From assembly GCF_001278075.1 (NCBI RefSeq), contig NZ_CP011340.1:2418001-2482000 (forward strand): a stretch of DNA of 64,000 bases, given 5' to 3'. Both the position numbers and the translations under genes were made by a program. Under the pieces are notes generated by a model. That model was not told the origin of the DNA and made no database searches. It was given only the letters and a program-made list of their open reading frames with translations. Every line of letters starts with the position of its first letter. Position 1 is the first letter of the stretch. Below are positions 1 through 64,000 of this stretch, one piece after another. This DNA is from Streptomyces pristinaespiralis (lineage in GTDB: Bacteria > Actinomycetota > Actinomycetes > Streptomycetales > Streptomycetaceae).

Positions 1-230
1 AGATCGGCGGCCTCCCGCTCCGTCGGCTCCGCCACACAGGCGCCGGCGTGCCGGCGGGTCACGACGAAGCCCTCGGACTCCAGGGTGCGCAGCGCCTCAC
101 GCACCGGGACGCGGGAGACGCCGTAGCGGCGGGCCAGTTGCTCCTCCGTGAGCCGGCTGCCGCGCTCGTGGACGCCGGAGACGATGTCGTCGCGGATCGC
201 CGTGCATACCGAGTGCGCGGGAATGCGCAT
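1..230 (-). CDS. GntR-family transcriptional regulator, N-terminal part (cut by window edge)
   Basis: The frame reads leftward from an ATG at 230 and leaves the window, so only about 76 N-terminal residues are visible. They form a GntR winged helix-turn-helix: an IRDDIVSGV-type first helix, then EEQLARRYGVSRVPVREALR and the wing LESEGFVVTRR. The start is well supported by GGAGG seven bases upstream. The effector domain (FCD, UTRA or other) lies outside, so subfamily and ligand cannot be told. The PVREALR form of the recognition helix is usual in the FadR/FCD branch, which is only a hint. Confidence 0.85.
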   Translation of the reverse strand, partial: MRIPAHSVCTAIRDDIVSGVHERGSRLTEEQLARRYGVSRVPVREALRTLESEGFVVTRRHAGACVAEPTEREAAD

Positions 231-395
231 GACCGAACCTCCGCATTGATCCGAGCGAAACGCAGCCGACTGACGCGTGTTCCCGTGACTCTATTGCAAT
301 GAAGGCGCTTTTCCGATGCCCGGGCCAAATCCATGGAAGTCTCTTGACGGGGACGGCAATCACGCAATGGCCGAAACGCCGTGGAATGCGCAGAA

Positions 396-420
396 GGCCC
401 CCGGCGGGAAGCCGGGGGCC
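396..420 (-). terminator. Hairpin terminator of the M23 peptidase gene
   Basis: A perfect 10-bp stem (GGCCCCCGGC / GCCGGGGGCC) with a 5-base loop lies 28 bases past the stop of the endopeptidase gene. There is no clear T-tract, as is common in Streptomyces. Confidence 0.7.
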
Positions 421-447
421 CTGGGGGACGACGCGTGGCGCCGGAGG

Positions 448-1242
448 TCAGACGTTGACGCCGTGCGAGCGCAGGTAGGCGACCGGGTCGATGTCGGAGC
501 CGTACTCGGCCGTGGTCCGGGCCTCGAAGTGCAGGTGCGGGCCGGTCGAGTTGCCCGTCGAGCCGGACAGACCGATCTGTCGGCCGGGGGCGACCTGCTG
601 GCCGACGGAGACGCTGATGGACGACAGGTGGCCGTACTGGGTGTACGTGCCGTCGTTCATCCGGATGACGACGTTGTTGCCGTACGCGCCGCCCCAGCCG
701 GCTTCGACGACGGTGCCCGCGCCGACGGACACGACGGAACTGCCGGAGGCGGCGCGGAAGTCGACGCCGGAGTGGCTGCCGGAGGACCACAGGGCACCAC
801 CGGTCTTGTAACCGGTGGTCACGTACGAACCGGCGATGGGGAGCCGGAAGGAGTTCAGCCGCTTGCGCTCGGCCTCGCGCGCGGCGCGCTCCTTGGCCTC
901 GCGGGCCTCCTTGGCGCGCGCCTCCGCCTTGCGCCGGGCTTCCGCCTTCGCCTCGGCCTCGGCCTTCGCCTGCGCCCTGGCCTTGGCGGCGGCCTCCTCG
1001 GCCTCCCTCTCCTGCGCGGCGGCCTGGGCGGCTATCTCGTCGGCGAGCGACCCCATGGAGACGATCTGGGTGAGGCCGGTGTCCTCGACGGAGGGGGCCT
1101 CGGTGTCGGCGGCGAGCGCCGGGGAGGCGAGGGTTCCGATGACGCCGGTGGTGGCGAGGGCGGCGACGCCGGCCAGGTTCGCGCTCCTGCGCGTCAGGCG
1201 GCTCGGGGCACGATGCTTCCCGGTGGCACGGGTGAACGCCAT
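448..1242 (-). CDS. Secreted M23-family metalloendopeptidase (peptidoglycan hydrolase)
   Basis: A 264-residue exported cell-wall hydrolase. Residues 1-44 form a long Sec-type signal peptide ending in SPALA. Residues about 65-130 are an Ala/Glu/Lys/Arg-rich coiled coil, as in many murein hydrolases. The C-terminal half is an M23 (LytM/lysostaphin-like) domain with the zinc ligands visible in HSGVDF and HLHFE; it should cut peptide cross-links of peptidoglycan outside the membrane. The start has an AAGGAAGG-type site about 12 bases upstream. The mRNA leader carries a c-di-AMP riboswitch (1270-1446), so expression should fall when c-di-AMP is high, linking the enzyme to turgor and wall remodelling. 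The gene is monocistronic with its own terminator. Confidence 0.92.
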   Translation of the reverse strand: MAFTRATGKHRAPSRLTRRSANLAGVAALATTGVIGTLASPALAADTEAPSVEDTGLTQIVSMGSLADEIAAQAAAQEREAEEAAAKARAQAKAEAEAKAEARRKAEARAKEAREAKERAAREAERKRLNSFRLPIAGSYVTTGYKTGGALWSSGSHSGVDFRAASGSSVVSVGAGTVVEAGWGGAYGNNVVIRMNDGTYTQYGHLSSISVSVGQQVAPGRQIGLSGSTGNSTGPHLHFEARTTAEYGSDIDPVAYLRSHGVNV

Positions 1243-1269
1243 GAAGAGGCTGGTCCTTTCCTTCCTTCT

Positions 1270-1446
1270 CGCCTACCGGGTTAGCTGACGGGTTCGGAGC
1301 AGGAAGGTCTCCTACGGCCCCCTCCGCACGGGCGAAGGCGGCCGATTCACCCCAGGGACTGCGTGGGTCCCCGGCTCCCCAGGCTCGCGCCTGACGGGGA
1401 CTCGGCGATGGCTGCCCGATGCCGCGGGCGCGACGATCTCCAGGCG
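1270..1446 (-). promoter_or_regulatory. ydaO/yuaA-type c-di-AMP riboswitch
   Basis: Read on the minus strand, the leader of the M23 gene holds the conserved ydaO blocks: GGGGTGAATC in the middle and CCGAACCCGTCAGCTAACC near the 3' end, closing in GGTAGGCG. The outer P1 helix can be placed exactly: CGCCT (1446-1442) pairs with AGGCG (1274-1270). The ribosome-binding site begins within a few bases of P1, so control could be by folding over the site or by attenuation. In Streptomyces this class precedes resuscitation factors and other wall hydrolases (known for the family). Confidence 0.9.
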
Positions 1447-1563
1447 GACAGCCGGACCGACGCTAGGCAACCGCTCCTTCAATCACCAAACAGACAGCCC
1501 GTTTTGTAGCGCATGCCACAGGGCAGACGGGCACTCAACCCTGCAAATCGGACATAGAACAGA

Positions 1564-1591
1564 ACCCCGGCAAACGATTCGAAGCCGGGGT
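1564..1591 (-). terminator. Hairpin terminator of the M16 protease operon
   Basis: An 8-bp GC stem (ACCCCGGC / GCCGGGGT) with a 12-base loop, 55 bases past the stop of the second M16 gene. Confidence 0.6.
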
Positions 1592-1645
1592 CCTGTTCGC
1601 GCGCAATGCGCGTTTTTCAGTTGTCCTTCGCCGGGCGGCCGTCGA

Positions 1646-3034
1646 TCAGCCCGTGACAACCCTCACTTCACCGATGCCGAGCGCCTTCACCGGCTCCTCG
1701 ATCTGCGACGCGTCGCCGACGAGCACCGTCACCAGCCGGTCGACCGGGAAGGCGTTGACGACCGCCGCGGTCGCCTCCACCGTGCCCGTCTCCGCCAGCC
1801 GCACGTACATCTGTGCCTGGTAGTCGTCCGGGAGGTGCTGCTCGACCTGGTCGGCCAGCGTGGCCGCGACGGAGGCCGCCGTCTCGTACTTCAGCGGGGC
1901 GACGCCCACCAGGTTCTGCACGGCGACGTCACGCTCGGCGTCCGTGAGCCCTTCGGCCGCGAGCGTGCGCAGCACCTTCCACAGGTCCTCGAGCGCCGGT
2001 CCCGTGTTGGGCGTGTCCACGGAGCCGCTGATGGCCAGCATCGAGGCGCCGGAGCCGTCCGGAGCGGAGCGCAGCACCTGGCCGAAGGCGCGCACACCGT
2101 AGGTGTAGCCCTTCTCCTCGCGCAGCACCCGGTCGAGGCGGGAGGTCAGCGTGCCGCCGAGGCAGTACGTGCCGAGCACCTGGGCCGGCCACACACGGTC
2201 GTGGCGGTCGCCGCCGACGCGGCCGATGAGCAGCTGCGTCTGCACCGCTCCTGGGCGGTCGACGATGACCACCCGGCCGGTGTCGTCGGCGGTGATCGTG
2301 GGAACCGGACGCGGCTCCGCCTTGTCGCCCGTCCACGCCCCGAGCGTGTCGCCGAGGACGGCGTCCAGGTCGATGCCGGTGAGGTCACCGACGATCACCG
2401 CGGTGGCGGTGGCGGGGCGTACGTGCGCCTCGTAGAAGGCGCGCACGGCGGCCGCGTCGATCCGCGCGACCGTCTCCTCCGTGCCCTGGCGGGGCCGGGA
2501 GACGCGCAGCGAGGCCGGGAAGAGCTCCTTGGAGAGCTGCTTGGCGGCCCTGCGGCCGGGGTTCGCCGTCTCGTGCGGGATCTCGTCGAGGCGGTTGCGG
2601 ACCAGCCGCTCGACCTCGCCGGCCTCGAAGGCGGGTGCGATCAGCGCCTCGGAGAGCAGCCCGAGCGCCTTGTGGAGCCGGGAGACCGGCACCTCGAGGG
2701 AGACCCGGACGCCGGGGTGGTCGGCGTGCGCGTCCAGGGTGGCGCCGCAGCGCTCCAGCTCCGCGGCGAACTCCTCGGCGGAGTGCTTGTCGGTGCCCTC
2801 CGACAGGGCGCGCGCCATGATCGTGGCGACGCCGTCGAGGCCCTCAGGCTCGGCGTCCAGCGGGGCGTCGAGCGAGATCTCGACGGCCACCACCTGCTGG
2901 CCGGGACGGTGACAGCGCAGCACCGTCAGGCCGTTGTCCAGCGTGCCGCGCTCGGGGGCCGGGAAGGCCCAGGGCCGGGCGGTGCCCGGGGTCGGCTGCG
3001 GGTGGAAGTCCATGGTCACGGCAGCGTCGCTCAC
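1646..3034 (-). CDS. M16-family peptidase-like protein, non-catalytic partner subunit
   Basis: A 462-residue protein with the two-lobed M16 (pitrilysin/processing peptidase) fold: NGLTVLRC near the N-terminus and a C-terminal M16C half (VVIVDRPGAVQTQLLIG, YTYGVRAFG). The inverted zinc motif HxxEH is absent; the matching helix reads VATIMARALSEGT, so it cannot bind catalytic zinc in the usual way. The GTG start overlaps the stop of the upstream active M16 gene by four bases (GTGA), indicating translational coupling. In M16B systems an active and an inactive protomer form a heterodimer that degrades peptides; that is the likely role of this pair. Confidence 0.88.
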   Translation of the reverse strand: MSDAAVTMDFHPQPTPGTARPWAFPAPERGTLDNGLTVLRCHRPGQQVVAVEISLDAPLDAEPEGLDGVATIMARALSEGTDKHSAEEFAAELERCGATLDAHADHPGVRVSLEVPVSRLHKALGLLSEALIAPAFEAGEVERLVRNRLDEIPHETANPGRRAAKQLSKELFPASLRVSRPRQGTEETVARIDAAAVRAFYEAHVRPATATAVIVGDLTGIDLDAVLGDTLGAWTGDKAEPRPVPTITADDTGRVVIVDRPGAVQTQLLIGRVGGDRHDRVWPAQVLGTYCLGGTLTSRLDRVLREEKGYTYGVRAFGQVLRSAPDGSGASMLAISGSVDTPNTGPALEDLWKVLRTLAAEGLTDAERDVAVQNLVGVAPLKYETAASVAATLADQVEQHLPDDYQAQMYVRLAETGTVEATAAVVNAFPVDRLVTVLVGDASQIEEPVKALGIGEVRVVTG

Positions 3035-4386
3035 TGGTCCGTCCCCTCGTGCTCGTTCTCTTCGGCCGCTTCGGTCTCTTCTTCGGCGACCGGTTCGTAG
3101 ACCAGCACCGCCCTGTTCTCCGGGTGCAGCCGGGCCTTGGCGACGGCCTGCACCTCCTCCGCGGTGACGTCGAGCACCCGCTTGACGGCGGTGAGCGCCA
3201 GCTGGGGATCGCCGAACAGCACCGCGTAGCGGCAGAGTTCGTCGGCGCGGCCGGCGACCGTGCCGAGACGGTCCAGCCACTCGCGCTCGAGCTGGGCCTG
3301 GGCGCGCTCCATCTCCTCCGGCGTCGGGCCCTCCGCGGCGAACCGGGCCAGCTCCTCGTCGACGGCCGCCTCGATCTGCGGCACCTCGACACCGCCGGAC
3401 GTCTTCACGTCCAGCCAGCCCATCGACGGGGCGCCCGCCAGCCGGAGCAGGCCGAACCCGGCCGCGACGGCCGTCCGGTCGCGGCGCACCAGGCGGTTGT
3501 GCAGACGGGACGACTCGCCGCCGCCGAGGACCGTCAGCGCCAGGTCGGCGGCGTCGCACTCGCGGGTGCCGTCGTGCGGGAGGCGGTACGCGGCCATCAG
3601 GGCACGGGCCGGGACCTCCTCGACGATCTCCTCGCGCAACTGGGCGCCGATGTTCTCCGGGAGGGTGCCGTCACGCGGCGGCTGCTTGCCGCTGTGGGAG
3701 GGGATGGACCCGAAGTACTTCTCGATCCAGGCCAGCGTCTGCTGCGGATCGATGTCGCCGACGACCGACAGCACGGCGTTGTTGGGTGCGTAGTAGGTGC
3801 GGAAGAAGGCGCGGGCGTCCTCGAGGGTCGCCGCGTCCAGGTCGGCCATCGAACCGATCGGGGTGTGGTGGTAGGGGTGGCCCTCCGGGTAGGCGAGGGC
3901 GGTCAGCCTCTCGAAGGCAGTGCCGTAGGGCACGTTGTCGTACCGCTGGCGGCGTTCGTTCTTGACGACGTCGCGCTGGTTCTCCATGGACTCGTCGTCC
4001 AGGGCCGTCAGCAGCGAACCCATGCGGTCGGCCTCCAGCCAGAGCGCGAGCTCCAGCTGGTGCGTCGGCATCGTCTCGAAGTAGTTGGTGCGCTCGAAGC
4101 TCGTGGTGCCGTTCAGCGAGCCGCCGGCTCCCTGGACGAGCTCGAAGTGACCGTTCCCCTTCACCTGTGCCGAGCCCTGGAACATCAAGTGCTCGAAGAG
4201 GTGGGCGAGTCCCGTACGGCCCTTGACTTCGTGGCGGGAACCGACGTCGTACCAGAGGCAGACCGCGGCGACCGGGGTCAGGTGGTCCTCGGAGAGCACC
4301 ACGCGCAGGCCGTTGGCCAGGCGGTGCTCGGTCGCTGTCAGGCCGCCGGAACCGGCCGGCGCTGTGGCCGTGTGACCCATGGGCAT
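3031..4386 (-). CDS. Zinc-dependent M16-family peptidase, catalytic subunit
   Basis: A 451-residue M16 metallopeptidase. The inverted zinc-binding motif HLFEH is at residues 62-66, with the downstream glutamate expected in the ENQRDVVKNERRQ helix, and the R/Y-containing C-lobe follows. It probably forms a heterodimer with the coupled inactive subunit. Two ATGs lie close together; the upstream one (4386) has GAAGGGA at proper spacing and was chosen, the other would give MGHTATAP. No signal peptide is evident, so a cytoplasmic peptide-degrading role is likeliest, although secreted M16 proteins exist. A Glu-rich tail ends the protein. Confidence 0.9.
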   Translation of the reverse strand: MPMGHTATAPAGSGGLTATEHRLANGLRVVLSEDHLTPVAAVCLWYDVGSRHEVKGRTGLAHLFEHLMFQGSAQVKGNGHFELVQGAGGSLNGTTSFERTNYFETMPTHQLELALWLEADRMGSLLTALDDESMENQRDVVKNERRQRYDNVPYGTAFERLTALAYPEGHPYHHTPIGSMADLDAATLEDARAFFRTYYAPNNAVLSVVGDIDPQQTLAWIEKYFGSIPSHSGKQPPRDGTLPENIGAQLREEIVEEVPARALMAAYRLPHDGTRECDAADLALTVLGGGESSRLHNRLVRRDRTAVAAGFGLLRLAGAPSMGWLDVKTSGGVEVPQIEAAVDEELARFAAEGPTPEEMERAQAQLEREWLDRLGTVAGRADELCRYAVLFGDPQLALTAVKRVLDVTAEEVQAVAKARLHPENRAVLVYEPVAEEETEAAEENEHEGTDQ

Positions 4387-4601
4387 GTACGTCCCTTCGA
4401 TCGCGAAAACTTGGAGGTGCTGCCAGACCTGCCACTGTATGCAAGCGTGCTGACACCTGGCGAAGTTCCCGGGCCGCGATCTGCGCCGTTCCACCCGCCG
4501 GGGCGGCGTCGAACATGGGTCGCGGTCGGTGTTGTCAGCGGGACGGTCCACAATGGTCGGCGTCAGATGCCCACCTGGTACGTGAAGGAGCAGCAGCCGC
4601 G

Positions 4602-7052
4602 ATGGCCCGCCGCAGCACGAAGACCCCACCGCCGGACGACTTCGAGGAGCGGATCCTCGACATCGACGTGGTGGACGAAATGCAGGGCTCCTTCCTCGAG
4701 TACGCGTACTCGGTGATCTACTCCCGGGCCCTGCCGGACGCACGCGACGGCATGAAGCCGGTGCACCGCCGCATCGTCTACCAGATGAACGAGATGGGCC
4801 TGCGCCCCGACCGCGGGTATGTGAAGTGCGCGCGCGTCGTCGGCGAAGTGATGGGCAAACTGCACCCGCACGGCGACGCGTCGATCTACGACGCCCTCGT
4901 GCGCATGGCGCAGCCGTTCTCCATGCGCCTGCCGCTGGTCGACGGCCACGGCAACTTCGGCTCGCTGGGCAACGACGACCCGCCGGCCGCCATGCGGTAC
5001 ACCGAGTGCCGGATGGCCGATGCCACCAGCCTGATGACCGAGTCGATCGACGAGGACACGGTCGACTTCCAGTCCAACTACGACGGTCAGGAGCGCGAGC
5101 CGGTCGCCCTGCCCGCCGCCTACCCGAACCTCCTGGTGAACGGCGCGTCCGGCATCGCGGTCGGCATGGCCACCAACATGCCCCCGCACAACCTGGGCGA
5201 GGTCATCGCGGCGGCGCGCCACCTCATCAGACACCCGGGCGCGGACCTCGAGACGCTGATGCGCCACGTGCCGGGCCCGGACCTGCCCACCGGCGGCCGG
5301 ATCGTCGGCCTGACCGGCATCCGGGACGCCTACGAGTCCGGCCGCGGCACGTTCAAGATCCGTGCCACGGTCTCCGTGGAGAACGTCACCGCCCGCCGCA
5401 AGGGCCTGGTCGTCACGGAACTGCCCTTCGCGGTCGGCCCGGAGAAGGTCATCGCGAAGATCAAGGACCTCGTCGGGTCGAAGAAGCTCCAGGGCATCGC
5501 CGACGTCAAGGACCTCACCGACCGGCAGCACGGCCTGCGCCTGGTCATCGAGATCAAGAACGGCTTCATCCCCGAGGCCGTCCTGGAGCAGCTCTACAAG
5601 CTGACGCCGATGGAGGAGTCCTTCGGCATCAACAACGTGGCCCTGGTCGACGGTCAGCCGCTCACCCTCGGCCTGAAGGAACTGCTCGAGGTCTACCTCG
5701 ACCACCGCTTCGACGTCGTCCGCCGGCGCAGCGAGTTCCGTCGGACCAAGCGCCGGGACCGGCTGCATCTGGTCGAGGGCCTGCTCGTCGCCCTCCTCGA
5801 CATCGACGAGGTCATCCGGCTCATCCGCTCCAGCGACAACTCGGCCCAGGCCAAGGAGCGGCTGATCGAGCACTTCTCGCTGAGCGAGATCCAGACGCAG
5901 TACATCCTGGACACCCCGCTGCGCCGGCTCACCAAGTTCGACCGTATCGAGCTCGAGAGCGAGCGCGACCGGCTGAACGGCGAGATCGACGAGCTGACCG
6001 GCATCCTCGAGTCGGACGCCGAGCTGCGCAAGCTGGTCTCCTCCGAACTGGCCGCCGTGGCGAAGAAGTTCGGCACCCCGCGGCGCACGGTGCTGCTGGA
6101 GTCCGCGGGCACGCCCGCGCCGGCGGCCTCACTGCAGGTGGCGGACGACCCGTGCCGGGTACTGCTCTCCTCCACCGGTCTGCTGGCCCGCACGGCCACC
6201 GGGGAGCCGCTGGTCGACGGGCGCAGCAGGCGCTCCAAGCACGACGTGATCGTCTCCGCCGTGCTCACGACGCAGCGCGGCGAGGTGGGCGCGGTGACGT
6301 CCTCCGGGCGGCTGCTGCGTCTGTCGGTGATCGATCTGCCGCAGCTGCCGGACACGGCCACCACGCCGAACCTCGCCGGAGGCGCTCCGGTCGCCGAGTT
6401 CCTCTCGCTGGAGGCCGACGAGACGCTCATCTGTCTGACCACGCTCGACGAGTCGTCGCCGGGCCTCGCGCTCGGCACGCTCCAGGGTGTGGTCAAGCGG
6501 GTGGTCCCCGACTATCCCGCCAACAAGGAGGAGCTGGAGGTCATCACCCTCAGGGAGGGCGACCGGATCGTCGGCGGCGCCGAGCTCCACACCGGCGAGG
6601 AGGATCTGGTCTTCATCACCTCCGACGCCCAGCTGCTGCGCTACCCGGCCTCCCAGGTGCGGCCGCAGGGCCGCCCGGCGGGCGGCATGACCGGCATCAA
6701 ACTCGCGGAGGGCGCAGAGGTCATCTCGTTCACCGCGGTGGATCCGGCGGGTGAGGCGGTGGTGTTCACCGTCGCCGGTTCGCACGGGACGCTGGACGAC
6801 TCGATCGCGACGGCGAAGCTGACACCGTTCGACCAGTACCCGCGCAAGGGGCGGGCCACGGGCGGCGTGCGCTGCCAGCGTTTCCTGAAGGGCGAGGACG
6901 TGCTGCGCCTGGCCTGGGCGGGTGCGGCGCCGGCGAGAGCGGCGCAGAAGAACGGCGAGCCCGCGGAGCTGCCGGAGCTCGACCCGCGGCGCGACGGCTC
7001 CGGCACGCCGCTCATGTCGCCGGTGGCGGTGCTCGCGGGGCCGGCGAGCTAG
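4602..7052 (+). CDS. parC: DNA topoisomerase IV subunit A
   Basis: An 816-residue type IIA topoisomerase breakage-reunion subunit. The N-terminal part has the GyrA/ParC core: [17 protein letters not shown], then [15 protein letters not shown], and the catalytic tyrosine Y133 in [11 protein letters not shown]. The C-terminal beta-pinwheel lacks the canonical GyrA box (QRRGGKG); the matching place reads [10 protein letters not shown], which favours the decatenating topoisomerase IV over gyrase. The partner ATPase subunit parE lies at 21857-23983. The start is the ATG before [10 protein letters not shown], preceded by GAAGGAG at 11 bases. The protein separates linked daughter chromosomes during hyphal septation. 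Confidence 0.92.
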
Positions 7053-7092
7053 GACAGCACGGACCCGTCTTCGGACGTTGCGGGACCAGAGG

Positions 7093-7129
7093 CCGTCCGG
7101 GCCGGCCCTTCGAGGGTCGGCCCGGACGG
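7093..7129. terminator. Bidirectional hairpin terminator between parC and the CobW-type gene
   Basis: A 16-bp stem (CCGTCCGGGCCGGCCC / GGGTCGGCCCGGACGG, one G-U wobble) sits exactly between two convergent genes. Confidence 0.8.
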
Positions 7130-7133
7130 TCGC

Positions 7134-8267
7134 TCACGTAGAGAGCTCGGACGGGTCGGCGGAAAGGTCCTGGGACAGGTCGTCGGCCAGGTCTTCCGGC
7201 AGGTCGTCGGAGGACTCGTCGCGCACGTACCGCAGGATCCCCCACATGCTGTGTTCCTCCGGGGTCTCCTCCGCGCCGGTGACGCGTGCGGCGTCCAGTT
7301 CCGCCAGCAGGGCGGGGGCGTCGATGCCGGAGCCGATGAGCACCATCTGCGTCTGCCGCCCGCCGTCACCCGGCGGCCAGGGCTCGGGGTAGAAGCGCAG
7401 GAACCTGCCGACACAGTGGACGGCGTAGCGGTTACGGGGATCGAGGGCGCCGAAGTCGACGAATCCCTTGATGCGGTAGAGGCCATCCGGCCGGGAGTCG
7501 AGGAAGTCCAGCAGCCGGCGCGGGTGGAGCGGGTCGTCCGTGGTGAACGAGGCACTGTCGTAGGCGGTGTGCAGATGGCCGCCGTGCCCGGCCCCGGCGC
7601 AGTCGTGGGCGTCGTGGTCGCCGTCGTGGACATCGTCGAAGGAAAGCTGGCCCACGCGCTCCGACGGCGGGCGCGGTTCGAAGAACAGCTCGGCGTCGAC
7701 GCGTCCGTACGACGCCAAGATCACCGCGGCCTGTCCGGCGAGGCGGGTGATCCGCTCACGCAGTCCGCGCAGGGCGGTCTCACCGGCCCGGTCGGCCTTG
7801 TTCAGGACGACGAGGTCGGCGACGCCGAGGTGCCGGTCGATCTCCGGGTGGCGTTCGCGGGTCTGCTCGAACTCGGCCGCGTCGACGACCTCGACGAGGC
7901 CGCCGTACACGATCCGTTCGTTCTCGCTCGCCAGCAACATCCGCACGAGTTCCTGCGGTTCTGCGAGCCCGCTCGCCTCGATGACGATCACATCGAGGCC
8001 GACGGCCGGGCGCGTGAGCTTGTCGAGGAAGACGTCCAGCTCGCTCGCGTCGACGGCGCAGCACAGGCAGCCGTTGCCGAGTGAGACGGTGGAGTCGCCG
8101 AGCTGCCCGGCCACCGTCATCGCGTCGATCTCGATCGACCCGAAGTCGTTGACGATCGCGCCGATCCTGGTGCCGCGGCTGGTCCGCAGCAGGTGGTTGA
8201 GCAAGGTCGTCTTACCGGATCCCAGAAAGCCCGCGAGGACGATGACGGGGATCTGCGACTCGCTCAA
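7134..8267 (-). CDS. CobW/COG0523-family GTPase (metallochaperone)
   Basis: A 377-residue G3E-family GTPase. Visible are the Walker A GFLGSGKT (residues 13-20), the metal-binding GCLCC motif (66-70) typical of COG0523 proteins, NKAD for guanine recognition, a His/Asp-rich metal-binding loop (HDGDHDAHD...HGGHLH), and a CobW C-terminal domain. Family members deliver zinc or cobalt to client enzymes. I chose the TTG at 8267 because GGAGGTG lies six bases upstream; an ATG at 8354 would add 29 residues and ignore that site. I found no clear Zur box (inverted repeat around TGATAATCATTATCA), so zinc regulation is not shown. It ends convergent with parC. Confidence 0.85.
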   Translation of the reverse strand: MSESQIPVIVLAGFLGSGKTTLLNHLLRTSRGTRIGAIVNDFGSIEIDAMTVAGQLGDSTVSLGNGCLCCAVDASELDVFLDKLTRPAVGLDVIVIEASGLAEPQELVRMLLASENERIVYGGLVEVVDAAEFEQTRERHPEIDRHLGVADLVVLNKADRAGETALRGLRERITRLAGQAAVILASYGRVDAELFFEPRPPSERVGQLSFDDVHDGDHDAHDCAGAGHGGHLHTAYDSASFTTDDPLHPRRLLDFLDSRPDGLYRIKGFVDFGALDPRNRYAVHCVGRFLRFYPEPWPPGDGGRQTQMVLIGSGIDAPALLAELDAARVTGAEETPEEHSMWGILRYVRDESSDDLPEDLADDLSQDLSADPSELST

Positions 8268-9024
8268 GACGGCACCTCCGGGGGCCTCGCTGTGAATGTG
8301 CTCCCAGGATATGGGCCGGTCAGGGCGGGACGGTGCGCGCAAGATGTAGCGCATTCACCGCAAATATCGGGCAGACGCTGCCGGGGCGCTGCGCGGGGCT
8401 TCTCCCCTACCTCCCGCTACGGCCTGGCGGCCGTAGGGCCCCACTTCCTTCCCGAAACGGGCCAGGCCCCGGGACCCCGTAACCGCCCTGCGCCGGGGGG
8501 CGTACCGCGCTCCGCGCGGTGTCCTCATGCGCCGGACGGGCTGGATACGCCGCCGCGGGGCATCCAGCCCGCCAGGGCGATCCGGCCCCGCGGCACAGCC
8601 GGCACCGCCGAGGTGGAGGCGCGAGGGCAACACCCTTGCCCGCCGACCGTCGGGGCCCGAGGGCAACCCCCGCCGACCGTCGAGGCGCGGGCGCGACACC
8701 CGGCCTCGCAGGCACCCCCGGCCCGCGGGCCATCGAGCCCGCCCGCCCGCGCTCGAGGCGCGAGGGCACGTCCTTGCCCCGCCGGCCGTCGGGGCCGGGG
8801 CAGTCCAAGTCCCGCCCGCACTGGTCCCGACCCCCCGCCTGTACTCAAGGCAGCCCGCCCGCCCGGGAGACGCGCGGCAACACCCGGTCCCACAGGCTGT
8901 GGCGCCGCGGGGCGCCACACCCGGGCCCGCCGGCGATCGGGGCGCAGGGGTGCGGTGGGAGTCCCCAGCCGTCAGGCGTAGGGGGAAAAGCCCCCGGCGT
9001 ACGCGCGGAGCGGGGTGCCGGGGC

Positions 9025-9136
9025 GCGCGGAGCGCGGTGCCGTGCCGTGCCGGGCCAGGGCGGGGCGGGGTGCCAGGGCCGCGCGGAGCGCGGTGCCGTG
9101 CCGTGCCGGGCCAGGGCGGGGCGGGGTGCCAGGGCC
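9025..9136. repeat. Two perfect tandem copies of a 56-bp unit
   Basis: Copy 1 is 9025-9080 and copy 2 is 9081-9136, identical at every base. The unit starts GCGCGGAGCGCGGTGCCGTG and ends GGGGTGCCAGGGCC. A truncated third copy and many shorter relatives follow. Confidence 0.9.
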
Positions 9137-9330
9137 GCGCGGGCCCGGGCAGGGCGGGGTTGCCGGCCGAGGCGGAGAGGGGTTGCCGGACCGCGCGGAG
9201 CGGGGTGCCGGCCGAGGCGGAGCGCCGTGCCGGGCCAGGCCGCGCGGAGCGCGGTGCCAAGGCGGAGCGCGGTGCCAGGCAGGGGCGGAGCGGGGCGCCA
9301 GGCCGCGCGGAACGCGGCGCCAAGCGGAGC

Positions 9331-9396
9331 GCCGGGCCGGGGCTGGCCGGACCGAGGCGGAGTGCCGGGCCGGGGCTGGCCGGACCGAGGCGGAGT
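9331..9396. repeat. Two perfect tandem copies of a 33-bp unit
   Basis: Copies at 9331-9363 and 9364-9396, unit starting GCCGGGCCGGGGCTGGCCGG and ending CCGAGGCGGAGT. A degenerate copy recurs near 9430-9465. The unit length is a multiple of three, but no start signal precedes it. Confidence 0.9.
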
Positions 9397-9561
9397 GCCG
9401 GGCCGGGCCAGGCCAGGGCGAAGCGGGGGCCGGGCCGGGCCGGGGCTAGCCGGACCGAGGCGGAACGCCGTGCCAGGTCGCGCGGAGCCAGGTCGCGGGC
9501 CGCGGGGCCCCACGGCCGCCAGGCCGTAGGGGGCCGTGAGAAGCGCCGCGCGGAGCCGGCA

Positions 9562-10566
9562 CTAGCGTCGACGCGCCGTCGACCCCCGTACCACCAGTTC
9601 CGGCTCGAAAAGCAGCTCCCCCGGCGGCACCTCGCCCCCCTGGATCTGCGCCGTCAGCAGTTCGACCGCCGCCCGCCCCATCGCCTCGATGGGCTGCCGC
9701 ACCGTCGTCAGCGGCGGCTCCGTGCAGTTCATGAACGCCGAGTCGTCGAAGCCGACGACCGACACATCGCCGGGCACGGCCAGCCCGCGCCGTCGGGCGG
9801 CCCGTACCGCACCCAGGGCCAGCGGGTCGCTCGCGCAGATGATCCCGGTGACGCCCCGTTCCAGGAGCCGTCCGGTCGCGGCCTGGCCGCCCTCGAGGGA
9901 GAACATCGAACGCTCGACGTACTCCTCCGGCAGCTCCGTCCCGGCCGCCTCCGCGACCGCGTGCGCCGCCGCCAGTTTGCGGCGTGAGGGCACATGGTCG
10001 CCGGGGCCGAGGACTAGGCCGATGCGTTCGTGGCCGAGCGAGGCGAGGTGGCGCCACGCCTGCTCGACGGCGACGGCGTCGTCGCAGGAGATGCACGGGA
10101 AGTCCAGGCCGTCGATGGAGGCGTTGACGAGCACGACGGGGATACGGCGCTCGGCGAGCAGCCGGTAGTGGTCGTGCGGGGCGTCCGCCTGCGCGAACAG
10201 GCCCCCGGCGAACACGACGCCGGAGACCTGCTGTTGGAGCAGCAGCTCCACGTAGTCGGCTTCCGAGACGCCGCCCTTGGTCTGTGTGCACAGCACGGGG
10301 GTGAGGCCCTGCTGGGCCAGCGCCCCGCCGATGACCTCGGCGAAGGCGGGGAAGATCGGGTTCTGCAGTTCGGGCAGTACGAGCCCGACCAGCCGCGCCC
10401 GCTCGCCCCGCAGCTGGGTGGGCCGCTCGTAGCCGAGGACGTCCAGCGCTGTCAGCACGGACTGGCGGGTGGCCTCGGAGACCCCTGGTTTGCCGTTGAG
10501 GACCCGGCTGACCGTGGCCTCGCTGACTCCCACCTTCTTCGCCACCTGAGCAAGTCGTCGCGTCAT
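9562..10566 (-). CDS. LacI-family transcriptional regulator
   Basis: A 334-residue LacI/GalR repressor. Residues 1-50 are the helix-turn-helix with hinge (LAQVAKKVGVSEATVSRVLN, then ALDVLGYERP). The rest is a periplasmic-binding-like sugar-sensing domain (VGLVLPELQNPIFPAFAEVI, ICASDPLALGAVRAARRRG, VVGFDDSAF). The start is the ATG before TRRLAQVAKK, the normal position for the family. It lies directly downstream of the alpha-1,3-glucanase gene on the same strand and is preceded by a perfect palindrome at 10579-10606. The arrangement suggests it represses that polysaccharide-degrading gene, and itself, until a glucan-derived sugar binds. Confidence 0.93.
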   Translation of the reverse strand: MTRRLAQVAKKVGVSEATVSRVLNGKPGVSEATRQSVLTALDVLGYERPTQLRGERARLVGLVLPELQNPIFPAFAEVIGGALAQQGLTPVLCTQTKGGVSEADYVELLLQQQVSGVVFAGGLFAQADAPHDHYRLLAERRIPVVLVNASIDGLDFPCISCDDAVAVEQAWRHLASLGHERIGLVLGPGDHVPSRRKLAAAHAVAEAAGTELPEEYVERSMFSLEGGQAATGRLLERGVTGIICASDPLALGAVRAARRRGLAVPGDVSVVGFDDSAFMNCTEPPLTTVRQPIEAMGRAAVELLTAQIQGGEVPPGELLFEPELVVRGSTARRR

Positions 10567-10578
10567 ACGCGCAAGGCT

Positions 10579-10606
10579 AGCGCAAGCCACGCAAGTGGCT
10601 TGCGCT
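10579..10606. promoter_or_regulatory. Perfect palindrome upstream of the lacI-type gene (putative operator)
   Basis: Twelve-base perfect arms (AGCGCAAGCCAC / GTGGCTTGCGCT) with a GCAA spacer, 13 bases before the repressor start. A further CGCAAG half-site at 10570 lies beside it. Size and position fit an autoregulatory LacI operator. It could also act as the terminator of the upstream glucanase gene, whose stop is 37 bases away. Confidence 0.65.
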
Positions 10607-10642
10607 GGCCCGATCGCCGACCGGGCCTCGCCCCGCACGCCC

Positions 10643-13600
10643 CTACGGATTGATGTTGATCTTGAAGGTGGAGGTGGTGTTCCTGATGTCCTGCGCGTTG
10701 CCGCTGAGCCTCAGTCCGTTGAAGGTCACCTCGCCGACCGCCGGACCCTGCCCGCTCTCGGGCATCTCGTTCGCCCAGAGGCCGAAGCCGGACTTGGCGT
10801 CGAACGCGTCACCGCTCTTGCGGGCGCCGGATATCGAGATGTCGGTGAAGACGGTGTCCTTGATCGGGAACTCCGGTTGTCCTCCTTCGTACTTGGTCTG
10901 GAACATGATGCCGCTGTACGTCGGATCGACGATGTCGACATTGCTGACCCGGATGCCCTGGAACACCTTGTCCGCGGAGAACAGCCAGATGCCGGGGAAG
11001 GTCTGCGCTCCCCAGAAGTGGCCGCCGGCCCGGACGACGGAGACGTTCTCCACCGTCGTGGGTCCGGTGCCGAAACCGTTCATCGGGTAGCCGAAGTCCA
11101 GGGAGCTGATCGTGATGCCGGAGTAGACCAGGGTGTCGGCGATGTGGATGTTGCGGAAGGTGTTGTCGTAGCCGCCGTAGACGGCGATCCCCGCCGCGCG
11201 CCAGGTGAGGATCGAGGTCAGGTTCTCGTAGACGTTGTTCTTCATGTCCGCGCCGCCCGCGTCGATCGCGGAGAAGAGGGCGAAGCTGTCGTCGCCGGTC
11301 GCCCTGGCCTCGTTGTTCGACACCAGGTTGTCGGTCGAACCGTTGGTCATGTTGACGCCGTCGGCGAACATGTTCCGGATACGGGAGTTCTTGACGGTGA
11401 TCCGGTCGGTGTTGGCCCCCCAGTAGAGGCACACCATGTGCTCGTTCCAGATGTTGTCGATGACGATGTCCGACACGTTGGCGAAGTCGAACACCTTGCC
11501 CGGACCGTCGATGCGGGACGTGTAGTTGCCGAAGTAGGCGAAGTTCCTGAACGACGATCCCTTCGCCGACGCCTCCGCCCGGAAGCCGATGTCGGTGTTG
11601 TCCTGGGTGGAGGGAGCGCGGAACTTCGTGTACCAGGGACCCGCGCCGGTCACCTGCACGGCCTTGCCGTACACCTGGAACTTGCTCGACGTCTCGTAGT
11701 CACCCGCCGGCAGGTACACACCGACGAGCTTGCCGGTCGTGTCCATGCGCACCCTGTCCAGGGCGTTCTGCACGTCCTGGTGGGTGAATCCGGCGGGCAC
11801 GGCGTACGACGCCGGGTCCGGGTTCGCGACCGGAGCGACCTGCTCCAGGTTGATGAAGTCGATCGCGTACGCCGAGGTGTTGGCCGTGTCCTTCTGCAGC
11901 CTGATCCGGCTGCCCGCGGGGACCGTCCCGCCCAGCATGATGTGCGCCTCGTCGTAGATGTGACGAGGAGCCCCGGCCCCGGGCGAGTTGCCCGGCGAGG
12001 CCTCCGCCCCGTACAGCCAGGCGTACTTGGAGGTCAGATCGATCGCCTTGCGGAAGACGCCGTCGACGTAGACGTTCAGGGTCGCGTCGATACCGCCGCC
12101 CCCCGGCGCGTCCGGAATGGAGAAGCGGGTGACGAGGGTGTTGGTGCTCGCACGGCTGGTGAATTCGACGTACTCGCCGGTGCTGTCGAGGGTGACCGCC
12201 TTACGGCCCGACGCCTCACCCGCGATGTCGCCGACCGTCCGGTTCGGGCCGACGACCTGCGCGCCTCCGCCGGCCGTGCCGTCCTCGGCCTCGTACATGT
12301 CGAACGGCATGTCGGCGCCGCGGCCGACGAAGAGCGCCTGGGTGCCGGTGTTGTTCTCGCGCTTGACCGGCAGCTCGTTGGCGTCGTCGGCGACGGTGAC
12401 CCTGAGGGTGTACGAGCCGTCGGCGGCCGTCCACGTCCCCAGGTTCACCGGCGCGGTCGTGGCACCGGCGGCGATGGTCCCGCTGTAGGCGCCCGTGAAG
12501 GTCCTGACCGTCGCGCCCCGGGAGTCGACCAGGGCGAGGGTGAGGCCGTGGCTGCCGCCCGCGGACGCGGTGGTGCCCTGGTTCCTGACGGCTACCGAGA
12601 AGGTGACGCTGTCACCGGCCGCCGGGGCGGACGGTGAGGTCGTGACGGAGGCGGGCACCAGGTCCGAGCTCGCGACCGGCTTCACCACCAGCGCGGTGGG
12701 GCTGGTGTGGGTGTTGTCGGTCTCGTTCTGCTCGATGACCGCGTTCGCCTCGTCGGCCACGGCGCTGAGCTGGTAGGTCCCGGCGTCGCGCGTCCCGATG
12801 GAGGCGCTGACCGTCGTCTGCGCCCCGGCCGCCAGGGGGCCGGCCTGGGCGGTGGCGACCTTGGTGCCGCCGAGCCGCAGGGCGACGGCGCTGGCCGGAG
12901 CGGCGGCCGGGCCGCTGTTGCGGACCGTGGCCGACAAGGTGATCTCGTCCGACTCGACCGGCGAGGCAGGCGACGCGGTCACAGAGGTGATCTGGAGGTC
13001 GGGGTTGGGGGCGGGTACCCCGAGCACCTGGAACTCGGCGATCTGACCTGCCGTGGCACCGGTGTTGGAGGTGAAGCGGAGCTGGACGTCGGCGAGACGG
13101 GCATCCAGCGGAACGGTGACCGTGTTGCCGCGCGCCGGGTCGAAGGCGTAGTCCTTAGCCGCCACCACGCCGGTGAAGCCCGAGGCGTTCTGCCCGCGCC
13201 CGAGCACCTCGATGTTCTGGGTGCGGGCACCCCAGGCGGTGTCCGGGTTCAGTTTGAGCACGACGGCGCTGACGTCCGCGTCGGCGCCCAGCTTCACGGT
13301 GAGCGTGTTCGGGTAGCTGCCTGCCGCGCCCTCCCAGTAGGTGGTCACGTCGTTGTCGTTGGCGTTCTGGGCGACGAAGGTGTGGATCACCGAGGACGCC
13401 GTGATCGGCTTGGAGACGGCGAGGTTGGAGGCGGAGCCCGTGGAACCGTTGCGGGTGACGCCGTTGCTGTCGCCCGACTCGTTCCCTGCCGCGTCCTTCG
13501 CCCGCACCCGGTAGGTCACCGTGGCCGACACGGGCTGGGTGTCCGTGTAGGTGGTCACGTCGCCGGCGACGCTCTTGCGCAGGACGTTGCCGGCGTAGAT

Positions 13601-14932
13601 GTCGTAACCCGTCACGCCGGTGTCGTCGACCGAGGCGCCCCAGGTCAGGACGATCCGCCCGGGGGCCGGCTCGGTGAACGACAGGTTCGACGGCGCGGTG
13701 GGCGCCTGCGTGTCACCGGAGTCCGCCCGGCGGGTCACTGTGTTGCTGTTCGCGGACTGGTTCCCCGCCGCGTCCCTGGCCCGCACGTAGTAGGAGACGG
13801 TCACGTTCGAGGGCCGGGTGTCCGTGAAGGTGGTCACGTCGCCCGCCACGGCGGCGAGCAGCTGGTTGTCGGCGTAGATGTCGTAGCCGGTGACCCCTGT
13901 GTCGTCGGTCGACGCCTTCCAGGTCAGCCGGATCCGGCCGGTGGCCGGCTCGGTGAAGGCGAGCTCCGCCGGGGCGCCGGGAGCCGTGGTGTCGCCGGTC
14001 GCCGGTCCGTAGATCTCGAGCTCGGACAGCTGAGCGGCCGGCTGCCCGGTGTTGGCACTGACGAGGACGCGTACGTACCGGGTCGTGGCGGCGTCGAAGG
14101 CGATCGTCGCCGCGTGATCGCCGGCGGCGTCGAACAGGTAGCCCCTGGAAGCGGTCAGATCGGTGAAGTCGGAGCCGTTGGCGCTTCCCTGGATCTTCAG
14201 CGTCTGCGTCCGTGCGCCCCAGCCGTCCGGCAGCCGCAGCACCACGCGGTCGACGCGCACGGAGGCGCCGAGGTCGGCCTGGATCCACTGCGGGAGTTCG
14301 TGGTTGCGGCTCTCCCAGTAGCTGGCGCTGTTCCCGTCGTTGGCGTTCGCCGCCTGATAGGCCTCGGTGTGGCTGCTCGCGGTGAGCGTGCGGCCGCGGG
14401 CGAGGTTCACCGAGGACCCGCCGGCGGCGTGGACCTCCAGGGCGGACAACTGGGCCGCCTGCCAGCCGGTGTTGGCGGTGATGTGCACTCTCACGTAACG
14501 GGCCCGCGCCGACGGGAAGGTGACGGACACCGTGTTGGCCGAGCCGGGCGTGAAGGTGTAGGCGGCCGAGCTCTTCAAGGTGCTGAAGCTGGTCCCGTCG
14601 GCGCTGCCCTGGACGGACAGGGTCTGCGTCCGGCTCTCCCAGCCGGCGGGGAGCTTCAGCACCACCTCGTCGACGCCGGTGGTGCTGCCGAGGTCGGCCT
14701 GCACCCACTGCGGGAGGCTGCTGCCGGCGCTCTGCCAGTACGACGACTGGTCGCCGTCCGTGACGTTGGCGGCCGCGTACTCGCTGTGCGAACTGCTCGC
14801 GGCAGCCGGGCGGCCCGCGGCGATGTCCGGACCGTCGGCCGCCGAGGCGGTCCACGAAGGCCGGCCGAGCATCAAAAGACTGGTGGTGATCACGGCGGAG
14901 AGGACCCGCCATCTCCAGCGTTGCGGTCTCAT
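10643..14932 (-). CDS. Secreted multi-domain GH87-type alpha-1,3-glucanase (mutanase/mycodextranase)
   Basis: A 1429-residue exported enzyme. Approximate domain order: signal peptide 1-32; discoidin (F5/8C) domains 35-170 and 174-310; two fibronectin type III domains at 314-395 and 404-490; a third discoidin-like domain 497-635; two CARDB modules at 641-745 and 755-865; a CBM6/35-type domain from about 876 (MYEAEDG); and a right-handed beta-helix from about 1034. In the helix, D1191 (ADGVN) and D1214-D1215 (GDDS) have the 23/24-residue spacing of the three catalytic aspartates I recall for GH87 alpha-1,3-glucanases such as Agl-KA. Likely substrate: fungal or dental alpha-1,3-glucan. The ATG start has GGGGAC upstream. 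A LacI-type regulator follows. Confidence 0.82.
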   Translation of the reverse strand: MRPQRWRWRVLSAVITTSLLMLGRPSWTASAADGPDIAAGRPAAASSSHSEYAAANVTDGDQSSYWQSAGSSLPQWVQADLGSTTGVDEVVLKLPAGWESRTQTLSVQGSADGTSFSTLKSSAAYTFTPGSANTVSVTFPSARARYVRVHITANTGWQAAQLSALEVHAAGGSSVNLARGRTLTASSHTEAYQAANANDGNSASYWESRNHELPQWIQADLGASVRVDRVVLRLPDGWGARTQTLKIQGSANGSDFTDLTASRGYLFDAAGDHAATIAFDAATTRYVRVLVSANTGQPAAQLSELEIYGPATGDTTAPGAPAELAFTEPATGRIRLTWKASTDDTGVTGYDIYADNQLLAAVAGDVTTFTDTRPSNVTVSYYVRARDAAGNQSANSNTVTRRADSGDTQAPTAPSNLSFTEPAPGRIVLTWGASVDDTGVTGYDIYAGNVLRKSVAGDVTTYTDTQPVSATVTYRVRAKDAAGNESGDSNGVTRNGSTGSASNLAVSKPITASSVIHTFVAQNANDNDVTTYWEGAAGSYPNTLTVKLGADADVSAVVLKLNPDTAWGARTQNIEVLGRGQNASGFTGVVAAKDYAFDPARGNTVTVPLDARLADVQLRFTSNTGATAGQIAEFQVLGVPAPNPDLQITSVTASPASPVESDEITLSATVRNSGPAAAPASAVALRLGGTKVATAQAGPLAAGAQTTVSASIGTRDAGTYQLSAVADEANAVIEQNETDNTHTSPTALVVKPVASSDLVPASVTTSPSAPAAGDSVTFSVAVRNQGTTASAGGSHGLTLALVDSRGATVRTFTGAYSGTIAAGATTAPVNLGTWTAADGSYTLRVTVADDANELPVKRENNTGTQALFVGRGADMPFDMYEAEDGTAGGGAQVVGPNRTVGDIAGEASGRKAVTLDSTGEYVEFTSRASTNTLVTRFSIPDAPGGGGIDATLNVYVDGVFRKAIDLTSKYAWLYGAEASPGNSPGAGAPRHIYDEAHIMLGGTVPAGSRIRLQKDTANTSAYAIDFINLEQVAPVANPDPASYAVPAGFTHQDVQNALDRVRMDTTGKLVGVYLPAGDYETSSKFQVYGKAVQVTGAGPWYTKFRAPSTQDNTDIGFRAEASAKGSSFRNFAYFGNYTSRIDGPGKVFDFANVSDIVIDNIWNEHMVCLYWGANTDRITVKNSRIRNMFADGVNMTNGSTDNLVSNNEARATGDDSFALFSAIDAGGADMKNNVYENLTSILTWRAAGIAVYGGYDNTFRNIHIADTLVYSGITISSLDFGYPMNGFGTGPTTVENVSVVRAGGHFWGAQTFPGIWLFSADKVFQGIRVSNVDIVDPTYSGIMFQTKYEGGQPEFPIKDTVFTDISISGARKSGDAFDAKSGFGLWANEMPESGQGPAVGEVTFNGLRLSGNAQDIRNTTSTFKININP

Positions 14933-15254
14933 CTGTCCCCGATCTTCGGCCCCGTGCTGTGAGGCGACGAGGGCGCGGCTCTGACGACGTATCGATGCAG
15001 GCAGGATTTGTGCAGCGAAGTGCTGCATCTTTTGCGTATGGCGGTCAGAGAGTTGCAGAGATATGCCGGGTCGTCCACCGTCGCGGCAGGCCCCCTCGCA
15101 CGGCGGAGCACCCTGGATCCGCCCCGCATCTGCCGACACCAGGGGCTTTCATTCGCACTGTCGTGAAAATGAAAAATGGCCGCAAGGAGCGCAAGCCTTT
15201 TGCGCGGAGCCCACAATTTCGGAAAGCGGACGGCTGCCCTTACCGTTCCTAGGC
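14933..15254. other. Divergent promoter region between the glucanase and CitA-like kinase genes
   Basis: About 320 bases without a gene, A/T-richer than its surroundings (15140-15200). It should hold both divergent promoters. A TGCAGC-N5-GCTGCA inverted repeat lies at 15011-15027. The perfect 12-bp-arm palindrome found before the LacI gene is not repeated here. Confidence 0.6.
15011..15027. promoter_or_regulatory. Inverted repeat upstream of the glucanase gene
   Basis: TGCAGC GAAGT GCTGCA, perfect 6-bp arms, about 80 bases before the glucanase start. It could be a regulator site; no known motif is recognised. Confidence 0.4.
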
Positions 15255-16982
15255 ATGAGTCCCGTTCCGACCGCCCCCGCCCGGCGACGGCGGATCGGCT
15301 GGCCGCAGCGGGTCTTCTCCCAGGTCCTGCTGATGCAGCTGACCATCGTCACCGGGGTCATCGCGCTGGCCACCGGCCTTTTCCTCGCCCCGCTCAGCGC
15401 ACAGCTCGACGACCAGGCGATGCGCCGCGCGCTCGCCATCGCGGAGACCACCGCGTCACCCGAGCTCGCCGAGGACGTGACCGGCTCCCGGCCGACCCCC
15501 GACGGCCCGGTCCAGGCAGAGGCCGAACGGATCAGGCAGGCCACCGGCGCCGAGTACATCGTGGTCATGGACGGCCGCGGCGTGCGCTGGTCCCACACCT
15601 CTCCCGCCCAGATCGGACGGATCGTCTCCACCGATCCGAGCGAGGCGCTGGCCGGGCGGGACGTGATGGAGATCGACAGCGGCACCCTCGGCCGCTCCGC
15701 CCGCGGCAAGGTGCCGCTGCGCGACGCGGACGGCAGGATCGTCGGCGCGGTGTCCGTCGGCATCGAGTACGACAGCGTCCGGGCCCGGCTCCTGGCGGCG
15801 ATCCCGGGCCTCCTCGCGTACGCCGGCGGCGCGCTGGCCGTGGGGGCGCTCGCCGCCTACCTGATCTCCCGCAGGCTCCAGCGGCAGACGCACGACCTGG
15901 CCTTCTCCGACATCTCCGCCCTGCTCGCCGAGCGCGAGGCGATGCTGCACGGCATCAGGGAAGGCGTCGTCGCCCTGGACGCGGCCGGGCGTGTGCGGCT
16001 GCTCAACGACGAGGCCCAGCGGCTGCTCGGGGTGGGGCAGGAGGCCATCGGACGACCGCTCGACGAGGTACTCGGCGAGGGACGCACCAGCGACGTCCTG
16101 GCGGGCCGGGTGAACGGCGACGACCTGCTGGCGGTACGGGGCAGCCGGGTCCTCGTCGCCAACCGGATGCCGACAGACGACGGCGGCGCCGTCGTCACCC
16201 TCCGCGACCGCACCGAACTGGAGCAGCTGGGCAGGGAGCTCGACTCGACCCGCGGGCTGATCGACGCCCTGCGCGCGCAGGACCACGAGCACGCCAACCG
16301 CCTGCACACCCTGCTCGGCCTGCTGGAGCTGGAGATGCACGAGGAGGCGGTGGAGTTCGTCACCGAGGTGGCCGGGGTGCACCGGGCGACCGCGGAGCAG
16401 GTCACGGAGAAGATCCACGATCCGCTGCTCGCCGCGCTGCTCGTCGGCAAGGCGACGGTCGCGGCGGAGCGCGGGGTGTCGCTGCGGATCGCCCCGGCGA
16501 CCCTGCTGCCCGACCGGCTGGTGGACCCGCGCGGACTGGTGACGATGGTCGGCAATCTGGTCGACAACGCGCTGGACGCGGCCGCAGGCACACCGGATGC
16601 GCAGATCGAGGTCGAGCTCCACACCGTGGGCGGCACGGTGATCCTCCGGGTCGCCGACAGCGGTCCCGGTGTCCCGGCCGAACACCGCGAGTCGATCTTC
16701 ACCGAGGGGTGGACCACCAAGGAACTGCCGTCCCACGGCAAGCGCGGTCTGGGACTGCCGCTGGTCCGCAGGTTCGCCGAGCGGCAGGGCGGTAGCGCCA
16801 CGGTCCGCGAGTCGGCCGCCGAGGGCGCCGAATTCGTCGTCGTCCTGCCCGACGCCCTGGCCGAGACCGGTCCGGACGGGGACCTTCCGCGGACCCCGCC
16901 ACCGCTCGGCGCACCGGGTGCCGGACAGACCGGCGCACCGGGAGGCGCGGGCGGCGAACGAGAGGTCCGGCAGGCGCGATGA
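15255..16982 (+). CDS. CitA/DcuS-family sensor histidine kinase
   Basis: A 575-residue membrane kinase. A transmembrane helix at about 23-47 is followed by an extracytoplasmic PAS-like (CACHE/PDC) sensor, a second helix at about 178-200, a cytoplasmic PAS region, and a histidine kinase domain. The phospho-acceptor is H344 in the DHEHANRLHTL box typical of the citrate/C4-dicarboxylate kinases; the N box is NLVDNALDAA and a G box is DSGPGVP. The stop overlaps the start of the response regulator gene by four bases (ATGA). The ligand is probably an external carboxylate, consistent with the symporter gene downstream, but it cannot be read from sequence. Confidence 0.9.
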   Translation: MSPVPTAPARRRRIGWPQRVFSQVLLMQLTIVTGVIALATGLFLAPLSAQLDDQAMRRALAIAETTASPELAEDVTGSRPTPDGPVQAEAERIRQATGAEYIVVMDGRGVRWSHTSPAQIGRIVSTDPSEALAGRDVMEIDSGTLGRSARGKVPLRDADGRIVGAVSVGIEYDSVRARLLAAIPGLLAYAGGALAVGALAAYLISRRLQRQTHDLAFSDISALLAEREAMLHGIREGVVALDAAGRVRLLNDEAQRLLGVGQEAIGRPLDEVLGEGRTSDVLAGRVNGDDLLAVRGSRVLVANRMPTDDGGAVVTLRDRTELEQLGRELDSTRGLIDALRAQDHEHANRLHTLLGLLELEMHEEAVEFVTEVAGVHRATAEQVTEKIHDPLLAALLVGKATVAAERGVSLRIAPATLLPDRLVDPRGLVTMVGNLVDNALDAAAGTPDAQIEVELHTVGGTVILRVADSGPGVPAEHRESIFTEGWTTKELPSHGKRGLGLPLVRRFAERQGGSATVRESAAEGAEFVVVLPDALAETGPDGDLPRTPPPLGAPGAGQTGAPGGAGGEREVRQAR

Positions 16983-17659
16983 TCGACGTACTGGTCGTGG
17001 ACGACGACGTCCGGGTCGCCCGCATCAACGCGGCCTATGTCGCCAAAGTGCCGGGCTTCCGCGTCGTCGCGGAGGCCCACTCGGCCGCGGAGGCACTTGC
17101 GAGGATCGCGGAGGCGCCCGTCGACCTGATCCTGCTCGATCACTATCTGCCGGACGAGAACGGGCTGTCGGTCGTCCGTGAGCTCCGCGCGCTCGGCCAC
17201 CACACCGACGTGATCATGGTGACGGCCGCCCGGGACGTCGCCACCGTCCAGGCGGCGATGCGCCACGGCGCCCTCCAGTACCTGGTCAAGCCGTTCAACT
17301 TCGCCGGGCTGCGCGCCAAGCTCGAGGCGTACGCGACGCTGCGGCAGGCCCTTGACGGCGGTGGAGAGGCCGAACAGGCCGAGGTGGACCGGATCTTCGG
17401 CACGCTGTCGGCCGGCTCGATCGCGCCGGAACTCCCCAAGGGACACTCCCCCACCACGGCCGAACTGGTCCGCCAGGTGCTGCTGGCCGCCGACGGCCCT
17501 CTGTCGGCCCAGGAGATCGCGGAACGGGCGGGCGTGAGCCGGCAGACCGCCCAGCGCTATCTGAAGCTCCTGGAGCGGTCGGAGAGGGTGCGGCTGACGC
17601 TCAGGTACGGCGAGACGGGCCGCCCGGAACACCGTTACGTGTGGGTGGCGAGCGCCTGA
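16979..17659 (+). CDS. CitB/DcuR-family response regulator
   Basis: A 226-residue regulator. The receiver has acidic pocket residues VVDDD and phospho-acceptor D54 in LILLDHYLPDENG, with the KP-containing loop LVKPFNF. The C-terminal DNA-binding part is a helix-turn-helix (AQEIAERAGVSRQTAQRYLKLLE), typical of the CitB branch. It is translationally coupled to the kinase by an ATGA overlap. The natural target may be the convergent symporter operon at 17697-19792, an inference from position. Confidence 0.92.
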   Translation: MIDVLVVDDDVRVARINAAYVAKVPGFRVVAEAHSAAEALARIAEAPVDLILLDHYLPDENGLSVVRELRALGHHTDVIMVTAARDVATVQAAMRHGALQYLVKPFNFAGLRAKLEAYATLRQALDGGGEAEQAEVDRIFGTLSAGSIAPELPKGHSPTTAELVRQVLLAADGPLSAQEIAERAGVSRQTAQRYLKLLERSERVRLTLRYGETGRPEHRYVWVASA

Positions 17660-17696
17660 GACCCGGTAGGCCGGGCACGGTCCACGCCCTCCGGTG

Positions 17697-19319
17697 TCAG
17701 ACGGCGCCCGCACCCGTCAGCGCCCGCACCTCGGTCTCGGCGTGCTTCGCCGCGTCCGGCGGCTCGGAGGAGACGACCGTACCGATCCAGCCGGCCAGGA
17801 AGCCCAGCGGGATCGAGACGAGCCCCGGGTTCTCCAGCGGGAAGACGTGGAAGTCCACACCCGGGAAGAGCGCCCGCTCACTGCCGGAGACCACAGGCGA
17901 CACCAGGACGAGCAGCACCGCCGGAACCAGCCCGCCGTAGACGGACCAGACCGCGCCGCGCGTGGTGAAGTTCCGCCAGAACAGCGAGTAGAGCAGGACG
18001 GGCAGGTTCGCGGAGGCGGCCACGGCGAAGGCCAGGCCCACGAGGAACGCGACGTTCAGATCGCGGGCCAGCAGACCGAGCGCGATCGCGACGGCGCCGA
18101 TGCAGACGGCGGCGATCCGGGCGACGGCGACCTCGCTGTACCGGCCGCCGCCGGCCTCCTCGCCCGTCGGCCCGTCCGCGCGCCGGCGCCGCAGCGTCGC
18201 GTACAGGTCGTGGGCGACGGAGGCCGAGGAGGCCAGCGTGATCCCCGCGACGACGGCCAGGATCGTCGCGAAGGCCACGGCGGCCACGATCGCGAACAGG
18301 ACGGCGCCGCCGGTGGAGCCGGCCCCGCCGCCGAGGTCGAGGGCGAGCAGCGGCACGGCGGTGTTGCCGGCGGCGTTGGACGCCCGGACCTCCTCGGCGC
18401 CGACCACGGCGGCCGCGCCGAAACCGAGCACGATCGTCATCAGGTAGAAGCTGCCGATGAGACCGATGGACCAGACGACGGAGCGGCGGGCGGCCCGCGC
18501 GGTCGGCACCGTGTAGAAGCGGGACAGGATGTGCGGCAGTCCAGCGGTGCCCAGCACGAGTGCCAGGCCGAGGCTGATGAAGTCCAGGCGCGCGGTCCAG
18601 TCCCCGCCGTAGCGGAGGCCCGGCGCGAGGAAGTCCTTGCCGTGACCGCTGCGTGCGGCGGCGGAGTCGAGCAACTGGTTGAAGTCGCCGTGGAACCGCA
18701 TCAGCACCAGCACGGTCATCGCGATGGCGCCCGCCATGAGCAGCACGGCCTTCACGATCTGGATCCAGGTGGTGGCCCGCATCCCTCCCATGGACACGTA
18801 GATCACCATCAGCGCGCCCACGCCGATGACGGTCCAGGACCGGGCGGCCTCGCTCGTGCCGCCCAGCAGCAGTGCGACCAGGCTCCCCGCTCCCACCATC
18901 TGCGCCACCAGATACAGGACGGAGACGGTGACCGAGGAGGTGCCGGCCGCGATGCGCACCGGCCGTTCCTTCATCCTGGCGGCGACCACGTCGGCGAGGG
19001 TGAACCGGCCGCAGTTGCGCACCAGTTCGGCGACGAGCAGCAGGACGACGAGCCAGGCGACCAGGAAGCCCACGGAGTAGAGCATTCCGTCGTAGCCGTA
19101 CAGCGCGATGAGCCCCGAGATGCCGAGGAAGGAAGCGGCCGACATGTAGTCACCGGCGATGGCGAAGCCGTTCTCCATCGGGGAGAACAGCCGCCCGCCC
19201 GCGTAGAACTCCTCCGCGGAACCGTGCCTGTTGCGGCTCACCCAGGTGGTGATGCCGAGGGTCACCGCGATGAAGGCGCTGAACAGCAGCAGGGCGAGCG
19301 CCTGGTGGTCCCCGTTCAA
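17697..19319 (-). CDS. Sodium:solute symporter (ActP-like, acetate/organic acid)
   Basis: A 540-residue inner-membrane transporter with about 13 hydrophobic segments and sodium/solute symporter hallmarks (GISGLIALYGYDG, the SAASFLG loop, GLPHILSRFYTVPTA). The ActP/MctC branch takes up acetate, pyruvate or propionate. The start is a TTG whose first two bases belong to the TGA stop of the DUF485 gene, so the two are translationally coupled; pairing with a DUF485 gene is characteristic of actP-type loci. The last residues of the two-component operon lie 37 bases away, convergent. Confidence 0.88.
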   Translation of the reverse strand: MNGDHQALALLLFSAFIAVTLGITTWVSRNRHGSAEEFYAGGRLFSPMENGFAIAGDYMSAASFLGISGLIALYGYDGMLYSVGFLVAWLVVLLLVAELVRNCGRFTLADVVAARMKERPVRIAAGTSSVTVSVLYLVAQMVGAGSLVALLLGGTSEAARSWTVIGVGALMVIYVSMGGMRATTWIQIVKAVLLMAGAIAMTVLVLMRFHGDFNQLLDSAAARSGHGKDFLAPGLRYGGDWTARLDFISLGLALVLGTAGLPHILSRFYTVPTARAARRSVVWSIGLIGSFYLMTIVLGFGAAAVVGAEEVRASNAAGNTAVPLLALDLGGGAGSTGGAVLFAIVAAVAFATILAVVAGITLASSASVAHDLYATLRRRRADGPTGEEAGGGRYSEVAVARIAAVCIGAVAIALGLLARDLNVAFLVGLAFAVAASANLPVLLYSLFWRNFTTRGAVWSVYGGLVPAVLLVLVSPVVSGSERALFPGVDFHVFPLENPGLVSIPLGFLAGWIGTVVSSEPPDAAKHAETEVRALTGAGAV

Positions 19320-19792
19320 CGCCCGGCCCCTCTCGTCATCTCCTGCGTGTCCCACCGAAGATCGAGCGCCGCCCGGTCCCTTCGCAGTCTGGCGTGGCGG
19401 GTGTAGGCCCAGGTCAGCAGGAACGTGGTCAGGAACTGGGCGAGTCCCGCGACCATCGCCACGTTGACCGCCCCGGCCACCGGCCTCGCCATCAGCCCGG
19501 GCGCGGTCGTGGCCGCGACGACGTACGCCAGGTACCACACGAGGAAGGCGGCGGACGCGGGCACGACGAACCGCCGGTAGCGGGCGCGCACTTCCTGGAA
19601 GGCCTCGCTGCGCTGCACCTCCAGGTAGATGTCGGCGGCGCTGGGGCCGGCCGGCCCGTCCTCCGCGGCGGGATGTCCGCCCGGGGCAGGGGCTCCGGTG
19701 CTGTCCCGGTCGCTCCAGCCGGAGGCCAGCGCGTCGTACCACGGGTCCTCCAGCCGCACCTGAGCGGCTTCCGGGCCTTCCTGCTTCTCCAC
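19316..19792 (-). CDS. DUF485-family small membrane protein (symporter partner)
   Basis: About 158 residues. A hydrophilic N-terminal half is followed by the DUF485 core with two transmembrane helices (FVVPASAAFLVWYLAYVV; VNVAMVAGLAQFLTTFLLTW). The GTG at 19792 lies eight bases from AAGGAG; another GTG at 19798 would be only two bases from it. The protein is encoded just before, and overlaps, the ActP-like symporter gene and probably helps its assembly or activity; the exact role is unknown. Confidence 0.85.
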   Translation of the reverse strand: MEKQEGPEAAQVRLEDPWYDALASGWSDRDSTGAPAPGGHPAAEDGPAGPSAADIYLEVQRSEAFQEVRARYRRFVVPASAAFLVWYLAYVVAATTAPGLMARPVAGAVNVAMVAGLAQFLTTFLLTWAYTRHARLRRDRAALDLRWDTQEMTRGAGR

Positions 19793-19888
19793 GCTCACTT
19801 CTCCTTGCCGACGAACCGTTTCGGCCGCCTGCACAAGGATGGACAGAGTGGGAAGATCCAGGACTCTTGTCGCGAAGTCTTCACCCCA

Positions 19889-20563
19889 TCAGGTGACGTT
19901 CGTCCCCGGAGGCTTCGCGAGACCCTCCCGATAGGCGTACCGGACCGCCTGTGCGCGGTCGTGGAGGCCGGCCTTCGCGAACAGGTTGTTGATGTGGGTC
20001 TTCACGGTGGCGGTGGAGATGCCCAGCCTCGCCGCGATGTCCGTGTTCCCAAGGCCCTCCGCGATCAGGGTCAGCACCTCTCCCTCGCGGGCGGTCAGCC
20101 CGTCGGGCAGCCGGGGGCCGGTGGGCGGCGGCTCCGCCGTGACCTGCTCGAGCAGACGCCGCTGGACCACCGGGGAAAGCCCGGCCCGGCCGGCGACGAC
20201 GTCCTGGATCGCCCGTACGATCTCGTCCCCGTCGGCGTCCTTGGTGAGGTACCCCCGCGCCCCGGCCCGCAGAGCGGGGAAGAGCGAGTCGTCGTCCGCA
20301 TAGGTGGTGAGCACGACGACCTGGGTGCCGGGGTGTTCGCTGCGGATCCGGCGGGTGGCCTCCACCCCGTCGACCCGTGGCATCCTCAGGTCCATCAGGA
20401 CGACGTCGGGAGCCAGTTCGGCGACGAGCGTGAGAGCCTCCTCCCCGTCCCTGGCCGAACCGACGACCTCGATGCCCGGCAGCAGTCCCAGCAGCATCAC
20501 GATGCCCTCGCGCACCACCGCCTGGTCGTCGGCGACGACGACCCTCGCGGTCTCCCCGGTCAT
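19889..20563 (-). CDS. NarL/LuxR-family response regulator
   Basis: A 224-residue regulator with a receiver domain (phospho-acceptor D58 in VVLMDLRMP; LTTYADDDS; YLTKDA) and a C-terminal LuxR helix-turn-helix (LTAREGEVLTLIAEGLGN, then TVKTHINNLFAKAG). It overlaps the kinase gene by four bases (ATGA), forming a classical NarL-type two-component operon. Targets are unknown; the adjacent symporter operon, on the same strand, is one possibility. Confidence 0.92.
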   Translation of the reverse strand: MTGETARVVVADDQAVVREGIVMLLGLLPGIEVVGSARDGEEALTLVAELAPDVVLMDLRMPRVDGVEATRRIRSEHPGTQVVVLTTYADDDSLFPALRAGARGYLTKDADGDEIVRAIQDVVAGRAGLSPVVQRRLLEQVTAEPPPTGPRLPDGLTAREGEVLTLIAEGLGNTDIAARLGISTATVKTHINNLFAKAGLHDRAQAVRYAYREGLAKPPGTNVT

Positions 20564-21747
20564 GCCGGCACCCGCAGTCGCACCACGAACCCCTCCCCCT
20601 CCGGTCCCGCCTCGAGCGTGCCGCCGAGCAGTTCCGCACGCTCGCGCATACCGAGCAGACCGTACCCGGCGCCGGAACCTCCGAGCTCGCCGGACACCTC
20701 CGGCCCGTCCGCCGCCGCGGGCCTCCCCGAGTCCCTCACCTCCAGGACCACTTCGCCGTCCCGGTAGGCGAGGAGCATCCGTACCACCGCTCCCGGCGCG
20801 TGCTTGCGGACATTCGTCATCGCCTCCTGCGCCACCCGGCGCACCGCCTGCGAGGCGTCCGCGGACAACCGCCGCCGCGCCCCGGTGACTTCGGTGGACA
20901 CCGGACCGCTCTCCGCCAGCTCCCGCAGGTACTCCTCCACGGGCACCATCTCACCGCGCAGCGCCGACAGCGCCTGCCGGGTCTCCGCCAGCCCCTCGCG
21001 GGCCATGCCGCGTGCCGCGACGACACGCTCCAGGATCTGGTCACGGAAGGGTCCTTGCGGGCCTCGCTCGATCTGGAGCCGGGCCGCTTCGAGATGCACC
21101 AGCTGCGCCGACAGACTGTGCGCCAGGACATCGTGGATCTCCCGGGCGATCCTGGCGCGCTCGGCGAGAGCGGCGGAGACCGCCTCGGCCTCCCGGGCGG
21201 CCCGCTCCTGCGCGAGCAGCCGGAAGCCGGCCCCACGGGCGTGGGCGTCGAGGCGCAGGGCGCACCCCCCGAGCACGACGGCGGCGGTGGTGAGCAGCGC
21301 TCCCAGCCTGCTGTCCTCGGTCATCACGAAGCCGGCCACCGGGAGCGTGACGATGGCGACGACGGCCGCCACCGGCAGTCGCTCGATCGCCATGAGGGCG
21401 ACAGAGACCCACAGCACCATGGCGGGGACGTCCGCCCCGGCGGCGTGTGCCCCGAGGCCGGTGACGGCGATGACGCCGAGCAGCGCGAGCGAAGCAGGAA
21501 GCCTGTTATCGAGCGTGGTGCGGTGGTAGCGCGCGGCGGCCGCCGCACAGCCCAGGAGACCCAGCGGGGGAAGGACCGCCCCCCAGCCGTGGAAGATCTC
21601 GGACGTGTACGCGCTGGCCACGGCCCACGACGAGAGGGCGGCGAGCAGCGCGATGTCGAGCGCGATGCGGGCCCTCGGGACACCGATGCGGGACAGGGAC
21701 TCGCGGGTGGGCCACTCGGTCCACTTGCTGCTGGGCACGCCGGGCAC
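20560..21747 (-). CDS. NarL-type sensor histidine kinase
   Basis: About 395 residues. The N-terminal third has four to five short hydrophobic helices and no large extracytoplasmic sensor, so it may sense a membrane or intracellular signal. The HisKA_3 dimerisation helix carries phospho-acceptor H205 in REIHDVLAHSLSAQ, followed by a HATPase_c domain (EAMTNVRKHAPGA; GYGLLGMRERAELLGG). The GTG at 21747 is six bases from AGGAGG, better than the ATG seven codons upstream. It is transcribed with the response regulator downstream. Confidence 0.9.
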   Translation of the reverse strand: MPGVPSSKWTEWPTRESLSRIGVPRARIALDIALLAALSSWAVASAYTSEIFHGWGAVLPPLGLLGCAAAAARYHRTTLDNRLPASLALLGVIAVTGLGAHAAGADVPAMVLWVSVALMAIERLPVAAVVAIVTLPVAGFVMTEDSRLGALLTTAAVVLGGCALRLDAHARGAGFRLLAQERAAREAEAVSAALAERARIAREIHDVLAHSLSAQLVHLEAARLQIERGPQGPFRDQILERVVAARGMAREGLAETRQALSALRGEMVPVEEYLRELAESGPVSTEVTGARRRLSADASQAVRRVAQEAMTNVRKHAPGAVVRMLLAYRDGEVVLEVRDSGRPAAADGPEVSGELGGSGAGYGLLGMRERAELLGGTLEAGPEGEGFVVRLRVPA

Positions 21748-21804
21748 GTGTGTCCTCCTCCGTCGCACTCGATGCTAGGGAGAAGGGGGCACGGCCGGAT
21801 CGGA

Positions 21805-21835
21805 CCAGGGGTGGAGACCTCGGCTCCACCCCTGG
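21805..21835 (-). terminator. Hairpin terminator of parE
   Basis: A 12-bp perfect stem (CCAGGGGTGGAG / CTCCACCCCTGG) with a 7-base loop, 21 bases past the parE stop. Confidence 0.8.
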
Positions 21836-21856
21836 GTGCACGACCCGTCGTGCCGG

Positions 21857-23983
21857 TCAGGCGTCGATGCGCGAGCGGTCCAGCGTGGCCGCCGAGCTGG
21901 TGATGAACTCCTTACGGGGAGCGACCTCGTTGCCCATGAGCAGGTCGAAGATCTGCTCGGAGGACTCCAGGTCGCCGATGTTGATCCGGCGCAGGGTCCG
22001 GTGGCGCGGGTCCATGGTGGTCTCCGCCAGCTGGTCGGCGTCCATCTCACCGAGTCCCTTGTAGCGCTGGATGGAGTCCTTGAAGCGGACGCCCTTGCGC
22101 TGGAACTCCAGCAGCGTCTGCCGCAGCTCGTTGTCCGAGTACGTGTAGACGTACTTGTCCTGGCCCTTCTTGGGCTGGATCAGCTCGATCCGGTGCAGCG
22201 GCGGCACGGCGGCGAACACCCGGCCGGCCTCCACCATGGGCCGCATGTAGCGCTGGAAGAGCGTCAGCAGCAGGCAGCGGATGTGGGCGCCGTCGACATC
22301 GGCGTCGACCAGCAGGACGATCTTGCCGTAGCGGGCGGCGTCGATGTCGAACGTCCGGCCCGAGCCGGCCCCTATGACCTGGATGATCGCCCCGCACTCG
22401 GCGTTCTTCAGCATGTCGGAGACAGACGACTTCTGGACGTTGAGAATCTTGCCGCGGATCGGCAGGAGGGCCTGGAACTCGCTGTTGCGAGCGAGCTTCG
22501 CGGTGCCGAGCGCCGAGTCGCCCTCGACGATGAAGAGCTCGCTGCGTTCCACGTCGTCGCTGCGGCAGTCGGCGAGCTTGGCGGGCAGCGACGAGGACTC
22601 CAGGGCGGTCTTCCTGCGCTGCGCCTCCTTGTGCTGGCGGGCCGCGATCCGCGTACGGGCGGCCGCCACGGCCTTCTCCAGCACCGCACGGGCCTGCGCC
22701 TTGGCGTCCCGCTTGGTGGACGTCAGGAAGGCCTTGAGCTCCTTGGCCACCACGTTGGCGACGATCCTGTTGGCCGCCGAGGTGCCGAGGACCTCCTTGG
22801 TCTGGCCCTCGAACTGCGGCTCGGCGAGGCGGACGGTCACGACGGCGGTGAGGCCCTCCAGCGCGTCGTCCTTGACGATGTCGTCCTCGGCGACGCGCAG
22901 CATCTTGGCCGAGCGCAGCACCTCGTTCATCGTCTTGGTCACGGAGCGTTCGAAACCGGTCACATGGGTGCCGCCCTTGGGGGTGGCGATGATGTTGACG
23001 AAGGACTTGAGGTTGGTGTCGTAACCGGTACCCCAGCGCAGGGCGATGTCCACGCCGAGCTCGCGGGTGACCTCCGTCGGCGTCATGTGACCGCGGTCGT
23101 CGAGGACGGGGACGGTCTCCTTGAACGTGCCCTGGCCGGTGAGCCTCAGCACGTCACAGACGGGCTTGTCCTGGGCCAGGTACTCGCAGAACTCGCTGAT
23201 GCCCCCGTCGAAACGGAAGGTCTCCACGCTCTTGCCCTCGCCGCCGGCCTCCGTCAGGCCGCGCTCGTCGTGGACGACGATGGTCAGGCCGGGAACGAGG
23301 AAGGCGGTCTGGCGTGCGCGCTGGTGCAGCGTCTCCAGGGAGAGCTTGGCGTCCTTGAGGAAGATCTGGCGGTCCGCCCAGTAACGGACGCGGGTGCCGG
23401 TCCTGGCCTTCGGTACGCGCTTGCCCTTGCGCAGGCCGTTCGCCGGGTCGAAGGGGGCGTCGGGGCCGGACTCGGTGAAGATGCCGGGCACACCGCGCCG
23501 GAAGCTGATCATGTGGGTCGCGCCGCCGCGGTCGACCTCGACGTCGAGGCGGGCGGAGAGCGCGTTCACCACCGAGGCGCCGACGCCGTGGAGACCGCCG
23601 GAGGCCGCGTAGGAGCCGCCGCCGAACTTTCCGCCGGCGTGCAGCTTGGTCATCACGACCTCGACCCCGGAGAGCCCGGTCTTGGGCTCCACGTCCACGG
23701 GGATGCCGCGGCCGTTGTCCCGGACCTCGACGGAGCCGTCCTCATGGAGGATGACCTCGATGTGGTCGCAGTGGCCGCCGAGCGCTTCGTCGACGGAGTT
23801 GTCGATGATCTCCCAGAGGCAGTGCAGGAGGCCGCGACTGTCGGTCGAGCCGATGTACATGCCAGGTCGTTTGCGAACCGCCTCGAGCCCCTCCAGGACG
23901 AGCAGGTGCCGCGCGGTGTAGTTGGAGCCGTCACGGTCTGCTGTCAGCAGTGCTGTGGACGGCACGGACGATTCGGCGGTCAC
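21857..23983 (-). CDS. parE: DNA topoisomerase IV subunit B
   Basis: A 708-residue GHKL-ATPase topoisomerase subunit. It has the GyrB/ParE ATPase motifs (RPGMYIG, EIIDNSVDEALGG, DNGRGIPVD, GGLHGVGASVVNALS), a transducer domain, and a C-terminal TOPRIM domain with EGDSALG and DADVDGAHI. The GTG start before TAESSVPST has GAGGAG at nine bases. The length and the intermediate domain match ParE rather than the chromosomal gyrB, which in Streptomyces lies near oriC. It works with ParC (4602-7052) in decatenation. The upstream region holds an inverted repeat (24102-24127). Confidence 0.9.
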   Translation of the reverse strand: MTAESSVPSTALLTADRDGSNYTARHLLVLEGLEAVRKRPGMYIGSTDSRGLLHCLWEIIDNSVDEALGGHCDHIEVILHEDGSVEVRDNGRGIPVDVEPKTGLSGVEVVMTKLHAGGKFGGGSYAASGGLHGVGASVVNALSARLDVEVDRGGATHMISFRRGVPGIFTESGPDAPFDPANGLRKGKRVPKARTGTRVRYWADRQIFLKDAKLSLETLHQRARQTAFLVPGLTIVVHDERGLTEAGGEGKSVETFRFDGGISEFCEYLAQDKPVCDVLRLTGQGTFKETVPVLDDRGHMTPTEVTRELGVDIALRWGTGYDTNLKSFVNIIATPKGGTHVTGFERSVTKTMNEVLRSAKMLRVAEDDIVKDDALEGLTAVVTVRLAEPQFEGQTKEVLGTSAANRIVANVVAKELKAFLTSTKRDAKAQARAVLEKAVAAARTRIAARQHKEAQRRKTALESSSLPAKLADCRSDDVERSELFIVEGDSALGTAKLARNSEFQALLPIRGKILNVQKSSVSDMLKNAECGAIIQVIGAGSGRTFDIDAARYGKIVLLVDADVDGAHIRCLLLTLFQRYMRPMVEAGRVFAAVPPLHRIELIQPKKGQDKYVYTYSDNELRQTLLEFQRKGVRFKDSIQRYKGLGEMDADQLAETTMDPRHRTLRRINIGDLESSEQIFDLLMGNEVAPRKEFITSSAATLDRSRIDA

Positions 23984-24101
23984 GCGGTTCGCTCCTCGCT
24001 GAATTTCAAATGTGGCCAAGGGGGGTACGGGCCCGGCGTCGGTCGCCGGTGAGAGCGTACCGAGGCCTGGTAGAGCCGATGTAACGCCACCCACCTGATT
24101 T

Positions 24102-24127
24102 CTCATGCTAGTGCAGCTTCGCATGAG
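24102..24127. promoter_or_regulatory. Inverted repeat upstream of parE
   Basis: CTCATGC-N12-GCATGAG, perfect 7-bp arms, about 120 bases before the parE start. It resembles a dimeric-regulator site; no regulator is assigned. Confidence 0.4.
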
Positions 24128-24348
24128 TGTTCGATCCCTCGATGGGGTGACGTGCACATCACGTTCCCTTCGGGGCATGAACCATTTAGGCTCCGGGCAC
24201 GTCCTCATCAACAACCGGCAACCCGGCCGGGAGGGCCAAACGAGACAAGCAATGCGAAATCCGTAGAGCGAAGCAATACGGCTCATTCGCCGCCAACCGG
24301 CAGCAGACAGCCACCTCGGGAAAAAGTTTCGAGGAAAAGCCACGAGCG

Positions 24349-24375
24349 GGAACGTTTTCGGCCTGGTTGGATGTT
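24349..24375 (+). promoter_or_regulatory. Candidate extracytoplasmic (sigma-R-like) promoter of the DUF7455 gene
   Basis: GGAAC (24349-24353), 19 bases, then GTT (24373-24375). This is close to the sigma-R consensus GGAAT-N18-GTT. The gene starts 42 bases further on, giving a short leader. Confidence 0.35.
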
Positions 24376-24416
24376 GACCCTGGTACGACAGCTCGTCGAG
24401 CTAGAGAAGAGGCGAC

Positions 24417-24647
24417 GTGACTACTGTTCTGACCCCCGCGAGCCCGCTGACGGCCGCTGACCGCTGCGACCGCTGCGGCGCCCAGGCTTACCTGCGCGTC
24501 GTACTGATCAGCGGTGGTGAACTGCTCTTCTGTGCCCACCACGGGCGCAAGTTCGAGCCGGAACTCAAGAAGATCGCCGCGGAAATACAGGATGAGACGG
24601 ACCGCCTGACGGCCGTGCCGGCAGACACCGGCGAAGAGGATCACTGA
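24417..24647 (+). CDS. Small DUF7455-like protein, putative zinc finger
   Basis: A 76-residue protein conserved, as far as I recall, across actinobacteria. It has a compact CDRCGAQAYLRVVL start and FCAHHGRKF, so CxxC plus CxHH could bind one zinc ion. The C-terminal half is a charged helix (PELKKIAAEIQDETDRL). The GTG start follows GAAGAGG by five bases. It is divergent from parE and convergent with a protease gene. Function is unknown; the possible sigma-R-like promoter would fit a redox or zinc link. Confidence 0.8.
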   Translation: MTTVLTPASPLTAADRCDRCGAQAYLRVVLISGGELLFCAHHGRKFEPELKKIAAEIQDETDRLTAVPADTGEEDH

Positions 24648-24692
24648 CCCTCACATCCCGACGAGCCAAGGGCCGGTCCAGGACCGGCCGAT

Positions 24693-24726
24693 GGGCGGCT
24701 CCCCCGGCCACCGGGGGAAGCCGCCC
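24693..24726. terminator. Bidirectional hairpin terminator
   Basis: A 15-bp imperfect GC stem (GGGCGGCT..CCCCCGG / CCGGGGG..AAGCCGCCC) with a 3-base loop between the convergent DUF7455 and serine protease genes. Confidence 0.8.
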
Positions 24727-24776
24727 GCTCTCGTTCCGTGACCCTTTTTCGCGGGTGCCGGTCCGACCGGGGCCGG

Positions 24777-25604
24777 TCAGCCGGTGCCGGCCGACCGCAC
24801 CACCGCGGAGACCCGCGTATAGACGCCCGGGCCGTCAGGGCGGCCGCAGCCGCTGCCCCAGGAGACCAGGCCGATGAGCCTGCCCTCGGCCACCAGCGGC
24901 CCCCCGCTGTCCCCCTGACAGGCGTCGTGGCCCCCCTGTGGGTCACCCGCGCACAGCATCGTCGACGGCGCGTACCTGCTGCCCTGCCCGCCGGGGTAGG
25001 CGTTTGCGCACGTCTCGTCCGGCAGGACCGACACCCGTGCCGCGCGCAGCGACGACGCGTAACTGCCGTTGCCCTGTGTGTCACCCCACCCGTAGACGGT
25101 CGCGGCCGTCCCCACCTCGTACGCCGGGTCCCCCGGCCCCGCCACCGGCAGCACATGGTCCTCGGGCAGTGCCTCGCCGAGGGTCAGCAGCGCCATGTCG
25201 GCACTGTTCGTCACCGGGTCGTACGCGGGTGTGACCCACGTTTCCCGTACGGGCACCTCCCGACCGCCGTTGCCGGCGAGCTCGGAGCGGCCCGCGATGA
25301 CCCGCAGATCGCGTACGGAAGCCGCGTCCTTGCCTAGGACGGCGTTGCTCAGGCAGTGGGCCGCTGTCATCACCTTGGTGGGGGCCACGACCACACCTCC
25401 GCAGAACTGTCCGCTCCGCGCTGGGCCGAACCGGTCACGGCTGGCCAGCGCGACCACCCATGGACTGTCGTCGGCACGGACCTCGTACCCTCCGACGACG
25501 ACACTGTCGGCGGCGGCGGGAACTGACATCGCCGGTGTTGTCACGACCGCTGCTGCGATCAGAGCCGGCACCCCGGCAAGGCTTCGGGCAGTGGGGCGAC
25601 GCAT
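24777..25604 (-). CDS. Secreted trypsin-like serine protease (S1 family)
   Basis: A 275-residue precursor with a signal peptide (MRRPTARSLAGVPALIAAAV... about 33 residues) and a chymotrypsin-fold domain starting VVGGYEV, so it may be activated by processing before V/I-VGG. The catalytic triad is visible in TAAHC (His), NSADMALLTL (Asp) and GDSGGP (Ser); the residue six before the serine is Asp (HDACQGDSGG), which gives trypsin-like Arg/Lys specificity. Cysteines support two to three disulphides. The ATG at 25604 has AGGAG five bases upstream. It is monocistronic. Confidence 0.93.
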   Translation of the reverse strand: MRRPTARSLAGVPALIAAAVVTTPAMSVPAAADSVVVGGYEVRADDSPWVVALASRDRFGPARSGQFCGGVVVAPTKVMTAAHCLSNAVLGKDAASVRDLRVIAGRSELAGNGGREVPVRETWVTPAYDPVTNSADMALLTLGEALPEDHVLPVAGPGDPAYEVGTAATVYGWGDTQGNGSYASSLRAARVSVLPDETCANAYPGGQGSRYAPSTMLCAGDPQGGHDACQGDSGGPLVAEGRLIGLVSWGSGCGRPDGPGVYTRVSAVVRSAGTG

Positions 25605-25683
25605 ACGGTCTCCTGACTCTGCGTGAATCCGATCCCACCCAGAGTCGTCCAGTCGGCCGTCTCTCGCACCCGCGCGCCACGCC

Positions 25684-25720
25684 GAAGGGCCCGGCTCCCC
25701 CATGGGGATCCGGGCCCTTC
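25684..25720 (-). terminator. Hairpin terminator of hrdB
   Basis: An 11-bp perfect stem (GAAGGGCCCGG / CCGGGCCCTTC) 44 bases past the hrdB stop, with a second small CCCC/GGGG helix inside the loop. Confidence 0.75.
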
Positions 25721-25764
25721 TCACAGCCGTCCGGCGCCGTGTCCGCGCCTCGATCAGGTGCGGC

Positions 25765-27315
25765 CTAGTCGAGGTAGTCGCGCAGAACCTGCGAACGCGA
25801 CGGGTGGCGCAGCTTGGACATCGTCTTGGACTCGATCTGCCGGATGCGCTCTCGCGTCACGCCGTAGACCTTGCCGATCTCGTCCAGCGTCTTCGGCTGG
25901 CCGTCGGTGAGACCGAAGCGCATGGACACCACGCCCGCCTCACGCTCGGACAGGGTGTCGAGCACCGAGTGGAGCTGCTCCTGCAGGAGGGTGAAGCTGA
26001 CCGCGTCGGCCGGGACGACCGCCTCGGAGTCCTCGATCAGGTCACCGAACTCGCTGTCGCCGTCCTCGCCGAGCGGGGTGTGCAGCGAGATGGGCTCACG
26101 GCCGTACTTCTGGACCTCGATGACCTTCTCAGGGGTCATGTCGAGCTCCTTGGCCAGCTCCTCCGGGGTGGGCTCACGGCCCAGGTCCTGGAGCATCTGG
26201 CGCTGGACGCGCGCGAGCTTGTTGATGACCTCGACCATGTGCACCGGGATACGGATGGTGCGGGCCTGGTCGGCCATGGCGCGGGTGATCGCCTGACGGA
26301 TCCACCAGGTGGCGTACGTGGAGAACTTGTAGCCCTTGGTGTAGTCGAACTTCTCGACGGCGCGGATCAGACCGAGGTTGCCCTCCTGGATCAGGTCCAG
26401 GAAGAGCATGCCGCGGCCCGTGTAGCGCTTGGCCAGCGAGACGACCAGCCGGAGGTTGGCCTCCAGCAGGTGGTTCTTGGCGCGACGGCCGTCCTCGGCG
26501 ATGATCTCGAGCTCGCGCTTGAGCTTCGGCGCCAGCTTGTCGGAGTTCGCCAGCTTGTCCTCGGCGAACAGACCGGCCTCGATGCGCTTGGCGAGCTCGA
26601 CCTCCTGCTCGGCGTTGAGCAGCGGGACCTTGCCGATCTGCTTCAGGTAGTCCTTGACCGGGTCGGCGGTGGCACCGGCGACCGCGACCTGCTGCGCGGG
26701 CGCGTCGTCCTCGTCGTCGTCGGAGAGGACGAAGCCCTTGCTCTCGCCTTCGGGCTCTTCCTCGTCGCCCTTGCCCGCGGGCTGGACCTCGTCGAGCAGC
26801 TCCTCGCCCTCGGCGTCGTCGCTGTCCTTCTTGGCGGTGGTCTTCTTCGCCGCCGTCTTCTTGGCGGTGGTCTTCTTCGCCGCCGTCTTCTTGGCCGTGG
26901 CCTTCTTGGCGGCCGCCTTCTTCGCGGGCGCGGTCTCGGACTCGTCGGCCGCGACCTCGACGGTCTCGGCCGTCGGGGCCGTGCTGGCCGCGACGGTCTT
27001 CGCCGTGGTGGTCTTGGCGGCGACGGTCTTGGTGGCGGTGCGCTTTGCCGGGCTCTTCGCTGCGACGCTCTTGCGGGCGCGTTTCGGCGACTCCGCTGCA
27101 CTGACCATCAGCGTCACACCCTCTTCCTCGAGGATCTGATTGAGGCTGCGCAGAACATTCTTCCACTGGGTTGGCGGAATCTGGTCAGCTTCGAAGGCAC
27201 GACGCACGTCATCGCCGGCGATCTGCCCATCAGCCTTTCCCCGCTCGATGAGCGCCATCACAGACTCGGACTCGGCGATCTCCGGCGGGAGCGTACGGGA
27301 TGTGCTGGCCGACAC
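25765..27315 (-). CDS. hrdB: Principal RNA polymerase sigma factor HrdB
   Basis: A 516-residue group 1 sigma-70, close to the S. coelicolor HrdB length. Residues about 65-150 form a Lys/Ala/Thr-rich low-complexity segment (repeats of [10 protein letters not shown]), then an acidic stretch. From about 200 come regions 1.2-2.4 ([37 protein letters not shown]), region 3, and region 4.2 ([20 protein letters not shown]). It directs housekeeping transcription. GTG at 27315 has GAGAGG seven bases upstream. The neighbour whiH is the conserved Streptomyces arrangement. Confidence 0.96.
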
Positions 27316-27652
27316 GAACAACCTCTCGGAACGATGGAAACGGCTTCCGGCCCCACCCATGATCGGGCCGGAGCCGACGACCACCGGGCTGCGGATGTGC
27401 CGGTGGCGCGGGCAAAACCAAGGAGCTGTCACAGCGCCATGTACGGCGGCTGTATTCCCTCCTCGGCTGTCACCTCTTAGGTCATCGCGCTGCCTCGAGG
27501 AGTGTTACGCCCAATCCACGTGGCCCGAGTCACACCCCAAATGCCGCTTTACGTACAAACTGGTGCGATCGGTGCTGGGCGAGTCGCCGGACCCCTGGGA
27601 ATCCGGCGACATGCGACCCGAACACCGTCTCACTCGCCGACCGCCGCCGCGG
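27316..27652. other. Intergenic region upstream of hrdB
   Basis: About 340 bases without a gene, between the whiH stop and the hrdB start. It should hold the multiple hrdB promoters. A GGGAAT element exists on the minus strand near 27450, but the expected GTT is not at the sigma-R spacing, so I assign no promoter. Confidence 0.5.
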
Positions 27653-28540
27653 TCAGTGCTCACGCGGCGCGGGGACCACTCGCTCCACTTCCGGGTGAAC
27701 GGTGAGCAGTCGGCGCATGGCGGACTCGGCGGCGTGCGCGTCCCCGGAGGCGAGGGCCTCCGCGATGTGGGCGTGGTGCGACAGGGACGCCTCGGTCGGG
27801 CGGTCACAGCCCGTGATCGGGCCACCCGAAACCTGGAGCGCGGCAGAGACGATCCCCGACAGGTGCTCCAGCATGCGGTTGCCCGCGAGCTGGATGAGCA
27901 GGGAGTGGAACTCGGCGTCGGCGCGCGAGAAGGTCAGGCCGTCACCCTGAGCCAGGGCGTGGCCCATGATCTCGACCATGTCACCGAGGCGCTGCTGGAC
28001 GTCCTCACGGCCGTGGCCGGCGGCGAGCCGGGCGGCCAGCGGCTCGATCGTCCAGCGCAGCTCGCTCAGCTCCCTGCGCTGGTCGTCGCGCTGCGGACCG
28101 AAGGCACGCCACTCGATGATGTCGGGGTCGAGGAGGTTCCAGTCACTGACGGGCCGGACGCGGGTGCCGACATTGGGGCGGGCGCTGACCAGCCCCTTCG
28201 CCTCGAGGACACGGAGGGACTCACGCACGACCGTGCGGGAGACCTCGAAGCGCTGGCCGATCTCCTCGGGGACGAGCGGACGGTCGGCCCCGAGATCGCC
28301 CGAGACGATCATCTGGCCGAGCTGCTGGACGAGTTGGCCGTGCAGGCCGCGGCCGCGGCTGCCTGCCGTACGGCGGCCCACCCGGCCCAACTCCGTGTCG
28401 GACGCTTCCCAGGCGGGGGGACCGACGCGATCGGCCGCGGGCGACTCCCCGTAGCCGTAACGGTCGAGTTCGCCCGGACCGGCCATGCCGGTCTCGGCGG
28501 GGCGGGCGGGGGGCATCATGGTGTGCGCAAGGGTACTCAC
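27653..28540 (-). CDS. whiH: GntR-family sporulation regulator WhiH
   Basis: A 295-residue FadR-branch GntR protein. An N-terminal extension of about 60 residues precedes the winged helix (LGQMIVSGDLGADRPLVPEE, then RFEVSRTVVRESLRVLEAKG) and a C-terminal FCD-type helical domain (ELRWTIEPLAARLAAG; FHSLLIQLAGN; HHAHIAEAL). Length, family and position immediately downstream of hrdB match WhiH, the regulator needed for septation of aerial hyphae in Streptomyces. The GTG start has AAAGGA upstream. A WhiG-like -10 element lies at 28633-28640. Confidence 0.86.
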   Translation of the reverse strand: MSTLAHTMMPPARPAETGMAGPGELDRYGYGESPAADRVGPPAWEASDTELGRVGRRTAGSRGRGLHGQLVQQLGQMIVSGDLGADRPLVPEEIGQRFEVSRTVVRESLRVLEAKGLVSARPNVGTRVRPVSDWNLLDPDIIEWRAFGPQRDDQRRELSELRWTIEPLAARLAAGHGREDVQQRLGDMVEIMGHALAQGDGLTFSRADAEFHSLLIQLAGNRMLEHLSGIVSAALQVSGGPITGCDRPTEASLSHHAHIAEALASGDAHAAESAMRRLLTVHPEVERVVPAPREH

Positions 28541-28632
28541 GCATCCTTTGTCGGCTCAGCTTCCGAGCCCCTTGAGGTCTTTGGTGAAAAGCACACGAAA
28601 GGGTGATCGGCGCTCACCCCGCAATTGACGCC

Positions 28633-28640
28633 TTATCGGA
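28633..28640 (-). promoter_or_regulatory. Candidate WhiG-type -10 element of whiH
   Basis: TCCGATAA on the minus strand matches the WhiG (FliA-like) -10 consensus GCCGATAA at seven of eight bases, 92 bases before the whiH start. The TAAA -35 box is not found 15 bases upstream (TGGG instead), so the call is tentative. Confidence 0.4.
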
Positions 28641-28699
28641 AAGAAACGGGCATTCCCCAAGACGTCATGGGCAGTTCACGGACAGCCGGTCACCCTTGA

Positions 28700-30667
28700 T
28701 CACCAAAAGGCCCTCCGGCGAAGGCCGGTGAACACATACGCGCAGATCAGGGCCACCAACGACAACACCAGTGCGACACCCACCGGTTGTGCCGGCAATC
28801 TCATCGCGGCGATCAGCCAGCGATCGGCCTCCTGCGGGAGCTCGACCCAGGCCAGTTCCCTCAATCTGCCCGGGAGTCCGACGATCGAACGGACTGCCGG
28901 TACGACGAGCACCTTGTGTGCGAGGGGCGCCACGACGACCGGTACGGCGAGAACCGCGGCGACCCCGGCAGCGGTGACCCGGAAGACTCCCGCGGCCAGC
29001 AGCCCCGACCACGCGCAGCCGACGCAGAGGGCTCCCCAACCGGCCGCCAGCGCGGGCCAGTCGGACGGCAGAGCCACCAATTCCGGCCCGAACGCCAGCC
29101 GGAGCGCCTGCACATCGACGGCGACCACGAGCGCCGCGAGCGTGACGGCGGCAGCCGCCGTCACGCCGAGCTTCGCCAGAAGCAGCCCCAGCCGCCGGGG
29201 CACCGTGCCCCGCGCGGACGCGAGAGCGGGGTGACGGAACTCCTCCCCGAAGGAGAGCGCGCCGATCAGTCCGGCGCCGAACGCCGCCGGAGGCAGCGGC
29301 AGGAAACCGGGCCAGGCGGCGACGGTGTGCGGCTTCAATGCGGTGGCGCCGGTCCGGGCGAGCACGAGGCACAGGGCGAGGGAGGCGGCGACCGCGGCCA
29401 GCCCGATCAGCGGAGACGTCCGTACGCCGAGGAGCCGGCGGAGCTCGTAGCGCAGCGGCCACCGAGGGCTGCGCACCGGGCGCGGCGCCCGCGGGACGGC
29501 TGCGGGGGTGGCGGAGTCGGTGGGGGTGCGGGTGCGGGTGGGGGTGGAGGCTGGGGTGGAAGTGAGGGCAGGAGTGGGGGTGCGGGCGGGGACGAGGCTC
29601 GGGTACGGGACGGGGGTCGCTGGCGGGGCTGAGGTCGCCGACAGGGCTGGGGCGGTGGCTCGGGAGGCAGGCGATGGCACCGGGGGCGCGGGGCCGGGGG
29701 CGGGTGAGGTCCCGGCGACGGGACCTGACTGGGGCTGGGGCTGGGGCTGGGGCTGAGGCTGAGGCTGAGGCTGGGGCTCGGGCTCGGGCGCCGGAGGGGT
29801 GTCGCCGACCTCCTCGGTGAGGCGGTGGACGAGTACGCCGTGCCGGAAGGCGGTCTCACCCACCTCGGCACAACTGCTGCCGAAGACCGCGAGCACACCA
29901 CCACCGACGGCCACCACCTCGACCGAGCGCCGCTCTGCGCGCGCCTCGCGTGCGAGGACGGCGGAGAGACGGGCCGCGTGCGGGGTACGGACGGCGACCC
30001 GGGGACGGAGCCGGGTCCGCGAGAACTCCGCGGCCTCCTGATCCGCGAGCAGGCGCCCCTCGTGCAACGTGACGACGCGGTCGGCGATCCGGGCGGCCTC
30101 CTTGGGCTCGCGCAGCGTGCACAGAACCGTTCCGCCCTGGGCGGCGTGCGCCCGTAGCAGCGCGAACAGCCAACTCCTGTCGCGTGGCGACAGGCCCCGG
30201 ACGGGGTCGTCGAGGACCAGCGTCTGCGGGTCGCCGAGGAGGGCGGACGCCAACCCCAGCCGACGGTCCATACCGAGGGAGAGCCTGCCCAGCGGCTCCT
30301 GGGCGAGACCGGCGAGGCCCACGACGTCGAGCAGCTCATCGGCGCGGGAAGCGGGCACCCCGACAGCGGCACTCAGCATCCGCAGCTGACCACGCGCGGT
30401 CCTGGCAGGATGCCCCGGCACGTCACCGAGAAGGGCGCCCACCTCGCATGCGGGGTTGGCGATGCGATGCAGGGGGTTGCCGCGGAAGTACGTGAACCCG
30501 CGGCCGGCCTCGAGCCCGAGAACGAGCCTCAGAGCCGTCGTCTTCCCCGCGCCGCTCGAGCCCAGCAAGACGGTGATCTGACCGGCGCGGGCCTCGAAGG
30601 TCAGATCGTCGACGGCGGGCGGGTGCTTCCTTCGGCGGGTGCTGGTCAGCCCGATGGCCTGGAGCAT
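28700..30667 (-). CDS. ABC transporter: fused ATPase, QP-rich linker and membrane domain, with degenerate ATPase motifs
   Basis: A 655-residue single polypeptide. Residues 1-230 are an ABC ATPase with Walker A GSSGAGKT. The signature reads LSLGMDRR instead of LSGGxxRR, the Walker B end LVLDDP has Asp for the catalytic Glu, and the H-loop His is replaced (VLCTLREP). A long linker (about 290-400) is rich in Pro, Ala, Thr and Ser and includes EPEPQPQPQP repeats. The C-terminal 250 residues have about six hydrophobic helices, like an ABC-2 permease (FGEEFRHPALASARGTVPRR). Substrate unknown. It may hydrolyse ATP poorly or act as a regulated exporter. It lies between whiH and the NrtR gene. Confidence 0.8.
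   Translation of the reverse strand: MLQAIGLTSTRRRKHPPAVDDLTFEARAGQITVLLGSSGAGKTTALRLVLGLEAGRGFTYFRGNPLHRIANPACEVGALLGDVPGHPARTARGQLRMLSAAVGVPASRADELLDVVGLAGLAQEPLGRLSLGMDRRLGLASALLGDPQTLVLDDPVRGLSPRDRSWLFALLRAHAAQGGTVLCTLREPKEAARIADRVVTLHEGRLLADQEAAEFSRTRLRPRVAVRTPHAARLSAVLAREARAERRSVEVVAVGGGVLAVFGSSCAEVGETAFRHGVLVHRLTEEVGDTPPAPEPEPQPQPQPQPQPQPQPQSGPVAGTSPAPGPAPPVPSPASRATAPALSATSAPPATPVPYPSLVPARTPTPALTSTPASTPTRTRTPTDSATPAAVPRAPRPVRSPRWPLRYELRRLLGVRTSPLIGLAAVAASLALCLVLARTGATALKPHTVAAWPGFLPLPPAAFGAGLIGALSFGEEFRHPALASARGTVPRRLGLLLAKLGVTAAAAVTLAALVVAVDVQALRLAFGPELVALPSDWPALAAGWGALCVGCAWSGLLAAGVFRVTAAGVAAVLAVPVVVAPLAHKVLVVPAVRSIVGLPGRLRELAWVELPQEADRWLIAAMRLPAQPVGVALVLSLVALICAYVFTGLRRRAFW
29731..29789. 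repeat. Hexanucleotide repeat encoding the Gln-Pro linker
   Basis: About nine tandem GGGGCT/GAGGCT/GGGCTC hexamers inside the fused ABC gene. In frame they encode alternating Gln/Glu and Pro. Loss or gain of units would change linker length without a frameshift. Confidence 0.85.
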
Positions 30668-31192
30668 CGCTTCTCTCGCCTCTCTCGCGGAAGGTGAGAC
30701 CGCTCAGTGGCAGCACGGATACCGGAGCAAGATAACTCGACATTTCGGACTTATTGCGCATAGACGAAAGCCCCGGGTGTCAGGCCGGGCCTGGGCCGGG
30801 TCCGCGCCTTGGGACGGGATCGCTCATACGGACACGGCGTCAGACCGCCGGCGACGGCGGCGATCCGGGCTTGAGCCGGACCGCGCCTCGTGCAGGACGG
30901 CGTGCCTCCGTCTGATGGGCCACACATCGGGACCGGCCGCGGCACCCCTTCAAGCCGAGCCGCACGGCAGGCCGCGTCTCAGGCTGCACGGCGGGCCGCG
31001 CCTCAGGCGGCGTCGCACAGGCCCGCCGTGGGATGTCCGGAGGCGGCGCACGCAGCCCGCAGTCCGCAGCCACTTCATGCCATGCCAAGCCGTCCGCTCT
31101 ACGGGGCCCTGCCCGCAGCCCTGCAGCCCGCAGCCACTTCATGCCGTGCCAAGCCCCGCCCCACGGGGCCCTGGCCGCGACCCGCGTCGCGG
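30668..31192. other. Repeat-bearing intergenic region
   Basis: About 525 bases between two minus-strand genes. The first 100 bases are A/T-richer and hold the promoter of the ABC gene. The remainder is repetitive (CGGGCCGCGCCTCAGG-like blocks, and the direct repeat at 31064-31174). Open frames here lack start signals. Confidence 0.65.
31064..31174. repeat. Direct repeat of about 48 bp, offset 64 bp
   Basis: Copies at 31064-31111 and 31128-31174 share CCGCAGCCACTTCATGC, TGCCAAGCC and ACGGGGCCCTG, with a few differences. The spacer repeats part of the unit (CCCGCAGCCCTGCAG). Confidence 0.8.
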
Positions 31193-31957
31193 TCAGACCT
31201 CGGGCCGCAGCATCGGCGGGTTCAGAATCGTGGCGCCACCGGCCCGGAAAAGCTGGGCGGGGCGCCCGCCCTGCCGGGTGGTCGTGCCGCCGGCCGGGAC
31301 CAGGAAGCCCGGCGTACCGGTCACCTTGCGGTGGAAGTTGCGGGGGTCGAGGGCTACGCCCCACACCGCCTCGTACACCCTCCGCAGCTCCCCGACGGTG
31401 AACTCCGGAGGGCAGAACGCCGTGGCCAGGGAGGAGTACTCGATCTTGGAACGGGCCCGCTCCACGCCGTCCGCCAGGATCAGCGCGTGGTCGAAGGCGA
31501 GCGGCGCCTGCTGTTCTTCCTCGCGTGCGAAAGCAGCCTCCCTGTCGAGGAGCTCCTCGACCGGCGCCCAACGGGCGCTGTTCGCGTCACCACCGGCACG
31601 GGGCGCCGGCAGGTCCGGGGCGAGCACGAGATGCGCGACGCTCACCACCCGCATACGCGGATCACGCTTGGGGTCGCCGTATGTGGCGAGCTGTTCCAGG
31701 TGGGCGCCATTGGCCGATCCCGGGGACGCCGGGTCGTGCGCGCACAGTCCCGTCTCCTCGGCCAGTTCGCGCGCGGCCGCGGCCGCCAGGTCCTCGTCGC
31801 CCCGGACGAAGCCTCCGGGCAGCGCCCACCGCCCCTGGAACGGCGGCTCGCCGCGGCGTACGACGAGGGCGCAGAGCGCATGCCGACGCACGGTGAGCAC
31901 GACCAGGTCGACAGTGACGGCAAAGGGCGGGAAGGCCGACGGGTCGTAGGGCGACAT
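31193..31957 (-). CDS. NrtR-like regulator: Nudix domain plus C-terminal winged helix
   Basis: A 254-residue protein. The N-terminal Nudix domain has an intact box: G49-x5-E55-x7-R63-E64-L-A-E67-E68-T-G70. The C-terminal part (about 160-235) is the NrtR-type winged helix: FTVGELRRVYEAVWGVALDP, then NFHRKVTGTPGFLVPAG. NrtR proteins repress NAD metabolism genes and respond to ADP-ribose or related nucleotides; here the intact box leaves catalysis possible. The ATG at 31957 has no ribosome-binding site; a TATGAT -10 sits six bases upstream, so the mRNA should be leaderless. An operator-like palindrome overlaps that promoter. Confidence 0.85.
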   Translation of the reverse strand: MSPYDPSAFPPFAVTVDLVVLTVRRHALCALVVRRGEPPFQGRWALPGGFVRGDEDLAAAAARELAEETGLCAHDPASPGSANGAHLEQLATYGDPKRDPRMRVVSVAHLVLAPDLPAPRAGGDANSARWAPVEELLDREAAFAREEEQQAPLAFDHALILADGVERARSKIEYSSLATAFCPPEFTVGELRRVYEAVWGVALDPRNFHRKVTGTPGFLVPAGGTTTRQGGRPAQLFRAGGATILNPPMLRPEV

Positions 31958-31963
31958 GCCGCG

Positions 31964-31969
31964 ATCATA
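31964..31969 (-). promoter_or_regulatory. -10 element of a leaderless NrtR-type transcript
   Basis: TATGAT on the minus strand, followed by CGCGGC and the ATG. The first transcribed base should be at or next to the A of the start codon. Confidence 0.65.
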
Positions 31970-31988
31970 GTCGTCTGCCTGACGATAA
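31968..31988. promoter_or_regulatory. NrtR-type operator palindrome
   Basis: TAGTCGTC-TGCCT-GACGATAA: 21 bases, six of eight arm positions symmetric. It lies in the -10/-35 spacer of the nrtR-type gene, the expected place for autorepression. Confidence 0.6.
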
Positions 31989-32303
31989 ACACAGTCTTCG
32001 CCGCCTGCGTCCGATCGTTTTCGGCCCGGCTCCCGAAGTCGGCCGCCACCGGTTCACACCGCCCAAGTGGAGCCCGCCGGCGGCCCGCTCGAGTGTTTCC
32101 GGACGGCAGCGGACCACCGAGTCCCGCTGCGGTCCGCCTGCCGCAGCCCTCTCGAGCGTTCACGCTTGCCGGATCACGACCGCCCCCGAGGCGCTGGGCT
32201 GCCTGCAACCGGCCGTGGAAAACCGCTGGAGTGCCTGCCGTCGGTCGCCGAATGCCGTTGAACTGCACACCCACCGGCCACGGCACAGGCACCGGCACGC
32301 CGG

Positions 32304-33665
32304 TCACCGTCCGCTCCGGGCACCGCGCTGCCCGCCGCGGCGTGCGGCACGCGTACGCGCACGAGCGGCCGCTGTTCCGTGGCGTGGGCGGCCGGGCGTG
32401 GCACCGCTCCGGGGGTGCGTCCGGTGCGAGCCGGCCCGGTCAGGCTCGGCGGCGGACGGCCGGACGACCCTCGTGCGGGGCCGCCGCCCGGCCGCGGTCC
32501 GGTGATCATCGGGACAGGGTGACGACGGCACCTGCGGCGGGACGTCCCGCTGACTCCGCAGGCAACGGCGCACCGTTTCCGGATCCAGCCCTTCGTTGCA
32601 CGCCTGGTGCAGCAGGCGCGCGAAGACGTATTCAGGGTCCGCCCGCAGGGCGAGCCCCAGAGCCACCCGTGCGCCGGGCTCGTCGCCGACGGACCAGGAC
32701 ACCCACCCGGCGAGGGTGAGGGTGGCGGCGGCGTGCTCCGTGTAAGGCGCGGCGCACCGCCTCGACAGGACACGCCAGAGACGCAGGGCCGGAGCCGCTT
32801 CCTCCCCCTCCATCCATTGCGCCGCCCGGTCCCTGGTCTCCCGGTCCTGAAGGCCGAGGATCACCGCGGCGGCCTCGTCGTCCGAGACGAGCCGGTCGTC
32901 CTCGGCGTCGGCAGCGGCATCACCATCGGTGCGCGGGGCTTGCGCCATCCGTTCCAGCAGGAGTCGGGCCAGCGCGACGGTCTCGTCGGCGACCCCTTGC
33001 CTGCCCTGTGCGTCGAGGATCCTGGACGTCAGGGCGGCACCCGCGGCGTCCAGTGCTCGCACCTGGTCCTCCGCGGCCGGCCCGGGCGGCGGGGCGAACC
33101 GCCGCTCCATGTCGCGCAGGCTTCCACGCACCCGGACTCCGGCGTACGCGGCCGCGGCGGCCATCACCGACGTGCCCGGCAGAGCGAGGGGTGTGCCGTC
33201 GGTCGGACAGCAGCGGGCATCAGGGCAGCAGTAGGACCAGAATCGGCCGTCGGAAATGCACAGTGCCTCGTACACGGGCACGTCGAGGCCTCCGCAGGCG
33301 GTGCGCAGTCGCTGCGCGAGCGGCCGCAGGCGCTCCATCACCCGGTCGCCCGTCTCGTCGCCGACCGGGTCCTGGCAGAGGAAGACGACGATGCCGTCGG
33401 GCCGTGGGCCACGGCGTCCGCTGCCCCGGATCAGACACTCCGCGAGCTGGGCCGCGACGGGTTCCCACTCCCGTGGCGAACGCGGGATTCCGAGCCGCAG
33501 TCTTCCCCCGAAGCGTCCATTGCTGCCATGCAGGGCGACGAGGACGATCGAATCGGTCGGGTGGAAGCCCATCATGTACGGAAGCGCGTCGGCGAGTTCG
33601 CCAGGGCCGCGCAGGGTGATCTGCTGGTCGGGGCCTGATCCGGTGAGGTCGTGGTGCTTGTTCAT
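32304..33665 (-). CDS. DUF4192 domain-containing protein
   Basis: A 453-residue protein of the actinobacterial DUF4192 family, recognised from the N-terminal pattern ITLRGPGELADALPYMMGFHPTDSIVLVALHG and RDRAAQWMEGEEAAPALRLWRVLSRRC in the middle. The region LAGWVSWSVGDEPGARVALGLALRADPEYVFARLLHQA is the conserved C-terminal helix pair. The last 60 or so residues are Arg/Ala/Pro-rich and probably disordered. No enzymatic function is established for the family. It is divergent from the RecQ-like gene, and the shared 110-base promoter contains paired DnaA boxes. Confidence 0.85.
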   Translation of the reverse strand: MNKHHDLTGSGPDQQITLRGPGELADALPYMMGFHPTDSIVLVALHGSNGRFGGRLRLGIPRSPREWEPVAAQLAECLIRGSGRRGPRPDGIVVFLCQDPVGDETGDRVMERLRPLAQRLRTACGGLDVPVYEALCISDGRFWSYCCPDARCCPTDGTPLALPGTSVMAAAAAYAGVRVRGSLRDMERRFAPPPGPAAEDQVRALDAAGAALTSRILDAQGRQGVADETVALARLLLERMAQAPRTDGDAAADAEDDRLVSDDEAAAVILGLQDRETRDRAAQWMEGEEAAPALRLWRVLSRRCAAPYTEHAAATLTLAGWVSWSVGDEPGARVALGLALRADPEYVFARLLHQACNEGLDPETVRRCLRSQRDVPPQVPSSPCPDDHRTAAGRRPRTRVVRPSAAEPDRAGSHRTHPRSGATPGRPRHGTAAARARTRAARRGGQRGARSGR

Positions 33666-33705
33666 GCTCCGACGGTCCCGTGCGGGCCCCACCCGCCGCG
33701 ACCCC

Positions 33706-33725
33706 TGTGGATAAAGTTGTCCACA
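33706..33725. promoter_or_regulatory. Two inverted DnaA boxes in a palindrome
   Basis: TGTGGATAA (33706-33714, reverse complement of TTATCCACA) and TTGTCCACA (33717-33725), two bases apart and in opposite orientation. The whole forms CCTGTGGA-N8-TCCACAGG (33704-33727), a perfect 8-bp-arm palindrome. TTGTCCACA is the preferred Streptomyces DnaA box. They lie between the DUF4192 start (33665) and the recQ-like start (33776). Confidence 0.75.
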
Positions 33726-33775
33726 GGTCACCGGCTCGTTCGCGCTTTGTCGGTGTCATCGGGTTGCATGGGTGC

Positions 33776-35947
33776 ATGACCAACGCAGACCGCGTGGAGC
33801 TTCGGGCTTCCGCCGATTCCGTACTGGCCCGGCTCGTCTCCGACACCTCCGGCCGCGCCCGGCTGCGTGAGGACCAGTGGCGGGCCATCGAGGCGCTCGT
33901 CGCCGACAAGCGCCGTGCGCTGGTCGTGCAGCGGACCGGATGGGGAAAGTCCGCGGTCTACTTCGTCGCCACCTCCCTGCTGCGGGCACGCGGCAGCGGC
34001 CCCACTGTGATCGTCTCTCCCCTGCTCGCGCTCATGCGCAACCAGGTGGAGGCCGCGGCCCGGGCGGGTATCCGCGCCCGGTCGATCAACTCGTCCAACA
34101 CCGAGGAGTGGGAGACGATCCAGTCCGAGGTGGCCGCGGGCGAGGTCGACGTTCTGCTCGTGAGCCCCGAGCGGCTGAACAACCCCGACTTCCGAGACCA
34201 GGTTCTGCCCCGCCTCTCGGCCGCGACCGGGCTGCTCGTGGTGGACGAGGCCCACTGCATCTCTGACTGGGGCCATGATTTCCGGCCCGATTACCGCAGG
34301 CTGCGCACCATGCTCGCGGAGCTTCCCGCCGGCGTCCCCGTCCTCGCGACGACCGCCACCGCCAATGCGCGGGTCACGGCGGACGTCGCGGAGCAGCTCG
34401 GCACGGGAGCGGGCACCGACGCCCTGGTGCTCCGCGGCCCGCTGGACCGCGAAAGCCTGAGTCTCGGTGTGCTGCAACTCCCGGACGCCGCCAGCCGGCT
34501 TGCCTGGCTGGCAGACCATCTCGGCGAGCTGCCTGGTTCCGGGATCATCTACACACTGACGGTCGCCGCCGCCGAGGAGGTGACCGCGTACCTGCGCCAG
34601 TGCGGCCACACCGTGACCTCGTACACGGGCCGCACGGAGAACGCAGACCGCCAGCAGGCGGAGGAGGACCTGCTCGCGAACCGCGTGAAGGCGCTGGTCG
34701 CGACCTCGGCGCTGGGCATGGGGTTCGACAAGCCCGATCTCGGCTTCGTCGTGCACCTCGGATCCCCCTCGTCGCCGATCGCCTACTACCAGCAGGTGGG
34801 CCGCGCCGGCCGCGGCGTGGAGCATGCGGAGGTGCTGCTCCTGCCGGGCAAGGAGGACGAGGCGATCTGGCAGTACTTCGCGTCCGTCGCCTTTCCTCCC
34901 GAGGAGCTTGTCCGGCGCACTCTCGACGTACTGGCACAGGCAGACAGGCCGCTGTCCCTGCCTGCGCTGGAGCCCTTGGTGGAGCTGCGGCGCACGCGGC
35001 TGGAGACCATGCTCAAGGTGCTCGACGTGGACGGTGCGGTGCGCCGGGTCAAGGGCGGCTGGACCACGACGGGTCAGCCGTGGTCCTACGACTCGGAGCG
35101 CTATGCGTGGGTGGCCCGGCAGCGCGCGTCGGAGCAGCAGGCGATGCGTGAGTACGCCCGCTCCACCGGCTGCCGGATGGAGTTCCTGAGGCGCCAGCTC
35201 GACGACGAGGAGGCGACGCCCTGCGGTCGCTGCGACAACTGCGCGGGAGCGCGATTCAGCGACAAGGTGTCGGCGGGCGCCCTGGACGCGGCGCGCGGCG
35301 AGCTCGGCAGGCCGGGAGTCGATGTCGAGCCCCGCAAGATGTGGCCCACCGGGCTGGCCGCTGTCGGCGTCACTCTCAAAGGCCGGATCCCGGAAGGTGA
35401 GCAGTCCTTCACCGGGCGGGCGCTGGGACGGCTTTCGGACATCGGCTGGGGGAACCGCCTGCGCCCGATGTTCGCTCCGCAGGCGCCGGACGGCCCCGTG
35501 CCCGACGACATGGCCGACGCGGTGGTGACCGTGCTCGCCGACTGGGCCAAGGGGCCCGGTGGCTGGGCCTCCGGGGATGTGGACGCGCCGGCGCGCCCCG
35601 TGGGTGTGGTCACGATCGCCTCCCGTACCAGGCCCCGCCTGATCGGCTCTCTCGGCAGCCGTATCGGGCAGGTCGGCAGAATGCCCGTGCTCGGCACCGT
35701 CGAGTACGTGCCGGAGGCACTGGAGGCACATGTCTCGCGCACCAACAGTGCCCAGCGGGTGCGCGCTCTGCACGAGGCGCTCGTCGTGCCGCCGCAGTTG
35801 GCCGAGGCTCTGACGGCCGCGGGCGGCCCTGTTCTTCTGGTGGACGACTACTCGGAGAGCGGCTGGACTCTGGCTGTGGCGTCGCGGTTGCTGCGCAGGG
35901 CGGGTGCGCCGGGCGTGTTTCCGCTGGTCCTTGCCGTCCAGTCCTGA
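33776..35947 (+). CDS. RecQ-family DNA helicase fused to a phosphoribosyltransferase-like domain
   Basis: A 723-residue superfamily 2 helicase. Motifs: GWGKS (55-59), DEAH (157-160) within the RecQ signature VVDEAHCISDWGHDFRPDYR, TATANARV, and the motif VI region YQQVGRAGRG. A zinc-binding cluster includes C483, C486 and C489 (CGRCDNC). The C-terminal 130 residues carry a PRPP-binding-like loop LLVDDYSESGWT (687-698, D690-D691), as in ComFC-type phosphoribosyltransferases. The family unwinds DNA 3' to 5'. The role of the extra domain is unknown. ATG at 33776 was chosen from the helicase N-terminus; the paired DnaA boxes are 50 bases upstream. Confidence 0.85.
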   Translation: MTNADRVELRASADSVLARLVSDTSGRARLREDQWRAIEALVADKRRALVVQRTGWGKSAVYFVATSLLRARGSGPTVIVSPLLALMRNQVEAAARAGIRARSINSSNTEEWETIQSEVAAGEVDVLLVSPERLNNPDFRDQVLPRLSAATGLLVVDEAHCISDWGHDFRPDYRRLRTMLAELPAGVPVLATTATANARVTADVAEQLGTGAGTDALVLRGPLDRESLSLGVLQLPDAASRLAWLADHLGELPGSGIIYTLTVAAAEEVTAYLRQCGHTVTSYTGRTENADRQQAEEDLLANRVKALVATSALGMGFDKPDLGFVVHLGSPSSPIAYYQQVGRAGRGVEHAEVLLLPGKEDEAIWQYFASVAFPPEELVRRTLDVLAQADRPLSLPALEPLVELRRTRLETMLKVLDVDGAVRRVKGGWTTTGQPWSYDSERYAWVARQRASEQQAMREYARSTGCRMEFLRRQLDDEEATPCGRCDNCAGARFSDKVSAGALDAARGELGRPGVDVEPRKMWPTGLAAVGVTLKGRIPEGEQSFTGRALGRLSDIGWGNRLRPMFAPQAPDGPVPDDMADAVVTVLADWAKGPGGWASGDVDAPARPVGVVTIASRTRPRLIGSLGSRIGQVGRMPVLGTVEYVPEALEAHVSRTNSAQRVRALHEALVVPPQLAEALTAAGGPVLLVDDYSESGWTLAVASRLLRRAGAPGVFPLVLAVQS

Positions 35948-36165
35948 TGCGGAGGGGTCACCGGTGGCAGATAGGGGAAGGGATATGAGAGTCATACCCA
36001 CTGATTTCATCCGGTCGTGCCGAATTGCTCGTTGCCGCATTCCCATGCGCCAGGAAGAATTGGAGTGCTCCCCGCACGGCCCGTAAGTGGTCCTGAAGGG
36101 CCATGCCGCGGCGCGCCCTCACCCGACCCTGCCCGCACTGTGGGCGCGTATGCGAAGGGAGGACC

Positions 36166-36795
36166 GTGACCTTCGGATTCGCTTCGTCCGCAGCCACTTC
36201 GATCACCGCATCGGCCAACTCCGCCAACCGCCTTGCCCGGTTGCTCGAACCGGCCGAGTGGGCAGCGGCCGGAATCCCGCTGCTGCGCAACCCGCGCGAG
36301 GTCGTCGGTGGACTGCATGCGCGGCACCGTCCCGCGCCGGCGACGGCTGTCGTCGCCGTGCTCGATCACGAGGAACGGCTCGCGGCCAGCGCTTCGTTCT
36401 CCCGGCGTGCCGTCCCGGCGGACGGCTGGGAGTTCCGCAACGCGCTGCTGGCCCACCTACGCCGCGTGATCCCTCACGATCTCCGTCGGCGCACGCCGGT
36501 GCGCACCGCCGTGCTGCTCTACTGCCGTGAGGGCGACGAGCGTTGGACGGAGGAGGACGGGGCCTGGATGTGGGGCCTGCGGGACGCCTGCACACTGCAC
36601 GGGCTGCGCTGCGGCGCGTACATCACGCTGACGCGCGGCGGTTGGCAGGTGCTGGGCGAGGGCCGGGGCGGCCGGCACCCCAACTCGACGTCCTCACCGG
36701 GCCGTCTGGCTGACGCCGGGACCGACACCGACCATGTTCCCCTGCGTACGGCGGGGGGCGCCGTGGACGCGCTCCGTCGCACGGCGGCCCGCTGA
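36166..36795 (+). CDS. Hypothetical protein, conserved in Streptomyces by recollection
   Basis: A 209-residue protein with no domain I can name. An Ala/Ser-rich N-terminus is followed by a compact region with RLARLLEPAEWAAAGIPLLR, NPREVVGGLHARHRPAPATAVVAVLDHEERLAAS and TAVLLYCREGDERWTEEDGAWMW. The NPREV...VLDHEERL stretch faintly recalls RadC/JAB proteins, but no HxHPS metal motif is present. The GTG start follows AAGGGAGGA. It lies after the recQ-like gene in the same direction, 218 bases away, so it probably has its own promoter. Confidence 0.7.
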   Translation: MTFGFASSAATSITASANSANRLARLLEPAEWAAAGIPLLRNPREVVGGLHARHRPAPATAVVAVLDHEERLAASASFSRRAVPADGWEFRNALLAHLRRVIPHDLRRRTPVRTAVLLYCREGDERWTEEDGAWMWGLRDACTLHGLRCGAYITLTRGGWQVLGEGRGGRHPNSTSSPGRLADAGTDTDHVPLRTAGGAVDALRRTAAR

Positions 36796-36807
36796 AGGTG
36801 TCATCCG

Positions 36808-36834
36808 CCGGCTGCCCAGGCACTGGGCAGCCGG
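36808..36834. terminator. Bidirectional hairpin terminator
   Basis: An 11-bp perfect stem (CCGGCTGCCCA / TGGGCAGCCGG) with a 5-base loop between two convergent genes; a small CGGGCC/GGCCCG hairpin follows. Confidence 0.75.
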
Positions 36835-36873
36835 GTCACGACCGGGCCGTGCGGCCCGTTCCGCAGGTGCGGA

Positions 36874-37494
36874 TCAGACTCCCGCGCCGAGCACGGCGTT
36901 GATCCGCGCCGGGTCGCCGCACACGATGAGAAGTGCCGAAGCCTTCTCCAAGGCGGCCGGGAGCGCGCGGGCGGTGCTGTCGTCCGTGCCGCCGTTGACC
37001 GCGAAGACGACCACGGGGCGAGCCGCGGCACGCTCCACGGAAGAAGCGTCCGCGTAGAAGACGTCATCCCGGGCGTCGTGCTGGGCCCAGTAGGTGCCTT
37101 CACCGAAGGACAGCTCGTGCGCGGCCCACGGGTGCTGGTCACCGGTCGTGAACACCAGGACGTCGCCGGGGGCGCGACCGGAGTCCAGCAGCAGGTCGAC
37201 CGCCTCGTCGGCGGCGTCCAGCGCGCCGTCAGCGGGGGCGGGGACCAGCTGGATCTGCGGCGTGGAACGAGTCTCCGGCCGTGACGGCTCGGGCTTCCCG
37301 GCAGCGCCGGCCGCACGCTGCGCGGGCGGGGCGGGACGGGACGGGCCAGGGCCCGGGTGACCGGGGCGCGGCGAGGCCGCGGAACGCGGACCGGGTACGG
37401 GACGGGGGGTCGGCGCGGTGCGGCCTGTGGCCGGAGTGACGCGGGGACCCTGGGCGCTCTCGTGAATGTGAGGCTCCTCGGGAATGAGAGGCAT
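36874..37494 (-). CDS. Hypothetical protein with Pro-rich N-terminus
   Basis: About 206 residues. The first 85 or so are Pro/Arg/Ala-rich and likely disordered. The C-terminal part is a small alpha/beta domain with LVPAPADGALDAADEAVDLL, GDVLVFTTGDQHPWAAHELSF and ALLIVCGDPARINAVLGAGV, which may bind a nucleotide or protein; I do not recognise it. The start is uncertain: the ATG at 37494 lacks a clear ribosome-binding site and a second ATG lies 36 bases upstream. It follows rnhB by 83 bases on the same strand and may be in its operon. Confidence 0.6.
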   Translation of the reverse strand: MPLIPEEPHIHESAQGPRVTPATGRTAPTPRPVPGPRSAASPRPGHPGPGPSRPAPPAQRAAGAAGKPEPSRPETRSTPQIQLVPAPADGALDAADEAVDLLLDSGRAPGDVLVFTTGDQHPWAAHELSFGEGTYWAQHDARDDVFYADASSVERAAARPVVVFAVNGGTDDSTARALPAALEKASALLIVCGDPARINAVLGAGV

Positions 37495-37577
37495 GGGTGG
37501 ATGTCTATCAAACGCCGCTGCGGACGGCATCGGCGGGTGGCACAAAACGTGCGAGGCACGTTGACGGCGGGGCGAGT

Positions 37578-38279
37578 TCAGAAGTCGAAGCCGAGCTGGC
37601 CCCCGCTTTCGAGTTCCGCCGCCTCCGGCGAGAGCCGGACCTTCTTGAGGTGCCGCCACTGGGGCAGGTAGTCGAGATAGGCCCAGGACAGCCGGTGGTA
37701 CGGAGTGGGTCCGAGCTCCCGGAGGGCGGCCTTGTGCACGGGCGACGGATAGCCGGCATTGTCGGCGAAGCCGAACGCGGTGAACTCCTCCGGCAGTTGC
37801 GCCATCATCGCGTCCCTGTGCACCTTGGCGATCACCGACGCCGCGGCCACGGCCACGCACGACTGGTCGCCCTTGATCACTGTTCGCACCTGCCAGGGCA
37901 CTCCCAGGTAGTCGTGCTTGCCGTCGAGGATGATGGCGTCGGGGCGGACCGGCAGCCCTTCCAGCGCCCGGCCGGCGGCCAGGCGGAGGGCCGCCGTCAT
38001 CCCCAGTTCGTCGATCTCCTCGGGGGAGGCGTGGCCGAGGGCGTGAGCCGTGACCCAGCCCTCCAGGAGCTCGGCCATCTCCGCCCGGCGCTTGGGGGTG
38101 ATCAGCTTGGAGTCGGTGAGGCCGACCGGGGGCCGGCGCAGGCCGGTGACCGCCGCGCAGACCGTGACCGGTCCCGCCCACGCTCCGCGGCCGACCTCGT
38201 CGATCCCGGCAACGATCTTGGCGCCGGTCGTGGCCCGGATCGAGCGCTCGACTGCGTGGGTAGGTGGTTCGTAGGCCAT
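37578..38279 (-). CDS. rnhB: Ribonuclease HII
   Basis: A 233-residue RNase HII that removes ribonucleotides and RNA primers from DNA-RNA hybrids. The first catalytic motif is [15 protein letters not shown] (Asp and Glu), then [12 protein letters not shown], the [12 protein letters not shown] aspartate, and [13 protein letters not shown]. The C-terminus [10 protein letters not shown] is typical of actinobacterial enzymes. The gene order with the unknown protein downstream suggests a two-gene operon. Confidence 0.95.
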
Positions 38280-38331
38280 GGCGCCAACAAGGGTACGCCG
38301 CCCCGGTGGCCGGACGACACCCGGCTCCGTG

Positions 38332-38979
38332 TCACGTCCCGCGGGACACCGGCGGGCAGCTGTGGGGCCGGAGCAGCGGGACCATGACCTGGTCGATCAT
38401 CTCGGCGATGTCGGGGTCGGGCCAGTCGCTTCCGCAGATCTTCGAGCGGTACATCAGCAGGCCGGGGATCACGTCGAGGACGAGCTCGCAGGCCGCGTCC
38501 GGCCGCACGTCGCCGCGGCGCACACCACGGTGCACCACCTCACGGAAGAGCTCGGTGGACGGTTCGATCACCCTGGTGTTGATCAGGCTCTGGAAGCGTT
38601 CCGCGGTGGCGGTGTCGCATTCGTACAGCACCGAGCGAAGCGCGATCCCGGTGCGGGAGAACATCGCGTCACGCACCCGTCGGCAGACATGGAGGAGGTC
38701 CTCCCGGACGCTGCCGTGATCGACGGCCTCGTCGAGGCTCGGCAGGCCCGCCTCGAGGGCGTCGGCGACAAGATCCTCTTTCGAGGGCCAGCGACGGTAG
38801 ACGGCCGCCTTGCCGGTCTGCGCCGAGGCGGCCACGCCCTCCATCGTCAGCCCGCTCCAGCCGACCGTGCTGAGCTGCTCCAGGGCGGCTTCGAGGATCG
38901 CACGCTCCAGCACGGGCCCTCGTCGACGCAAGGGGACCGGTGGAACCTCTGCGGCACCGGTCCAGCGCGAAGTGGCCAT
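38332..38979 (-). CDS. TetR-family regulator of the adjacent MFS exporter
   Basis: A 215-residue TetR repressor. [50 protein letters not shown]. The ligand-binding part belongs to the TetR_C branch common beside drug exporters. The ATG at 38979 is eight bases from GGAG; the ATG two codons upstream is too close to it. It is divergent from the MFS gene, and two palindromes that share GTGAACG/CGTTCAC (39009-39030, 39058-39077) lie between the genes. Confidence 0.92.
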
Positions 38980-39008
38980 CTTCATATCTCCGTTGGGGAC
39001 GGGAGGTT

Positions 39009-39030
39009 CAGTGAACGCTTGCGTTCACTG
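39009..39030. promoter_or_regulatory. TetR operator O1
   Basis: CAGTGAACGC-TT-GCGTTCACTG: perfect 10-bp arms, 30 bases before the TetR start, so binding should repress the repressor gene. Confidence 0.8.
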
Positions 39031-39047
39031 ACGGGGACTCTCTACGG

Positions 39048-39053
39048 TTGACG
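39048..39053 (+). promoter_or_regulatory. -35 element of the MFS exporter gene
   Basis: TTGACG matches five of six bases of the housekeeping -35. Operator O2 begins four bases downstream and runs through the spacer into the -10 region. Confidence 0.55.
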
Positions 39054-39057
39054 AGAA

Positions 39058-39077
39058 AGTGAACGCCTTCGTTCACT
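39058..39077. promoter_or_regulatory. TetR operator O2
   Basis: AGTGAACG-CCTT-CGTTCACT: perfect 8-bp arms with the same half-site as O1, centre 48 bases away. It occupies the spacer of the MFS promoter. Confidence 0.8.
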
Positions 39078-39100
39078 AACTCATGCGTGGGGGACTCGTA

Positions 39101-40654
39101 GTGACAACCTCTCAGTTAACCGCACCTGAACGTCCGGGGGCCGCCCGCCGGCAGGGGCGCCCGGGCATCGCACTCGCCGTCATCGCCGCTCTGCAGCTCA
39201 TGGTGGTCCTCGACACCACGATTGTGAATATCGCGCTCCCGCACATCCAGGGAGCCCTCGAGTTCACCACGACCCAGCTCTCATGGGTGGTGAACGCCTA
39301 CACGCTCACCTTCGGCGGACTTCTGCTGCTCGGTGGCAGGGCGGGCGACATCCTCGGCCGCCGGCGCGTATTCATCTCCGGCGTACTGCTCTTCACCTTC
39401 GCCTCGCTGCTGTGCGGCATCGCCCAGGAGCCGTGGCAGATGCTGGCTGCCCGCGCACTGCAGGGCGTCGGCGGCGCCATCGCCTCGCCCACGGCGCTCG
39501 CCCTGATCACCACGACCTTCCGCGAGGGTCCGGAGCGCAATCGCGCCTTCGGCATCTTCGCGGCCGTCTCCGCGAGCGGCGCGGCCATCGGGCTTCTGGC
39601 CGGAGGCATGCTCACGGAGTGGCTGGACTGGCGCTGGGTCTTCTACGTGAACCTGCCCATCGGCATCCTCATCGCCGTTCTCGCGCCGATGTTCATCAAC
39701 GAGTCCGAGCGCAATCCCGGCCGGTTCGACGTGACAGGCGCACTCACCTCGACAGCGGGCATGGCCTCGCTGGTCTACGGCTTCATCAGGGCTTCCGAGG
39801 ACGGCTGGAGCGACGGGCTCACGCTCGGCGCGTTCGCAGCGTCCGTCGTGCTGCTGACCGCGTTCGTGCTGACCGAACGCAGGACCCGTGATCCGATCAC
39901 ACCACTGCGGATGTTCGCCGACCGCAACCGTTCCGGCACGTATCTGATCATGATGAGCCTCGCGGCGGCGATGTTCGGCATGTTCTTCTTCATCGTCCTG
40001 TTCGTGCAGAACGTGCTCGACTACAGCCCCATCGCCTCCGGACTCGCGTTCCTGCCGGTCACGGTGGCGATCATGACAGCGGCCGGACTCTCCACGAAGC
40101 TCCTGCCGGTGCTGGGCCCGAAGCCCTTCCTGACCGCCGGCGCGGTCCTCACGGGCAGCGGCATGGCATGGCTGACGCTCATCTCCCCCGACAGCTCCTA
40201 TGCGGGTGGAGTGCTGGGGCCGATGCTCCTCTTCGGCTTCGGCATGGGCCTGGTGTTCGTGACGGCGACGCTGACCGCCGTGTCCGGTGTGGCGCAGCAC
40301 GAGTCGGGTGCGGCCTCCAGCCTGCTCAATGCCACGCAGATGGTCGGCGGTTCACTCGGCCTTTCGATCCTCATGACGGTGTTCGGGGCTGCCGGCCGCG
40401 AAGAGGCCGAGCGCCAGATGCCGTCGTTCCTCGCGGAATCGACGCCTGCCCAGCAGGAAGCTTTCGCCCGGACGCACGAACTGCCGCCCCCGTGGGGTCA
40501 TCAGGTGCTGGCCGAAGGCATCGCCACCGCCTTCTGGGCGGGCGTGGGCCTGGTCGCTCTGGCCGTGGTGACAGCCGTTCTCGTGATACGGGTCCGCAAG
40601 AGCGATCTGGAGGCACTCAGCGGAGCGGCGGGCCCCGGCGGCCACGCCGCATGA
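39101..40654 (+). CDS. MFS drug exporter, DHA2 (EmrB/QacA) family, 14 TM
   Basis: A 517-residue proton-driven exporter. Features of the 14-helix DHA2 group: motif D1 LDTTIVNIALPHIQ in TM1, motif A GRAGDILGRRRVF after TM2, motif C-like ASGAAIGLLAGGMLTEWLDWRWVFYVN in TM5. The GTG at 39101 sits about seven bases from GTGGGGGA and is preferred to an ATG at 39083. The divergent TetR gene and twin operators imply induction by the drug or metabolite it exports; the substrate is not known. Confidence 0.92.
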   Translation: MTTSQLTAPERPGAARRQGRPGIALAVIAALQLMVVLDTTIVNIALPHIQGALEFTTTQLSWVVNAYTLTFGGLLLLGGRAGDILGRRRVFISGVLLFTFASLLCGIAQEPWQMLAARALQGVGGAIASPTALALITTTFREGPERNRAFGIFAAVSASGAAIGLLAGGMLTEWLDWRWVFYVNLPIGILIAVLAPMFINESERNPGRFDVTGALTSTAGMASLVYGFIRASEDGWSDGLTLGAFAASVVLLTAFVLTERRTRDPITPLRMFADRNRSGTYLIMMSLAAAMFGMFFFIVLFVQNVLDYSPIASGLAFLPVTVAIMTAAGLSTKLLPVLGPKPFLTAGAVLTGSGMAWLTLISPDSSYAGGVLGPMLLFGFGMGLVFVTATLTAVSGVAQHESGAASSLLNATQMVGGSLGLSILMTVFGAAGREEAERQMPSFLAESTPAQQEAFARTHELPPPWGHQVLAEGIATAFWAGVGLVALAVVTAVLVIRVRKSDLEALSGAAGPGGHAA

Positions 40655-40659
40655 CGCCC

Positions 40660-40696
40660 CGGATACAGGCCGTAGCGGGGGGACGGCCTGTATCCG
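40660..40696. terminator. Bidirectional hairpin terminator
   Basis: A 14-bp perfect stem (CGGATACAGGCCGT / ACGGCCTGTATCCG) between the convergent MFS and ADP-ribosylglycohydrolase genes, extended by an outer CGCCCC/GGGGCG pairing. Confidence 0.85.
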
Positions 40697-40714
40697 TGTC
40701 GGGGCGCTCCGGCG

Positions 40715-41629
40715 TCAGCCGAGCCGGTCCGGCCCGGGCAGCCAGTCGGGCAGTTCCTCGGTCTTCTCCAGCCAGGCGGCCGGCGGCTGTCCGCCCTTGC
40801 TCGCCGCGACGACCCCGCAGGCGATGGCGCAGGTCGTGTCGACGTCACCGCCGACCTGGGCGGTCGTCCAGAACGCCTGCTCGAAGTCGCCGAGCGACCG
40901 GGCCGCGGACCACAGGGCGAACGGCACCGTGTCATGGGCGCTGGTACGCCGGCCGCAGCCGAGTACGGCGGCGACCGTGCCGGCGTCGTCGTAGTCGAGC
41001 ATGTCCCTGGCCCGGCGCAGTCCGGCGCCGACCGCGCTGCGCGGCACCAGGGCGACCACGCCGTCCAGCAAGTCTGCCGGTGCGGGCGGCCCGGCGGGAT
41101 CGGCGGCCAGCGCCGCCGCCGCGGCCACGGCCATGGCGCCGACCACGGCCTCCCGGTGCTGATGGGTGGGGTACGAGGAGATCTCGGCCTGGTGCGTGGC
41201 CTGCTCGGGGTCGTCCGCGTACCAGGCGCCGAGAGGCGCGATCCGCATCGCGGAGCCGTTGCCCCACGACCCTTGTCCCTTGAACAGCCCGGCGGCCAGC
41301 TCCCGCCAGTCGCCGCCCTCCCTGATCAGCCGGAGAAGCCGGTTGACCGCGGGGCCGTAGCCGCGGTCGAAGTCGTGGTGTTCGGCGAAGGACCGGGCGA
41401 GGGCGTCCTGGTCCACGCGGTGGTGTTCGACGAGCACGGCGAGGACGGAGCAGGCCATCTCCGTGTCGTCGGTCCACTGCCAGAGGGACGGCGGCAGCTC
41501 GCGCCTCTTGAGCAGCGGATAGTTGGAGGGAACGAAGAACTGGGAGCCCAGGGCGTCTCCCACGGACAAGCCGCGCAGGCTGTCCAGAGCGCGTGCGAAG
41601 CGCTGGTCGGATGCGGAATCAGCGGTCAT
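40715..41629 (-). CDS. ADP-ribosylglycohydrolase family protein
   Basis: A 304-residue DraG/ARH-fold enzyme that removes ADP-ribose from proteins or small molecules using a di-magnesium centre. Metal-binding motifs: GDALGSQF near the N-terminus, WTDDTEMA, and GGDVDTTCAIACG near the C-terminus; GQGSWGNGSAMRIAPLG is the conserved central segment. The start MTADSASDQRFARALDSLRG fits the family. It is followed on the same strand by nothing close, and preceded by the phosphatase gene 12 bases upstream, so the two may be cotranscribed. Confidence 0.92.
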   Translation of the reverse strand: MTADSASDQRFARALDSLRGLSVGDALGSQFFVPSNYPLLKRRELPPSLWQWTDDTEMACSVLAVLVEHHRVDQDALARSFAEHHDFDRGYGPAVNRLLRLIREGGDWRELAAGLFKGQGSWGNGSAMRIAPLGAWYADDPEQATHQAEISSYPTHQHREAVVGAMAVAAAAALAADPAGPPAPADLLDGVVALVPRSAVGAGLRRARDMLDYDDAGTVAAVLGCGRRTSAHDTVPFALWSAARSLGDFEQAFWTTAQVGGDVDTTCAIACGVVAASKGGQPPAAWLEKTEELPDWLPGPDRLG

Positions 41630-41641
41630 CTTCCTGCCACT

Positions 41642-42301
41642 CTATCCGGTGGTTCCGTACGGCTCCGGAGTCCTCCACTGCTCGAAGGGCCGGTCGAGGT
41701 GGTACCTGCCGTCGTCGCCGAGCTGCAGGGTACGGGTTTCGCCGTTGCCAGGGTTGGACAGCGATTCGAACTCCGCGACCGACCAGTGGAACCACCGCAT
41801 ACAGAACAGCCGCATGGTCAGACCGTGGGTGACGAGGAGTACGTTCGGCGGATGGTCCGGTGCCGCGAAGCTGCGGTGCAGACTCTCCAGAAAGGCACCG
41901 ACCCGGTCGTAGACATCGGCCCCGGACTCGCCCTGCGCGAAGCGGTAGAAGAAGTGGCCGTAGGCGTCGCGGTACGCCTTCTGGAGCCTCACGTCCTCCC
42001 TGTCCTGCCAGTTGCCCCAGTCCTGCTCCCTCAGCCGCGGCTCTTCCCTGACCCGGACGAGCTCCGGGTCGAGCGCGAACGCCTGGAACGTCTCATGGGT
42101 GCGACGGTAGGGGGAGACATAGACGCTGACCCGCTCACGGCCGAACAGGTCCCGCAGGTGCGCCCCCGTCTCCGCCGCCTGGGCCAGACCCGCCGCGGTG
42201 AGCTGCAGCGCATGGTCGGGCTCGCGTTCGTACACCGTGTCATCGGCGTTGCCCACCGATTCTCCGTGCCGGACGAGGACGATGCGTCGCGGTCGTGCCA
42301 T
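41642..42301 (-). CDS. Histidine phosphatase (phosphoglycerate mutase-like) protein
   Basis: A 219-residue branch 1 histidine phosphatase. The phospho-histidine motif is LVRHGESVGN at residues 9-18, with the second arginine in VSPYRRTHET and the C-terminal catalytic histidine in LLVTHGLTMR. The substrate is unknown (phosphosugar, phosphoprotein or other). It is 12 bases upstream of the ADP-ribosylglycohydrolase gene, probably one transcript, and 25 bases downstream of the ABC-F gene. Confidence 0.9.
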   Translation of the reverse strand: MARPRRIVLVRHGESVGNADDTVYEREPDHALQLTAAGLAQAAETGAHLRDLFGRERVSVYVSPYRRTHETFQAFALDPELVRVREEPRLREQDWGNWQDREDVRLQKAYRDAYGHFFYRFAQGESGADVYDRVGAFLESLHRSFAAPDHPPNVLLVTHGLTMRLFCMRWFHWSVAEFESLSNPGNGETRTLQLGDDGRYHLDRPFEQWRTPEPYGTTG

Positions 42302-42326
42302 ACCAAGACCCTATGGGGGCATCCGC

Positions 42327-43937
42327 TCAGTCGAGCAGCCGCCCCGAGTCCATCCGGCGGACCTGTCCGTCGAAGCGCCGGCGCAGCAGACGGTCGTGGG
42401 AGACGACCACCAGCGCGCCTGTCCACCGGGACAGGGCCTCCTCCAGATCCTCGACAAGGCCGAGTGCGAGATGGTTGGCCGGCTCGTCGAGCAGCAGCAG
42501 GTCCGCCGGCCGGGCCAGGAGCCGGGCCAGGGCCAGCCGCCGGCGCTGCCCGGCGGAGAGGGATCCCACGGCGATGCGCAGGTCCCGTGGGCGGAAGAGC
42601 CCGTAGGACAGCAGCAGTTCCGCGGAGTCCTCCTCGGCGAGCGCGAGGCCCCGCCGGAAGACCTCGAGAAGAGGCTCGGCCGGCCGGTTCACTGGAATCT
42701 CCTGGGCGAGGAAGCCCGTCCTTCCTCTGCGTGTCACAGATCCGGTGTCCGGCTCGATCAGCCCGGCCATGACCCGTAGCAGGGTGGACTTCCCGGCGCC
42801 GTTACCGCCGTGGATCAGGAGCTTCTGCCCGGCCCCGACGCTGAGCCCGTCGACCGAGAGCCTGTCTCCCACGCGCACGCCGGACAGGGTGACGAGCTCG
42901 CCCGACGCGGCGCCCGACACCGGCCCCGCGGTGAACAGCAGCGGCTCCGGGGGCTTCGCGACCGGCTCCTCCCGGAGTCTGCGCAGCCGCTCCTGGGCGT
43001 TGCGGATGCGCCCGGAGACGGAGGCCTGGACCCTTCCGCCGGCCCGGTCGTAGGCCATTTTGTTGTTGTCCTTGATGGACCGGCCGACGGCGACGCCGTG
43101 GGCCGTGGTGTTCGCGAAGACTTCCAGCCGCGCCACCTCCTCGGTCCACTCCTCGTACGCCTGCTCCCAGCGCCGGCGAGCGGCTGCCTGTTCGGCACGG
43201 AAGCCCGCGTAGCCGCCGCCGTAGCGCACGACGGCGCAGCGGTCGGCGTCCACCTCGATGACCGCGGTGGCGACACGCTCCAGGAAGGTGCGGTCGTGCG
43301 AGACGGCGATCACCGTCCCGGTGTGGTTGAGCAGTGTGCTCTCGAGCCAGTCGAGCGCGTGCTCGTCCAGGTGGTTCGTCGGCTCGTCGAGCAGCATCAC
43401 CTCGGGAGCCGCCGCAACGAGACAGGCGAGGCCGAGTCGTGCCTGTTCGCCTCCGGACAGGCTGCCGAGGATGCGATCGCGGTCGACGTGGGCGATGCCC
43501 AGGCCGTTCATGGCCTTGTCGACACGGGCGTCGGCCTCGTATCCCCCGCGGAGCTCGAAGGCGGTGAGCAGATCGCCGTACTCGTCGAGCACACCCTGCT
43601 CGGCCGATCCGAGGTCGGCTTCCAACTCGCGCAGCCTCGCTTCCATGGAACGCAGTTCGGCGAGAGCGGCGTCCACGGCTTCACCGACCGTGCTCGCGGG
43701 CGGTAACGCAGGAGTCTGGGCCAGATGGCCCGCCCCGTTCTCGGCAACGGTGATCACCTCGCCGTCGTCCGGCCGCTCGATGCCGGCCAGCAGGCGCAGA
43801 AGGGTCGACTTCCCCGCCCCGTTCTCCCCGACGATGCCGATCCGCTCGCCCGGACGCACTGTCAGGGAGACGTCGTCGAGCAGCAGCCTGTCGCCACGGG
43901 ACAGGGTCACTCCGCGCAGGGAGATCTGAGTGGGCAA
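42327..43937 (-). CDS. ABC-F family ATPase (possible ribosome-protection antibiotic resistance)
   Basis: A 536-residue soluble protein with two ABC domains and no membrane segment. Domain 1: GENGAGKST, LSGGEQARLGLA, LLDEPTNHLD. Domain 2: GGNGAGKST, LSAGQRRRLALARLL, LLLDEPANHLA. The inter-domain linker carries the charged helical region (about 240-310). ABC-F proteins bind the ribosomal E site; several Streptomyces members protect from macrolide, lincosamide or nucleoside drugs. The GTG at 43943 overlaps the GGAGG, so I chose the TTG six bases later. A divergent TetR gene and shared operator half-sites suggest drug induction. Confidence 0.86.
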   Translation of the reverse strand: MPTQISLRGVTLSRGDRLLLDDVSLTVRPGERIGIVGENGAGKSTLLRLLAGIERPDDGEVITVAENGAGHLAQTPALPPASTVGEAVDAALAELRSMEARLRELEADLGSAEQGVLDEYGDLLTAFELRGGYEADARVDKAMNGLGIAHVDRDRILGSLSGGEQARLGLACLVAAAPEVMLLDEPTNHLDEHALDWLESTLLNHTGTVIAVSHDRTFLERVATAVIEVDADRCAVVRYGGGYAGFRAEQAAARRRWEQAYEEWTEEVARLEVFANTTAHGVAVGRSIKDNNKMAYDRAGGRVQASVSGRIRNAQERLRRLREEPVAKPPEPLLFTAGPVSGAASGELVTLSGVRVGDRLSVDGLSVGAGQKLLIHGGNGAGKSTLLRVMAGLIEPDTGSVTRRGRTGFLAQEIPVNRPAEPLLEVFRRGLALAEEDSAELLLSYGLFRPRDLRIAVGSLSAGQRRRLALARLLARPADLLLLDEPANHLALGLVEDLEEALSRWTGALVVVSHDRLLRRRFDGQVRRMDSGRLLD

Positions 43938-43957
43938 GTGCACCTCCGGCCGGGTTC

Positions 43958-43979
43958 TAACGCAACGGTTGTCGCGTTA
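43958..43979. promoter_or_regulatory. Operator palindrome for the ABC-F/TetR pair (site 1)
   Basis: TAACGCAACGGTTGTCGCGTTA: near-perfect 22-base inverted repeat, immediately upstream of the ABC-F gene. Confidence 0.7.
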
Positions 43980-44006
43980 CGAGCAGTGTGGCACACTCGA
44001 ATCCCC

Positions 44007-44029
44007 TAACGCAACGGGAGTAGCAATTG
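44007..44029. promoter_or_regulatory. Operator half-site for the ABC-F/TetR pair (site 2)
   Basis: TAACGCAACGG (44007-44017) repeats the left arm of site 1 exactly, 49 bases away, and is followed by a degraded right arm (GCAATTG). It overlaps the ribosome-binding site and TTG start of the TetR gene. Confidence 0.55.
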
Positions 44030-44671
44030 ACTGAATCAGGGTCCGCCCCAGGCACACTCCGCCCCGGCGGCCGAACCGCCCGCACCCGGGCCGCGGTCCG
44101 CGACGCCGTCCTCACGGGCCTGGGCGAACACGGCTACCCCGGCCTCACCGTCGAATACGTCGCCGAGCACTCGGGCGTGCACAAGACGACCCTCTACCGG
44201 CGCTGGGGAGGCATCGAAGGTCTCCTCGCCGACACGCTCGACCTGGCCGGCGAGGACGACTGGAGCCCACCGGACACAGGAAGCCTTGAAGGAGACCTGC
44301 GGGCGCTGGCACGCGAAGCGGCCGACTCCTTCACCGACCCCGGACAGGCGGCGGCCCCCACCGCGATCATCGCCGCGGCCTTCCAGTCCCGGCGCGCCGC
44401 AGACGCGCTGCACGCCTTCTACGCGGAGCGGTTCTCCCGCTGCGAGAGAGTCGTGCACCGGGCGGTGGAGCGCGGGGAGGCCCCGGCGGGGACCGACGCG
44501 GGGGCCGTCGTCCGCGCCGTCAGCGCGCCGCTGTACTTCCGACTCTTCATCACCCGCGAGCCGATCGATCCGGCGCTCGCCGACCAGTCGGCCACCGCCG
44601 TCCTCGCGGCGGTCCGGGCGGGCGCCTTTGCCTCGGCCCGGGCGGCAGGCCGGCCGGTCATGAGCGGCTGA
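44027..44671 (+). CDS. TetR-family regulator, divergent to the ABC-F gene
   Basis: A 214-residue repressor. HTH: AAVRDAVLTGLGEHGYPGLTVEYVAEHSGVHKTTLYRRWGGIEGLL. The C-terminal ligand domain (TetR_C_11-like) is Ala-rich. TTG at 44027 has GGGAG six bases upstream. The gene ends at the base adjacent to the stop of the convergent YdbC-like gene. Likely controls the ABC-F gene. Confidence 0.88.
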   Translation: MTESGSAPGTLRPGGRTARTRAAVRDAVLTGLGEHGYPGLTVEYVAEHSGVHKTTLYRRWGGIEGLLADTLDLAGEDDWSPPDTGSLEGDLRALAREAADSFTDPGQAAAPTAIIAAAFQSRRAADALHAFYAERFSRCERVVHRAVERGEAPAGTDAGAVVRAVSAPLYFRLFITREPIDPALADQSATAVLAAVRAGAFASARAAGRPVMSG

Positions 44672-45277
44672 TCACACCGTCCAGGACGGCTCGAGCTCCA
44701 CGACGTCGCCGGCGAGCGCCACGACATCGGTCTGCGTCTGGGCGCGCAGCAGCAACCGCTCTATGCGCTCGTCGCGGTATTTCCCGTGCTCTGCCGACGA
44801 CAACCACATCGACATCACCAGGAACTCACAGCCGGGCGCCTCCCCGAAGACCCCGCGCACCATCCCCGGCGACCCGGCCATGGCCGGGTTCCACACCTTC
44901 TCCTGCATCAGGGAGTAGTGCTCGACCCTGTCCTCACGCACCTTGCAGTGCGCCACCCTGACCACGTCGGCGTCCGTGAACCGCGGCTCGAACCCGGTCT
45001 TGACGTCGAAGCGGTAGTCGAAAAGCTTGGCCTGTATGTCCTTGTAGGTGCCCGACTGCCCGGCCGCGAGACGGTCGTGGGAGCGGGCCATGAAGGAGTC
45101 GTAGAAGGCCCGGGTCTCCCAGAAGGCGAAGACATGGGCCACGTTCGGCCGTAGTCTGCTCCACCCTCCGCCCTGTCCCCTGAATCCTGGCTCACCCGGC
45201 AGCCCCGCCCATTTCCGCTGCCCGCGTTCGAACCCTCGACGGTCCACCACCGTGCAGCGAATCCACTTGACCAGCAC
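44672..45277 (-). CDS. YdbC-like / DUF4937 family protein
   Basis: A 201-residue protein made of two ferredoxin-like (dimeric alpha-beta barrel) halves: LVKWIRCTVVDRRGFERGQRKW, FAFWETRAFYDSFMARSHD, and then VVRVAHCKVREDRVEHYSLMQEKVWNPAM. I recognise the DUF4937 pattern from YdbC proteins; no activity is established. The start is GTG at 45277. Its stop begins at the base right after the TetR stop, with no room for a separate terminator between them. Confidence 0.7.
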   Translation of the reverse strand: MLVKWIRCTVVDRRGFERGQRKWAGLPGEPGFRGQGGGWSRLRPNVAHVFAFWETRAFYDSFMARSHDRLAAGQSGTYKDIQAKLFDYRFDVKTGFEPRFTDADVVRVAHCKVREDRVEHYSLMQEKVWNPAMAGSPGMVRGVFGEAPGCEFLVMSMWLSSAEHGKYRDERIERLLLRAQTQTDVVALAGDVVELEPSWTV

Positions 45278-45414
45278 CGCGCCATCGTACGGCGCGAAAC
45301 GTGGCCCCGGTCACTCTCCGCGTCAGTCCGTCCTCCCACGGCGATCACCACGTCCGACGGGACGGTGTGCCCTGTGCGTTCACGCCGTACCGCACGCCGC
45401 CCGCGACCCCCACA

Positions 45415-46383
45415 ATGATCAGCATGACCGACCTGCACACCAACCCGCTCTTCCACCGCCTCCGGTCCGCCGAGCGCATCCTCGTCGCCGGCGCCGGCGG
45501 CGGATTCGACGTGTACGCAGGCCTGCCGATCGCCCTCTCCCTGCGCCACCAGGGCAAAGAAGTCCATCTGGCCAACCTCACGTTCAGCGCCACCGAGGGG
45601 CTGCCTCTGGACGCGTGGCTCGCCCCCGACGTTGCGGTGATCGGCCCCGACACGGCACCGCACCAGACCTATTTCCCTGAGCGCTCGCTGGCCCGTTGGC
45701 TCGCGACCCATGGGTACCCCGACACGGTTCACGCCCTCTCCCGCGTGGGCGTCCAGCCGCTGCGTGCCGCCTACCGTGCGCTGATCGAGCGGTACGACAT
45801 CGACGCGGTCGTGCTCGTCGACGGAGGCACGGACATCCTGATGCGGGGCGACGAGTCGGGGCTCGGCACCCCTGAGGAAGACATGACCAGCGTCGCCGCC
45901 GTGCACGGCATCGAGGGTCCTGAACGCCTCGTGGTGTCCGTGGGCTTCGGCGTCGACGCGTACCACGGTGTCAGCCATGGACTCGTGCTCGAGAACATCG
46001 CGGCGCTCGAGACCGACGGCGCGTACCTCGGTGCCTTCTCCGTGTCGCGCGCCACCCGCGAAGGCGCCCTTTTCCTGGACGCCGTGGCCCACGCCCAGGC
46101 CACCACGCCTGATCACCCCAGCATCGTGAACGGCTCCATAGCCGCCGCCGTGCGGGGTGGCTTCGGAGACGTCCAGTTCACGGCCCGCACCCGAGGCAGC
46201 GAACTCTTCATCAATCCTCTGATGTCGATCTGTTTCGTCTTCGAACTCGAGGGAATCGCTCGGCGCTGCCTGTACCTGGACCGGATCGAACACACACATC
46301 TGATCCGCCAGGTCAGCAGTGAGATCGCGGCATTCCGCGACGAGGTGGTGCGCCAGCGGCCGCCTCGCCGCATCCCGCACTGA
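45415..46383 (+). CDS. DUF1152 domain-containing protein
   Basis: A 322-residue cytoplasmic protein. The N-terminal glycine-rich loop ILVAGAGGGFDVYAGLPIALSLRHQGKEVHLANL looks like a nucleotide- or cofactor-binding Rossmann-type start. Further conserved-looking segments are VVLVDGGTDILMRGDESGLG and GVSHGLVLENIAAL. The family is widespread in bacteria with unknown function. The start is uncertain: ATGs at 45415 and 45424 both lack a strong ribosome-binding site. It is not obviously in an operon. Confidence 0.8.
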   Translation: MISMTDLHTNPLFHRLRSAERILVAGAGGGFDVYAGLPIALSLRHQGKEVHLANLTFSATEGLPLDAWLAPDVAVIGPDTAPHQTYFPERSLARWLATHGYPDTVHALSRVGVQPLRAAYRALIERYDIDAVVLVDGGTDILMRGDESGLGTPEEDMTSVAAVHGIEGPERLVVSVGFGVDAYHGVSHGLVLENIAALETDGAYLGAFSVSRATREGALFLDAVAHAQATTPDHPSIVNGSIAAAVRGGFGDVQFTARTRGSELFINPLMSICFVFELEGIARRCLYLDRIEHTHLIRQVSSEIAAFRDEVVRQRPPRRIPH

Positions 46384-46438
46384 GCGGATACGGTCAACGA
46401 ACGCATTTCATCCGGCAGTTACGGGGAAGGAAAAAGCG

Positions 46439-46969
46439 GTGAGCAGCCTCAACAAGGGCGTCCGGAAGGCGGAGGTGACCCTCAGGTGGGATCCGAGTCC
46501 GCTGGGACAGCCGCCCCATGACCTCGACATCGTGGCCGCGACGTACTCCGCTCGGGCGCCGTTCGGTGAGCCGGCGTACGTCGTGCACTTCGACAGCCGC
46601 TCGCCCGACGGCACGATCATCCTGACCAGGGAGAGCAAGACGGGACAGGGCTTCGGGGCCGACGAGGTCATGACTCTCGAGTTCGACCGGCTGGCGGCGG
46701 AGTACGGCCGTGTCGTCCTCGGCGTGGTGATCCAGCAGCGCAGCGGGCGCACGGTGTTCGGTGATGTCGCGAACGCCTCGGTACGGGTCCTGGAGGGGCA
46801 CCAGGAGATCGGGCAGCACGACTTCGCCGCCGTCGCAGGCTCCACGGCGGCCAAGGTGGGCGAGTTCGTGCGCGGCGAGTCGGGGGACTGGGCGTTCAGC
46901 GACTCGCTCGTCGGCTTCGACGCCGACCCTCAGGCCTTCGTCACGGTGATGGGCGACCCCACCCCCTGA
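46439..46969 (+). CDS. TerD-family (tellurite/stress) protein
   Basis: A 176-residue TerD-like protein (calcium-binding stress protein fold). Characteristic segments: AEVTLRWDPSP, HDLDIVAATYS with the acidic calcium ligands, GADEVMTLEFDRLAAEYGRVVLGVVI, and RVLEGHQEIGQHDFAAVAGSTAAKVGEFVRG. The family is linked to tellurite and oxidative stress, and in Streptomyces to calcium-dependent development. GTG has GAAGGA eight bases upstream. It is convergent with nrdJ. Confidence 0.85.
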   Translation: MSSLNKGVRKAEVTLRWDPSPLGQPPHDLDIVAATYSARAPFGEPAYVVHFDSRSPDGTIILTRESKTGQGFGADEVMTLEFDRLAAEYGRVVLGVVIQQRSGRTVFGDVANASVRVLEGHQEIGQHDFAAVAGSTAAKVGEFVRGESGDWAFSDSLVGFDADPQAFVTVMGDPTP

Positions 46970-47055
46970 CCAGGTGATGGGCGACCCCCTCAACCTGTGC
47001 CCGTCCTCCGACGGGCAGCCAACGGCAGAGGGGCGCACAGCAGAAGAGGGCACGC

Positions 47056-47088
47056 AGAAGGGGACCGGCCGATGGCCGGTCCCCTTCT
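47056..47088. terminator. Bidirectional hairpin terminator between terD-like gene and nrdJ
   Basis: A 15-bp perfect stem (AGAAGGGGACCGGCC / GGCCGGTCCCCTTCT) with a GAT loop. Confidence 0.88.
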
Positions 47089-47154
47089 CAACCGCTGATC
47101 AGCTCCGTGCGCGGCTGCACGCCGGATGCCGCTTCGACGTGGCGCCGCCCAGGG

Positions 47155-50049
<2,895 letters not shown>

Positions 50050-50215
50050 GCCGCCTCCCATATACGGGCAAAAACGCCCTGAAGTGCCCAGATCTTCCCG
50101 GGGCACGGTTTGTGTCTGTTGCTCTGACGCCACGCACAGCGCCCACGAGCAGGTCATTTGCCGCCTGAGCCGGTCGGCGGGCCCTGCGGGGCCCTCTCCG
50201 TCCAGCTTCTGCCGA

Positions 50216-50728
50216 TCAGTCGGCGGCGGTGGCGGGCACGGGGACCTCTGCGGCCCCGCGACCCCCGCCCTCCTCAGCAGGAGGCCGCCCGTCGCGGAGC
50301 TCCGCGATGGCGGCCTCGAAGTCTTCGAGTGAGTCGAACGCCCGGTAGACGGACGCGAAGCGCAGGTAGGCGACGAGGTCGAGCTCCTGCAGCGGGCCCA
50401 GTATGGCCAGCCCCACGTCGTGGGTGGTCAGTTCGGCGCTGCCGGTGGCGCGCACCGCCTCCTCGACCCGCTGGCCGAGCTGGGCGAGAGCGTCCTCGGT
50501 GACCGGACGGCCCTGGCACGCCTTGCGCACGCCGGAGATGACCTTGGTGCGGCTGAAAGGCTCGGTCACGCCGCTGCGCTTGATCACCATGAGTGATGCG
50601 GTCTCGACCGTCGTGAAGCGGCGGGCGCAGTCCGGACACTGCCGGCGCCGCCGGATCGCCGTTCCGTCGTCGGTGGTGCGACTGTCGACGACTCGACTGT
50701 CGGGATGCCTGCAGAAAGGACAGTGCAT
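50216..50728 (-). CDS. nrdR: Transcriptional repressor NrdR
   Basis: A 170-residue repressor of ribonucleotide reductase genes. The zinc ribbon is C3, C6, C31, C34. An ATP-cone domain follows from about residue 46 ([28 protein letters not shown]). When dATP is bound it represses nrd promoters. The C-terminal 20 residues are Gly/Ala-rich. ATG at 50728 is preceded by GGAGGGG. It is cotranscribed with nrdJ. Two NrdR boxes with the correct phasing lie upstream at 50841-50886. Confidence 0.96.
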
Positions 50729-50840
50729 GGCCCCCAACCCCTCCTTCACAGCACGACCGAATAGCCCCTGGAGGCCGGATTCCAGCCCTTCGAAGCAGCC
50801 CCAAGCATAGGCGATGCCCTCGACCTCGGAGCACCAGGGA

Positions 50841-50856
50841 CACAACTTCTGGGTGG
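50841..50856. promoter_or_regulatory. NrdR box 1
   Basis: CACAACTTCTGGGTGG aligns with box 2 (ACAACTTCTGGG versus ACTAGATCTGGG). The offset between the two boxes is 31 bases, three helical turns, as for known NrdR box pairs. Confidence 0.65.
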
Positions 50857-50870
50857 CGAACCCAATCCAA

Positions 50871-50886
50871 CCACTAGATCTGGGGG
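50871..50886. promoter_or_regulatory. NrdR box 2
   Basis: CCACTAGATCTGGGGG, with the AGATCT core typical of Streptomyces NrdR boxes, 31 bases from box 1 and 143 bases before nrdR. Confidence 0.75.
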
Positions 50887-51218
50887 TTCGCCGCACACAA
50901 CGGTCGCTACGCGTGTCGCGCCGGGCCTCGCCGCGCGAGGGTGCGGGAGCGTCGCTGCACGGACCGTATCGGCCGCCGTACGCAGCGCACGGGGCGGCAC
51001 CGAGGAACGGCGGCGGAGGGCGACACGGGCGCGCCGCATCACGGTTCAGGGACCAGGGGAATGCAAAGATGCAACGGCCTCACCGGACCCCGCCGCGACT
51101 GCCGCCGACGGCGAAGGCTACCGTGACGACACAGCGCAACGGCCCACCGCTCCAGGTTCGATCGTTCGCACATACACCCAGCAGAATGCCCAGGTAAGGC
51201 AATCTGCAATTTTTCACT

Positions 51219-51234
51219 CGAACGTGTGTTTGGC
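51219..51234. promoter_or_regulatory. LexA-binding SOS box of lexA
   Basis: TCGAACGTGTGTTTGG matches the actinobacterial SOS box TCGAAC-N4-GTTCGA with two mismatches in the right arm, 61 bases before the lexA start. Confidence 0.75.
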
Positions 51235-51294
51235 GCAACCTTTCGAAAGCAACTACCGTTGTCAAACTAGGGAGACCATTCGAGAGGGGCCGAC

Positions 51295-52080
51295 GTGACC
51301 ACCACCGCCGACAGTGCCACCATCACTGCCCAGGACCGCTCACAGAGCCGATTCGAGCCGGTGCAAGCCATGAATGACGCAGCCACGACCCCGGAGGGGG
51401 CCAAGCCCGGCCGCTCGCTGCCCGGCCGACCTCCCGGCATCCGGGCGGACAGCTCCGGGCTCACGGACCGGCAGCGGCGCGTCATCGAGGTGATCCGCGA
51501 CTCCGTCCAGCGTCGGGGATACCCGCCGTCGATGCGGGAGATCGGCCAGGCGGTCGGACTGTCGAGCACCTCGTCGGTGGCGCACCAGCTCATGGCCTTG
51601 GAGCGGAAGGGTTTCCTGCGCAGGGACCCGCACCGTCCCCGGGCGTACGAGGTCCGCGGCTCCGACCAGCCCAGTAGCCAGCCCACGGACACCACCGGCA
51701 AGCCCGCCGCCTCGTACGTCCCCCTGGTCGGCCGCATCGCGGCCGGTGGCCCCATCCTCGCCGAGGAGTCCGTCGAGGACGTCTTCCCCCTCCCCCGCCA
51801 GCTCGTCGGCGACGGTGAGCTCTTCGTCCTGAAGGTCGTCGGCGACTCGATGATCGAAGCCGCGATCTGCGACGGGGACTGGGTGACCGTGCGACGCCAG
51901 CCCGTCGCGGAGAACGGCGACATCGTGGCGGCCATGCTCGACGGCGAGGCCACGGTCAAGCGCTTCAAGCGGGAGAACGGCCATGTCTGGCTCCTCCCCC
52001 ACAACGCCGCCTACCAGCCCATCCCCGGCGACGAGGCGACCATCCTCGGCAAGGTGGTGGCGGTGCTGCGGCGGGTGTGA
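51295..52080 (+). CDS. lexA: SOS repressor LexA
   Basis: A 261-residue LexA. Residues 55-125 are the winged helix ([45 protein letters not shown]). The self-cleavage site is A150-G151, the nucleophile S185 (VVGDSMIEA) and the general base K222 (TVKRFKRE). RecA filaments trigger its autocleavage after DNA damage. The long acidic/Thr-rich N-terminus is usual in Streptomyces. GTG follows AGAGGGG by five bases. A LexA box precedes the gene, giving autoregulation. Confidence 0.96.
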
Positions 52081-52102
52081 TCACACCCGCCGGCCCCAGA
52101 CC

Positions 52103-52137
52103 GGACCCCGGGATCCACTGCGCCGGTCCCGGGGTCC
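52103..52137. terminator. Bidirectional hairpin terminator between lexA and the DinG-like gene
   Basis: An 11-bp perfect stem (GGACCCCGGGA / TCCCGGGGTCC) with a 13-base loop. Confidence 0.8.
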
Positions 52138-52168
52138 TGCATGTCTGCAAGTAGGACCGCGTCGGCTC

Positions 52169-54139
52169 CTACTTCCCGTCCTGCTTCGCAGCTGCGTCGA
52201 TGGCGGCCAGCGAGCGTCGTACCTGATTGCGATCCGTCGTGTACCAGAAGTCGGGCAACGAGGCGCGCAGGTAGCTTCCGTAGCGGGCGTTCGCCAGCCG
52301 CGGATCGAGCACCGCGACCACACCCCGGTCCCCTGTGGCACGTACCAGCCGGCCCGCGCCCTGAGCCATCAGCAGCGCGGCGTGGGTCGCGGCCACAGCC
52401 ATGAATCCGTTGCCGCCCGCCTCCTCGACCGCCTTCTGGCGGGCGCTCATCAGCGGGTCGTCCGGGCGCGGGAACGGGATCCGGTCCATGACGACGAGCT
52501 GACACCCCGGTCCAGGCACATCCACGCCCTGCCAGAGCGAGAGCGTGCCGAACAGACACGTCTCCGCGTCCCCGGCGAACGTTTTGATCAACTCGCCGAG
52601 GGTCTCCTCGCCCTGCAGCAGGATCGGCTTGTCGAGACGACCGCGGAGCTCCTCCGCCGCGGCCTGGGCGGCCCGCATCGAGGAGAACAGACCGAGCGTC
52701 CGCCCTCCGGCGGCCTCCACCAGCTCGGCGAGCTCGTCCATCATGTCGCCCCTGGAACCTTCACGTCCCGGCGTGGCGAGATGGCGTGCGACGTAGAGGA
52801 TGCCCTGCTTCGGGTAGTCGAAGGGCGACCCGACGTCGAGCCCCTTCCACTGCGGCACGTCCTCTCCCCCGCTGCCTTCGGGCGCAAGGCCCAGTGAGGC
52901 CCCGACACCGTTGAAGTCGCCGCCGAGCTTGAGCGTGGCGGAGGTCAGGACCACAGAGCGCTCGGAGAACAGCTTCTCCCGCAGCAGCCCGGAGACGGAA
53001 AGCGGCGCCACCCGCAGGGACGCCCCGAACCGGTCGTGCCGCTCGTACCAGACCACGTCGTACTCCGAGCCGTTGCTGATCCGCTCGGCGACGGCGTGGA
53101 CGCTCTCGACGGCGGCCAGGGCCTGCTTGCGCACGGCGTTCTCGTCCTGGACCGACTTGTCCCTGGTGGCCCCGATCGCGGTGATCACGGTGCGGGCCGC
53201 GTCCCTCAGCGCCATCAGCGCGTAACCGAGATCTTCCGGGATCTCCTCGAGACGCCCCGGGAGAGCCAGCTCCATGAGCTTCTCGAAGGACTCGGCGGCC
53301 GTCTGGAGAGCGTCCGCCGCTTTCTCGTTGACGAGCTTGGCGGCGCGCCGCACGGCGCGGTTGACCTGGCCGGGGGTGAGCTCGCCGGTGGCGACCCCCG
53401 TGACCCGGGAGACGAGCTCATGGGCCTCGTCGACGATCAGCACCTCGTGCTGGGGCAGCACCGGGGCGCCTTCGATGGCGTCGATCGCGAGCAGGGCGTG
53501 GTTGGTGACGACGACGTCCGCGAGCTTGGCCCGCTCACGCGCCATCTCCGCGAAGCACTCGGCTCCGTACGCGCACTTGGAGGCTCCCAGACACTCGCGA
53601 GAGGAGACGGAGAGCTGGTTCCAGGCCCGGTCGGAGACGCCCGGGGTCAGGTCGTCCCTGTCCCCCGTCTCCGTCTCGTCGGCCCAGTCGCGCATGCGGA
53701 GCAGGTCCTTGCCCAGCTTGCTCGTGGGCGCCGCCGCCTCGAACTGGTCGAAGAGACCTTCGTCGTCGTCCTGGGGCATGCCCTCGTGCAGACGGTGGAG
53801 GCAGAGGTAGTTCGAACGCCCCTTGAGCATGGCGAACTCCGGCCGGCGGCGCAGCAGCGGGTGCAGTGCCTCGACCGTCCGCGGGAGATCACGCTCCACG
53901 AGCTGCCGCTGCAGCGCCAGCGTCGCCGTGGCCACGACCACTCGCTCGCCGTGGGCCAGGGCGGGAACCAGATAGCCGAGCGACTTGCCGGTACCGGTGC
54001 CGGCCTGGACCAGCAGATGGGATTCGTCGTCGATGGCCTCGGCAACGGCCTCGGCCATGGTGACCTGGCCTGGCCGTTCCACCCCGCCGACGGCGGTCAC
54101 GGCGGCGTGGAGGAGCTCGGGGAGGGATGGCTTCGTCAT
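52169..54139 (-). CDS. DinG/XPD-family ATP-dependent DNA helicase
   Basis: A 656-residue superfamily 2 helicase of the iron-sulphur group. Walker A is GTGTGKS (47-53), the DEAH box is in VLIVDEAHELVSRV, and motif VI is QGAGRLVRATGDRG. Between motifs Ia and II, cysteines in NYLCLHRL, ECLGASKCAYGAEC can hold a 4Fe-4S cluster. It unwinds DNA 5' to 3' and handles R-loops and G-quadruplexes by family knowledge. It is convergent with lexA, the neighbour that fits a DNA-damage role. Confidence 0.92.
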   Translation of the reverse strand: MTKPSLPELLHAAVTAVGGVERPGQVTMAEAVAEAIDDESHLLVQAGTGTGKSLGYLVPALAHGERVVVATATLALQRQLVERDLPRTVEALHPLLRRRPEFAMLKGRSNYLCLHRLHEGMPQDDDEGLFDQFEAAAPTSKLGKDLLRMRDWADETETGDRDDLTPGVSDRAWNQLSVSSRECLGASKCAYGAECFAEMARERAKLADVVVTNHALLAIDAIEGAPVLPQHEVLIVDEAHELVSRVTGVATGELTPGQVNRAVRRAAKLVNEKAADALQTAAESFEKLMELALPGRLEEIPEDLGYALMALRDAARTVITAIGATRDKSVQDENAVRKQALAAVESVHAVAERISNGSEYDVVWYERHDRFGASLRVAPLSVSGLLREKLFSERSVVLTSATLKLGGDFNGVGASLGLAPEGSGGEDVPQWKGLDVGSPFDYPKQGILYVARHLATPGREGSRGDMMDELAELVEAAGGRTLGLFSSMRAAQAAAEELRGRLDKPILLQGEETLGELIKTFAGDAETCLFGTLSLWQGVDVPGPGCQLVVMDRIPFPRPDDPLMSARQKAVEEAGGNGFMAVAATHAALLMAQGAGRLVRATGDRGVVAVLDPRLANARYGSYLRASLPDFWYTTDRNQVRRSLAAIDAAAKQDGK

Positions 54140-54191
54140 AGCCCGACCACCCTACGGGGCGCCACCGACAACGGGATCACGCAGCGATGCA

Positions 54192-56138
54192 TCAGGCCGT
54201 CGCCAAGGGGTTGGGCACCGTGCCGTGGACGGCGGCGTGCGGGCGTTCGGGGCGGTCACGGTAGCCGTCGAGATGCAGCCGGTTGCGGTTGAGGCACAGT
54301 CGCTCGATACGGGCGGTGAGCAGGTCGAACGTTTCGTAGCGCTCCTTGAGCCCGGGGAAGCGCGCCTGGTACCGGAGGATCTCCGCCCTGACGAGTGAGA
54401 AGAACTCCGCCTCCGGGACGTTCAGTTGCTCTTCGCACAGCGGGGCGAGGTAGCGGAAGACGCCCACGAAGAGACCCGCGTGGATGAACTGGGTGAGGAA
54501 GCCCGGCTCCTCGGTGAGGAGGATCCGCCGCACGTCCTCCGGCATGGACGCGTGCTCGGGCACCGGCTGGGCGCTCACGTTCACGTCGTCGACGAAGTCC
54601 TTGATCGCGAGGCGGACGGGAACGTCGTGGTCGTCGTAGACGACGATGGCGTTCTCTCCGTGCGGGGAGAAGACCGTTCCGTAGCGGTAGAGGAAGTGCA
54701 GCAGCGGGGGCAGCAGCGCCGCGAAGAGCCGCTGGAGCCAGACGGTCGGGGCGAGCCCCGAGCGGGCGACGAGCTCGGCCGTGAACGCCCGGCCCTGTGG
54801 GTCCGTGTGGAGGAGCGAGGCGAGGGTGCGGGCCCGCTCGCCGGCGTCCAGCCGCGGCTGGAGCGGCTCCCTCCAGATGGCTCCGAGCAGTTCCTTGTAC
54901 TGGTACGGCACCTCTGCCAGGTGGTCGTACAGCGGATGCTCGACCGTGACGGAGGCGACCTCCCCGAGCAGGACGACCCGGCACTCGTCGCGCAGGAACG
55001 GGTCGGCGTCACGCAGCCCGTGCACCCACGCGGTGACGGCGGGGGCGGCGAGAGTGCGCTCTGTGGGCAGGCCGCGCCAGACCAGGGTGTTCAGGATGGA
55101 CAGCGGCAGTTTGACCGTGTGGCGATCGGGACGGTCGACGTTCACGAAGGTCCTGATCGACTGCTGGGGCAGTCGCAGGTCACCGTCGCTGGGCAGGGGA
55201 ACGATGCGGCCGTCCGCGACGGCGGGCGCGTACAGGGGGAGGAGCACTTCGTCCCACTGCCAGGGATGCACCGGGAGGAACAGGTATGCGGCGGGATCGA
55301 GGCCCCTCGCGCGCAGTGCGTCGGCGAAGGACTCGCGGTTCGCCTCGTCGAGCTCGCGGAGATAGAGGTCCTCGGCCCGGTCGAGCCCGGCGACGCCGCG
55401 GTAAGCGGCGAGGCCGGTCCGCACCGCTATCCAGGGGAGGCGTACCAAGCGGCGGGCTTCCGGTGCCCACCGGTCGGCGTCGCCGGCGGAGAAGCCGATC
55501 CGGCCCTTGTTGAGAACCAGCCACGGGTGGCCCGTCTGGTGGCCCTCGAGTTCCGCGTAGCCCAGGTCCGCGAGCTCGGCGGCGGTCAGCGCGGTGCCGT
55601 CGAGCCGGGTGTCGCCGGCCAGGGTGACGGACATTTCGCGCAGCAGGTGGCCGAGGGTGGCTCCGTCGAGCCCCAGCAGGTTCCTGGCCCGCGCGAGGAA
55701 GGCGAGCGGGTCGGTGAAGGGGCGGCCGTCGCATTCGACGGAGGCGGGGTCGACACGCCAGCTTCCGTAGGCGCCGCGGCGGGCGCGGAAGGTGAGCACG
55801 CCTTCGGCGTCGATGGGCAGGGTGTAGCGAAGACCCTCGTCGTCGGGACCTGATCCGGACGGGTCCGGCACCGGCTCGATGATCTCTTCGTAGGCGAACT
55901 CGCCGATCATTTTCGCGAGGAGGCGGGCAGCGGCCCGGTCCCAGTTCTCCCGGGTCAGACCCGGGGGCGTGAACGGCACCTCGTGCGGCTGCCGGGCGGC
56001 GTCTTCGGCGCCGGCGGCATCGTGGGCCGTGGCCGGCCGGGGACCGGTGGAGCGGGAGCCGGTGGGGGCGGAGCCCGAGGGGGCAGAGCCCGAGGATACG
56101 GAGTCGATGGAGTCGTCGCTGGCAGGGGACTTCGGCAC
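54192..56138 (-). CDS. IucA/IucC-family NIS siderophore synthetase (second in operon)
   Basis: A 648-residue ATP-dependent acyl-adenylating synthetase. Conserved segments: TGHPWLVLNKGRIGFSAGD, FLPVHPWQWDEVL, PLPSDGDLRLPQQSIRTF, VKLPLSILNT, and HGENAIVVYDDHDVPVRLAIKDFVDDV. It couples a carboxylate (citrate-type) to an amine or hydroxamate. The first 50 residues are Ser/Pro-rich and disordered. The GTG start has GAGGAG five bases upstream. It is the last gene of a four-gene operon (aminotransferase, synthetase, acetyltransferase, synthetase) and follows the acetyltransferase by 59 bases. Confidence 0.93.
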   Translation of the reverse strand: MPKSPASDDSIDSVSSGSAPSGSAPTGSRSTGPRPATAHDAAGAEDAARQPHEVPFTPPGLTRENWDRAAARLLAKMIGEFAYEEIIEPVPDPSGSGPDDEGLRYTLPIDAEGVLTFRARRGAYGSWRVDPASVECDGRPFTDPLAFLARARNLLGLDGATLGHLLREMSVTLAGDTRLDGTALTAAELADLGYAELEGHQTGHPWLVLNKGRIGFSAGDADRWAPEARRLVRLPWIAVRTGLAAYRGVAGLDRAEDLYLRELDEANRESFADALRARGLDPAAYLFLPVHPWQWDEVLLPLYAPAVADGRIVPLPSDGDLRLPQQSIRTFVNVDRPDRHTVKLPLSILNTLVWRGLPTERTLAAPAVTAWVHGLRDADPFLRDECRVVLLGEVASVTVEHPLYDHLAEVPYQYKELLGAIWREPLQPRLDAGERARTLASLLHTDPQGRAFTAELVARSGLAPTVWLQRLFAALLPPLLHFLYRYGTVFSPHGENAIVVYDDHDVPVRLAIKDFVDDVNVSAQPVPEHASMPEDVRRILLTEEPGFLTQFIHAGLFVGVFRYLAPLCEEQLNVPEAEFFSLVRAEILRYQARFPGLKERYETFDLLTARIERLCLNRNRLHLDGYRDRPERPHAAVHGTVPNPLATA

Positions 56139-56197
56139 GGGGACTCCTCAAGTGGAACCGATGCGGATCGAGCGGTGTATGTAGGTCAGCGGGTTGT

Positions 56198-57073
56198 TCA
56201 CAGCAGGTTCCGCAGGGCGCGGTCACGGACCATCAGGGCGGCTCTCTTGTCGGGAAGGTCGAGTTCGGCGGAGTAGCGGAAGCCTGCGGTGAGAAATGCG
56301 GAGACGGAGGGGGTGTTGCGCATGTCGGGCTCGGCGAGGACGCGGGTGCATCGAGGCCGATTGTCGAGAACGAGATCGGATACGGCTCGAAGGAGGGCGG
56401 ACCCGATGCCACGGCCGCGGTCCACGACGCCGCCGATGAGCAGATGGATACCGGTGTCGTGCGGGCGCGCGGGATAGTGGCGGGCCAGCGGATCGAGGTC
56501 GGCCCGGTAGATCTCGAAGTAGCTCATGGGCTTCTCGTCGAGGACGCCGAGGCAGGGGATGCTCCGGCCGTCACCGTCCAGTTGTGAGCGCAGATGATCG
56601 GCGGTGACGGAGTCGGGTCCGGCCAGCTCCCAGAAGGCGGCGACCGCGGGGTCGTTCATCCATCGGCTGATCAGCGCGAGATCACGTTCGAGGATCACGG
56701 GGACAAGGCGGAAGACGCCGGCGGACGTGTCCGCCGGCTCCCAGCCCCCCAGGTTGTCGAGCAGGTCGCCGACAGGGCCGCCGCCGGTCGTCGCCGGTGC
56801 CCGGGGCGCTGCCGTTGCCTGGCCCCGGCACGCACCGGGAGCCGTTGCCGCGACCGGGCCGCCGGGCCGTCCCGGCTCCCGCACCGGCGCCGGTGCGGGC
56901 GTGGGCGTGGGCGACGCGGGCGATGCCGGGTCCTGCGGCCCGGCACCGTCGTGCCCGCGGAACAGCATGAGGAAGTCGTCCGGCAGCCGTAGGTCGAGCG
57001 TGTCCTCCGCACCCCCTCCCGGCCGGGGCGCGGGGCCGGACCCGCTGTCGGTGTGCGCATCGGTGGGAGGCAA
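56198..57073 (-). CDS. GNAT acetyltransferase of siderophore biosynthesis (RhbD/IucB-like)
   Basis: A 291-residue protein. The first 130 residues are Pro/Ala-rich (SPTPTPAPAPVREPG), then a GNAT domain typical of siderophore acyltransferases: FRLVPVILERDLALISRWMNDPAV, PMSYFEIYRADLDPLARHY, DTGIHLLIGGVVDRGRGIGSALLRAV, and LAEPDMRNTPSVSAFLTAGF. It should acylate an amine or hydroxylamine of the siderophore building block. The TTG start at 57073 is inferred from AGGAG nine bases upstream; no ATG/GTG fits. Low confidence in the exact start, high in the domain. Confidence 0.85.
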   Translation of the reverse strand: MPPTDAHTDSGSGPAPRPGGGAEDTLDLRLPDDFLMLFRGHDGAGPQDPASPASPTPTPAPAPVREPGRPGGPVAATAPGACRGQATAAPRAPATTGGGPVGDLLDNLGGWEPADTSAGVFRLVPVILERDLALISRWMNDPAVAAFWELAGPDSVTADHLRSQLDGDGRSIPCLGVLDEKPMSYFEIYRADLDPLARHYPARPHDTGIHLLIGGVVDRGRGIGSALLRAVSDLVLDNRPRCTRVLAEPDMRNTPSVSAFLTAGFRYSAELDLPDKRAALMVRDRALRNLL

Positions 57074-57117
57074 CGCGGCGCTCTCCTCTCGCGGTTCGGT
57101 CGGTTCGTGGTGGTGCC

Positions 57118-59043
57118 TCAAGATCGGAGGGGGTTGGCGATGGTGACGTAGACGGACTGGGTGTCGACCGGGCCGACGAGTTCGTCGAGCCCGTGGAGCC
57201 GGGTGAGCAGGTTGGCCTTGCAGCGCAGCGTGGGCGTCTGCAGCAGATGGCCGGGCAGTGGTGATCCGGTGCCGGCGGCGGAGGTCAGGAACTGCCGGAA
57301 GGCGGCGAGGAGGACGCGTTCGTCGGCAAGACGCTGGGCTCCGAAGGCTCCGATCAACCCCAGCACGTTGTTGATGCCGAGGTAGTAGGCGAAGCGTTCG
57401 TCGGTGACGTCGTCGGACACGAAGGTGTCGCTGTGGGTCCCGATGCCGGGGAGGCGGGCCGTGAGCCGCTCGCGGTGCGACTCGCGGAAGTAGTAGCCCT
57501 GGTTGTCGCGGTAGCGTCCGCCGGTCGGCCAGCCGTGCGGGTCGAGCAGTACGAGCGTGTTCTGTTGGTGTGCCTCGAGAGCGATACCCGCTGTGGCGTC
57601 CAGCCACAGCACCGGTCGCACGACGTGGTCGAGGTAGCGGAGGAACCACTCCGCCGCCACTGCCGTGACGGGCCGCCCGGTGTGGGCCGCGAGCCGTTCG
57701 ACGACAAGGGCGAGGCGTGAGTGCATGCCCTCCCGCCCGGGCCACGGCCTGGGGGTGGTCAGCGCCGCGACGCAGACCGCGTCGTCCCCGGGGCCGAAGG
57801 GGTTGTGACGGATCATCACGTCGAGCCCCTGCAGGGGTTCGGCCCCAGGGGCGTCGACGGCGAGCCAGGCCGGGTCGCGCACGATGTCGAACCCGGGGTG
57901 TGCGGCCCGCCACTGCTCGGCGAGGCCCGCGCGGAGCAGCCGGTGCACCTCGACGCCCCGGTGGAGTTCCTTGCGGAGGTTCTCCCGCCGCGAGTTGGTG
58001 ATGCGCAGCCCGAGGGAGAGTTTGAGCATGGCGGCCACGCCCGGGCGGTGCACGGTGCGGACGGAGGAGGTGGGGTACCAGACGTCGCCACGGGGACCGA
58101 GGTCGTGCAGCAGGCCGGCGTCCAGGAGGGCCGCCACCGCGGGGCGCTGCCTGATGTCCTGCGCCTGCCACGGATGGAGGGGCAGAGCGGCGGTGTCCGC
58201 GGGGAGCGGGAGATCGCCTCCCGCCAGCCGGGCGGTCAGCTGCTCGGCCGTGACGGTGCGGCCCTGCTCCGTCCAGGCCGATTCCGCGGCAAGGAGGGAC
58301 CGGTCGACGGCCATCCAGTGCAGCGGGAAGGAGCCGTACAACTCGGGCGAGTAGCGCTGTGCTTCGGCTTCCGAAAGCCCTTCCCGGCTCTTGGGGGTCG
58401 GATGGAGCGGGTGGCCGAGCAGCAGCGACTGCTCGGCGGTGAGGAACAGGTCGGCCTCGGGCGGGGCGGTGGGGCGGGCGCGCCGGTCTGCGATGAAGTC
58501 GGCCGTGCGCCGGACGGAGTCGGCGACGCGGCCCACGAGATCCGTGCCTTCGCCGCGGCCGGCCTCGCGGCCGAGCAGTGCGGCGACGGTCACGGCGTCG
58601 GCCCGGGTGGCCTCGTGCGGGCTGCCCTGCAGCGTGGGCGGACCGAATCGGTGCCATCCGGTGGCCGACCAGTAGCGGACGGGGACCAGCAGCGCGGTGC
58701 CGCTGGCGTCGAGGGGGACGCGCAGGATGTCCCCGTCGGGCCGGGGCAGGGCGTTCTCCCGCACCCAGCAGCGGAGCAGGTTCTCCACGGTCGCCGTGTC
58801 GGCGGCACGGCGCGGGTCGGGGTCGTCGAGGTGGTCCGCGTCCTGGTGGGCGGAACGCTCCGGCACGCAGGGGTGCGGGGGGCCGGCTGTCGCCCCGCCG
58901 CGCTGCTCGTCGTCCCGCCCGGTCTGACGTGGCACCGTCGCGGGTTCCAGGGTGAGCGGCCCGCTCACGCCGGCCTTGCTGCGGTGGTGGCCGGCGGGGC
59001 CGTCGTGGGACTCGGGCGCATCGGGTGCGGGTGTGGGGTTCAC
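57118..59043 (-). CDS. IucA/IucC-family NIS siderophore synthetase (first in operon)
   Basis: A 641-residue synthetase. Conserved pieces: LLLGHPLHPTPKSREGLSEAEAQRYSPEL, ALPLHPWQAQDIRQRP, YPTSSVRTVHRPG, LKLSLGLRITNSRRENLRKEL, and EAHQQNTLVLLDPHGWPTGGRYRDNQGYYFRES. The first 80 residues are variable and hydrophilic. GTG is eight bases from AAGGA. It ends with TIANPLRS. The operon order is aminotransferase (29-base gap), this gene, acetyltransferase (44-base gap), second synthetase. Confidence 0.93.
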   Translation of the reverse strand: MNPTPAPDAPESHDGPAGHHRSKAGVSGPLTLEPATVPRQTGRDDEQRGGATAGPPHPCVPERSAHQDADHLDDPDPRRAADTATVENLLRCWVRENALPRPDGDILRVPLDASGTALLVPVRYWSATGWHRFGPPTLQGSPHEATRADAVTVAALLGREAGRGEGTDLVGRVADSVRRTADFIADRRARPTAPPEADLFLTAEQSLLLGHPLHPTPKSREGLSEAEAQRYSPELYGSFPLHWMAVDRSLLAAESAWTEQGRTVTAEQLTARLAGGDLPLPADTAALPLHPWQAQDIRQRPAVAALLDAGLLHDLGPRGDVWYPTSSVRTVHRPGVAAMLKLSLGLRITNSRRENLRKELHRGVEVHRLLRAGLAEQWRAAHPGFDIVRDPAWLAVDAPGAEPLQGLDVMIRHNPFGPGDDAVCVAALTTPRPWPGREGMHSRLALVVERLAAHTGRPVTAVAAEWFLRYLDHVVRPVLWLDATAGIALEAHQQNTLVLLDPHGWPTGGRYRDNQGYYFRESHRERLTARLPGIGTHSDTFVSDDVTDERFAYYLGINNVLGLIGAFGAQRLADERVLLAAFRQFLTSAAGTGSPLPGHLLQTPTLRCKANLLTRLHGLDELVGPVDTQSVYVTIANPLRS

Positions 59044-59072
59044 GGAGGGCTTCCTTGTGACGTGGTCCGGGT

Positions 59073-60449
59073 TCAGTGCGACTGCCTGTTGTCGGTGCGG
59101 CGTTGCGTGGAGCGCTCTGCGGCGGCCAGGGCGTCGGCGAAACGGTCCAGGACGGCCACTGCCTGCTCGTCGGTCAGGGTGAGAGGAGGGAGCAGGCGAA
59201 CGACACCGGCATGGCGTCCGCCCAGTTCGACGATCAGGCCGCGGTGCAGACACTCCTGCTGCACGGCGGCGGCGAGCCGGGGCGAGGGGGGCGGTACGAG
59301 CGCGTCCGGGGCCGCGGAGTCGGCGTCGACGAGTTCGACGCCGATCATGAGGCCCCTGCCCCGTACGTCTCCGATGCAGGGGTGGGCCGCGGCGAGTCCC
59401 TGGAGACTCGCCAGCATGCGCGCGCCGAGTGTCGCGGCGCGCTCGGCGAGGCGGTTCTCCCGCACATGGGCGAGGGTCGCCGCACCGGCCGCCATGGCGA
59501 GCTGGTTGCCGCGGAACGTCCCGGCATGGGCACCGGGGGGCCAGACGTCGAGCCCGGAGCGGTACACGACGACGGCCAGGGGAAGGGACCCGCCGATGGC
59601 CTTGGACATCACCATCACATCGGGCACGACACCGCTGTGTTCGACGCCCCAGAACGTGCCGGTGCGCCCCACACCGGTCTGTACCTCGTCGGCGATGAGT
59701 GGAATGGAGCGGTCGGCCGTGATGGCGCGCATCCTCCGCAGCCACTCGTCGGGCGCCGGGATCACTCCGCCCTCACCCTGCACGGGCTCGAGGATCATGC
59801 CCGCCGGTTCGGGGACCCCGCTCTTGGGGTCGTCGAGCAGGCTCTCCGTCCAGCGGGCGGCGAGTTCCGCGCCCCGCTCGCCGCCGATCCCGAACGGGCA
59901 CCGGTAGTCGTGCGGGAAGGGCAGCCGGGTGACCCGGACGTCCGACGCGCCTCCCGATGCTTCGAGCGCCCCTGCCGTCATGCCGTGGTAGGCGCCGGTG
60001 AAGGCGAGGAGGCCGCTGCGACCGGTCGCCGTCCTGACGAGTTTGAGCGCGGCCTCGACCGCGTCCGTGCCGGCGGGTCCGCAGAACTGGATGCGCCCGT
60101 CCTCTGCCAGCGCCCTCGGCAGTGTGGCGAACAGCTCTGTGGTGAAGGCGTCCTTGACGGGTGTGGCCAGGTCGAGCACATGCAGCGGGGCACCCGAGTC
60201 GATGACCTTCTTGATCGCCTCGAGGACGACGGGGTGGTTGTGCCCCAGCGCCAGGGTGCCCGCACCGGAGAGGCAGTCGAGGTACCGCCGGCCGTCGGCG
60301 CCCTCGATCGTCAGCCCTCTGGCCCGTACCGGCACGATGGGCAGTGAGCGCGCATAGGTGCGGGCCGCCGACTCACGGAGTGACTGCCTGCGCAGAATCC
60401 CCTCATGGGTCGAGGTCGGCGCCACCGGAGCAGGTTCGGTCACGGCCAC
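59073..60449 (-). CDS. Class III PLP aminotransferase, diaminobutyrate-type (RhbA/EctB-like)
   Basis: A 458-residue aminotransferase, likely making L-2,4-diaminobutyrate from aspartate semialdehyde. Features: YLDCLSGAGTLALGHNHP, GPAGTDAVEAALKL, TGAYHGMTAGALEASG, ADEVQTGVGRTGTFWG, and the PLP lysine K283 in VMSKAIGGSLPLA. In rhizobactin/schizokinen-type loci this enzyme starts the pathway toward 1,3-diaminopropane. GTG at 60449 has GGAGG ten bases upstream; an ATG at 60488 lacks a site. It is the first gene of the siderophore operon. I found no TTAGGTTAGGCTCACCTAA-like iron box upstream. Confidence 0.88.
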   Translation of the reverse strand: MAVTEPAPVAPTSTHEGILRRQSLRESAARTYARSLPIVPVRARGLTIEGADGRRYLDCLSGAGTLALGHNHPVVLEAIKKVIDSGAPLHVLDLATPVKDAFTTELFATLPRALAEDGRIQFCGPAGTDAVEAALKLVRTATGRSGLLAFTGAYHGMTAGALEASGGASDVRVTRLPFPHDYRCPFGIGGERGAELAARWTESLLDDPKSGVPEPAGMILEPVQGEGGVIPAPDEWLRRMRAITADRSIPLIADEVQTGVGRTGTFWGVEHSGVVPDVMVMSKAIGGSLPLAVVVYRSGLDVWPPGAHAGTFRGNQLAMAAGAATLAHVRENRLAERAATLGARMLASLQGLAAAHPCIGDVRGRGLMIGVELVDADSAAPDALVPPPSPRLAAAVQQECLHRGLIVELGGRHAGVVRLLPPLTLTDEQAVAVLDRFADALAAAERSTQRRTDNRQSH

Positions 60450-60771
60450 GGCTGTTGGTCCTCCGGCTGTCACAGTTGCGTTGCACATCGGTACGGCACT
60501 GCTGCGGGGCGCACCGGCGCGAAAGGCTGTCCTCGTGTCCCCCGCACGTACCAACGACGCGGGGGGCCGGGGATCACGGCCGATCGGAAGATCCTTGCGG
60601 TGCCGGAACCACGGACCTGCCGCACACCGTCCCCATCGGCACCGGCATAGTGGGGGGCGCCTTCCGACAGCGGACTCCACTGCGGCGGGCAGGAGCTTGC
60701 TCGTACCAGAAGTTCCGCGACAATTCCGACAGTTCAGCTCAGCAGTACCGAAGTCCCAGGGGGATCAAGAG
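60450..60771. other. Divergent promoter region between siderophore operon and first lipoprotein protease
   Basis: About 320 bases. It must hold the promoters of both divergent genes. I see no DmdR/IdeR iron box and no other clear operator. Confidence 0.5.
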
Positions 60772-61947
60772 ATGCGACCCATTCGCCCGACGCTGGCAGT
60801 GGCCTCCATGGCCGCGGTGCTCGCGCTGGCCGCGACCGCTTGCGGCCCGACCGAGGACAATGCCGGCGAAAAGCCGAGCGCGTCGGCCGAGCCGTCCGCC
60901 GACGGCAAGATCACTATTCCGGACGATCTGAAGGACCGCCTCAAGGAGCGCGGGATCGACCTGGACAAGTGGAAGAACGGCGAGTGGAAGAACTGGGACA
61001 AGGACAAGTGGCTGCGTGAGGCGCAGGACTTCGTCAACCCGATCATCGAGGACCTCTGGGACCCCGACCGGATGCGCGATGCCGAACAGCCTCCCGAGAA
61101 GCCGGTCGACAACGACATCTCCGGCGACGAGGGTGTCACCGACCCCACCCCGGCCCCGGTCGACGCGCAGGCCGTGAAGGCCCCGTACCACGCGAGCGCC
61201 GCAGAGGCCGGAAAGGTCTTCTTCGACGGCCCGCAGGGCTCGATGGTGTGTTCCGCCACCGTCGTCAAGGACCCGGCCAACCCCGGTAAGTCCAACATGG
61301 TGTGGACCGCCGGACACTGCGTGCACGCCGGCAAGAGCGGCGGCTGGTACCGCAACATCGCCTTCGTCCCCTCGTACAACGACGGGGCGAAGGAGACGGC
61401 GGAGCTGGAGAAGGCGCCCAAGGAGGAGATCGCTCCCTACGGTGTCTGGTGGGGTGACTGGGCGCAGACCTCGGACCAGTGGATCTCCCAGGGCGCCGCG
61501 ACCGGTGGCCAGGGCGCGGCGTACGACTTCGCCGTCATCCACGTGACCCCGGAGAAGGGCAGCACCGGCAAGTCCCTCGAGGAGACGGTCGGTGCGGCCC
61601 TGCCGGTCGACTTCGACGCCCCCGCGGTGCCGAAGATCGACAACATGACCGCCACGGGCTACCCGGCGGCCCCGCCCTACGACGGGCAGAAGCTCTTCCA
61701 GTGCGCCGACAAGCCCGGCCGTCTGTCGCTCAAGGCCGAGGAGCCGACGATGTACCGCATCGGCTGCACCATGACGGGCGGTTCGTCGGGTGGCGGCTGG
61801 GTCGCAGAGGGCCAGGACGGCAAGCCCGCCCTTGTCTCGAACACCTCGATCGGCCCGGTGACGGCCGGCTGGCTGGCAGGTCCGCGCCTCGGCAAGGAGG
61901 CCGAGGGCGTCTACCAGGCGGTCAGCAAGAAGTTCGCCGGCCAGTAG
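60772..61947 (+). CDS. Trypsin-like serine protease lipoprotein (first tandem copy)
   Basis: A 391-residue predicted lipoprotein. Signal peptide MRPIRPTLAVASMAAVLALA with lipobox ending at C24 (ATAC). Residues 63-84 form a Trp/Lys-rich segment (DLDKWKNGEWKNWDKDKW). The S1-like domain has WTAGHCVHAG (His), YDFAVIHV (Asp) and TMTGGSSGGGW (Ser), so the triad is intact. It is close in sequence to the next gene, from a duplication. Substrate unknown; it acts at the outer face of the membrane. ATG follows AGGGGGATCAAGAG. Confidence 0.88.
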   Translation: MRPIRPTLAVASMAAVLALAATACGPTEDNAGEKPSASAEPSADGKITIPDDLKDRLKERGIDLDKWKNGEWKNWDKDKWLREAQDFVNPIIEDLWDPDRMRDAEQPPEKPVDNDISGDEGVTDPTPAPVDAQAVKAPYHASAAEAGKVFFDGPQGSMVCSATVVKDPANPGKSNMVWTAGHCVHAGKSGGWYRNIAFVPSYNDGAKETAELEKAPKEEIAPYGVWWGDWAQTSDQWISQGAATGGQGAAYDFAVIHVTPEKGSTGKSLEETVGAALPVDFDAPAVPKIDNMTATGYPAAPPYDGQKLFQCADKPGRLSLKAEEPTMYRIGCTMTGGSSGGGWVAEGQDGKPALVSNTSIGPVTAGWLAGPRLGKEAEGVYQAVSKKFAGQ

Positions 61948-61988
61948 GGCAATCCGGGCGCGCGAGCGCCCGGGCGCAGTGACGCGGG

Positions 61989-62018
61989 CAGGGGTCCGGC
62001 CGTACGGCCGGACCCCTG
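61989..62018 (+). terminator. Hairpin terminator of the first protease gene
   Basis: A 14-bp perfect stem (CAGGGGTCCGGCCG / CGGCCGGACCCCTG) with a TA loop, 41 bases past the stop. Confidence 0.8.
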
Positions 62019-62117
62019 TTCACCTGGTGGTTCTTCATCCTCGTGGAGACTCCGTGCAGTTGAGGCTCCCGCGCGGCTGATCCACCGCGCACCGGCCTAG
62101 AGTGGTGCCGCACCCCG

Positions 62118-62142
62118 AGGCGGCCCCGGAGGCCGCCTTTTT
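62118..62142 (+). terminator. Hairpin with T-tract in the leader of the second protease gene
   Basis: AGGCGGCC / GGCCGCCT with a 5-base loop (CCGGA), then five T residues. It looks like a classical intrinsic terminator, but lies about 120 bases before the second gene and just after a possible -10 (TAGAGT 62098-62103), so it may be an attenuator. Confidence 0.55.
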
Positions 62143-62260
62143 CCATGACACGCTCATGGCAAACAGCTCTGGCGGCGCCCTGTCGGCGTACGTCGCGCAC
62201 ACGGTGCGAGCACTTCCAGCACATGTCGAAGATTCGAAGCATTCAGGGGGAATCGTTTCC

Positions 62261-63430
62261 ATGCGATCCATACGTCCGTTGCTGGCCGCGGCCGGTCTCG
62301 TCTCGGCCCTCGCGCTGACGGCGACGGCCTGCGGCCCGAGCGAGACCAACTCGGCCGACAAGCCGGCCGCATCCGGCGCCGCCGCGGACGACGGCGGTGC
62401 CGCGCTCCCCGCGGACCTGGCCGACAAGCTCAAGGAGCAGGGTGTCGACCTGGACAAGTGGAAGAACGGCGAGTGGAAGAACTGGGACAAGGACAAGTGG
62501 CTGCGTGAGGCCAAGGACTTCGTCAACCCGGTGATCGAGGGCCTGTGGAAGCCCGAGCGGATGACGACGGCCAAGGCACCCGCCAAGACCATGGCGGCCG
62601 GCGACATCTCCGGTGACCAGGACGTGACCGACCCGGAGCCGCGCCCCGTACAGGCCGAGCCCGAGAAGAAGCCGTACCACAAGAACGCCGCCCCGGTCGG
62701 CAAGGTGTTCTTCGACGCCCCCGAGGGCTCGATGGTCTGTTCCGCGACCGTCGTCAAGGACCCGAAGAACCCGGGCAGGTCCAACATGGTGTGGACCGCG
62801 GGCCACTGCGTGCACGCCGGACAGGCGGGCGGCTGGTACCGCAACATCGCCTTCGTCCCCGCGTACAACGACCAGGGCAAGTCCCCCGCCGCGCTGGAGA
62901 ACGCGCAGCCGCAGGAGGTCGCACCGTACGGCGTGTACTGGGCCGACTGGGTCGCGACCTCCGCCGGGTGGATCGACGAGGGCGGCCCCACGGGCGGCAC
63001 CGGCGCTCCGTACGACTACGCCGTGATGCACGTGAAGCCGGAGAAGGGCACCAAGTCCCTCGAGGAGACGGTCGGCGTCGCCCTGGACATCGACTTCGAC
63101 GCCCCCGAGGCCAAGGACATCAGCGCCATGGGTGCCTGGGGCTACCCGGCCGCCCCGCCCTACGACGGGGCTCTCATGCACAAGTGCGTGGACCGGCCCG
63201 GACGGCTGTCCATCGCCCCCGGCACGCCGACGATGTGGCGGATCGGCTGCACCATGACGGGCGGTTCCTCCGGCGGCGGCTGGTTCGCTGAGCAGCCCGA
63301 CGGAAAGCTCGCGCTCGTCTCCAACACCTCGATCGGTCCGGTGACTTCGGGCTGGCTGGCGGGGCCGCGGCTGGACCAGGACGCACAGCAGCTCTTCACC
63401 ATGATGAGCGAGAAGTTCGCCGGCCAGTAG
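62261..63430 (+). CDS. Trypsin-like serine protease lipoprotein (second tandem copy)
   Basis: A 389-residue paralogue of the preceding gene. Signal peptide MRSIRPLLAAAGLVSALALT, lipobox cysteine C24. The Trp/Lys-rich segment is identical in the two copies (DLDKWKNGEWKNWDKDKW), although flanking sequence differs. Catalytic motifs WTAGHCVHAG, YDYAVMHV and TMTGGSSGGGW are intact. The start is an ATG ten bases from GGGGG. It ends with a strong terminator at 63475-63511. The two genes probably have separate promoters. Confidence 0.88.
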   Translation: MRSIRPLLAAAGLVSALALTATACGPSETNSADKPAASGAAADDGGAALPADLADKLKEQGVDLDKWKNGEWKNWDKDKWLREAKDFVNPVIEGLWKPERMTTAKAPAKTMAAGDISGDQDVTDPEPRPVQAEPEKKPYHKNAAPVGKVFFDAPEGSMVCSATVVKDPKNPGRSNMVWTAGHCVHAGQAGGWYRNIAFVPAYNDQGKSPAALENAQPQEVAPYGVYWADWVATSAGWIDEGGPTGGTGAPYDYAVMHVKPEKGTKSLEETVGVALDIDFDAPEAKDISAMGAWGYPAAPPYDGALMHKCVDRPGRLSIAPGTPTMWRIGCTMTGGSSGGGWFAEQPDGKLALVSNTSIGPVTSGWLAGPRLDQDAQQLFTMMSEKFAGQ

Positions 63431-63474
63431 CGCCGGCAGGGCCGATCCCCCGCAGCGGGAAGACGCCCGCAGAG

Positions 63475-63511
63475 CATGAAGGCCCGCCCCCGTCGGGGGC
63501 GGGCCTTCATG
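63475..63511. terminator. Bidirectional hairpin terminator
   Basis: A 17-bp perfect stem (CATGAAGGCCCGCCCCC / GGGGGCGGGCCTTCATG) with a GTC loop between the second protease gene and the convergent hflX. Confidence 0.88.
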
Positions 63512-63527
63512 TACGTCCGGGACCGGA

Positions 63528-64000
63528 TCAGTGCGCGGCAGGCACGAACGGAGACAGCGCCGCGGCCAGCTCCTCGTGCACCCGCGCCTTCAGCAGAGTG
63601 CCTTCCGTGGTGTGTTCCTCGGAGAGCACCTCACCGTCGGCGTGCACCCGCGAGACGAGCCCGCCCTCGGTGTAGGGCACGAGCGCCTCGATCTCGATCT
63701 GCGGCCGCGGCAGCTCGTCGTCGATCAACTGCACGAGCTCGGCCATGCCGGCGCCGGTCCGCGCCGACACCGCGATCGCGTGCCGCTCGATGCGCAGCAG
63801 CCGCTGCAGCACGAGCGGATCGGCCGCGTCCGCCTTGTTGATCACCACGATCTCGGGCACGTCGACCGCACCCACGTCGCGGATCACCTCGCGCACGGCC
63901 GCCAGCTGCTCCTCCGGTGCCGGGTGCGATCCGTCGACCACGTGAAGGATCAGGTCGGAGTCCCCGACCTCTTCCATCGTGGAGCGGAACGCCTCGACGA
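63528..64000 (-). CDS. hflX: GTPase HflX, C-terminal part (cut by window edge)
   Basis: The last 157 or so residues of a ribosome-splitting GTPase. Visible are AFRSTMEEVGDSDLILHVVDGSHP, the G4 guanine-binding NKAD in IVVINKADAADP, and a G5-like VSARTGAG; the C-terminal domain (EIEALVPYTEGGLVSRVHADGEVLSEEHTTEG) matches HflX. The N-terminal domain and P-loop lie outside the window. Confidence 0.9.
   Translation of the reverse strand, partial: VEAFRSTMEEVGDSDLILHVVDGSHPAPEEQLAAVREVIRDVGAVDVPEIVVINKADAADPLVLQRLLRIERHAIAVSARTGAGMAELVQLIDDELPRPQIEIEALVPYTEGGLVSRVHADGEVLSEEHTTEGTLLKARVHEELAAALSPFVPAAH

Follow-up and report, generated by a model that had tools for sequence, protein, structure and literature searches.

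Why would a siderophore operon with two synthetases lack the decarboxylase and the N-hydroxylase expected for its pathway type? The question arises from four close-set genes on the minus strand of a 64-kb stretch of Streptomyces pristinaespiralis DNA (the window, meaning the whole stretch analysed). The genes follow the order aminotransferase, IucA/IucC synthetase, GNAT and IucA/IucC synthetase, with intergenic gaps of 29, 44 and 59 nt. The class III, RhbA/Dat-like aminotransferase (59073-60449; PF00202, 291.6 bits) scores above the cut-off of the NCBIfam model TIGR00709 'dat' (490.5 against 401.6 bits), and its closest solved structure is the diaminobutyrate-2-oxoglutarate transaminase 6rl5. 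The predicted role is the conversion of aspartate semialdehyde to L-2,4-diaminobutyrate. The next gene, NIS2A (57118-59043; PF04183 and PF06276), encodes an IucA/RhbC-like type A NIS synthetase with a GTG start at 59043, and IucA (5jm7, 1e-50) is the closest solved structure; the search query began one codon later (57118-59040). The IucB/RhbD-like GNAT acyltransferase (Acetyltransf_8; 56198-57073) carries an N-terminal extension and likely starts at a TTG codon at 57073; its PF13523 score of 160.3 bits was obtained with the query 56198-57100. NIS1C (54192-56138, start codon uncertain; PF04183 and PF06276) encodes an IucC/RhbF/DesD-like type C synthetase with DesD, AlcC and IucC as closest solved structures (1e-84 to 1e-97). 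The operon thereby contains, of the enzymes of a schizokinen-type pathway, a predicted diaminobutyrate aminotransferase, an acetyltransferase of the IucB/RhbD hydroxylamine-acylating family and, by nearest solved relatives, both the type A and the type C synthetase.

The original prediction described these genes and their order correctly, as well as the lack of a local decarboxylase or N-hydroxylase. No gene with a PF00282 or PF13434 domain is present in the window, and the nearest places listed by a genome search are at least 0.9 Mb away. The predicted lack of an adjacent transporter agrees with the domains of the immediate neighbours and with a reading of the predicted gene list. A DinG-like helicase gene (52169-54139, minus strand; PF13307 and PF00270) flanks the operon as a neighbour outside the pathway and, together with lexA (51295-52080, plus strand), marks the conserved chromosomal slot on the downstream side. 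Of 80 named Streptomyces loci, 75 have DinG next to the operon; it was not seen there in the other five. Two similar secreted protein genes are divergent from the operon on the plus strand (60784-61947, with a weak trypsin-like match, and 62252-63430, with no Pfam match), followed by the apparent end of hflX (63528-63977, minus strand) in the predicted gene list.

The suggestion that enzymes are borrowed from elsewhere gains support from the genome search. A two-gene operon predicted to encode a decarboxylase and a flavin N-hydroxylase of schizokinen-pathway kinds is located at C1:6419101-6421877 on the same chromosome, 3.9 Mb from the window operon, between pepN and a 5'-nucleotidase gene and without a synthetase there. 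The stop of the first gene is overlapped by the start codon of the second. The decarboxylase has the diaminobutyrate decarboxylase 2qma as its best solved relative and keeps the PLP-lysine HK motif. Its best NCBIfam model is RhbB (287 bits, cut-off 900), but the model fails to single it out, with the genome's own DesA scoring higher (421 bits). The hydroxylase (PF13434, 382.9 bits) reaches 405 bits on the best hydroxylase model and DesB 379, both below the cut-off of 700. Its nearest structures are 6xbb ('Monooxigenase'), a putrescine N-hydroxylase and a desferrioxamine hydroxylase. We suggest, with a probability of about 75%, that the window operon and this unlinked pair are the two halves of a single schizokinen-type NIS pathway. 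On this reading, the window gene set looked incomplete because the genes for two of its six enzymes lie nearly 4 Mb away. By predicted family, the two loci jointly hold every enzyme of such a pathway, although in two places rather than in one cluster. Diaminobutyrate from the aminotransferase would be decarboxylated to 1,3-diaminopropane and hydroxylated to N-hydroxy-1,3-diaminopropane by the distant pair, and acylation by the GNAT enzyme would yield a hydroxamate. A first arm would then be attached to citrate by the type A synthetase and a second by the type C synthetase, with schizokinen or a near analogue as the expected product. Schizokinen has the formula C16H28N4O9, corresponding to an [M+H]+ ion at about 421.19. 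This scheme presumes the reactions and substrates, the acyl group and the joint expression of both loci. The chemistry is known and the architecture unusual, with the function predicted from sequence.

Of 200 Streptomyces genomes, nearly all contain both operon and pair, and co-occurrence alone therefore says little. The operon and both pair genes are all absent from five of the 200 (G025, G087, G122, G124 and G134). The DinG tree indicates one or two loss events rather than five, which weakens the argument from joint loss. A further 20 genomes, selected because they match both, have pair and operon in the same two slots, at a distance of 3.7-4.9 Mb in the 14 with both on one contig. All 20 are complete except G199, without the type C synthetase, and G042, which is without the aminotransferase, type C synthetase and decarboxylase of the split system and keeps the type A synthetase, GNAT and hydroxylase. 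The type C gene is missing at 17 of 75 named Streptomyces loci, and a DesD-like enzyme is the sole type C synthetase left in eight of those genomes and in G199; the six-step scheme therefore cannot hold unchanged there. Incomplete pairs are found as well. The pair was not found in G007 (an assembly of 740 contigs) and is present in pieces in G010. Of the five genomes with the operon but an incomplete or undetected pair, three have a linked cluster (L142-L144), and in a fourth a decarboxylase of its own lies next to linked-type genes (L145). The operon slot is empty in G012 and G030, which retain the hydroxylase.

The split loci share ancestry with such linked clusters. Each of the 18 homologous loci fetched from other genera combines a decarboxylase, type A synthetase, hydroxylase and type C synthetase in one cluster. 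One of these clusters (L301) occupies the same slot as the window operon, with hflX on one side and dinG-lexA on the other. In trees, the split decarboxylase groups with those of 12 linked clusters apart from DesA (branch support 96), and the split hydroxylase with those of 11 linked clusters apart from DesB (branch support 84). Of the 18 clusters from outside the genus, 12 have a decarboxylase closer to DesA than to the distant decarboxylase. The idea that every linked cluster of the L142 kind entails loss of the split pair is only partly true. The split hydroxylase is missing in seven of ten such genomes (G108, G041, G114, G193, G442, G450 and G474) and kept in G042, G589 and G590, with the linked cluster of G450, G474, G589 and G590 inferred from 51-59% identical hits alone. 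G340, with a linked cluster of another kind (L320), keeps the split hydroxylase, as does G544.

Several other explanations of the two loci were weighed against a split schizokinen-type pathway. The halves might be separate systems, both old Streptomyces core genes, with the pair serving another pathway, as near-universal presence with only one or two joint losses and the hydroxylases kept without the operon in G012 and G030 would allow. We consider this quite unlikely, given that homologues of both halves share one cluster at the 18 loci outside the genus and at L142-L144, and that no NIS synthetase was found in the S. pristinaespiralis genome beyond DesD and the window's two. The original prediction also listed carboxylate/amide instead of hydroxamate ligands and a direct use of diaminobutyrate, and neither gains support. 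A carboxylate/amide metallophore that bypasses decarboxylation and hydroxylation, with diaminobutyrate joined directly to citrate, would match the non-local position of those two genes, an aminotransferase fitting diaminobutyrate, and G007 with its operon and undetected pair. Such a product is nevertheless very unlikely, given that a matching pair travels with the operon, the homologous clusters fetched hold both functions, and the acyltransferase belongs to a family that acylates hydroxylamines.

The operon could instead borrow DesA and DesB, which would lead to cadaverine-based, arthrobactin-like arms. The des genes are indeed in the genome (C1:5533903-5538737, apart from both operon and pair), DesA beats the distant decarboxylase on the RhbB model, and G042 keeps type A synthetase, GNAT and hydroxylase despite having lost the split aminotransferase and decarboxylase, although its linked cluster could supply the lost steps. 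Against such borrowing, the operon is headed by a dedicated diaminobutyrate aminotransferase, a non-Des pair co-occurs with it, and four genomes (G025, G122, G124 and G134) keep des genes but neither operon nor pair. We regard this as the least probable of the alternatives.

The split pathway appears to lack a regulatory feature usual in its linked relatives. With a consensus motif, no iron box was found at up to six mismatches in the 64-kb window, in line with the originally noted lack of an adjacent one, or in L015, and none at up to five mismatches in 40 split loci of relatives, whereas iron boxes were found in 20 of 24 linked clusters and near the desferrioxamine cluster. The original prediction had named missing steps encoded in an adjacent or iron-coregulated locus for a known siderophore such as schizokinen as a finding that would overturn it. 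The gene content probably provides this, being of a predicted schizokinen type, whereas iron co-regulation was not found. The non-coding leader/promoter region of the operon (60450-60740, minus strand), divergent with the neighbour gene, contains strongly conserved blocks in an alignment of 20 Streptomyces loci including its own, two of them largely gapped. An Rfam search of the upstream region gave no family at gathering score and chance-level matches only. A candidate two-box element, CGTGAT-N16-CGTTGG (60551-60578, minus strand), resembles with three mismatches the sigma-BldN site consensus CGTAAC-N16-CGTTGA as printed in a passage of PMC2375139. With the own genome included, matches at up to three mismatches occur in 18 of 20 aminotransferase upstream regions (8% in block-shuffled sequences) and in 10 of 20 decarboxylase upstream regions (5%). 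A role of BldN is only a lead, because these are related genomes, L171 has its match (one of the 18) at another position, half of the decarboxylase regions are without a match at that threshold, and no more than 9 of 12 positions of the common element agree with the published site. In a fuller scenario, most Streptomyces might have a complete pathway that was split, released from iron-box control and brought under developmental, sigma-BldN-like control at both sites. Its product would then be used in late mycelium or during sporulation and not simply under iron starvation, with DesD completing the product or a half-molecule being made where type C is lost. We consider this scenario unlikely.

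The window operon presumably corresponds to S. coelicolor SCO5799-SCO5801, judged from the gene order dinG-lexA-nrdR-nrdJ, so that the original prediction was probably right to liken it to the cryptic second NIS locus known from Streptomyces genomes. Excerpts of PMC3224560 ('siderophore synthetase type'), PMC7324645 ('putative siderophore') and PMC3610822 annotate these genes as a putative siderophore only, and the three-gene listing would fit the form without type C (17 of 75 loci). Control by cobalt, zinc or copper was also considered, and tables excerpted from a copper study include SCO5799 and SCO5800 among genes with changed transcripts (PMC6414726), and excerpts of PMC9205884 and PMC4255298 contain nothing on the window locus. 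LC-MS studies report schizokinen in S. anulatus RLA103 (PMC11865988) and, as a tentative identification, in Streptomyces sp. SL03 and S. mutomycini SL02. The latter report comes from the sole medium without added iron (PMC13136089), which would allow for iron-responsive control. Neither paper describes its BGC genes in the excerpts. Searches of open-licence PubMed Central gave no paper that connects the two loci. Almost all Streptomyces genomes examined carry the window locus, which has hitherto been listed as a siderophore cluster without a product. Cluster-finding programs inspect adjacent genes and would therefore call it incomplete. Reading the two loci together makes the product predictable, offers a genetic basis for the schizokinen reports in Streptomyces, and points to a siderophore pathway of the genus core that does without the iron box usual in linked relatives.

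Known systems share the chemistry to different degrees. Aerobactin iucABCD shares the IucA/IucC pair and the GNAT enzyme with the window operon, but its pathway starts from lysine and needs no diaminobutyrate aminotransferase or decarboxylase; the window operon is headed by a predicted diaminobutyrate aminotransferase. Desferrioxamine desABCD employs related decarboxylase, hydroxylase and type C synthetase families on lysine and cadaverine, but its sequences fall outside the split clades, its genes lie elsewhere and iron boxes are found nearby. The rhbABCDEF genes of Sinorhizobium meliloti (rhizobactin 1021/schizokinen) form one linked, iron-regulated cluster with transport. Their six enzyme functions match those predicted for the two loci, an IucA-type and an IucC-type synthetase among them, and the roles of RhbB, RhbE, RhbD and RhbF/C are cited in a passage of PMC3534580. 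The six rhb genes are linked, however, whereas in S. pristinaespiralis four and two genes are 3.9 Mb apart with no iron box found. In Haloferax volcanii, the schizokinen operon HVO_B0046-B0041 (dat, bdb, iucABDC) is transcribed as a hexacistronic, iron-repressed transcript and has the same proposed route from aspartate through diaminobutyrate to schizokinen, according to an excerpt of PMC7407949. The genes of this single Haloferax transcript have their predicted counterparts in two distant operons in S. pristinaespiralis.

The predicted enzyme set for a schizokinen-type siderophore is complete in S. pristinaespiralis and is split over two distant operons. The original prediction of an aminotransferase, an IucA/IucC synthetase, a GNAT acetyltransferase and a second IucA/IucC synthetase, in this order, is confirmed by gene positions and Pfam domains. 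All four genes lie on the minus strand of the window: the aminotransferase (60449-59073; Aminotran_3), the type A synthetase NIS2A (59043-57118; IucA_IucC and FhuF), the GNAT gene (ending at 56198; Acetyltransf_8) and the type C synthetase NIS1C (56138-54192; IucA_IucC and FhuF). Among solved structures, IucA is nearest to NIS2A, and DesD, AlcC and IucC are nearest to NIS1C. The operon's slot is bounded at one end by dinG-lexA-nrdR-nrdJ and at the other by two divergent genes followed by hflX, with lexA, nrdR, nrdJ and hflX named from reading of the sequences. The divergent genes encode secreted proteins, the first (60784-61947) weakly trypsin-like and the second (62252-63430) similar to it. 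One or both persist in six genomes that lack the operon or have only a reduced form of it (G025, G087, G122, G124, G134 and G030).

The decarboxylase and N-hydroxylase genes missing from this locus were located side by side 3.9 Mb away (C1:6419101-6421877, plus strand) by searching the whole genome, a single contig of 8.53 Mb with PF00282 matches in five places and PF13434 matches in ten. The first gene encodes the decarboxylase (454 residues; PF00282) and the second the hydroxylase (471 residues; PF13434), whose ATG overlaps the stop of the decarboxylase gene. By reading, pepN lies upstream, and a 5'-nucleotidase gene and pyruvate kinase lie downstream. Between pepN and the decarboxylase gene, ~1.4 kb of this genome (L015:11600-12950) is G+C-rich, repeat-like and apparently non-coding. 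Mirror-image matches with identical scores (C1:169258-188811 and 8343782-8363335) suggest that the chromosome ends are inverted repeats extending inwards for about 188 kb or more. The genome yielded just three NIS genes, desD and the window's two synthetase genes. The nearest solved relatives of the hydroxylase are 6xbb, putrescine hydroxylase and desferrioxamine hydroxylase, and the top solved relative of the decarboxylase is 2qma, a diaminobutyrate decarboxylase. The top NCBIfam model of the decarboxylase is RhbB at 287 bits, far under the equivalog cut-off of 900. The genome's own DesA reaches 421 bits, hence the RhbB model leaves the decarboxylase substrate unsettled.

The operon and the distant pair probably work together (probability about 0.75). 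The split set is conserved in most Streptomyces examined, and no iron box was found in the split loci searched. In an identical set of 200 genomes, NIS2A was matched at 1e-30 in 193, three of them merely weakly (G030, G131, G196), and the hydroxylase at 1e-170 in 182. NIS2A was unmatched at 1e-30 in G012, G025, G026, G087, G122, G124 and G134. All candidates were re-examined in 25 genomes, the 18 short of 1e-170 plus G107, G127, G012, G026, G030, G131 and G196. Eight of the 18 have at least part of the pair, fragmented, at contig ends or rearranged (G010, G039, G067, G077, G094, G186, G188, G192). In the single-contig G010, the pieces lie far apart (L148; C1:4362898-4363587 and 9017958-9018359) through rearrangement or misassembly. 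Five others carry the operon but lack a complete pair (G108, G041, G114, G193, G007), and five lack the operon and both pair genes (G025, G087, G122, G124, G134). Read directly, the operon's slot beside dinG is empty in G025, G124, G134, G012 and G030, holds another gene in G122 and only a 55% aminotransferase in G087, and meets a contig end in G131. The pair is missing beside pepN in G025, G087, G124 and G134, the four joint-absence genomes covered by this reading, as pepN was not found in G122. The joint absence would represent one or two loss events, because the DinG tree places G025, G124, G134 and G122 in one clade with G087 near by. The hydroxylase is retained in G012, where the decarboxylase is missing, and at a contig end in G030. 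In G026 and G196 the type C synthetase lies close to contig ends, and the operon therefore seems merely broken by assembly.

Operon variants were read in 80 named loci, all from Streptomyces. These are the top 80 among 288 relatives of the type A synthetase and therefore lean towards near ones. DinG is visible in 75 of these best 80, and NIS1C is present in 58 of the 75 and missing in 17. The sole type C enzyme found is DesD-like (36-38% identical) in eight of the 17 genomes and in G199 (loci L170, L255, L258, L260, L264, L265, L270, L256, L271), and all nine retain the split hydroxylase. In G042 the split system has lost its aminotransferase, NIS1C and decarboxylase, and the genome also has a linked cluster, the arrangement in which homologues of both halves stand together.

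Contiguous aminotransferase-decarboxylase-type A-hydroxylase-type C clusters also occur in G108, G041 and G114 (L142-L144). In G193 (L145), the decarboxylase, type A synthetase and hydroxylase lie near pepN with a FecCD permease, a binding protein and iron boxes. The L145 decarboxylase adjoins the split clade (support 100) and its type A synthetase and hydroxylase are of the linked type; the cluster may have landed on a native decarboxylase gene. Across the class, 84 of the 393 genomes searched matched NIS2A at 1e-40, 42 of these outside the genus. Eighteen of the 42 loci were fetched, a subset of the stronger matches, plus two second copies within the genus. All 18 hold decarboxylase, NIS2A, hydroxylase and NIS1C in a single cluster, and 16 of them show the aminotransferase, the exceptions being L301 and L308, the latter starting at a contig end. 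The decarboxylase is closer to the split one in 6/18 and to DesA in 12/18. In one case from another family (L301), decarboxylase-type A-GNAT-hydroxylase-type C lies between miaA-hflX and dinG-lexA, the operon's own slot. In other Streptomyces, linked clusters can hold extra genes. Pfam identifies one resembling fold-III Orn/DAP/Arg decarboxylases in L142 and L145, and one resembling glutamine synthetase in L142; in L143, L144, L319 and L382 such genes were recognised by gene reading, and not every cluster showed both. These genes suggest that the linked clusters' product is decorated.

Quick tree searches (25-28 rows each, picked from 43-47 extracted) placed the split hydroxylases in one clade (support 99) that joins 11 linked ones (84), separate from DesB, and the split decarboxylases in one clade (89) that joins 12 linked ones (96), separate from DesA. 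Split NIS2A (100) and split NIS1C (99) each form one clade, with L301 adjoining the latter (94). The tree program flags long branches, including L301, L320, L146 and des rows, and odd composition in des rows, L145 and two split decarboxylases.

The predicted lack of an iron box at the operon held up in scans with an iron-box consensus, as none was found up to 6 mismatches in the 64-kb window, nor in 20 kb around the pair. The same scans recover boxes at the des locus (2 mismatches) and at an NRPS/hydroxylase locus, L019 (3), and three window shuffles gave no match below 6. Up to 5 mismatches, 0/40 split loci (8-11 kb each; two from each of 20 genomes) carry a box, and 20/24 linked clusters do (L142-L145 and 16 of L301-L320, three of the 16 only at 5 mismatches). 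At this threshold, no box was found in L301, L302, L305 and L308, of which L308 is truncated by a contig end. An unlikely further reading is that the split pathway came under sigma-BldN-like promoters and serves late mycelium or sporulation. Upstream of the aminotransferase (window 60450-60740), ~230 intergenic nt contain blocks strongly conserved across Streptomyces and explained by no Rfam family, and a shorter conserved block precedes the decarboxylase gene. A two-box element resembling the BldN consensus published in PMC2375139 recurs upstream of the aminotransferase and in half of the decarboxylase upstream regions. In a table on S. coelicolor surface cultures (PMC3610822), SCO5799 and SCO5801 are positive in all three columns, and SCO2782 (desA) and all seven listed coelichelin-region genes (SCO0490-SCO0499) turn negative in the last two. 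These values are compatible with developmental control without demonstrating it. Schizokinen was however obtained from SM17, which the authors describe (PMC13136089) as the sole medium without added iron and the sole one with significant siderophore. This is what plain iron control would yield and counts against developmental control, making an already doubtful reading more improbable still.

Schizokinen itself is narrowly favoured as the product, with less confidence than the cooperation of the two halves and slightly less than initially, because DesA outscores the split decarboxylase on the RhbB model. Schizokinen was reported by LC-MS in S. anulatus RLA103, where it was assigned to BGC 1.15 (PMC11865988). 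A second study (PMC13136089) reports it tentatively in S. mutomycini SL02 and Streptomyces sp. SL03, with BGC1.9 given for SL03 and presumably BGC2.11 for SL02. A six-gene schizokinen route is set out for Haloferax volcanii in PMC7407949.
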